Below are positions 1 to 32,968 of a stretch of 32,968 nucleotides of DNA, one piece after another. Source of the stretch: Kutzneria sp. 744 (lineage in GTDB: Bacteria; Actinomycetota; Actinomycetes; Mycobacteriales; Pseudonocardiaceae); assembly GCF_000568255.1 (NCBI RefSeq), contig NZ_KK037166.1, forward strand, positions 7,391,015 through 7,423,982, read 5' to 3'. Within the stretch, counting starts at the first letter, position 1. The number at the start of each line of letters is the position of its first letter. Both the position numbers and the translations under genes were made by a program. The notes under the pieces are model-generated. The model saw nothing but the letters and a program-made list of their open reading frames with translations, was not told where the DNA came from and did no database searches.

Positions 1-545
1 GTAGTGATATCGATTACAGCCCTCGTGACATGCGAGGACTGGCTCCGGTTACCCGTTCGGGCGCCGCCCCCGGCGACGTGCTCGCCGTGTGCGGGCGGCT
101 CGGGTGGGCGGCGGCCGGTCTGGCGGTGCTCGGACGTGGTTTCCGATCGCCGGTGGCGATCGTCGGCGCGCAGCAGGCGCCGGAGCCGCCCTACGGCGCC
201 GGGCCGCAGGCGGCCGAGGCGGGGGCGTCGGCCATGCTCGACGTCTCCGACGGGCTGCTCAGTGACGTCGGCCACATCGCGGAAGCCTCGGGCGTGGCGA
301 TCGACATCCGCACCGATCTGCTCCCCGTGCACCAGCGGTTGATCGACGTCGGCTCGGCGCTCGGCGCGAACCCGCGGCACTGGGTGCTCACCGGCGGCGA
401 GGACCACGCCCTGGCCGCCACCTTCCCCGAGCCGGCCGATGTGCCCGACGGCTGGGCCACCATCGGCACCGTGCGCCGCGGCGCGGGCGTGACCGTGGAC
501 GGCCGGCCGTACGAGGGCACCTCGGGCTGGGAGCACTGGCGTTGA
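1..545 (+). CDS. thiL: Thiamine-monophosphate kinase (3' part)
   Basis: C-terminal part of ThiL, which phosphorylates thiamine monophosphate to the cofactor thiamine diphosphate in the cytoplasm. The gene is cut by the window edge; the first full codon is at base 3 and about 180 residues remain. An AIR-synthase-like C-terminal domain is visible, with the motifs AMLDVSDGLLSDVGHIAEAS (nucleotide and Mg binding) and LTGGEDHALAATF, both typical of ThiL. An internal ATG at base 30 lies inside the conserved domain and is not the start. In related actinobacteria thiL lies just upstream of ung and rpmB, which fits what follows here, although extra genes sit between them. Family assignment is firm. 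Confidence 0.93.
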   Translation, partial: SDIDYSPRDMRGLAPVTRSGAAPGDVLAVCGRLGWAAAGLAVLGRGFRSPVAIVGAQQAPEPPYGAGPQAAEAGASAMLDVSDGLLSDVGHIAEASGVAIDIRTDLLPVHQRLIDVGSALGANPRHWVLTGGEDHALAATFPEPADVPDGWATIGTVRRGAGVTVDGRPYEGTSGWEHWR

Positions 546-591
546 CCCGCGCCAGCGTCGGTAAGGGAAACTGAGCAAAGGAAACTTCCCG

Positions 592-1113
592 GTGGCCATT
601 TACGCGTTGGGTGATCTCGTCCCGTCCGTCCACCCGGACGCCTATGTGCATCCGGACGCCACCGTGATCGGCTCGGTGACCATCGGCGCCGACTCCTCGG
701 TGTGGCCGCACGCCGTGCTGCGCGGCGACTACGGGACGATCACCGTCGGCGAGCGCACCAGCATCCAGGACGGCACGGTGCTGCACTGCACCAAGTTCCA
801 CGCCACCACCATCGGCTCCGACTGCGTGGTCGGGCACAACGCACACGTGGAGGGGGCGACGGTCGGCGACCGCTGCCTGATCGCCTCGGGTTCGGTGGTG
901 CTCAACGGTTCCGTGATCGGTGACGGCGCGGTGGTCGGCGCGGGCGCGGTGGTGTCGTTCAACGGAGTCGTGCCGCCGCGGGCGATGGCGCTGGGTGTGC
1001 CGGCGCGTGTCCGCGAGGGGCACGAGGTCCCCGAGGACATGACCAAGGGCATCGTCGAGCTTTATGTCGGCAACGCGCGGGCGTATCGCCACGGACTTCG
1101 CCGCCTCGACTAG
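592..1113 (+). CDS. Gamma-carbonic-anhydrase-like hexapeptide-repeat protein
   Basis: A 173-residue left-handed beta-helix protein built of hexapeptide repeats such as VIGSVTIGADSSVWP and IGDGAVVGAGAVV, of the gamma carbonic anhydrase/YrdA/CaiE group, usually a cytoplasmic trimer with metal sites between subunits. Arg44 and Asp46 (LRGD), Gln59-Asp60 (SIQDGT) and two expected metal histidines, His65 and His82, are present. The usual third histidine, five residues after His82 in GHxAxxHG, is Glu87 here (GHNAHVEG), with an extra His85 nearby. Carbonic anhydrase activity is therefore doubtful; a CoA-acyl or carnitine-type role, or none, is possible. GTG start, 46 bases after thiL. It ends 32 bases before the next gene, which has its own promoter-like sequence. 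Confidence 0.85.
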   Translation: MAIYALGDLVPSVHPDAYVHPDATVIGSVTIGADSSVWPHAVLRGDYGTITVGERTSIQDGTVLHCTKFHATTIGSDCVVGHNAHVEGATVGDRCLIASGSVVLNGSVIGDGAVVGAGAVVSFNGVVPPRAMALGVPARVREGHEVPEDMTKGIVELYVGNARAYRHGLRRLD

Positions 1114-1119
1114 TACCCT
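1114..1119 (+). promoter_or_regulatory. Candidate -10 element for the membrane protein gene
   Basis: TACCCT, a common actinobacterial -10 hexamer, follows immediately on the carbonic-anhydrase-like stop codon, about 26 bases before the GTG at 1146. A GGAAAGG ribosome-binding sequence lies between. No convincing -35 is seen. The same hexamer occurs upstream of rpmB and of the DAK2 gene. Confidence 0.35.
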
Positions 1120-1145
1120 TCCGGGGGACACTGGAAAGGGGCGTT

Positions 1146-2078
1146 GTGGCCACCGCCGAGGACGACGCGTTACCAGATGAGCTGGTTCTGCCGGCCCGCT
1201 TCGATGCGCCACCGCCGATCACCCACTCCCGTGTGCCCCTGTGGTTACGCCTCGTCGGCGCGGCCGTTCTCGCCCTGGTGTCCGTGTGGCTGCCGTTGTG
1301 GCTGGTCCTGGTCGGGTCCGCCGTCGCCCTCGGCGTGACCGGCCTGTCCCTCATTCGCGGTGACAGCGCCCGCGAACCCCGTCGCAACGAGCTCATCTCC
1401 CTGGTGGCGCACCGCGAGCCGCAGCGCCGTGTGTACGCCCAGATGCGGTGGTACAGCCCGGGCGGCCGGGCGCTGCCGGAGATCTCCGTCGCCGCCGACC
1501 AGGGCGGCCATGTCGACCAGCTGTTCGGCGTGCCCGACGGCATCGACCTCGGGGCGCTGCGCGTGGACGGCGAGCCCGCGCCCGCGGTGCTGCTCGGTGA
1601 CGTCGACCATGGCGGGCACTGCGTGCTCGTGCTCGACGGCGACGAGCAGGTGCTGCCGTTGTCTCTGCCGTACCAACCGAAGGGGCGCAAGTTCCTGCGC
1701 CCGCGACAGTTCGGCCACGTGTTCCAGGCGCCCGGTCCGACCGCGCCGGTGCTGGTCCCGCTGCGCATGCGGGGCAAGGCCGCCACGGCCACCAAGTGGT
1801 TGCAGGACGGTCCTGATTGGACGGACGTGCGGCTGCTGCCCGTCCGGGGCGACTGGACCCGAGTCGTGCTGGCCGATCCGGACGAGGGCACCCTGCTCGC
1901 GCACGCCCGGCTGCCGTGGTCCGCGCGCCGGCTGGCCACCCGTCCGCTGGCCGCGCTGGCCGCCGTGCGGCAGAAGTGGCGCATGGATCCCGACGCGCCC
2001 GGTGACGTCGAAATACTTCTTTACGGCGCAGATTGGCCGGCCGTTGTGCTCACGCGTGTGAGTGGTCGCCTGCGCTGA
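1146..2078 (+). CDS. Two-TM hypothetical membrane protein
   Basis: A 310-residue protein of unknown function. After a short hydrophilic N-terminus there is a hydrophobic hairpin at about residues 30-70 (WLRLVGAAVLALVSVWLPLW and LVLVGSAVALGVTGLSLI), which predicts two closely spaced membrane helices. A large soluble domain of about 240 residues follows. It is rich in short beta-strand-like stretches (VLVLDGDEQVLPLSLPY, VRLLPVRGDWTRVVLAD) and contains no catalytic motif that I recognise. GTG start with a GGAAAGG ribosome-binding site 10 bases upstream. Base composition and codon use resemble the surrounding housekeeping genes. A non-coding gap of 400 bases follows. I do not assign a function. 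Confidence 0.75.
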   Translation: MATAEDDALPDELVLPARFDAPPPITHSRVPLWLRLVGAAVLALVSVWLPLWLVLVGSAVALGVTGLSLIRGDSAREPRRNELISLVAHREPQRRVYAQMRWYSPGGRALPEISVAADQGGHVDQLFGVPDGIDLGALRVDGEPAPAVLLGDVDHGGHCVLVLDGDEQVLPLSLPYQPKGRKFLRPRQFGHVFQAPGPTAPVLVPLRMRGKAATATKWLQDGPDWTDVRLLPVRGDWTRVVLADPDEGTLLAHARLPWSARRLATRPLAALAAVRQKWRMDPDAPGDVEILLYGADWPAVVLTRVSGRLR

Positions 2079-2478
2079 CACTCCCGGTGCATGTGAGAGT
2101 CACTCGGTCGGACTAGGGTGGTGCCGATCGTGCGCGTTTTACCGTGGTTTCCGTTTGCCGCCCTTCTGATCGTGGAGCACGGTAAGTCCAATCGGTGTTC
2201 CACCTCACTCACATATTTTACTCAGGTTTTACGTTCGACTTTCCCGGGCTTCCCGACCAGGTCGGAGGCGCGGCGGTCGTTACTGCATAAGAGTGGCATT
2301 TGGCTACTGTGAGTGATGCTCACGTGGGATGTTTGCCCGATTGGACGCTGGCTGTCCCGATCCCGGGTCACTACCGTCAAGCTCGACGGTCAAGGTAATG
2401 TTCTCTTGACCTTCGCGGTTCGAATGCATCTCACTGTGGGGCAATGAGACGTCTTCGCTCATTCAAAGGGGTTTACGC
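2079..2478. promoter_or_regulatory. 400-base non-coding upstream region of the lyase gene
   Basis: No convincing gene on either strand. It is more AT-rich than its surroundings (for example around 2200-2235), as expected for a regulatory region. TTGACC at 2406-2411 is a fair -35, but the -10 seventeen bases on (2429-2434, TCTCAC) is weak. A small inverted repeat GTGAG-N5-CTCAC lies at 2309-2323. The lyase ribosome-binding site AAAGGGG lies at about 2466-2472. The length suggests regulated transcription of the lyase-transporter pair. Confidence 0.35.
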
Positions 2479-3351
2479 ATGACTTACGGCAGCGCTCTGC
2501 GCCGCGATGTGCAAAGCGACAGCATCACGCCGCTGATCGGCGTGTTCGACATGTTCTCCGCGTCGCTGTCCGCGCAACACTACGGCGGCATGTTCGTCTC
2601 CGGCTTCGGTTTCGCCGCGTCCTACTACGGGCTGCCGGACATCGGCTTCATCGCGTGGCCGGACATGGTCAACTTCGTGCAGCGGCTGCGGCTGGCCTTC
2701 CCCCAGCAGCACCTGCTCGTGGACATCGACGACGGCTACGTCGATCCCGAGGTCGCCTGCCACGTCGTGGAGAACCTGGAGCGCATCGGCGCCTCCGGCG
2801 TGATCCTGGAGGACCAGAAGCGGCCGCGCCGCTGCGGTCATGTCGACGGCAAGCAGATCCTCCCGCTTGAGGAGTATCTGGAGAAGCTCAACCTCGTGCT
2901 GGAGACCCGCAAGGACCTCGTGGTCGTCGCCCGCACCGACGCCACCGAGGAGTCCGAGATCCTGCGCCGCGCCGAGGCGCTGGCCCAGACCGATGCCGAC
3001 GTGCTGCTGGTCGACGGCGTGCGCTCCGTCGACCGGATCCGCAAGGTGCGTGCCGTCATCGGCGACAAGCCCCTGCTGTTCAACCAGATCGCCGGCGGCA
3101 AGTCGCCGCGCCTGTCCCTCACCGAACTCGAGGACCTCGGCGTCAACGTCGCCATCTACTCCACGCCGTGCCTGTTCGCCGCGCACACCGCCATCGACAA
3201 CGCCCTGCTGGAGCTGCGGGCCAACGACGGCCGCCTGCCCGAGGTCTCCGAGGGCGACGTCGGCGTCGCCGCCTCCATCGACCTGTTGGAGCGCAACATC
3301 TCCCGGCACCACCCCAAGCTGGACCGGCGCGATGTCACGGTTGCGGGTTGA
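2479..3351 (+). CDS. Isocitrate lyase/PEP mutase superfamily lyase
   Basis: A 290-residue TIM-barrel enzyme of the isocitrate lyase/PEP mutase superfamily. Visible family marks are the N-terminal GVFDMFSASLSAQ, the substrate loop SGFGFAASYYGLPD, the Mg-binding DIDDGY (Asp82 and Asp84), the catalytic loop EDQKRPRRCGH and VARTDA. The loop has the lyase-type Cys-Gly-His rather than the EDKxxxxxNS of true PEP mutases. It should therefore break a C-C bond in a malate- or oxaloacetate-like substrate (methylisocitrate lyase, dimethylmalate lyase or oxaloacetate decarboxylase type) rather than make phosphonates; the exact substrate cannot be read. ATG start with AAAGGGG upstream. The stop lies 20 bases inside the following transporter gene, so the two are co-translated and probably act on related acids. 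Confidence 0.85.
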   Translation: MTYGSALRRDVQSDSITPLIGVFDMFSASLSAQHYGGMFVSGFGFAASYYGLPDIGFIAWPDMVNFVQRLRLAFPQQHLLVDIDDGYVDPEVACHVVENLERIGASGVILEDQKRPRRCGHVDGKQILPLEEYLEKLNLVLETRKDLVVVARTDATEESEILRRAEALAQTDADVLLVDGVRSVDRIRKVRAVIGDKPLLFNQIAGGKSPRLSLTELEDLGVNVAIYSTPCLFAAHTAIDNALLELRANDGRLPEVSEGDVGVAASIDLLERNISRHHPKLDRRDVTVAG

Positions 3352-4318
3352 CCCCTACATCGTGGCGTTGCTGTTGACGGTGGCCGTCGCCTCGCTGCTC
3401 CCGGCGAGCGGGGCGGTGGCCACCGGCTTCGGCCACGCGACCACGATCGCCATCGGCCTGCTGTTCTTCCTCTACGGGGCCAGGCTTTCCACCCGTGAGG
3501 CGCTGGACGGCCTCAAGCACTGGCGGCTGCACGGCCTGGTCCTCACGGCCACCTTCGTGCTGTTTCCCCTGCTGGGCCTGCTCTGCAGGCTGCTCGTGCC
3601 GTGGGCGCTGCCCCCGGACCTGTGGGCCGGCCTGATGTTCCTGTGCTGCCTGCCCTCCACCGTCCAGTCCTCCATCGCCTTCACCTCCATCGCCCGCGGC
3701 AACGTCGCCGCCGCCATCTGCAGCGCCTCCTTCTCCAACCTCATCGGCATCGTGCTCACGCCGCTGCTGGTCACCGTTTTCCTGTTCACCAGCAGCGGCG
3801 GCATCTCCTTCGGTGCCGTGCGGGACATCATGATGCAGCTCTTGGCCCCCTTCGTCGCCGGGCAGCTGCTCCGCCGGTGGATCGGCGGCTTCCTCACCCG
3901 CCACAAGAAGATCCTCGGCTACGTCGACCGGGGCTCCATCCTCCTGGTCGTCTACGCCGCCTTCAGCGAGGGCGTGGTGGCCGGCATCTGGGGCCGTCTG
4001 TCCTGGCTGTCCCTGGTCGTGCTGCTGGCCGTCAACGCCGTCCTGTTGGCCGTCGTCATGCTCGCGACCACCTTCGCCGCCCGCCGGCTGCGCTTCTCCA
4101 CCGAGGACGAGATCGCCATCGTCTTCTGCGGCTCCAAGAAGTCCCTCGCCAGCGGCCTGCCCATGGGCACGGTGCTCTTCCCCGCCGCCACCGTAGGCCT
4201 GGCCGTCCTGCCGCTGATGCTCTTCCACCAGCTGCAACTCATGGTGTGCGCCTGGCTCGCCCGACGGTACGGCGCCCGCAAGGAAGCCGTCGCGCTCGCC
4301 CGGGGTGCATGTGAGTGA
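3332..4318 (+). CDS. Bile acid:sodium symporter-like (BASS) transporter 1
   Basis: A 328-residue integral membrane protein with about ten hydrophobic helices, of the SBF-like branch of the bile acid/sodium symporter superfamily. Conserved stretches include CCLPSTVQSSIAFTSIARGN, ASFSNLIGIVLTPLL, AFSEGVVAGIWG and GSKKSLASGLPM. Many members move organic acids with sodium, and the partner lyase suggests an organic-acid substrate, by inference. The ATG at 3332 overlaps the lyase end by 20 bases. The last codons (A-C-E-stop) lie inside the left arm of a 49-base hairpin repeat at 4308-4356, so the extreme C-terminus is written by that repeat. It is about two thirds identical by eye to the transporter at 6686-7663. 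Confidence 0.85.
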   Translation: MSRLRVDPYIVALLLTVAVASLLPASGAVATGFGHATTIAIGLLFFLYGARLSTREALDGLKHWRLHGLVLTATFVLFPLLGLLCRLLVPWALPPDLWAGLMFLCCLPSTVQSSIAFTSIARGNVAAAICSASFSNLIGIVLTPLLVTVFLFTSSGGISFGAVRDIMMQLLAPFVAGQLLRRWIGGFLTRHKKILGYVDRGSILLVVYAAFSEGVVAGIWGRLSWLSLVVLLAVNAVLLAVVMLATTFAARRLRFSTEDEIAIVFCGSKKSLASGLPMGTVLFPAATVGLAVLPLMLFHQLQLMVCAWLARRYGARKEAVALARGACE

Positions 4319-4356
4319 CTCACTTGGCTTCCAAGGCCATCTGAGCCACTCACGTG
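4308..4356. repeat. 49-base hairpin repeat, copy 1
   Basis: Two 15-base arms (4308-4322 and 4342-4356; core GTGAGTGACTCA against TGAGCCACTCAC) separated by a 19-base loop that holds a minor hairpin of its own (TTGG/CCAA). The arms pair apart from about two mismatched or wobble positions. A second copy with the same arms and the same loop length, but another loop sequence, lies at 27309-27357. Copy 1 lies between convergent genes and probably ends transcription; its left arm includes the end of the BASS transporter gene. Confidence 0.7.
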
Positions 4357-4380
4357 CTGTCCCGTCCGGCGCGAGACGGC

Positions 4381-5136
4381 TCAGAGGTTGTCGCGCGTGA
4401 CTTCTTGCATCGTCCCGTCCGGTCCCATTCGAAACACCTGCGGAGACCCCATCATCTCGCGCAGCCGTGCGTAGTTGGCTTCCCGTGCGGCCTGCTCCTT
4501 CGGATCGGTCACTCGGAACCCGTGCAGCGGAACGCTCTCGGTGTCGATGTCGTGCGGGTCGGGGTAACCCTCGATGACGAAGCCGAACAGCGCCCGCAAT
4601 GCCAGTTCGCCCAGCTCCAAGGGATGGAACGGCAACGGGTACGGCCCCCGGTCGGGCCAGCCCGGCGCGGGCTCGACGGGATGCTCGCCGGCCCAGTACG
4701 GCAACTCGAAGTCGAACGGCTCGCCGATGTTCTCCTGGATGCCGCTGTCCGGCGACAGGCTCAGCGAGCGAATCAGCGCGCCGTCCTCCCACACGGCGAA
4801 GCCGAGCCAGTCCACCACGGAGTGCATGCCGTGCATGATGATTCGCCGCCCCGCGCCCAGCTCGTGCAAGCGCTCCAGCAGCTCCGACGGCCGGTCGCGC
4901 ACGAGCCTCCGGTCGCACAAGAGTCGCACCCCGGGCAGCGTGGTGGCGTAGGTGACGTCGTCCGGCGGGTACTCGTGCTCGAACAGCGAGCCCTCCCCGA
5001 TGGACTCGGTCGAGTAGCCCGGAAACACCCGGCGCACCAGATCTTCGGCCGCTGCCTGCGTCGATCGTGCGCCGGTCGTCAACGCCGGACGGACATCCCC
5101 GTCGGCAAACGCCAGTAGCGCTGTCTTCGCGCCCAC
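4381..5136 (-). CDS. DUF6928 family protein
   Basis: A 251-residue cytosolic protein of the actinobacterial DUF6928 family, recognised by the N-terminus GAKTALLAFADGD and by IIMHGMHSVVDWLGFAVWEDG and EPFDFELPYWAGEHP in the middle. Its function is unknown; I recall no catalytic assignment. The GTG at 5136 is preferred because a GGAGG sequence lies at the right distance (5143-5147) and family members begin M-G-A-K-T-A. The frame stays open 78 codons further upstream, but that part reads across the ung promoter and shows no family similarity. It is convergent with the BASS transporter, with a hairpin repeat between, and divergent from ung. Confidence 0.8.
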   Translation of the reverse strand: MGAKTALLAFADGDVRPALTTGARSTQAAAEDLVRRVFPGYSTESIGEGSLFEHEYPPDDVTYATTLPGVRLLCDRRLVRDRPSELLERLHELGAGRRIIMHGMHSVVDWLGFAVWEDGALIRSLSLSPDSGIQENIGEPFDFELPYWAGEHPVEPAPGWPDRGPYPLPFHPLELGELALRALFGFVIEGYPDPHDIDTESVPLHGFRVTDPKEQAAREANYARLREMMGSPQVFRMGPDGTMQEVTRDNL

Positions 5137-5235
5137 CCTGATCCTCCACGAAGTCAGATGGTCAAGTGGCCCGCACCGTATCCACGACCCCTGACAACGG
5201 CCGCCGCCCCGTCCGGGAGTGTCGGGGGTGCCGGA

Positions 5236-5241
5236 TACAGT
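5236..5241 (+). promoter_or_regulatory. Candidate -10 of a leaderless ung transcript
   Basis: TACAGT lies 7 bases before the ung ATG, and there is no Shine-Dalgarno-like sequence upstream of it. This predicts transcription starting at or next to the ATG. No clear -35 hexamer is seen. Confidence 0.45.
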
Positions 5242-5248
5242 TCGCGGC

Positions 5249-5926
5249 ATGGTTTCCCGTCCCTTGAACGAAGTTGTCGAAGCCGGCTGGGCGCAGGCGT
5301 TGGAGCCGGTCGCGGAGCGGATAGCCGCGATGGGGGAGTTCCTGCGCGCCGAGGTGGCGGCGGGGCGCACCTACCTGCCGGCGGGGGAGAACGTGCTGCG
5401 GGCGTTCAAGCAGCCGTTCGCGGACGTGCGGGTGCTGATCGTGGGGCAGGACCCGTATCCGACGCCGGGGCACGCGGTGGGGCTGAGCTTCTCGGTGGCG
5501 CCCGAGGTGCGGCCGGTGCCGCGCAGCCTGGCCAACATCTACACGGAGATGGAGTCGGACCTGGGCCTGCCGCGGCCGTCCAACGGGGATCTCTCGCCGT
5601 GGGCTGAGCAGGGAGTGCTGCTGCTCAACCGATCTCTGACGGTGGCGCCGGGACGGCCGAACTCGCACAAGGGCAAGGGCTGGGAGCAGGTCACGGAGCA
5701 GGCCATCCGCGCACTGCACGCCCGTCGCACCCCGCTGGTGGCAATCCTGTGGGGCAGCAACGCCCGCAGCCTGGCCCCGTTGCTGCAAGGGGTGCCGTGC
5801 ATCGAGTCGGCGCACCCGAGTCCGATGTCGGCGGACCGGGGGTTCTTCGGCTCGAAGCCGTTCAGCCGGGCCAACGACCTGCTCACCCGCCAGGGCGCGC
5901 AGCCCATCGACTGGAAGTTGCCGTGA
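5249..5926 (+). CDS. ung: Uracil-DNA glycosylase, family 1
   Basis: A 225-residue family 1 uracil-DNA glycosylase, which removes uracil from DNA at the start of base excision repair. The water-activating loop [17 protein letters not shown] contains catalytic Asp68. [15 protein letters not shown] and the leucine-intercalation loop [21 protein letters not shown] are all intact. Length and sequence closely match the mycobacterial enzyme, which also begins M-x-x-R-P-L. That supports the ATG at 5249 over a GTG 30 bases upstream, as does the -10-like TACAGT placed for leaderless translation. The stop codon overlaps the next GTG by four bases (GTGA), so a small membrane protein is coupled to ung. 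Confidence 0.96.
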
Positions 5927-6138
5927 TTGCCGAGGAACTGCTGAGGCTCGGGCTGACGAACAACGCGGTTGCGGGCTTCGTGGAGGGCAGCGTCTTCCAG
6001 GCTGGACAACTGACCATCAACGTCTACGGCTCGGCCTCGGAGTTCCCTTGGGCTGCGGCCCTCGTCGGTGTCATCGTGGGCGGCATCCTCATGTACATAT
6101 GGATGTCCCGGACGGCACAGGTCTATCCGGAGCCCTGA
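5923..6138 (+). CDS. Small single-TM protein coupled to ung
   Basis: A 71-residue protein that starts with a GTG overlapping the ung stop codon (GTGA), so its translation should depend on ung. The first 40 residues (containing [20 protein letters not shown]) resemble the short N-x-V-x-G-x-V-x-G-x-V-x-Q-A-G beta segments that are often fused to actinobacterial conflict and signalling proteins. A membrane helix follows at about residues 44-62 ([19 protein letters not shown]), with a short tail ending Y-P-E-P. Such segments are thought to act as adaptors; the role here is unknown. Coding is supported by the overlap, the clean hydrophobic segment and the codon pattern. Nothing suggests a DNA-repair function apart from its position. 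Confidence 0.6.
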
Positions 6139-6365
6139 CGCTGTTTGGCCTGTTCCCGACACCCTTCCCTAAGCCTGGCGAGTGATCGACTCGGCTGGCC
6201 GGACGGCGCGCCGCGGCGCTGGGGCGCCTTGGCGTCGGGGCGGTGGTTTCGCTGCCGCAGTTCGAGGCTTGGCTGTGTCAGCGTGCGAATCGTTGCGGCA
6301 GCCGTGTTGATCACCGGCTGGCGGTATTGAGCCTGTCGGCTCGTACTGCGCCGGATCCGTAGGCG

Positions 6366-6584
6366 CTAGTGCTGGTGCTGGCCGCGGACCTCCAGGGAGG
6401 ACAGGAGTTCGGCGGTGGCTGCGGCGACGGCGTCGACGGCCTTGGCGAAGGCCTCGGCGTTGTGGGCGGCGGGGGCGCGGAAGCCGGAGAGCTTGCGCAC
6501 GTACTGGAGGGCGGCGGCGCGGACGTCGGCGTCGGTCACGTGGTCGGTGAACGGCGGGCGCAGGGTCTTGATGCTTCGGCACAT
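6366..6584 (-). CDS. DUF2277 family protein
   Basis: A 72-residue small cytosolic protein matching DUF2277, recognised by the start M-C-R-S-I-K-T-L-R-P and the central AALQYVRKLSGFRAP. The rest is an alanine-rich helix (FAKAVDAVAAATAELLSSL). Its function is unknown; the conserved N-terminal Cys and the basic FxRK...GFR core are family hallmarks. The ATG at 6584 is the first residue of the family motif, and there is no clear Shine-Dalgarno. CACAAT lies six bases upstream, so translation may be leaderless. It is divergent from the second BASS transporter, and the shared upstream region carries a nested palindrome at 6605-6639. Confidence 0.8.
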   Translation of the reverse strand: MCRSIKTLRPPFTDHVTDADVRAAALQYVRKLSGFRAPAAHNAEAFAKAVDAVAAATAELLSSLEVRGQHQH

Positions 6585-6604
6585 GCGGCCATTGTGCGCG
6601 CGAA

Positions 6605-6639
6605 CTCTGACTTATCACGTTTCGTGAACACAGTCAGAG
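6605..6639. promoter_or_regulatory. Nested palindrome between divergent DUF2277 and BASS 2 genes
   Basis: The outer arms CTCTGACT (6605-6612) and AGTCAGAG (6632-6639) are perfectly complementary. Inside them TCACG (6615-6619) and CGTGA (6623-6627) form a second inverted repeat, with the centre shifted by one base. The site is about 20 bases upstream of the DUF2277 ATG and 47 upstream of the BASS ATG, a good place for an operator controlling both. A protein-binding role is inferred. Confidence 0.4.
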
Positions 6640-6685
6640 CGGTTAGCGTGTTTCCGAATTGGCGCTCTGCATCGATCCTGGAGAC

Positions 6686-7663
6686 ATGCGCCGAATCGAC
6701 CCCTACATCCTGGCCATCCTCGGCACGGTCGCGCTGGCCTCGCTGTTGCCGGCGCGTGGGCTGTGGGTGCCGGTGTTCGGCGAAGCGACGACGGTGGCGA
6801 TCGGCCTGCTGTTCTTCCTGTACGGCATCCGCCTGTCGCCGCAGGACGCGCTCGCCGGCATCAGGCACTGGCGGCTGCACGGCATCGTGTTCGCCGCCAC
6901 CTTCGTGCTGTTCCCGCTGCTCGGGCTGGGCCTGAGGGTGCTGGTGCCCGGCGTGATCTCGCCGGAGCTGTACATCGGCCTGCTCTACGTCTGCTGCCTG
7001 CCCTCGACCGTGCAGTCCTCGATCGCCTTCACGTCCATCGCCCGCGGCAACGTGTCGGCGGCGATCTGCGCGGCCTCGTTCTCCAACCTGGTGGGCATCG
7101 TGCTCACGCCGCTGCTGGTCGGCACGCTGCTCACCACCCGCGGCGGCGGCTTCTCCAGCCACGCACTGGTCGACATCACGCTCCAGCTGCTGCTGCCGTT
7201 CGTGCTCGGTCAGCTGGCCCGACGCTGGCTGGTCGGCTTCGTCACCCGGCACAAGTCGGTGCTGGGCCTGGTCGACCGCGGCTCGGTGCTGCTGGTCGTC
7301 TACACGGCGTTCAGCGAGGGCGTCGTCGCCGGCATCTGGGGCCAGCTGTCGATCACGAGCCTGCTCGCGCTGGTCGGCGTGAACATCGCGCTGCTGGGTG
7401 TGGTGCTCGCCGTCACCTGGTTCGGCCCGAAGCTGCTCGGCTTCTCCCGCGAGGACCGGATCACGATCATGTTCGCGGGCTCGAAGAAGTCGCTGGCCAG
7501 CGGCCTGCCCATGGCCAGTGTGCTGTTCCCGGCGGCCTCGGTCGGCCTGATCGTGCTGCCGCTGATGCTGTTCCACCAGATCCAGCTCATGGTCTGTGCC
7601 TGGCTGGCCCAGCGCTTCGCCCGGACTCCCGCGCCCAGCCCGGAACCAGCGCTCGTCGCCTGA
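6686..7663 (+). CDS. Bile acid:sodium symporter-like (BASS) transporter 2
   Basis: A 325-residue paralogue of the transporter at 3332-4318, with the same ten-helix layout and the same conserved blocks (CCLPSTVQSSIAFTSIARGN, AFSEGVVAGIWG, GSKKSLASGLPM, PLMLFHQ). Sodium-coupled uptake of an organic anion is the family role; the substrate is unknown. The ATG at 6686 is chosen because GGAG lies just upstream and M-R-R-I-D-P-Y-I aligns with the start of copy 1; the frame is open nine codons further back. Unlike copy 1 it has no partner lyase, but it shares a divergent control region with DUF2277. It is followed by a strong terminator hairpin. Confidence 0.85.
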   Translation: MRRIDPYILAILGTVALASLLPARGLWVPVFGEATTVAIGLLFFLYGIRLSPQDALAGIRHWRLHGIVFAATFVLFPLLGLGLRVLVPGVISPELYIGLLYVCCLPSTVQSSIAFTSIARGNVSAAICAASFSNLVGIVLTPLLVGTLLTTRGGGFSSHALVDITLQLLLPFVLGQLARRWLVGFVTRHKSVLGLVDRGSVLLVVYTAFSEGVVAGIWGQLSITSLLALVGVNIALLGVVLAVTWFGPKLLGFSREDRITIMFAGSKKSLASGLPMASVLFPAASVGLIVLPLMLFHQIQLMVCAWLAQRFARTPAPSPEPALVA

Positions 7664-7675
7664 TCAGGACACAGT

Positions 7676-7710
7676 GAAGGGCCCCAGGGACGCAATCCCT
7701 GGGGCCCTTC
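7676..7710. terminator. Stem-loop terminator after BASS 2
   Basis: Perfect 15-base arms (7676-7690 and 7696-7710; GAAGGGCCCCAGGGA with its complement) around a five-base loop CGCAA. It begins 13 bases after the BASS 2 stop, in a convergent gap with rpmB. It has no T-run, as is usual for high-GC actinobacterial terminators. Confidence 0.75.
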
Positions 7711-7764
7711 GCAGATCTGAGTCTTGGCTTTTGAGATCAAGCACAGAGAATCGAGCACAGAGAA

Positions 7765-7795
7765 GGGGCCGTGTGAACGAAGTCCACACGGCCCC
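7765..7795 (-). terminator. Stem-loop terminator after rpmB
   Basis: Perfect 11-base arms GGGGCCGTGTG (7765-7775) and CACACGGCCCC (7785-7795) with a nine-base loop. It lies 17 bases downstream of the rpmB stop on the minus strand, back to back with the BASS 2 terminator. Confidence 0.7.
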
Positions 7796-7811
7796 CACGG
7801 TCTCAGACAGC

Positions 7812-8003
7812 TCAGCCGCGGACGACCTTGCCGGCCTTCAGGCACGAGGTGCACACGTTGACCCGAGCACGCTGGCCGGGCGCGACCTTGGCGCGCACCG
7901 ACTGGATGTTCGGGTTCCACCGGCGGTTGGTCCGGCGGTGCGAGTGCGAGACCGACATGCCGAAGCCCGGCCCCTTGCCGCAGACGTCGCAGACGGCAGC
8001 CAT
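7812..8003 (-). CDS. rpmB: 50S ribosomal protein L28, zinc-binding form
   Basis: A 63-residue L28 of the large ribosomal subunit. It carries two Cys pairs, C5-x-x-C8 (CDVCGKGP) and C51-x-x-C54 ([10 protein letters not shown]), so it is the zinc-ribbon (C+) form. Many actinobacteria also keep a zinc-free paralogue elsewhere, induced by zinc starvation; none is seen here. The conserved core [14 protein letters not shown] is present. The ATG at 8003 has AAGGAG eight bases upstream; a GTG three codons earlier overlaps that ribosome-binding site and is rejected. It is divergent from the DAK2-domain gene, the usual actinobacterial arrangement, with a TACCCT -10 candidate about 110 bases upstream. 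Confidence 0.95.
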
Positions 8004-8113
8004 GTCAGACACTCCTTCAAGTAATTTCGGTCCTCAGGTGGCATCCGACTCCAGCGTTGCCACCGGTACGGACGCGCTGATCCGGACCAAGCACGGACCA
8101 GAGCAACCAGAAC

Positions 8114-8119
8114 AGGGTA
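8114..8119 (-). promoter_or_regulatory. Candidate -10 for rpmB
   Basis: TACCCT read on the minus strand, about 110 bases upstream of the rpmB ATG. It would give a 5' leader of roughly 100 bases; I see no strong structure in it. The -35 is not obvious. Confidence 0.3.
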
Positions 8120-8154
8120 ACCGGTGATCCGTCGGGGCTCCAAACCGGCCCCGC

Positions 8155-8160
8155 TACCCT
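8155..8160 (+). promoter_or_regulatory. Candidate -10 for the DAK2-domain gene
   Basis: TACCCT 33 bases before the GTG start, followed by the ribosome-binding sequence GAGAGGAGG. It leaves a leader of roughly 25 bases. The -35 is not obvious. Confidence 0.35.
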
Positions 8161-8193
8161 CGCCGCGGAGGGCTGGGAGAGGAGGGGCCGGAC

Positions 8194-9771
8194 GTGCTTC
8201 AGGCGCTGGACGCCGACGCGGTCCGCCGGTGGGCGGCGGCCGGGGTGCGCGCGCTGGACGCGGACCGCGAGGCCATCGACAGCATCAACGTCTACCCCGT
8301 CGCCGACGGCGACACCGGCACGAACCTGCTGCACACCATGCGGTCGGCGCTGGACGCCCTGGTCGGTGACCCGGCGGACGCGGTCGGCACGGCGGTGTCG
8401 GCGCTGGCCAAGGGGGCCGTGGCGGGCGCGCGGGGCAACTCGGGCGTGATCCTCTCGCAGGTGCTGCGCGGCCTGGCCGAAAGCTGGGAAGGCACTCGTA
8501 CGGTCAGCGGCGCCGCCCTCAGGGGTGCCCTGCGCCGGGCCGACGAACTGGCCACGGCGGCCGTGGCCAAGCCGGTCGCCGGCACGGTGTTGTCCGTGCT
8601 CGCGGCCGCCGCCGACGCTGCCGAGGAATGCCCCTCCGACCTGCTGGACGACGTGGCGCGCGCCGCGGTGAAGGCCGCCACGCAAGCGCTTGCCGACACC
8701 CCGCGGCAGCTGGCCGTGCTGGCCGAGCGCGGCGTCGTCGACGCCGGTGGCCGGGGGCTGCTGCTGCTCCTGGACGCCCTGGCGATGGTGGTGTCCGAGC
8801 GCCTCGACAGTGACGTCGAACACGACTTGACACCGATAAGCGCACCCAGGACCGCCTTGGTCCACGAGAGCAGCGGCTTCGAGTACGAGGTGATGTACCT
8901 GCTCGACGGTCTCGCCGACGAGCAGGTGCTGCGCGAGCGGCTGGCCCGGCTCGGCGACAGCGTCGTGGTGGCCGGCGACGGTCACGGACTGTGGTCGGTC
9001 CACGTGCACTGCGACGACGTCGGCGCGGCGATCGAGGTCGGCGTCGAGAACGGGCGCCCGCATCGGATCACCGTCACCCGCTTCGCCGCGCAGCGGGCCC
9101 AGTTCGCGCGCGACCGGGCGGTGGTGGCCATCGTCGCCGGCGAGGACGCCGCCGAGCTGTTCCGGGCCGAGGGCGCCTCGGTGCTGATGCTCGCCGACGG
9201 CCGCGAACCGGCCGTCGGCGATCTGGTCGACGTGCTGGCCGAGACCGGCGCGGCCCAGGTCGTCGTGCTGCCCAACGACATCGGGTTGGCCGATCTCGTG
9301 TCCCAGGCGGCGGAACGGGACGGCCGCGACGTTGTTGTCGTGCCGACCGCTTCGCCGGTGCAGGGCCTCGCCGCGCTCGCCGTCCACGACCCGACGCGGC
9401 GTTCCGGCGACGACGTCGTCGCGATGGCCGAGGCCGCCGCGGCGACCAGGCGTGGCGAACTCGTGATCGCGCAACGGGAGGCCATCACCTGGGTCGGCCG
9501 CTGCCAGCCCGGCGACGCGCTGGGCATGATCGACGGCGAGGTCGTCCTCATCGAGCCCTCGCCCGCCGATCTGGTCGCCGCCGCCTGCCGCCTGGTGGAC
9601 CGGATGCTGGACGGCGGGGGCGAGCTGGTGACCGTTTTCGCCGGTACGGACGCTCCGGCGGGCCTCGACGAGGAACTGGGTCGGCACCTGCGGCTGAGCC
9701 ATCCCGAGGCGGAGCTGACCGGATACGCCGGCGGCCAGCCCGGCACGGTCGCGCTCATCGGCGTCGAATAG
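8194..9771 (+). CDS. DAK2-domain protein, FakA-like fatty acid kinase
   Basis: A 525-residue protein of the DAK2/YloV/FakA family. The N-terminal DhaL-type kinase domain (about 1-200) carries NVYPVADGDTGTN with the metal-binding Asp38 and Asp40, GARGNSGVILSQ and VDAGGRGLLLLLD. It is followed by the middle and C-terminal FakA domains (VMYLLDG, DSVVVAGDGHGLWSVHVH, and the GYAGGQPG near the end). In Firmicutes FakA phosphorylates fatty acids held by DegV-like FakB proteins for phospholipid synthesis or exchange. The same role is likely but unproven in actinobacteria, and no FakB gene lies in this window. GTG start with a strong GAGGAGG. In most actinobacteria recG follows directly; here three genes intervene. 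Confidence 0.88.
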   Translation: MLQALDADAVRRWAAAGVRALDADREAIDSINVYPVADGDTGTNLLHTMRSALDALVGDPADAVGTAVSALAKGAVAGARGNSGVILSQVLRGLAESWEGTRTVSGAALRGALRRADELATAAVAKPVAGTVLSVLAAAADAAEECPSDLLDDVARAAVKAATQALADTPRQLAVLAERGVVDAGGRGLLLLLDALAMVVSERLDSDVEHDLTPISAPRTALVHESSGFEYEVMYLLDGLADEQVLRERLARLGDSVVVAGDGHGLWSVHVHCDDVGAAIEVGVENGRPHRITVTRFAAQRAQFARDRAVVAIVAGEDAAELFRAEGASVLMLADGREPAVGDLVDVLAETGAAQVVVLPNDIGLADLVSQAAERDGRDVVVVPTASPVQGLAALAVHDPTRRSGDDVVAMAEAAAATRRGELVIAQREAITWVGRCQPGDALGMIDGEVVLIEPSPADLVAAACRLVDRMLDGGGELVTVFAGTDAPAGLDEELGRHLRLSHPEAELTGYAGGQPGTVALIGVE

Positions 9772-9776
9772 TCCCT

Positions 9777-9805
9777 TGTGGACGGTTCTCTTCGGATCGT
9801 CCACA
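9777..9805 (+). terminator. Short stem-loop after the DAK2-domain gene
   Basis: Arms TGTGGACG (9777-9784) and CGTCCACA (9798-9805) around a 13-base loop, starting 6 bases after the stop codon. The eight-base stem is modest. Confidence 0.4.
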
Positions 9806-9839
9806 GTGGATTCATCCGGTGACGACGCGATCACCGTGA

Positions 9840-9856
9840 GCGACCGTCACGGTCGC
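9840..9856. promoter_or_regulatory. Perfect 17-base palindrome upstream of the dehydrogenase gene
   Basis: GCGACCGT, one central C, then ACGGTCGC. With no room for a loop this suits a dimeric repressor site better than a hairpin. It lies about 120 bases upstream of a TTGACA-like -35 (9960-9965) and about 180 upstream of the dehydrogenase start. A regulatory role is inferred. Confidence 0.3.
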
Positions 9857-9959
9857 CCGCGCACGCATCGTCGCCACCGCCTCACGACCCGTTGCGGCGC
9901 TGCCTCGACCCCTTGGGTGTCCGGCAGCTGACGCCTCGGTTGCGGTCGGGGCGCGTTGA

Positions 9960-9989
9960 TTGACACATCAGTCAGGTGTCGGGTCAACT
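9960..9989 (+). promoter_or_regulatory. Candidate promoter of the amino-acid dehydrogenase gene
   Basis: Consensus -35 TTGACA at 9960-9965, an 18-base spacer, and a weaker -10 TCAACT at 9984-9989. This leaves a leader of about 40 bases containing GAGGAGG before the GTG at 10036. Confidence 0.4.
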
Positions 9990-10035
9990 GTGCGGTACCT
10001 GCATATCCGCACGTCACCAGCGAGGAGGTGGCCCG

Positions 10036-11214
10036 GTGCGTGAACCCTACCTTCAGGTCACCTGGACCGATCCCGTGACCGGCTGCCACGGCTATCTCGT
10101 GATCGACCGGCTGGTGCGTGGCGTGAGCAGTGGCGGACTGCGGATGCGCGCGGGCTGCACCTTGGACGAGGTTCGCGGCCTGGCCGCCGGCATGTCCGTG
10201 CGTGAGGCGCTGAACTACGACCCCGCCGGCCGCTACATCCCGTTGGGTGGCGCGAAAGGCGGCATCGACTGGGATCCGTACGACCCTCGGGCCACCGAGG
10301 TGCTGCGCCGTTACCTGACCGCGATGCGGCCGTACGTCGAGCAGTTCTGGACCATGGGCGAGGATCTCGGCCTGCGACAGTCCACGATCGACAAGGCGCT
10401 GGCCGAACTCGGCTTCTCCTCGTCGATCCAGGCCGTGTACCCCCTGCTCGACGACGAGCGGGCCGCGCGGGCCCGGCTGCGCAAGGCTTCCCAGGTGCGG
10501 GTCGGCGGCCTGCGGCTCAAGGAGCTCGTCGGCGGCTGCGGCGTGGCCGAGGCCGCCCTCACCGGCCTGGACCGGCTGGGCCTGCCCGTCCAGGACGTGC
10601 GCGCCTTCGTCCAGGGCTTCGGCGCCATCGGCGGCTCCACCGCGCGGTTCCTGTCCGAGGCCGGGGTGAAGGTCGTCGGCATCGCCGACGTGAAGGGCAT
10701 CGTGGCCAACGAGAACGGTCTCGACGTCGAGCGCCTGCTGCGCGGGCGCGACGCCCACGGCACCGTCGACCGCGACGACCTCGCTCCCGGCGACCACCTC
10801 CTGCCCGGCGAGAAGTGGCTCGACGTCGAGGCCGAGGTCCTCGTGCCGGCCGCCGTGTCCTACGCCGTCGACGAGCGCAACGTCGACCAGGTCCGGGCCC
10901 GCGTCGTCGTCGAGGCCGCCAACATGCCCGTCCTGCCCGAGGCCGAGCGCCGCCTCGTGCACCGCGGCACCCTCGTCATCCCCGACGTCGTCGCCAACTC
11001 GGCCAGCGGCAGCTGGTGGTGGTGGACCCTCTTCGGCGACGTCCAGCCCAACTCCGACAGCGCCTTCACCAAGATCCGCTCCACCATGCGCCGCCTGGTC
11101 ACCGCCGTCCTCGACGAGGCCGACCACGCCGCCGTCACCCCCCGCGCCGCCGCCGCCCGCATCGCCGACCTGGCCGTCCGCGACATAGACGCCAAGTTCG
11201 GCTCCGCGGCGTGA
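10036..11214 (+). CDS. Glu/Leu/Phe/Val dehydrogenase family protein
   Basis: A 392-residue NAD(P)-dependent amino-acid dehydrogenase, which interconverts an amino acid and its 2-oxo acid plus ammonia. The N-terminal substrate domain has SSGGLRMRAG and the family signature LGGAKGGIDWDP with catalytic Lys74. The Rossmann domain starts at VQGFGAIGGSTARFL and continues VVGIADVKGIV. VVVEAANMPV and IPDVVANSASG follow as in glutamate and leucine dehydrogenases. Which amino acid it uses cannot be read. The GTG at 10036 is chosen for its GAGGAGG ribosome-binding site; a longer frame reaches back 20 codons into the promoter. It is convergent with the aph(6)-like gene, with only four bases between the stops. 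Confidence 0.88.
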   Translation: MREPYLQVTWTDPVTGCHGYLVIDRLVRGVSSGGLRMRAGCTLDEVRGLAAGMSVREALNYDPAGRYIPLGGAKGGIDWDPYDPRATEVLRRYLTAMRPYVEQFWTMGEDLGLRQSTIDKALAELGFSSSIQAVYPLLDDERAARARLRKASQVRVGGLRLKELVGGCGVAEAALTGLDRLGLPVQDVRAFVQGFGAIGGSTARFLSEAGVKVVGIADVKGIVANENGLDVERLLRGRDAHGTVDRDDLAPGDHLLPGEKWLDVEAEVLVPAAVSYAVDERNVDQVRARVVVEAANMPVLPEAERRLVHRGTLVIPDVVANSASGSWWWWTLFGDVQPNSDSAFTKIRSTMRRLVTAVLDEADHAAVTPRAAAARIADLAVRDIDAKFGSAA

Positions 11215-11218
11215 GCGC

Positions 11219-12100
11219 TCACCAACCTCGGGCGAAGGTCAACAGCTCGTCGACCACTGCCTGCGGGGCGTTGTCGTACAGCTGGCCGATGGCGGCGAAG
11301 GGCGCGATGACCCGGCCCCAGGCGTAAAGCCGGTCGCCGTCCAGGCCGCAGGCCGCCGCGATCTGCTCGCAGCGAACGGCGATGCCTTCGTGCCCGGCCC
11401 CGGCCACGACGTAGTCGACGGCGTCGTAACAGGGATCGCCCACGCACGCCTTGGGATCGATGGCCACCAAGCCGCGCGGGCCGCCGTCGAGGGCATTGCC
11501 CAGGTGCAGATCGCCGTGCAGCAACACCCGCCGGTCCTGAGTGTCCAGCAGCGCCTGGCACCGGCCCTGCGCCCGCTGCCAGACGTCGGTGCTGACATGG
11601 GGGCTGATCAGCGGGTCGGAAAGTCGGCGACCGACCCGGACGAAGGATTCGTCGCACCGGCCCTGAAGGTCCCATCGCCACGTTTCCGGCGCCGCCACGC
11701 CGTGCAGGGCGGTGACGAGTGCGCCCCATCGTTCGGGCAGGGTGTCGAGCGGCAGCTGCTCGGCCTCGGTGCCGGGCACGATCTCCTCCAGGACCATGGC
11801 TCCCAGCGCCGGATCGGCGGCCAGCACGGCCGGCACCCGACCCGATTCGGCGAACAGACCCAGCATCTCGACCTGCCGGCCGAGCAGCGCGTGATCCGGG
11901 CTGAGTTTGAGCACCGCGGGCGTGCCGTCCGGCCATTCACACCGCAACACCACCGACGAGGCCCCGCCGGCGAACGTCTCGCCCAGCCGCATTCCCCACC
12001 GTGCGGCCAACTGCTCGGCGAGGGCGGGAATCGCGTCGACCCAGGCATCGACCTCGGGACCGAATCGAGCCCTCAGCCATACGGTCACGTCCGGTGTCAC
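11219..12100 (-). CDS. APH(6)-type aminoglycoside/hydroxyurea phosphotransferase-like kinase
   Basis: A 293-residue protein-kinase-fold enzyme of the aminoglycoside 6-phosphotransferase (StrB/APH(6)) and hydroxyurea kinase family. Lys65 (AVLKLS) is the likely ATP lysine. The catalytic loop is LLHGDLHLGN with Asp197, and the metal-binding part is AIDPKACVGDPCYD with Asp215, the form specific to this family. It could inactivate an antibiotic or phosphorylate a small hydroxylated metabolite; chromosomal members are often not tested. GTG start; its first four bases overlap the stop of the upstream tetR gene (GTGA), so kinase and regulator form a translationally coupled operon, which suggests ligand-induced expression. 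Confidence 0.85.
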   Translation of the reverse strand: MTPDVTVWLRARFGPEVDAWVDAIPALAEQLAARWGMRLGETFAGGASSVVLRCEWPDGTPAVLKLSPDHALLGRQVEMLGLFAESGRVPAVLAADPALGAMVLEEIVPGTEAEQLPLDTLPERWGALVTALHGVAAPETWRWDLQGRCDESFVRVGRRLSDPLISPHVSTDVWQRAQGRCQALLDTQDRRVLLHGDLHLGNALDGGPRGLVAIDPKACVGDPCYDAVDYVVAGAGHEGIAVRCEQIAAACGLDGDRLYAWGRVIAPFAAIGQLYDNAPQAVVDELLTFARGW

Positions 12101-12714
12101 TCCACGACGTTAGCGGACGGCCGGCGGGCCAGGACGGTGTCGACGAAGGCCAGGCAGGTGGCGCGCATGCGGCCGGCGGTGAGGGAGTGGGAGCCGGCGA
12201 GGACCTGGACGGCGAGGCCGTCGATCATGCCGACGAGCATGTTGGCCAGGACGAAGGGGTCGCCGTCGGCGAGCTGGCCGCGGGACTGGCCGTCGCGGAC
12301 GACGGCGGCGACGATGCGGCGCCAGTCGCCGTAGAGGCGCTCGTTGAGCTCACGCAGGCGGGGGGAGCGGGGGCTCTCGGCCCACAACTCGACCCAGACC
12401 TTCCAGGCCTCGATGGTCTCGGGCGTGCCGGGCACGTAGGAGTCGACGATCTGGCGCAGGCGGGTGAGGGAGTCGGCCCGGGAGTCGAGCAGCCAGCGGC
12501 GGCGCTCCAGGGACCGCTCGTAGCAGTCCTCGAAGGCGGCCTGGGCGAGGTCCTGTTTGGTGTCGAAGTAGTAGTGCACGGTGCCGCCGGAGACGCCGGC
12601 CAGCCGGGCGACGTCGGAGATGCGCAGGTTGCGCAGCCCGCTCTCGGCGATGACCTGGCAGGTGGCGCGCAGGATCTGGGCCCGCCGCTCGGCCTCGACG
12701 CTGGGGCGGGGCAT
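12097..12714 (-). CDS. TetR family regulator of the aph-like operon
   Basis: A 205-residue TetR repressor. The N-terminal helix-turn-helix domain is clear (RRAQILRATCQVIAESGLRN, then ISDVARLAGVSGGTVHYYFD), with the C-terminal ligand and dimer domain ending ANMLVGMIDGLAVQVL, which resembles BetI-type C-terminal domains. The ATG at 12714 is chosen because AGGAG lies seven bases upstream; a TTG six codons earlier overlaps that site. It is the first gene of a two-gene unit with the APH(6)-like kinase and is divergent from recG. A -10-like TAATCT lies 36 bases upstream. I found no clean palindrome in the 76-base divergent gap. Confidence 0.88.
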   Translation of the reverse strand: MPRPSVEAERRAQILRATCQVIAESGLRNLRISDVARLAGVSGGTVHYYFDTKQDLAQAAFEDCYERSLERRRWLLDSRADSLTRLRQIVDSYVPGTPETIEAWKVWVELWAESPRSPRLRELNERLYGDWRRIVAAVVRDGQSRGQLADGDPFVLANMLVGMIDGLAVQVLAGSHSLTAGRMRATCLAFVDTVLARRPSANVVE

Positions 12715-12750
12715 GGGGCAGCTCCTAGGCAAGGGCTCGCAGGGGCGGCC

Positions 12751-12756
12751 AGATTA
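12751..12756 (-). promoter_or_regulatory. Candidate -10 for the tetR-aph operon
   Basis: TAATCT on the minus strand, 36 bases upstream of the tetR ATG at 12714. It is the best hexamer match in the divergent gap. No good -35 at 17 bases. Confidence 0.35.
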
Positions 12757-12790
12757 GCGGTGTCAGGGGCACGGGGTTGAATAGCACCCG

Positions 12791-14970
<2,180 letters not shown>

Positions 14971-14974
<4 letters not shown>

Positions 14975-16365
14975 CTGTGCGCGGCCAGGTGGTAGAGGGC
15001 GGAAGCGCCGGGGCGCAGGGACACGGAGATGCCGCCCGGGTCGCGTTGAGCGGTGACAGTGCGGGAGCGGGTGTCGAACTGGGACACCCGGGCCACGGCC
15101 GATGACCGGAGCTTGACGGTGGCCTTGGCGGCGGCGCGGTTGGAGCGGTTGGCCACGAACAGCCAGCGGTCGCCGGCCTTGTCGACGAAGCGGCTGAGCA
15201 CGACGGCGTCGCCGGAGGCCTCGGTGACGTAGTTGTCGGGGCCGAAGCGGGCGCTGCGGGCCGGCGTCGCGGTCTCGTTGGCGTGCGTGACCGACTCCGA
15301 GGTCATGGCCCGCAGCTGGCTGCCGATGCCGGCGAGGATGCTGGAGTTGATGTCCTGCACGTCGTAGTAGTGCTGGGTGCGCCGGCCGAGGGCGTCGATC
15401 ATGGCGGGCTGGAAGTTGCCGCCGCGCTCGGGCGAGGGCGTCCAGTACGGGAAGTACTGAAGTCCCTTGGCGCCGTAGGCCAGGCTGGTGTTGACCTGCC
15501 ACGCGATGTCGTCGTAGCTGGGGGAGCGGTGCCCGTCGAAGCCGCAGGTCTGCACGTAGCCCCAGGCGGGCTTGCCGACCTGGTTGGCCACGGCCCGGAC
15601 GTCGGCCCAGTTGCTGACGAAGCCGGGGTCGGTGGAGCCGTCGGCCATCATGGGATACCGGTCGAACGACAGCATCTGCGCGTTGGTCTGGTTCACGTAG
15701 TCGACGAGCGTGGCCTGGTAGCCGGGGCCGGAGCCGGGCGGCAGGTTGCTGTAGCGCAGGTAGTACGGGTTGGCCGAGCGCAGGGCGTTGACCACGGCGT
15801 TGAGGTTGCCGTACGTCCAGGGCTCGGTGTCCTCCAGCAGCGAGAAGCCGGCGAAGGACGGGTGCGAGGCGTAGACGCCGAAGGCGCGGGCGGCCATGGC
15901 GGCGGCGTCGGCGGTGCTGACCGACATCGGCACCGAGCGATCGTCGGTGATGGTGAACCAGCGCGCGAGGTTGGCGATGTCGTGGTCGTCGCGCACGATC
16001 ATGTGCATGCCGCCGACGGCGTCGGCCATCCCGAGGGCGCGGGAGACGATGTAGCCGTCGTCCAGGTAGTTGCCGGTGATGAAGAAGTTGAGGCCGGCGT
16101 TTTTCATCTCCTGGATCCGGGCCTGCGTGATCTGGTACGGCGGCGGCGGCCAGATCGCGCCGGCCGGGAACTGGTCGCCGTACAGGATCGGGGTCTGGGT
16201 GATGACCCGGCCCGGAGGGTGCGGCGGCCCGCTGGGCAGCGGCGGCGGGCTGGCGAACGCGACGCCGGTTCCGGCGGCGACCGCCGGCAGTGTCACCGCG
16301 AGGGCGCCGGCAGTGCGCAGCGCGCCGCGCCGGGTGATGCCCGACGGGTCCGATGAAGTGGCCAT
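14971..16365 (-). CDS. Tat-secreted TIM-barrel glycoside-hydrolase-like protein
   Basis: A 464-residue exported protein. The N-terminus is a twin-arginine signal (TRRGALRTAG, hydrophobic stretch to residue 36) with a likely signal-peptidase cut after Ala-Phe-Ala38, followed by a proline-rich linker. The body looks like a (beta/alpha)8 barrel of the GH5/GH42 type: GFSLLEDTEPWTYGNLNAV, MLSFDRYPMM, AWGYVQTCGFDG and AYGAKGLQYFPYWTP. A small C-terminal beta domain (about 380-464) follows. Candidate acids are the Glu and Asp in LLEDTEP. I cannot name the family or substrate. ATG with GGAGGG upstream. It is convergent with recG (4-base overlap). A 16-base palindrome 118 bases upstream may be its operator. 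Confidence 0.75.
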
Positions 16366-16483
16366 GTGGTGCTCCCTCCAGCGGCCGACAGGCCGATGTT
16401 AAGAGCTGATGACCTTGAAAAGTGATCTCCGCCTCACCGTTCGTGGAAAAAAGACCCGAACGAGTGGTTTGCTTGACGGAATT

Positions 16484-16499
16484 GACGGGTATACCCGTC
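16484..16499. promoter_or_regulatory. 16-base perfect palindrome upstream of the secreted protein gene
   Basis: GACGGGTATACCCGTC, in an AT-richer gap between the second tetR gene and the Tat-secreted protein gene. A TTGACGG direct repeat (16473-16479 and 16482-16488) overlaps its left edge. It could be an operator for the secreted protein gene. Read as a hairpin (6-base stem, TATA loop) it is followed by a T-run on the plus strand, but no plus-strand gene ends here, so I favour an operator. Confidence 0.4.
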
Positions 16500-16524
16500 G
16501 TTTTTCTCGCTGTTGCCAACGGTT

Positions 16525-17079
16525 TCAGCGGCCGAAGCCGGCCACCACGGTGTCCACGAGTAGACGATGACTCTCCCCGAGGTCCTCCGCCAGTTGAAAA
16601 CCGCCGGAGATCTCCAGCGAGGCGAAGCCGTGCATGGCGGCCCGCACGCACCGGGTGGCGTGGATCGCCGCCGAGCCCTCCAGCCCGTATCCGCGCAGCA
16701 CGGCCAGGATCACCTCGATCGCGCGGTCGCCGGCCCTGGCCAGCGCCGGGTCCGACCGGGGCTGCTGCGGCAGCGCGGCGTACCGGTTGGGGTGGGTGAC
16801 GGCGTAGCCGTGGTAGGCGTTCATCAAGGCCCGCAACGCGTCGTCGGCGCTGCGGCCGAGCACGGCTCGCGCCAGCTCGTCCCCCAGCTCGGTGATCACC
16901 CGCAGCTGCACCAGCGTCCGCAGTGCGTCCAAGCTGGACACGTGCTTGTACAGCGACGGAGTGGCGACGCCGGTCCGGCTGGCCACGGCGGCCAGGCTCA
17001 GCGCGTCCGGGCCGTCGGCGTCGATCACGGCGACGGCGGCGTCGACGACGGCGTCGGGGGACAGGCCGACCCGGGGCAT
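16525..17079 (-). CDS. TetR family regulator with WHG-type C-terminal domain
   Basis: A 184-residue TetR-type repressor. The N-terminal DNA-binding domain reads AVVDAAVAVIDADGPDALSL then AAVASRTGVATPSLYKHVSS. The C-terminal half (about 80-184, with HPNRYAALPQ and CVRAAMHGFASLEISGGF) matches the WHG-type TetR C-terminal domain. It begins one base after the hydrolase stop codon, and its ribosome-binding site AAGGAGG lies inside the last hydrolase codons, so the two are translationally coupled. The likely operator is the 19-base palindrome at 17910-17928 inside the operon promoter, which implies autorepression released by a ligand related to the hydrolase substrate. Confidence 0.88.
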   Translation of the reverse strand: MPRVGLSPDAVVDAAVAVIDADGPDALSLAAVASRTGVATPSLYKHVSSLDALRTLVQLRVITELGDELARAVLGRSADDALRALMNAYHGYAVTHPNRYAALPQQPRSDPALARAGDRAIEVILAVLRGYGLEGSAAIHATRCVRAAMHGFASLEISGGFQLAEDLGESHRLLVDTVVAGFGR

Positions 17080-17080
17080 G

Positions 17081-17878
17081 TCAGACCTCCTTGAGGAAAG
17101 CGGTGATCGCGGCGGCGGTGGTGTCGGGAGTGTCGGTCATCGCGTAGTGCCCGGAGCCGTCGACCATCTCCACGGTGGCCGGGCCGCCAAGGGTGTCGGC
17201 GATCCAGCGCGCCTCGGCGGCCGGATCCGGGAAGTCGGAGTCCTTGGTGCCCATGACAACCAACGCCGGGCAGGTCACCCGAGGCACCCTCGCGGCAGTG
17301 TCCGCGCGGGACCCGCCCATCATCGCGGCCAGCGCGGCGAGGTGCCCGGGCTGGCGCAGGGAGGCCTTCAACGAGGCGACGTAGGCGTCGAAGTCGGCGG
17401 GCTTCCGGGTCGGGTACAGCGTCTTGTAGTAGGCGCCCCACAGCACGGCGCTGCGGGCGACCATCTTGGCGAGCAGGCCCATGACTGGGTTCATCTTGGC
17501 GTCCCGCACGAACGCGCCGAGCAGCACCACGCCGCGGACGCGCTCCGGGGCCTCGGTGGCCAGCCAGACGGCCGAGGCGCCGGCGTAGGAGTGGCCGAGC
17601 ACGACGGCGGGCCGGCCGAGGTGGCGCAGCAGGGCCAGGGCGTCCGCGCCGACGGCCTCGGGCGAGTAGTCGGTGAACTCGGCGGAGGACTCGCCGCAGC
17701 CCCGTATGTCGGTGGTCACGACCCGGTATCCGGCCGCCGTCAGCAGCGGCGTCAGCAGCCGGTAGGACCGGCGCGTCTCGCCCAGTCCGTGCAGGCAGAG
17801 CACGAGTTGGCCGTCCTCGGGGCCGGTCTCGTCGTACGCGATCCGTCCGCCGTTCACGTCGAGGTACCTGGTGTTCAT
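17081..17878 (-). CDS. Alpha/beta hydrolase
   Basis: A 265-residue cytosolic alpha/beta-fold hydrolase. The oxyanion region [13 protein letters not shown] is followed by the nucleophile elbow GHSYAG with Ser97, a cap region (about 125-185), an acid in GTKDSDFPD (Asp213 or Asp215) and His244 in GSGHYAM, so the triad is complete. Substrates in this family (esters, lactones, epoxides, halides) cannot be read; a Ser nucleophile argues against dehalogenases and epoxide hydrolases, which use Asp. ATG with AGGAGG upstream. It is the first gene of an operon with a TetR regulator under a promoter overlapped by a palindrome, which suggests induction by its own substrate or a related toxic compound. Confidence 0.88.
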
Positions 17879-17909
17879 CGTCGCCTCCTGGCTAACTGGT
17901 GTAGCTAAA

Positions 17910-17938
17910 AAGCTAATGGCATTAGCTTACGGTGTCAA
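17910..17938 (-). promoter_or_regulatory. Promoter and palindromic operator of the hydrolase-tetR operon
   Basis: On the minus strand the consensus -35 TTGACA (17938-17933), a 17-base spacer and the -10 TAGCTT (17915-17910) form a strong promoter. A perfect 19-base palindrome, AAGCTAATG, one central base, CATTAGCTT (17910-17928), covers the -10 and most of the spacer. The related half-site GTAGCTAA adjoins it. The position is ideal for repression by the downstream TetR. The site lies about 27 bases from the sthA GTG, so sthA may be affected too. Confidence 0.7.
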
Positions 17939-17954
17939 GGGGCAGACTGGCCGC

Positions 17955-19358
17955 GTGCGCGACTTCGATGTGCTGGTGCTGGGGTCCGGCCCCGGCGGAC
18001 AGAAGGCCGCCATCGCGACGGCCAAGCTGGGCAAGAGGGCCGCGGTCGTGGAGCGGCGGGACATGGTGGGCGGGGTGTGCATCCAGACCGGCACGATCCC
18101 GTCCAAGACACTGCGGGAGGCGGTCCTCTACCTGACCGGACTCAACCAGCGCGAGATGTACGGCGCGAGCTACCAGGTCAAGGAGGACATCACCGTCTCC
18201 GACCTGCTGGCCCGCACCAACCACGTGATCGGCCGCGAGGTGGAGGTGATCCGCAGCCAGCTCACCCGCAACCACGTGGCGATGCTGCCGGGCATGGGGC
18301 ACTTCGTGGACGAGCACACCGTAGAGGTGGTCGACGGCAGCGGCCGCGAGCTCACGGTGACCGCCGACAAGATCGTGATCGCCACCGGCACCGCGCCGGC
18401 CCGACCGGCCACAGTGGAGTTCGACGGCAAGACCATCATCGACTCGGACGGCATCCTGGCCCTGGAGCGGGTGCCGCAGTCGATGATCGTGGTCGGCGCC
18501 GGCGTGATCGGCATCGAGTACGCGTCCATGTTCGCGGCCCTGGGCACCAAGGTCACCGTCGTCGAGCAGCGCGAGCGGATGCTGGAGTTCTGCGACGGCG
18601 AGGTCGTCGAGGCGCTCAAGTACCACCTGCGGGACCTGGCCGTCACCTTCCGGTTCCGCGAGACGGTGGCCGCGGTCGAGCGGCACGAGCGCGGCGCCAT
18701 CGCCGTGCTGGAGAGCGGCAAGAAGATCCCGGCCGAGGTGGTCATGTACTCGGCCGGCCGGCAGGGCATGACCGAGACGCTCCAGCTGGACAAGGCCGGG
18801 CTGCAGGCCGACAAGCGCGGCCGGATCGAGGTCGACGAGTACTTCCGCACCTCGGTGCCGCACATCTACGCGGTCGGCGACGTGATCGGCTTCCCCGCGC
18901 TGGCCGCGACCTCGATGGAGCAGGGCCGGCTGGCGGCGTACCACGCGTGCGGCGAGACCGTGCAGGCCATGTCCACGCTGCAGCCGATCGGGATCTACAC
19001 CATCCCGGAGATCAGCTTCATCGGACGGACCGAGGACCAGCTGACCAACGACCGCATCCCGTTCGAGATCGGCGTGTCCCGCTACCGGGAGCTGGCCCGC
19101 GGCCAGATCATCGGCGACTCCTACGGCGTGCTGAAGCTGTTGGTGTCGCCGGAGGACCGGTCCATCCTCGGCGTGCACGTGTTCGGCACCGGCGCCACCG
19201 AGCTGATCCACATCGGACAGGCGGTGATGGGCTGCGGCGGCACCGTCGACTACCTGGTCGACGCCGTCTTCAACTACCCCACCCTGGCCGAGTCCTACAA
19301 GGTGGCGGCCCTGGACGCCATGAACAAGATCCGCCAGATCGAACGCCTGTCGAGCTGA
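17955..19358 (+). CDS. sthA: Soluble pyridine nucleotide transhydrogenase (Si-specific)
   Basis: A 467-residue flavoprotein that moves reducing equivalents between NADPH and NAD. The FAD-binding GSGPGG is at residues 10-15. The redox loop reads [19 protein letters not shown]: Cys42 is kept but the second cysteine of the disulfide reductases is Thr47, as in SthA and unlike lipoamide dehydrogenase. The NAD(P) fold is [19 protein letters not shown], and the C-terminal [20 protein letters not shown] also matches SthA. The GTG at 17955 is chosen because family similarity starts here; the frame is open 28 codons upstream through the operator. CAGACT six bases before GTG would give a leaderless transcript. 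Length matches the E. coli enzyme (466). Confidence 0.93.
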
Positions 19359-19367
19359 CCCCCGTTG

Positions 19368-19422
19368 TGCAGGGAAGGACGCCTTACCCTCGTTGAACGC
19401 GGGTAAGGCGTCCTTCCCTGCA
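19368..19422. terminator. Bidirectional stem-loop with perfect 22-base arms
   Basis: The arms at 19368-19389 and 19401-19422 are exact complements (TGCAGGGAAGGACGCC...), with an 11-base loop that can pair further. It lies between the convergent sthA and solute-binding protein genes, 9 and 11 bases from their stops, and should stop transcription from both sides. Confidence 0.8.
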
Positions 19423-19433
19423 TGGGGGTTACT

Positions 19434-20840
19434 TCACTTGACCGAGTCGTTGTAGTCCTTGATGGGCTGGGTCAGGGAGGCGGCGGCGTCGGTGAGGGCC
19501 TGCTTGGGGTCCTTGCCCTGGAGCACCGCGGCCTGCATGGCGTTCTCCGCGGCCTTGCGGACCTGGGGCATCACGCCGAACAGGCAGCCCTGGGTCGCGG
19601 TCGTCAGCTTCGTGTGCTGCAGCTGCGTGATGGCCGTCTGGAACTGCGGCTTGGACGCCACCCACTGCTTGTCCACGTCGGTGTCCAGCGCGGCCTTGCT
19701 GACCGGGAAGTAGCCGGTCGAGGTGTGCCAGGTGGCCTGCGAGTCCTTGCTCTCCAGGAACTTCACGAACTCCCAGGACGCCCGCTTGTGGGCGTCGTCC
19801 TTGCCCTTGCCGACGATCCACAGCGAGGCGCCGCCGATGATCGGGCCGCCGGAGTCGGAGGCGTTGATCTTCGGGTAGAAGCCGGTGCCGACCTGGAAGC
19901 CGGCCTTGGTGAAGTCGCCCAGCGAGCCGGTGGACTCCAGCGTGATGGCGTCCTTGCCGGCGACGAAGGCGGAGTCGCCGTTCTTGGTGTCGCTGTCCAG
20001 CTTCAGGGCCAGGCCCTGGTCGACCATGGACTTCCACCAGGTCAGCAGCTTCACGTTGTTGTCCGACGCGAAGTTGGCGGCGGTGGCGCGGCCGCTGCGG
20101 CCGTTGTCCGGGTTGCAGTACGAGGCGTTGGCCACCGCGGTCCACTGCTCCAGGAACCAGCCGTAGAGCGAGGCGCCGAAGCCGTACTGGGTGGTGTTGC
20201 CGCTGCCGTCCTTGACGGTGAGCTTCTCGGCGTCGGCCTTGATCTCGTCCAGCGTGGTCGGCGGCTTGTTGGGGTCGAGGCCGGCCTTGGTGAACGCGTC
20301 CTTGTTGATGTACAGCAGCGGCATCGAGGTGTTGAACGGCATCGAGTACAGCTTGCCGCCGATCGAGTAGTAGCCGGCGATGTTGGGCTGGATGCCGGAC
20401 ACGTCGTAGGAGTCGACGTCGATGAACGACTGCGCCGGCACCGTGGCCTTGGAGTCGATCATGAACTGGGTGCCGACGTCGTACACCTGGAGCAGGTCGG
20501 GCAGCTCGCCGCCCTTGAGCGAGTTCTTGTACGCCGACAGCGTGTCGTCGTAGTTGTTCTTGAAGGCCAGGGTCACCTTGACCTTGCCCTGGTTGGCCGC
20601 GTTGAACTGGTCGGTGAGCTTCTTGAGCGTCTCGCCGTTGGTGCCGGTCATCGCGTGCCAGAACGTGATGTCGGTTTCGCCCTTGCCGTCCAGCGCGTTG
20701 GCGGCCGGCGCGGACAGGGCGTCGCCGCCGGCCCCGGACCCGCCGGAGCTCGCGGCCGAGCTGCACGCGGTGACGGCGGTGGCGGCCGCGACGGCGACGG
20801 CCACCAGCCCCAGCTTGGTTCGCCCGAGAGGAGTGGGCAC
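19434..20840 (-). CDS. ABC transporter solute-binding lipoprotein, UgpB-like
   Basis: A 468-residue extracellular binding protein of family 1 (sugar or glycerol-phosphate type). The N-terminus is a lipoprotein signal with lipobox VTAC (Cys26), then a Ser/Gly-rich linker. The mature part has DITFWHAMTGTNGETLKKL, FNTSMPLLYINKDAFTKAGL and WEFVKFLESKDSQATWHTST, typical of UgpB-like proteins. Substrate is probably an oligosaccharide or glycerophosphodiester. The GTG at 20840 has AGGGAG eight bases upstream; reading frames further upstream run through the permease and are artefacts. It is the last gene of the permease-permease-binding-protein operon, 20 bases after the second permease, ending at a strong terminator. 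Confidence 0.9.
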   Translation of the reverse strand: MPTPLGRTKLGLVAVAVAAATAVTACSSAASSGGSGAGGDALSAPAANALDGKGETDITFWHAMTGTNGETLKKLTDQFNAANQGKVKVTLAFKNNYDDTLSAYKNSLKGGELPDLLQVYDVGTQFMIDSKATVPAQSFIDVDSYDVSGIQPNIAGYYSIGGKLYSMPFNTSMPLLYINKDAFTKAGLDPNKPPTTLDEIKADAEKLTVKDGSGNTTQYGFGASLYGWFLEQWTAVANASYCNPDNGRSGRATAANFASDNNVKLLTWWKSMVDQGLALKLDSDTKNGDSAFVAGKDAITLESTGSLGDFTKAGFQVGTGFYPKINASDSGGPIIGGASLWIVGKGKDDAHKRASWEFVKFLESKDSQATWHTSTGYFPVSKAALDTDVDKQWVASKPQFQTAITQLQHTKLTTATQGCLFGVMPQVRKAAENAMQAAVLQGKDPKQALTDAAASLTQPIKDYNDSVK

Positions 20841-20860
20841 AGCAGTTCTCCCTAGGTAGG

Positions 20861-21700
20861 TCACTTCACGGCTCCGGCGGTGAAGCCGCGGACCAGCCAG
20901 CGCTGGCCGAACAGCACGAGCAGCAGGGTCGGCAGCAGCGTGATCGTGATGCCGGCCAGCAACAGGCCGGGATCGGCGCTGTCGTTGCTGCGCAAGGCGA
21001 ACACCGCGGTCTGCAGGGTGTTCAGCGAGTTGTTGGTGGACGAGATGATCAGGGGCCAGAAGTACATGTTCCAGCCCTGCAGGAACGACCAGACGGCCAG
21101 CGCGGCGATGGCCGGCCGGCAGCCCGGAAGCAGGATCGTGAACAGGAAGCGGAAGTGCCCGCAGCCGTCGATGGTGGCGGCGTCGCGCAGCTCGCCCGGG
21201 AACTGCCGGAAGGCCTGCCGCAGCAGGAACACGCCGAACCCGTTGGCCAGGAACGGCAGCACCAGCGCGAAGCGGCTGTCGCCGATGCCGAGGCTGCGCA
21301 CGAACAGCGCGTTGGGCACCACGATCGCCTCGTACGGAACCATGATCGTGGCCATGAACAGCCAGAACAGCGGGGTCCGCAGCGGCGTGCGCAGGAACAC
21401 CAGCGCGTAGGCGGCCAGGCACGAGGTGGCCAGGTGCGCGATCATGATCACCAGGCCCACGAACAGCGAGTTGCCGAACGCCGGTAGCAGCGGCACCACG
21501 GTCTGCCGCAGCGCGCCGAGATAGCTGTCCACCGTGTAGTGCCCGAGCAGGTTGGGCGGCTGGCGCAGCAGGTCGATCGACGGCAGGAAGCCGCCGAGCA
21601 CCGTCAGCAGGATCGGGAACAGCAGCACGACCGCCGCCACGATCAGCCAGACATAGGTCAGCGTGCTGGTGACACGCCCCGGACTGTTCAACCGGCTCAC
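20861..21700 (-). CDS. Sugar ABC transporter permease, UgpE-type
   Basis: A 279-residue inner-membrane permease of the MalG/UgpE type with six predicted helices. The EAA loop that docks the ATPase is GELRDAATIDGCGHFRFLF followed by ILLP. The first helix is LTYVWLIVAAVVLLFPILLTV, and the protein ends RWLVRGFTAGAVK, a common ending for this family. The GTG at 21700 overlaps the TGA of the upstream permease gene (GTGA), so the two permeases are coupled at translation and should form one heterodimeric channel. No ATP-binding gene is present in the operon. Confidence 0.92.
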   Translation of the reverse strand: MSRLNSPGRVTSTLTYVWLIVAAVVLLFPILLTVLGGFLPSIDLLRQPPNLLGHYTVDSYLGALRQTVVPLLPAFGNSLFVGLVIMIAHLATSCLAAYALVFLRTPLRTPLFWLFMATIMVPYEAIVVPNALFVRSLGIGDSRFALVLPFLANGFGVFLLRQAFRQFPGELRDAATIDGCGHFRFLFTILLPGCRPAIAALAVWSFLQGWNMYFWPLIISSTNNSLNTLQTAVFALRSNDSADPGLLLAGITITLLPTLLLVLFGQRWLVRGFTAGAVK

Positions 21701-22713
21701 CGGTAGTGCACCCGCCTCTCGATGACGCCGAACTGCACGGCGGCCAGCAGCACGCCGACGACCAGCAGGACGAGGCCCTGCGCGCTGGCCAGGCCGTAGT
21801 TGCTGTTGTTGTTGTGGAAGGCCTGGTTGAAGATCGAGTAGACCAGCGTGCTGGTCGCCCCGTTCGGCCCGCCGTCGGTCATCACCTGCGGCTGGCCCAG
21901 GCTCTGCAGGGCGGTCAGCGTGGTCGTGACGATCACGAAGAACAGGCTCGGCGAGATCATCGGCAGCACGATGCCGGTGAAGTGGCGGACGCCGGAGGCG
22001 CCGTCGATGCGGGCCGCCTCCAGCACCTGCTCGTCCAGGCCGGCCAGACCGGCGGCGAGCACCAGCAGGTTGAAGCCGGACACCATCCACACGGTCACGC
22101 CCGCGACCGTGACCAGCGCCCAGCCCGAGTCGGTGGTCCAGCCCGGCGCGGTCACGCCGACCAGCTGGAGCAGCCAGTTCACCGGGGACATGGCCGGGTT
22201 GAGCATGAGCAGCCACACCACCGACGCCGCCGAGGCCGAGTAGGCGAACGGCAGCGTGAACAGGGTGCGGAAGACCCGCATGCCCGGCAGTCGCTGGCTC
22301 AGCGGCACGGCCAGCGCCATCGGCAGCACCACGCCGGCGACCACCACCATCAGGGTGAAGCCGGCCGTGCGGGCCAGCACCGCGCCGAAGTCGGGCGTGA
22401 ACAGCTCCTCGAAGTGCTGCAGGCCGACGAAGCGGGTGGGGTTGCCGAGGATGTCGCTGCCCATGGTGGCCAGGTACACCGCCTGGAACAGCGGGAAGAT
22501 CACGAAGGCGCCGAGTCCGACGACCGCGGGGGCCAGGAACAGCACGGTGAGCGACACTTCCCGCGGGTTCCAGCGGTTGATGACTGAGGGTGACACAGGT
22601 GCGGAGTCTGTGAGGGTCACTGGGCCGTCCGGGGGACCTTCGGTGAACTCCGCATTGCCGACTGTCGACAGAACGTCGACGTCACGCTCGGTCGAGGGGT
22701 CATCACGGGACAT
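21697..22713 (-). CDS. Sugar ABC transporter permease, UgpA-type
   Basis: A 338-residue MalF/UgpA-type permease. About 50 hydrophilic residues precede the first helix (VLFLAPAVVGLGAFVIFPLF), longer than usual. The EAA loop is EQVLEAARIDGASGVRHFTGI followed by VLP. LGQPQVMTDGGP near the C-terminus is typical of the family. The ATG at 22713 has no good ribosome-binding site, but TAGCCT lies six bases upstream, so leaderless translation is likely; a start further downstream nearer the first helix cannot be excluded. First gene of the importer operon, divergent from pyc with a gap of 162 bases. Confidence 0.9.
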   Translation of the reverse strand: MSRDDPSTERDVDVLSTVGNAEFTEGPPDGPVTLTDSAPVSPSVINRWNPREVSLTVLFLAPAVVGLGAFVIFPLFQAVYLATMGSDILGNPTRFVGLQHFEELFTPDFGAVLARTAGFTLMVVVAGVVLPMALAVPLSQRLPGMRVFRTLFTLPFAYSASAASVVWLLMLNPAMSPVNWLLQLVGVTAPGWTTDSGWALVTVAGVTVWMVSGFNLLVLAAGLAGLDEQVLEAARIDGASGVRHFTGIVLPMISPSLFFVIVTTTLTALQSLGQPQVMTDGGPNGATSTLVYSIFNQAFHNNNSNYGLASAQGLVLLVVGVLLAAVQFGVIERRVHYR

Positions 22714-22719
22714 GGCCGC

Positions 22720-22725
22720 AGGCTA
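22720..22725 (-). promoter_or_regulatory. Candidate -10 of the sugar importer operon
   Basis: TAGCCT on the minus strand, six bases before the UgpA-type ATG and without a ribosome-binding site between, as expected for a leaderless transcript. No clear -35. Confidence 0.4.
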
Positions 22726-22769
22726 GGCGACCGCGGGTGACCGTGCTCACTCCCGGCCCGCCTTGAGAG

Positions 22770-22831
22770 CCATCCGTTATGTCCATCACGCGGGATGGTT
22801 CTCCCATCTGAACGGATGGCCACGGTAGCGT
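22770..22831 (+). promoter_or_regulatory. pyc upstream region with repeated CCATCC motifs
   Basis: CCATCCGTT (22770-22778) and its exact complement AACGGATGG (22811-22819) flank a shorter inverted repeat GATGG-N5-CCATC (22794-22808). TAGCGT at 22826-22831 is a possible -10, placing the start of transcription about 38 bases before the pyc ATG. The repeats could bind a regulator of pyc; this is inferred. Confidence 0.35.
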
Positions 22832-22875
22832 TCCCAGCTGGACGGATCCCCAGGAAAACCACGGAGGAACGCCTG

Positions 22876-25800
22876 ATGTTTCGCAAGGTGCTCGTCGCGA
22901 ACCGCGGCGAGATCGCCATCCGAGCCTTTCGCGCCGCCTACGAGCTGGGCGCCGGCACGGTCGCGGTGTTCCCCCATGAGGACCGCAACTCGCTGCACCG
23001 GCTCAAGGCCGACGAGGCCTACGAGATCGGCGAGGCCGGGCATCCGGTGCGGGCCTACCTGTCGGTCGACGAGATCGTGGAGGCGGCCCGGAAGGCCGGC
23101 GCGGACGCCATCTACCCCGGTTACGGCTTCCTGTCCGAGAACCCGGAGCTGGCCTCGGCCTGCGCCGCGGCCGGCATCACCTTCGTCGGCCCGCCGACCG
23201 AGGTGCTGGAGCTGACCGGCAACAAGGCGCGGGCGATCGCCGCGGCCAAGGCCGCCGGCCTGCCCACGCTGAAGTCCTCCGAGCCGTCCAGCGACGTGGA
23301 CGCGCTGGTCGCGGCAGCCGACGAGATCGGCTTCCCGATCTTCGTCAAGGCGGTCGCGGGCGGCGGCGGGCGCGGCATGCGGCGCGTGCTGGAGCCGGCC
23401 CAGCTGCGGGAGTCGATCGAGGCCGCGATGCGCGAGGCCGAGTCGGCCTTCGGCGACCCGACCGTGTTCCTGGAGCAGGCGGTCGTGCGGCCCCGCCACA
23501 TCGAGGTGCAGATCCTGGCCGACGCCGTCGGCAACGTGATCCACCTCTACGAGCGCGACTGCTCGGTGCAGCGGCGGCACCAGAAGGTGATCGAGCTGGC
23601 CCCGGCGCCGAACCTGGACCCGCTGGTCCGGGACAAGATCTGCGCCGACGCGGTGGCCTTCGCCAAGCAGATCGGCTACCGCAACGCCGGCACCGTCGAG
23701 TTCCTGCTCGACGAGCGCGGCAACCACGTCTTCATCGAGATGAACCCGCGCATCCAGGTCGAGCACACGGTGACCGAGGAGGTCACCGATGTCGACCTGG
23801 TGCAGTCGCAGCTGCGCATCGCCTCCGGCGAGACGCTGGGCGACCTGGGCCTGAGCCAGGACGCGATCTACCTGCGCGGCGCGGCGTTGCAGTGCCGGAT
23901 CACCACCGAGGACCCGGTGAACGGCTTCCGCCCGGACACCGGCGTGATCAGCGCCTACCGCTCGCCCGGCGGCTCGGGCATCCGCCTGGACGGCGGCGCG
24001 ATCGGCGCCGGCAGCATGGTCGGCGCGCACTTCGACTCGATGCTGGTCAAGCTGACCTGCCGTGGCCGCACCTTCGAGGCGGCGGTGGCCAGGGCCCGGC
24101 GCGCCGTGGCCGAGTTCCGTATCCGCGGCGTCTCCACCAACATCCCGTTCCTCCAGGCCGTGCTGGACGACGCGGACTTCCGCGAGGGCCGCGTGACCAC
24201 GGCGTTCATCGAGGAGCGGCCGGAGCTGCTGACCGCCCGGCACTCGGCCGACCGCGGCACGAAGCTGCTGACCTACCTGGCCGACGTCACGGTGAACAAG
24301 CCCAACGGCCCCCGGCCGCAGGTGATCGACCCGTGGGCCAAGCTGCCCAAGCTGGACCTGAACGCGGAGCCGCCCGCCGGCTCCAAGCAGCGGCTGACCG
24401 AGCTGGGCCCGGAGGGCTTCGCCGCCTGGCTGCGCAACGAGTCGGGCGTGCTGGTCACCGACACGACCTTCCGTGACGCCCACCAGTCGCTGCTGGCGAC
24501 CCGGGTCCGGACCAAGGACCTGCTCCAGGTCGCGCCGCACGTGGCGCGGATGACCCCGGAGCTGCTGTCGCTGGAGTGCTGGGGCGGCGCGACCTACGAC
24601 GTGGCGCTGCGCTTCCTGGCCGAGGACCCGTGGGAGCGGCTGGCGGCGCTGCGCGAGTCGGTGCCGAACCTGTGCCTCCAGATGCTGCTGCGCGGCCGCA
24701 ACACCGTCGGCTACACGCCGTACCCGGAGGCGGTGACCAGGGCCTTCGTCGAGGAGGCGACCGAGACCGGCATCGACATCTTCCGCATCTTCGACGCCCT
24801 CAACGACATCGAGCAGATGCGGCCGGCGATCGAGGCCGTGCGGGAGACCGGCAAGTCCATCGCCGAGGTGTCGCTGTGCTACACCGCCGACCTGTCCGAC
24901 CCCGGCGAGCAGCTGTACACCCTGGACTACTACCTGAAGCTGGCCGAGCAGATCGTCGGGGCCGGCGCGCACGTGCTGGCGATCAAGGACATGGCCGGGC
25001 TGCTGCGCCCGCCGGCCGCCGCGCGGCTGGTCACGGCGCTGCGCAAGGAGTTCGACCTGCCCGTCCACCTGCACACGCACGACACCGCGGGCGGGCAGCT
25101 GGCCACCTACCTGGCGGCGATCCAGGCCGGGGTGGACGCCATCGACGGCGCGACCGCGTCGATCGCCGGCACCACCTCGCAGCCGTCGCTGTCGGCCATC
25201 GTCGCCGCCACCGACCACTCGGCCCGCACCACCGGCCTTGATCTTCAGGCCGTGTGCGACCTGGAGCCGTACTGGGAGGCCGTGCGCCGGGTGTACGCGC
25301 CGTTCGAGGCGGGCCTGCCGTCGCCGACCGGTCGCGTCTACACCCACGAGATCCCCGGCGGGCAGCTGTCCAACCTGCGACAGCAGGCCATCGCGCTGGG
25401 CCTGGGCGACCGGTTCGAGGACATCGAGGCCACCTACGCGGCTGCCGACCGCATGCTGGGCCGCCTGGTCAAGGTCACGCCGTCGTCCAAGGTGGTCGGC
25501 GACCTGGCGCTGCACCTGGTCGGCGCGGGCGTGGACCCGGCCGAGTTCGAGGCCGACCCGGGCCGCTTCGACATCCCGGACTCGGTGATCGGCTTCCTGC
25601 ACGGCGAGCTGGGCGACCCGCCCGGCGGCTGGCCGGAGCCGTTCCGCACCAAGGCCCTGAGCGGCCGCACCGCGCCCCGGGCCGTCGCGGACCTCTCCGA
25701 GGAGGACACCGAGGGGCTGGCCAGCAACCGGCGGGGCACGCTGAACCGCCTGCTGTTCCCGGCGCCGACCAGGGAGTTCCTCACCCACCGGGACGCCTAC

Positions 25801-26253
25801 GGCGACACCAGCGTGCTGCGCAGCAAGGACTGGCTGTACGGCCTGCGCCCGGGCGAGGAGTACTCGGTGGATCTTGGCCGCGGCGTGCGGCTGTTGATCA
25901 CGCTGGAGGCCATCGGCGAGGCCGACGAGCGCGGCATGCGCACCGTGATGGCTGTCCTCAATGGACAGTTGCGGCCCATTCAGGTGCGGGACCGCTCGGT
26001 CGCCGCCGACGTGCCGGCGGCCGAGAAGGCCGACCGCGGCAACGGCAACCACGTCGCTGCGCCGTTCGCGGGTGTGGTCACCGTCTCCGTCGCCGAGGGT
26101 GACAGCGTCCAGGCGGGCCAGACCGTCGCGACGATCGAGGCGATGAAGATGGAGGCGGCGATCACCGCGCCGAAGGCCGGAGTCGTGCAGCGCCTGGCCA
26201 TTTCCCGTCAGCAGCAGGTGGAAGGCGGCGATCTCCTGATCGTGCTGTCCTGA
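22876..26253 (+). CDS. pyc: Pyruvate carboxylase
   Basis: A 1125-residue single-chain pyruvate carboxylase, which makes oxaloacetate from pyruvate and bicarbonate with ATP and biotin. Domains in order: biotin carboxylase (about 1-450, with VANRGEIAIRAFR, ATP-grasp AVAGGGGRGMRR, EMNPRIQVEHTVTE); carboxyltransferase (about 520-830, with TFRDAHQSLLATR and the metal site HLHTHDTAGG); PYC-type tetramerisation region; biotinyl domain ending in EAMKMEA with the biotin lysine at 1091. The ATG at 22876 has GGAGG upstream and begins the family sequence M-F-R-K-V-L-V-A-N-R-G-E; an open stretch of 27 codons before it is not conserved. In many relatives pyc precedes rsmD directly; here the arginase-like and A-B-C genes intervene. 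Confidence 0.97.
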   Translation: MFRKVLVANRGEIAIRAFRAAYELGAGTVAVFPHEDRNSLHRLKADEAYEIGEAGHPVRAYLSVDEIVEAARKAGADAIYPGYGFLSENPELASACAAAGITFVGPPTEVLELTGNKARAIAAAKAAGLPTLKSSEPSSDVDALVAAADEIGFPIFVKAVAGGGGRGMRRVLEPAQLRESIEAAMREAESAFGDPTVFLEQAVVRPRHIEVQILADAVGNVIHLYERDCSVQRRHQKVIELAPAPNLDPLVRDKICADAVAFAKQIGYRNAGTVEFLLDERGNHVFIEMNPRIQVEHTVTEEVTDVDLVQSQLRIASGETLGDLGLSQDAIYLRGAALQCRITTEDPVNGFRPDTGVISAYRSPGGSGIRLDGGAIGAGSMVGAHFDSMLVKLTCRGRTFEAAVARARRAVAEFRIRGVSTNIPFLQAVLDDADFREGRVTTAFIEERPELLTARHSADRGTKLLTYLADVTVNKPNGPRPQVIDPWAKLPKLDLNAEPPAGSKQRLTELGPEGFAAWLRNESGVLVTDTTFRDAHQSLLATRVRTKDLLQVAPHVARMTPELLSLECWGGATYDVALRFLAEDPWERLAALRESVPNLCLQMLLRGRNTVGYTPYPEAVTRAFVEEATETGIDIFRIFDALNDIEQMRPAIEAVRETGKSIAEVSLCYTADLSDPGEQLYTLDYYLKLAEQIVGAGAHVLAIKDMAGLLRPPAAARLVTALRKEFDLPVHLHTHDTAGGQLATYLAAIQAGVDAIDGATASIAGTTSQPSLSAIVAATDHSARTTGLDLQAVCDLEPYWEAVRRVYAPFEAGLPSPTGRVYTHEIPGGQLSNLRQQAIALGLGDRFEDIEATYAAADRMLGRLVKVTPSSKVVGDLALHLVGAGVDPAEFEADPGRFDIPDSVIGFLHGELGDPPGGWPEPFRTKALSGRTAPRAVADLSEEDTEGLASNRRGTLNRLLFPAPTREFLTHRDAYGDTSVLRSKDWLYGLRPGEEYSVDLGRGVRLLITLEAIGEADERGMRTVMAVLNGQLRPIQVRDRSVAADVPAAEKADRGNGNHVAAPFAGVVTVSVAEGDSVQAGQTVATIEAMKMEAAITAPKAGVVQRLAISRQQQVEGGDLLIVLS

Positions 26254-26260
26254 TCCGCTT

Positions 26261-26294
26261 CGGTGCCCCCGTGCCCTTCCGGCCGGGGGCACCG
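26261..26294 (+). terminator. Stem-loop terminator after pyc
   Basis: The arms CGGTGCCCCC (26261-26270) and GGGGGCACCG (26285-26294) are perfectly complementary around a 14-base loop, starting 7 bases after the pyc stop. Confidence 0.7.
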
Positions 26295-26344
26295 TTATGT
26301 CCACAATGGACGCAACAGTGGCGGCACGGCGACGCTTCACCCGG

Positions 26345-26410
26345 TAGAGTGACGAGATGTTCCCCGTGTTGCCGTCTGGCGGCGCGATCTCCTTCGCTGG
26401 CAAGGTGTGA
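26345..26410 (+). other. Possible leaderless leader ORF before the arginase-like gene
   Basis: TAGAGT (26345-26350) lies six bases before an ATG at 26357, the usual leaderless layout. The ATG opens a 17-codon frame (M-F-P-V-L-P-S-G-G-A-I-S-F-A-G-K-V) that ends at TGA 26408-26410, three bases before the GTG of the arginase-like gene and in the same frame. It may be a leader peptide, or the original N-terminus cut off by a stop codon. Confidence 0.3.
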
Positions 26411-26413
26411 TTC

Positions 26414-27299
26414 GTGCTGGAGTTGCAGTCCGTGGCCCAGCGGCAGGGCGCGGTCGTCCCGAAGTCCCCGTGGTTGCCCACCGCCTCGTTGGCGCTGGCC
26501 GACCTGGCCGGTCGAGTGCTCGGCCTCGACGTGCGCCGGGTGCAGGTGCGCGCCGGCACGTCGAAACTCGTCGGTGGCATCCACAATCGCGAAGTGCTGA
26601 TGGCCAACCGGGCGTTTCAGGCGCAGGCGCTGCGGCACGCGTCCGGTCCGGTGCTGACCATCGGCGGCGACTGCGGCGTCGAGACCGTGCCGCTCGGCTT
26701 CGCCCGCAAGCGGTTCGGGCCGGCGCTGGGCGTGCTGTGGTTCGACGCACACGGCGACCTCAACACCCCGGCCACTTCGCCTTCCGGCGCGTACCACGGC
26801 ATGGCCTTACGCCACGCCTTCGGCGAGGGCGACCGCGACTTCGTGCTAGACGCCCCGGTCGTGTCCCGGCGGGTCGTGCTGGCCGGCGCGCGGGCGCTGG
26901 ATCCCGGCGAGCAGGCCATGATCGATCGAGGCTTGGTCCGCCACGTGCCGATCGAACGCGACTACGACGCCTCCTGGGTGGTGGACGCGGTGATCGCCTC
27001 CCGCGCCCCTCAGTTCTATCTGCACATCGATCTCGACGTGCTGGACTCCCACCGAGTTCGCCGACGTCACCTGCCCCGTGCCCGGCGGTCTGTTGATCAG
27101 CGAACTGGTGGACGCCATCCGCGCCGTCGCCGCGATCCGCCCGATCATCGGGGCCGGCATCACCGAGTGCGCCACCGACAATCCGGACCGGTTACAGGTG
27201 CTGGTGCCCATCCTGCGGGCCGTCGGCGCCGCCCTCCACGCCCACTCCACCGCCCTGCCGGCCCAGCCCACCCCGTCCCTGCCCCACGCCGTGCGGTGA
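26414..27299 (+). pseudogene. Arginase/agmatinase-family protein, frameshifted
   Basis: A ureohydrolase-fold protein (arginase, agmatinase, formimidoylglutamase). The metal-site blocks are TIGGDCG (Cys where GGDH is usual), LWFDAHGDLNTP and HIDLDVLD. Directly after HIDLDVLD the frame breaks: one extra base in TCCC at 27047-27050 shifts it, and the family sequence continues in the next frame as E-F-A-D-V-T-C-P-V-P-G-G-L, IGAGITECATDNPDRLQVLV to TGA 27297-27299. Read literally the frame runs on to 27364 with an arginine-rich nonsense tail that crosses the hairpin repeat. Either a recent mutation or a sequencing error. GTG start at 26414 with a weak ribosome-binding site. With the base removed the protein would be about 295 residues, normal for the family. 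Confidence 0.75.
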
Positions 27300-27308
27300 T
27301 TTCCCGGC

Positions 27309-27357
27309 CACGTGAGTGGCTCATGTGCCCCTGGGCCGCACCTGAGCCACTCGCGTG
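27309..27357. repeat. 49-base hairpin repeat, copy 2
   Basis: The arms CACGTGAGTGGCTCA (27309-27323) and TGAGCCACTCGCGTG (27343-27357) pair over 15 positions with one G-T wobble around a 19-base loop. Same arms and loop length as 4308-4356, different loop. It starts 10 bases after the arginase-like stop, before gene A. Confidence 0.7.
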
Positions 27358-27392
27358 CGGTTGACCCGCTCCGGCTGTGACTCCCGTTGATC

Positions 27393-27398
27393 CATTGT
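27393..27398 (+). promoter_or_regulatory. Candidate -10 of gene A (leaderless)
   Basis: CATTGT seven bases before the GTG of gene A. The stretch ATTGTC-N6-GTG is also found at gene B (28488-28502), where the hexamer is the better TATTGT. The shared layout suggests that the promoter was duplicated with the gene. Confidence 0.4.
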
Positions 27399-27405
27399 CC
27401 TGCAC

Positions 27406-28470
27406 GTGACGTCCCCGAGATTCGACATCACTGCCGCGCACCCGGAATTCCTCCGGTTGCGCTCGGCGGCCGGCGCCGGCGACTGGGCGGGCATCGACCA
27501 GTTCTTCGCGTCCCTGCCCGATGGCAACGCGGCCGCCGAGGCCACGTGGATCGTGGCCGACATCGTCGGGGTCGAGGAGTTCCTGCGGCGGGTGCCGCCG
27601 TCCCGGCTCAGCCGGCTGCTGCTGGCCTGCCAGCACATCGCCCAGGCCTGGGAGATCCGCTCCAGCAAGCGGTCCCAGCACGTCTCCAGCCAGCAGTTCG
27701 CCGGCATGCACGAGGCGCTGCGCGAGGAGTTCGCGGCGATCACCGTTCAGGACATGCAGGCGGTGGCGCAGGAGGCGATGTCGACCGGCCTGTTGCAGGT
27801 GCCGGAAGGGTTGGCGGCCGACTGGGCCGGGTTCGTTCAGGCGCCGCTGTTCTCGACGATGGCGGTCCACGGCAACGGCCACGCCTCGCGGCAGTACAAG
27901 GGGCGCAGCCTGGTGCTCGGTGGCGAAGGCGTCAGCCTGGTGACCGGCGCCGGCACGGTGACTGTGCTGTTCCGGGACTGCGTGGCGATGCGCTGCTGGC
28001 CCGACGGCGCGCGGCAGCTGTTCGGCGCGGACGGTTTCAACATCAGCGTCGAGCCGACGATGTACGAGATGCCGCCGACCGCGATCGGCTGGCTCGACGC
28101 GCAGGTGCGTCCCGAGGCGCGGATCCCGATGCCGGCCAGGGCCTCCGTGCCGCAGCCGACCTCGCAGCCGACGGCTCAGTCCGTGGCCGCGGTCGCCGCG
28201 CCGCGTCGGACCCGTTCCGTCATGAACCGGATCGGGATGGTGCTCTTCGGTCTCGCGGCGGCATTTCGTGCTGCTGGCCGTCTTCGGGACGGCGTCGCTG
28301 GCCACCGACGCCCAGTCGGACATGGAGCCGGACGGGGTGATCATCCTGTGGGTGCTGGTCGCGGCGACGGCCGGCCCGTTCGCGCTGCTGTACTTCCGGG
28401 GACGGCGGGCATGACCGCGGGGGCACGTCGCGGAACCGATTCCACGGCGTGCCCCGTTACCCGCCCGTAG
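27406..28470 (+). CDS. Gene A: chimera of gene B N-terminus and gene C C-terminal domain, frameshifted near its end
   Basis: Residues 1-106 parallel the N-terminus of gene B (for example LSRLLLACQHIAQAWEIR against LARRLHASRRIAKAWEIR, and QQFAGMHEALR against DQFAGMHEQLR). From about residue 108 the protein parallels residues 332-471 of gene C (AAITVQDM/AAVTVEDL, ADWAGF, CWPDGAR, DGFNISVEPTMY/DGISISIEPTLY). The M16 peptidase part is absent. The open frame gives 354 residues, but from 28264 the reading is implausible. Skipping one T of TTT (28264-28266) gives a hydrophobic C-terminus (FVLLAVFGTASLATDA, VIILWVLVAATAGPFALLYF) ending at TGA 28412-28414, matching the two-helix anchor of gene C. True end is therefore probably 28414. 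GTG start, probably leaderless. Confidence 0.7.
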   Translation: MTSPRFDITAAHPEFLRLRSAAGAGDWAGIDQFFASLPDGNAAAEATWIVADIVGVEEFLRRVPPSRLSRLLLACQHIAQAWEIRSSKRSQHVSSQQFAGMHEALREEFAAITVQDMQAVAQEAMSTGLLQVPEGLAADWAGFVQAPLFSTMAVHGNGHASRQYKGRSLVLGGEGVSLVTGAGTVTVLFRDCVAMRCWPDGARQLFGADGFNISVEPTMYEMPPTAIGWLDAQVRPEARIPMPARASVPQPTSQPTAQSVAAVAAPRRTRSVMNRIGMVLFGLAAAFRAAGRLRDGVAGHRRPVGHGAGRGDHPVGAGRGDGRPVRAAVLPGTAGMTAGARRGTDSTACPVTRP

Positions 28471-28488
28471 ATGAAGAGTTTTCATCTA
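28468..28488. promoter_or_regulatory. Inverted repeat overlapping the gene B promoter
   Basis: Perfect arms TAGATGAA (28468-28475) and TTCATCTA (28481-28488) around GAGTT. AT-rich in a GC-rich region, it touches the -10 candidate TATTGT (28487-28492), which lies seven bases before the gene B GTG. It could be an operator for the B-C operon or a small terminator after gene A. Confidence 0.45.
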
Positions 28489-28499
28489 TTGTCTCGCTG

Positions 28500-29432
28500 G
28501 TGATCAAGCCCTCGGCCCGCCCGTTCGACCAGGCGGCGGCCTTCCCGGAGCTTCTCGGGCTGCGCGAAGCGGTGCGCGCCGCCGACTGGACGGCCATCGA
28601 GCTGTTCTTCGCCGGCCTGTCCGACGTCGACATGACGGCCTTCGCCGTGAACGTGGTCGGGGGAGTCGAGGGGGCCGAGGACTTCCTGGCCGCCCTGCCG
28701 CCGACGCCGCTGGCCCGCCGCCTGCACGCGTCCCGGCGCATCGCCAAGGCGTGGGAGATCCGGTCCGGCTACCGGGCCGCCCATGTCAGCCGGGACCAGT
28801 TCGCGGGCATGCACGAGCAGTTGCGCGTCGCCGAACCGATCCTGATCAAGCTCACCGCGGAGGACCCGTCCGACGCGGTGGCCTGGTGCCTGCGCCTGAA
28901 CACGGCGCTGGGCCTGCAAATGGGACAGAGCGAGTCCCGCCGCCGCTACGACCGGCTGGCCCGGTCCGCGCCGCACTGCTTCACCGCGCAGGGCCGGCTG
29001 CTCCAGCAGCTGTGCCCGAAATGGGGCGGCAACTGGGAAGTCCTGCACGCGTTCGGCCGGGAGTGCATGGACGCGGCGCCGCCGGGCTCGCTGAGCCCGA
29101 TCGTGCTGGCCGAGGCGCACCTGGAGCACTACTTCGAGCTCGAAGGCCCGGAGGCCGGCCGCTACCTGCGGCAGGTCTCCGTGCAGCGGGAGATCATCGA
29201 GTCGGCCGAGAAGTCGGTGCTGCACCCGGACTTCGCCGGCGGCTACCACTGGCCCACCGCGCACGGCGTCTACGCCCTGCTGTTCGGGCGCATGGGCGAC
29301 CAGGAGCGGGCCAAGGTCCACTTCACCGCCCTCGGCGAGGCGCTCAGCGAATACCCGTGGCAGAGCGCTTCCGGCACACCCGAGGCCCTCTTCCGGCGGA
29401 TGCGCGACAAGGCCCTCGGCGGTGCGAAGTGA
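28500..29432 (+). CDS. Gene B: helical-repeat protein coupled to the M16 peptidase
   Basis: A 310-residue, mostly helical cytosolic protein without signal or membrane segment. Residues 1-110 are shared with gene A. The rest has TPR/SEL1-like helix pairs: AWCLRLNTALGLQMGQSESR, LLQQLCPKWGGNWEVLHAF, AEAHLEHYFEL and HGVYALLFGRMGDQERAKVHF. It reminds me of DUF4034-type actinobacterial proteins, with moderate certainty. No catalytic motif is seen; a scaffold or substrate-adaptor role for the peptidase is inferred. The GTG at 28500 is preferred over an ATG 17 codons upstream because it aligns with the start of gene A and has TATTGT seven bases before it (leaderless). Its TGA overlaps the gene C GTG by four bases. 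Confidence 0.75.
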   Translation: MIKPSARPFDQAAAFPELLGLREAVRAADWTAIELFFAGLSDVDMTAFAVNVVGGVEGAEDFLAALPPTPLARRLHASRRIAKAWEIRSGYRAAHVSRDQFAGMHEQLRVAEPILIKLTAEDPSDAVAWCLRLNTALGLQMGQSESRRRYDRLARSAPHCFTAQGRLLQQLCPKWGGNWEVLHAFGRECMDAAPPGSLSPIVLAEAHLEHYFELEGPEAGRYLRQVSVQREIIESAEKSVLHPDFAGGYHWPTAHGVYALLFGRMGDQERAKVHFTALGEALSEYPWQSASGTPEALFRRMRDKALGGAK

Positions 29433-31117
29433 TCAAGGAAACCGAGGTCTGCGGCATCAGGACCCTGGTCGCGCCGGGCAACGGGCCGCTCGTCGCGGGG
29501 CTGGTGTTCCGGGTCGGCTGCGCGGACGAGCCGCTGTCCCGGCGCGGGCTGACCCACCTGATCGAGCACCTGGCGCTGCACCGGCACGGCCTGATCGAGC
29601 ACGACGCCAACGCGGCCACCGGCATCACGACCACGCACTTCTACACCAGCGGCAGCGAGCAGGCCGTGGTCACGTACCTGACCAGCGTCTGCGACTCGCT
29701 GCGTGACCTGCCGCTGGAGCGGATCGCCACCGAGAAGACGATCCTGCGCACCGAGCAGGCCGGCCGCCCGCACGACAACCTGCTGGTCTGGCGCTACGGC
29801 GCGGTCGGCTTCGGCGCGGCGGGCTATCCGGAGTGGGGCCTGGAGGCCATCACCGACGAGGACGTGCGGGACTGGGCGGCGACCCGGTTCACGCGGGAGA
29901 ACGCGGTGCTGTGGATCTCCGGCGAGGTGCCGGAGGGGCTGAACCTGACGCTGCCGTCCGGATCCCCGCATCCGCTGCCGGAGATCACCTCCGCCCTGCC
30001 GGCCACACCGGCCTACTTCGCCGAGGGCGGCGGCAAGATCAGCTTCAGCGCGGTCACCGAGCGGTCGGCCCGGGCGTCGCTGTTCGCGATGGTGTTGGAG
30101 CGGGCCCTGTTCCGGGCGCTGCGCACCGAGGACGGCAACTCCTACACCATCGCCGCCGCGTACGTGCCGCGTGACGGCTCGCACGCCACGATCACCGCGA
30201 TGGCCGACGCGCTGCCGGAGAAGCAGGACGCCGTCCTGGGTGGACTGATCGACGTGCTGGCCGCGTTCCAGGCCGGCCGTTTCGACGCCGACGAGCTGGA
30301 AACGGTGCGGGACAAGGCATCCACCTCGCTCGATCGGCCGGAGGCGGCGCGGGCGGTGCTGTTCACCGAGGCCATCGACATCCTCTACGGCCGGACTCGC
30401 TACACGCTGGACGAGTTCCGCGCCGAGCTCGCCGCCGTCACCGTCGAGGACCTCGGCGAGGTGGCCGGGCAGCTGATGGACACCCTGTTGTTGCAGGTCC
30501 CCCGGGGCAGCCGGGCCGACTGGGCCGGCTTCGCCGAGGCCCCGATGTTCTCGGACAAGGCCGTCGTCGGCGAGCAGTACCCGTCGCTGCAGAACGGCGA
30601 TTTCGTGCTCGTCCTCGGCCACGACGGCGTGAGTGTGACCTCCCCGCACGGCGTGCTGACCGTGAAGTACCGCGAGTGCGTGCTGATGCAGTGCTGGCCC
30701 GACGGCGCCCGGCGGCTGGTCGGCCCGGACGGGATCAGCATCAGCATCGAGCCCACCCTGTACGACATCCCGGAGCAGGCGATCACCCGTCTCGACGGCA
30801 AGATCGCCGACGAGCTGATGGTCCGGCAGCCGGCGCGCGCGGCCGACCGGATCCCGCAGCGGCCGGCCCCGGCCGCACCGCCGCCGGTGATGAAGGTCAA
30901 GACCCCGCTCAAGGCCAAGCTCGTGCTCGCCCTCGTCGCGCTGTTCTGCCCGGTGCTGGCCCTGGTGGCGACCGCGGCCCTGGTCACCAGCGACAACGTG
31001 GGACACGCCCTGCTGCACTTCGCCCTCCCGGCCTGGGGCGCGTTCGCCGCGGGCGCCGCCGCCATCCGGCTGGCCAAAGGCCTGGGCTACCTCGGCGGCA
31101 CGAAGTCCGATACGTAA
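29429..31117 (+). CDS. Gene C: membrane-anchored M16 metallopeptidase with C-terminal beta domain
   Basis: A 562-residue protein. Residues 1 to about 330 are an M16 (pitrilysin/insulinase) peptidase: the inverted zinc motif HLIEH (His43, Glu46, His47) is intact, and TEKTILRTE supplies Glu109 at the place of the third zinc ligand, at a shorter spacing than usual. The second M16-like half (190-330) has FSAVTERSARASLFAMVLER and LFRALRTEDGNSYTIAAAYV. Residues about 385-470 form a beta-rich, perhaps PH-like, domain (LVLGHDGVSV, CVLMQCWPDGARRLVG, ISIEPTLYDIP) shared with gene A. A Pro-rich linker and two membrane helices (about 497-521 and 527-547) follow. GTG overlaps the gene B stop (GTGA). No signal peptide, so the peptidase probably faces the cytoplasm. 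Confidence 0.85.
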   Translation: MIKETEVCGIRTLVAPGNGPLVAGLVFRVGCADEPLSRRGLTHLIEHLALHRHGLIEHDANAATGITTTHFYTSGSEQAVVTYLTSVCDSLRDLPLERIATEKTILRTEQAGRPHDNLLVWRYGAVGFGAAGYPEWGLEAITDEDVRDWAATRFTRENAVLWISGEVPEGLNLTLPSGSPHPLPEITSALPATPAYFAEGGGKISFSAVTERSARASLFAMVLERALFRALRTEDGNSYTIAAAYVPRDGSHATITAMADALPEKQDAVLGGLIDVLAAFQAGRFDADELETVRDKASTSLDRPEAARAVLFTEAIDILYGRTRYTLDEFRAELAAVTVEDLGEVAGQLMDTLLLQVPRGSRADWAGFAEAPMFSDKAVVGEQYPSLQNGDFVLVLGHDGVSVTSPHGVLTVKYRECVLMQCWPDGARRLVGPDGISISIEPTLYDIPEQAITRLDGKIADELMVRQPARAADRIPQRPAPAAPPPVMKVKTPLKAKLVLALVALFCPVLALVATAALVTSDNVGHALLHFALPAWGAFAAGAAAIRLAKGLGYLGGTKSDT

Positions 31118-31127
31118 CCATGGACGC

Positions 31128-31685
31128 GTGACCAGGATCGTGGCCGGCGCGGCCGGGGGACGTCGGCTGGAGGTGCCGCCCAGCGGCACCCGCCCCACCT
31201 CGGACCGCGTGCGGGAGGCACTGTTCAGCGCCCTGGAGGCGGCCGTCGGCCTGAACGGGGCCAAGGTCCTCGACCTGTACGCCGGATCCGGCGCGCTGGG
31301 GCTGGAGGCGCTGTCGCGGGGCGCGGTGAAGGCGACCTTCGTGGAGTCCGACCGCCGCGCCGCCGACATCCTGCGCCGCAACACCAAGGCCCTGGGGCTG
31401 CCCGGCTCGGACGTGCGGCACGGCACCGTGCAGTCGGTGCTGGCCACCACGCCGGGCGACCGGTACGACGTGATCTTCGTCGACCCGCCCTACGCCCTGG
31501 GGGACCAGGAGTTGGCCGAGGTGCTGGAGGCCCTGCGGTCGTGGGCCGCCGAGGACGCGACCCTCGTGGTGGAGCGGTCCACCCGTGGCGAGGATCCCCG
31601 CTGGCCCGAGGGCATCGAGCCGACGCGCAGCCGTAAATACGGGGAGACCACCCTGCACTGGGCCGTGATCGCCGCCACGCGGTGA
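31128..31685 (+). CDS. rsmD: 16S rRNA (guanine(966)-N(2))-methyltransferase
   Basis: A 185-residue RsmD, which methylates G966 of 16S rRNA during small-subunit assembly. It shows the N-terminal RIVAGAAGGRRLEVPPSGTRPTSDRVREALF, the SAM-binding LDLYAGSGALGLEALSRGA, and the catalytic VDPPYALG (the N/D-P-P-Y motif of base amino-methyltransferases). GTG start 11 bases after gene C; no ribosome-binding site is evident, so it may be leaderless or read through from the B-C operon. It is followed 30 bases later by coaD, the conserved actinobacterial pair. Length is normal. Confidence 0.95.
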   Translation: MTRIVAGAAGGRRLEVPPSGTRPTSDRVREALFSALEAAVGLNGAKVLDLYAGSGALGLEALSRGAVKATFVESDRRAADILRRNTKALGLPGSDVRHGTVQSVLATTPGDRYDVIFVDPPYALGDQELAEVLEALRSWAAEDATLVVERSTRGEDPRWPEGIEPTRSRKYGETTLHWAVIAATR

Positions 31686-31702
31686 TCGGCCGGCATCCCT
31701 GT

Positions 31703-31708
31703 TACGGT
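31703..31708 (+). promoter_or_regulatory. Candidate -10 of coaD (leaderless)
   Basis: TACGGT seven bases before the coaD ATG, with no ribosome-binding sequence between: the same layout as ung and gene B. Confidence 0.4.
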
Positions 31709-31715
31709 CCGCCGT

Positions 31716-32198
31716 ATGAGGCGTGCGGTTTCCCCCGGCTCCTACGACCCGGTGACCAACGGCCACCTGGACATCGTCACCCGGGCCGCCGACGTCTTCG
31801 ATGAGGTCATCGTCACGGTGATGATCAACAAGAGCAAGAAGACGATGTTCACCGTCGACGAGCGCATGGAGATGATCCGCGACGTCACCGCGCACCTGCC
31901 CAACGTGCGCGTCGACTCGTGGCACGGGCTGCTGGTGGACTACTGCCGGGCCAACGACGTCAAGGCGATCGTGAAGGGCCTGCGGGCGATCAGCGACTTC
32001 GACTACGAGCTGCAGATGGCCCAGATGAACCACCGGCTGTCCGGGGTGGAGACGCTGTTCATGCCGACCAACCCGGAGTACAGCTTCCTGTCCAGCTCGC
32101 TGGTCAAGGAGGTCGCCACGTATCACGGCGACGTCGCCCACCTGCTGCCCGAACTCGTCCACGAACGGCTGACGGCGCGGCTGGCCGAGCGGGCCTGA
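31716..32198 (+). CDS. coaD: Pantetheine-phosphate adenylyltransferase
   Basis: A 160-residue PPAT, which transfers AMP from ATP to 4'-phosphopantetheine in coenzyme A synthesis. The nucleotidyltransferase motif is GSYDPVTNGHLDI (Thr14 to His17, the T/HxGH site). KGLRAISDFDYELQMAQMN binds phosphopantetheine, and YSFLSSSLVKEVA is the second ATP motif. Length and sequence match the bacterial family throughout. ATG start, probably leaderless. It follows rsmD and precedes sepIVA, the order seen in mycobacteria, with only a short gene remnant and a terminator in between. Confidence 0.96.
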   Translation: MRRAVSPGSYDPVTNGHLDIVTRAADVFDEVIVTVMINKSKKTMFTVDERMEMIRDVTAHLPNVRVDSWHGLLVDYCRANDVKAIVKGLRAISDFDYELQMAQMNHRLSGVETLFMPTNPEYSFLSSSLVKEVATYHGDVAHLLPELVHERLTARLAERA

Positions 32199-32309
32199 AC
32201 GCGCAGAACTGTCAACGGCGCCCGTCGCGTCATCACCGGCTCCGCCGGCGAGCACTTCTGCACCGGCGACCACTACGCGACGTTCTCCCTGGTCAACGTC
32301 GACCAGTGA
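32199..32309 (+). pseudogene. Possible 3' remnant of a lost gene
   Basis: Directly after the coaD stop and in the same frame, 36 codons without a start read as coding sequence with strong third-position GC, and contain VITGSAGEHFCTGDHYATFS before ending L-V-N-V-D-Q and TGA 32307-32309. It looks like the C-terminal strand of a secreted or beta-sandwich domain. No upstream part exists because coaD abuts it, so it is probably the tail of a deleted gene. Chance cannot be excluded. Confidence 0.35.
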
Positions 32310-32316
32310 GCCCGCG

Positions 32317-32347
32317 CCGGCGCCCGGTCGAAAAGATCGGGCGCCGG
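32317..32347 (+). terminator. Strong stem-loop terminator
   Basis: The arms 32317-32329 and 32335-32347 (CCGGCGCCCGGTC against GATCGGGCGCCGG) form a 13-base stem with one G-U pair and the loop GAAAA. It lies 7 bases after the remnant stop and isolates sepIVA from coaD. Confidence 0.7.
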
Positions 32348-32429
32348 ACACGCCCCGATCTCCCGGCGCGGCGGCGGTGGAGCGGGCAGACTGGAGACTG
32401 CCAGCCGTATAGCCGATGAGGAGTGCGAC

Positions 32430-32968
32430 GTGTACCGGGTGTTCGAGGCCCTCGACGAACTCGTCACGATTGTCGAGGAAGCGCGCGGCGTGCCGATGAC
32501 CTCCGGCTGTGTCGTGCCCCGAGGCGATCTGCTCGAGCTGCTCGACGACATCCGGGACGCCATCCCCCGCGAGCTGGACGACGCGCAGGACGTGCTCGAC
32601 CACCGCGACAGCATGATCTCCAAGGCCCAGCACGAGAGCGAGAGCGGCGTCGGCAAGGCCCGCGAGGAGTCCGAGCGGATGCTGGCCGAGGCCCGCGCCG
32701 AGGCCGAGCGCATGGTGGCCGACGCCCGCGCGCACGCCGAGCGCATGGTCGCCGAGGCCGAGAACGAGGCCGAGCGGGTCGCCGCCGCCGGCCGGCACGA
32801 GTACGAGGACCTCACCGGCCGGGCCCGCGCCGAGGCCGACCGCATGGTCCAGGCCGGCCGCGCCTCCTACGAGCGCGCCGTCGAGGACGGCCGCAACGAG
32901 CAGCACCGGCTGGTCCAGCAGACCGAGGTCGTGCAGGCCGCCCACGCCGAGTCCGCGCGCGTCCTGGA
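32430..32968 (+). CDS. sepIVA: SepIVA, DivIVA-domain septation factor (5' part)
   Basis: The first 179 residues of a coiled-coil DivIVA-like protein; the end is outside the window. The start V-Y-R-V-F-E-A-L-D-E-L, then IVEEARGVPM and GCVVPRGDLLELLDDIRDAI closely match mycobacterial SepIVA (Rv2927c), a septation and cell-envelope organiser that works at the inner membrane and septum. From residue 65 a long heptad-rich coil with repeats of the form AEARAEAERMVADA begins. The GTG at 32430 has GAGGAG six bases upstream. Position after coaD agrees with the mycobacterial order. Confidence 0.93.
   Translation, partial: MYRVFEALDELVTIVEEARGVPMTSGCVVPRGDLLELLDDIRDAIPRELDDAQDVLDHRDSMISKAQHESESGVGKAREESERMLAEARAEAERMVADARAHAERMVAEAENEAERVAAAGRHEYEDLTGRARAEADRMVQAGRASYERAVEDGRNEQHRLVQQTEVVQAAHAESARVL

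Follow-up and report, generated by a model that had tools for sequence, protein, structure and literature searches.

Between two genes that we take, with an earlier note on this DNA, to be pyc and rsmD, Kutzneria sp. 744 carries three consecutive genes, A, B and C, of which A combines parts resembling the other two. What do these genes encode, and how did the composite gene A come about? They lie in a stretch of 32,968 nucleotides (the window) of a genome of 11.65 Mb in a single contig, and from position 22876 onwards the gene order in the window is pyc, a frame-broken arginase-family gene, A, B, C and rsmD. A, B and C are real genes. We consider it probable that, taken together, B and C constitute a peptide-cutting unit of the M16B type at the membrane face and that A is what was left of a collapsed first B-C pair.

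The closest named relatives of C belong to Kutzneria. The earlier note took the interval from pyc to rsmD to be empty or nearly so in relatives; however, all five Kutzneria relatives fetched have there a counterpart of the window's arginase-family gene and at least one B-C pair. The arginase-family gene of the window (26414-27296) has a frame break near 27047, and the copy in the sister genome G299 is open over 293 aa. An operon of B-C with pyc or rsmD was considered and rejected, these neighbours having been seen in Kutzneria loci only. Elsewhere in the window, the genes at 3341-4318 and 6686-7663, the latter with a match to SBF_like, are related to each other, and each is ~70% identical to the other's counterpart in G299.

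Gene C (29429..31117, forward strand, as are all features of A, B and C given below) encodes a candidate M16B-type zinc peptidase of 562 aa with an extra C-terminal domain and a hydrophobic tail. Its zinc motif HLIEH occupies residues 43-47 (29555..29569), the expected third zinc ligand is the nearly invariant Glu109 (29753..29755), and in the second lobe the R/Y pair of M16 enzymes spans Arg232 to Tyr239 (30122..30145). Against Pfam, the second lobe scored above the cutoff (Peptidase_M16_C, 2.9e-6, 27.7 bits, cutoff 23), and the first-lobe model Peptidase_M16 stayed under its own (15.8 bits, cutoff 22.3); the latter model was matched at E <= 1 by 28/30 C proteins. A profile built from the 30 C proteins matched solved M16B peptidases, the best being 4nnz at 1.2e-9, and also both chains of the active/inactive pair 3amj. 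Glu102 and Glu109 align with two glutamates of 4nnz at equal spacing, and the partner of Glu109 is a conserved residue of the solved M16B peptidases, which bears out the complete zinc site (HLIEH, Glu109) that the earlier note had proposed. HxxEH and Glu109 are retained together in 28 of the 30 aligned C proteins, the window's C included, and the R/Y pair in 27. Judged by its motifs, C is an M16B-type zinc peptidase with predicted peptidase activity. Membership in M16B would also entail a dimer of ~50 kDa chains with such activity. A functional role of the M16 R/Y pair is described in excerpts of a 2025 M16 review (PMC12731061).

Two C proteins do not carry the zinc motif. Each is encoded by the first copy of a tandem pair in one of two Actinoplanes species (L007, 3451-8518; L008, 3433-8509), where the order is B-C-B-C, and both are devoid of the R/Y pair as well. 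The first copy keeps the membrane helix there; the second keeps the motifs and has no tail helix. At another locus (L070, 8575-13850), a second, diverged C with HLIEH present and R/Y gone lies upstream of the B-C pair, separated from it by a 158-aa reading frame. At L086 (8006-10430), the C of genome G033, which is given as 74% complete, is split over two frames.

Behind the two lobes, residues 352-486 of C (30482..30886) were modelled as a folded beta domain, with seven predicted strands followed by a C-terminal helix, at a pLDDT of 92.9. Foldseek searches with this domain gave weak matches (best E 7.5e-3, none at E <= 0.001, and a TMq of at most 0.41 among the matches listed). The IDOL F3 subdomain and SSRP1 came out on top, followed by Pob3, CARMIL and Rtt106, all of them solved domains that we assume to be PH-like. 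No PH model was among the Pfam families listed for C. The modelled fold suggests that the added domain is probably PH-like.

The earlier note had assigned to C a C-terminal beta domain and two membrane helices. The domain is reproduced by the model, but only one of the helices passes the hydropathy threshold, namely residues 498-516 (30920..30976) with a mean of 2.72; a weaker second hydrophobic stretch (528-546) peaks at 1.55, under the threshold. Among 29 near C proteins, two tail helices were counted in 18, one in 7 and none in 4. Such helices are absent in L082, L085 and the second Actinoplanes copies, and also in all five C genes examined from loci with swapped gene order (a comparison that covers these loci other than L133). 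C proteins of this kind end in a short basic stretch, as seen in L148, L149, L150, L151 and L152, and one may guess that this basic C-terminus touches the membrane too.

Gene B (28500..29432) encodes a protein of 310 aa, the predicted all-helical, TPR-like partner of C. Relatives place its start at 28500 instead of 28449, and we adopt this position. The GTGA overlap with C, named in the earlier note, was read at 29429-29432, so that C begins inside the end of B. The window's B matched no Pfam family at E <= 1, in agreement with the view that it has no enzyme motif. Its model consists entirely of helices (pLDDT 93.7), and Foldseek returned weak matches with low TM-scores, the best being TPR proteins at E 0.019 or worse. 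Some B proteins weakly match known families, namely TPR_19 (12/29 at E <= 1, best 7.9e-5) and DUF4034 (1/29, at 0.006), from which the window's B, with its empty Pfam result, differs. From the model, B appears to be a TPR-like solenoid.

B and C travel together. The order sample comprised 298 genomes, the window's own among them; at E <= 1e-8, C was detected in 61/298 and B in 64/298. Outside the window, a same-strand B adjoins 22 of the 23 near C homologues (>=44% identity; the C of G033, present as two fragments, taken as a single gene, and A and C of the window itself excluded). The exception is G215, in which C has no adjacent B and a B relative lies on another contig. In the phylum sample, C was matched in 5/246 genomes. 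One is the window's; three belong to a different family of the class, and in 3/3 of these a same-strand B is upstream of C; the fifth is G407 from another class-level group, whose C (31% identity) has no B nearby. In the family sample, 13/150 genomes matched C at E <= 1e-30. Six of them lie outside Kutzneria and G215, and in all six, five of which were read in detail, the order is swapped to C-B, with C at 38-40% identity.

For the locus comparison, 47 loci were used, of which 46 have a called C (L098 being the one that does not). The two alignments A1 and A2 omit L075, L078 and L086; the distant C genes L087-L107 are omitted from A1 as well, and A2 includes one distant B, that of L087. Altogether 49 C genes were called in the 47 loci. 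B lies directly upstream of 27 of them and overlaps C by exactly 4 bases in 23 of these 27, although starts and overlaps in the relatives may be off because their genes were called by an in-house codon-usage caller. No B on the same strand was detected up to three genes away from any of the 20 distant C genes of L087-L107, even with a B profile; at L087 a B lies near the distant C on the opposite strand.

The genes around B-C differ between genera. The pairing is kept where the neighbours have changed, where it has been duplicated in tandem and, in six genomes, where the two genes stand in reversed order. The association across genomes on which the earlier note had staked its proposal beforehand is borne out by the 22 of 23 near homologues together with the six swapped-order genomes. 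As far as sequence comparison goes, B and C make up a conserved unit of two genes, present in several actinobacterial groups.

Gene A presents a different case. Its body (27406..28261) consists of ~105 residues of B1 type followed by the C-terminal part of a C1-type protein. The match of A to C is at 2.3e-45, that to B at 2.5e-27. A C-like hydrophobic tail follows at 28262..28414, out of frame with the body and recognisable when translated alone. The open frame of A itself continues to 28470, and its in-frame tail is not hydrophobic (best 19-residue mean 1.35). With its C-like tail out of frame, A in its present form lacks an anchor. Thus, the earlier description of A as the N-terminal domain of B joined to the C-terminal domain and anchor of C stands for the B-like front and the C-like back, but not for the anchor.

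The sister genome G299 accounts for both parts. Its gene order is arginase, B1, C1, B2, C2, rsmD, and in a tree of pyc and rsmD the window and G299 are sisters (99/98). A is 64% identical to B1 of G299 over 106 positions and 58% identical to C1 over 184 positions, starting at C1 residue 330. In trees, the front of A groups with B1 of G299 (98/92) and the back with C1 (100/97). At the DNA level, A aligns to G299 in two blocks of 75 and 78% identity that overlap on GCTGCGC (27717..27723), the junction in A. B1 and C1 of G299 share GCAGCTGCGC, a direct repeat, at both places corresponding to this junction. Counted on G299, ~1,592 bases (~1.6 kb) between the short direct repeats are missing in A. 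We conclude that A is, by sequence, the remnant of a first B-C pair, its two parts matching one intact pair of G299. The common ancestor of the window and G299 would have carried two B-C pairs in tandem, and the window lineage would then have lost ~1.6 kb between the short direct repeats, which left the first part of B1 joined in frame to the last part of C1.

Fusions of this kind do not recur in the genomes searched. A was matched in 26/298 genomes of the order sample, and outside the window the match was to the B-like or the C-like part, never to both. Within the genus sample (7 genomes) it was matched in 6, best in G299, where the match falls in two separate genes. None of the other 297 order-sample genomes and none of the other six genus genomes gave a match that covers the B-like and the C-like part together. 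Kutzneria G298, G300, G301 and G303 have one B-C pair and no A, and G302 (4.7 Mb, ~210 contigs) gave no match to A.

The state of A bears on two further explanations. One is that errors in sequencing or assembly broke the frames of both A and the arginase-family gene, and that the living strain has A intact, as a fusion with an anchor. The two breaks lie ~1.2 kb apart, while a single frame suffices for 26 of the 27 G299 proteins matched in the window, and the genome has a stated completeness of 95.19. The same count of 26/27 also indicates, however, that frame breaks are rare in the window, and an error of this kind leaves the 1.6 kb deletion unexplained, so that A would still be a deletion product. 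We regard such errors as a possibility to be kept in mind, though not the one that we favour.

The other explanation is that A serves as a short regulator, in which a B-type helical cap and a C-type domain compete with B or C. The fusion is in frame, the GC content at third positions is 0.946, and unique changes in the two parts of A are about as many as in the intact first pair of G299 (8 vs 7 and 7 vs 8). A is thus not plainly decayed, which points either to a recent deletion or to an A that is still constrained or used to some extent. In the B model, the cut falls inside helix 98-121, which could continue into the last M16 helix. Against a regulator, A was found in one genome only, its membrane part is out of frame, and a random deletion keeps the frame open about one time in three in any case. 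Moreover, the dN between the front of A and B1 of G299 is 0.266, twice the 0.13 between the window's B and B2 of G299; for the back of A it is 0.32 against 0.29. The corresponding dN/dS values (~0.7 for A against the first pair, 0.25 for the window's B against B2 of G299, 0.58 for the C tails) were not relied on for selection, because dS (0.37 to 0.62) did not rise with divergence. A regulatory function seems unlikely to us, and A probably has no role of its own. A designed chimera or decoy is rejected because G299 holds the whole first pair at the same place. Gene A, read as a deletion remnant, illustrates clearly and on a small scale how the scar of a deletion can look like a chimera.

The complex of peptidase, adaptor and decoy suggested in the earlier note is thereby reduced to a peptidase with a coupled partner, as seen in 22/23 near homologues and again in swapped order, and its decoy has turned out to be the deletion remnant A. 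M16B enzymes are described as working in dimers that shut around a peptide in the manner of a clam shell (excerpts of PMC12731061). C would form a peptide-cutting chamber of this type. Given the membrane tail in most near relatives and the probably PH-like domain, this chamber is expected at the inner membrane face, where domain and tail would place it. B most likely binds C or the substrate of C and may present peptides or control their entry. The unit would then, as seems likely, degrade or process peptides or short proteins at the inner membrane surface.

More tentatively, B-C may represent an undescribed actinobacterial system in which an M16B chamber, fixed at the inner membrane face by a PH-like domain and tail, relies on a dedicated TPR-type partner to select substrates. 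In Actinoplanes, this system would have split into two copies, one with the motifs but no membrane helices, the other anchored but without the motifs. A description of the B-C pair was not found in the open-licence literature searched. In the excerpts of the 2025 M16 review (PMC12731061), the terms transmembrane, membrane-bound, TPR, adaptor and pleckstrin are absent. Physiological substrates of prokaryotic M16 members are called poorly defined in the same excerpts, and M16 family clusters near other genes are reported in Streptomyces (excerpts of PMC13118837).

It is also conceivable, but in our judgement improbable, that B-C serves to mature a single small peptide of its own and is not a more general peptidase. 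The M16B pair AlbF/AlbE is involved in subtilosin maturation (according to excerpts of PMC12731061), and B might, at a guess, serve as the receptor of a precursor. In the 46 loci that have C, the genes flanking B-C include no group shared between genera, an argument weakened by the fact that neighbours were grouped by similarity without names and that short reading frames were left out. Known anti-phage defence proteins were rejected as candidates, with A, B and C matching 0 PADLOC families at E <= 1, and so was a mobile origin, with no match for C in the plasmid collection and none for B in the phage collection.

Compared with known systems, our preferred reading of B-C as a membrane-face peptidase unit sets C beside the bacterial M16B peptidases BHP, TTHA1264/1265 and SPH2681/SPH2682, with which it shares HxxEH, the glutamate of the third ligand, the R/Y pair and the two-lobe chain. 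The spacing from HxxEH to Glu109 is 61 residues in C and 75 in BHP (numbers for the latter from excerpts of PMC12731061). The two Actinoplanes loci, which each encode a C with the zinc motif next to one without it, recall the active/inactive pair SPH2681/SPH2682, but differ from it in that the copies without the zinc motif do not carry the R/Y pair either. AlbE and AlbF are likewise M16B proteins encoded as a pair (excerpts of PMC12731061). Both of their chains, however, are M16B proteins, whereas the partner in B-C is helical and no peptide product is known. Relative to the bacterial M16B peptidases named first, C adds a domain that is probably PH-like, often a membrane tail, and a TPR-like partner. 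The extra domain, the tail and the helical partner make C a variant among the M16B peptidases. As the same non-peptidase partner is kept amid changing surroundings, the binding target of B may lead to the substrate.
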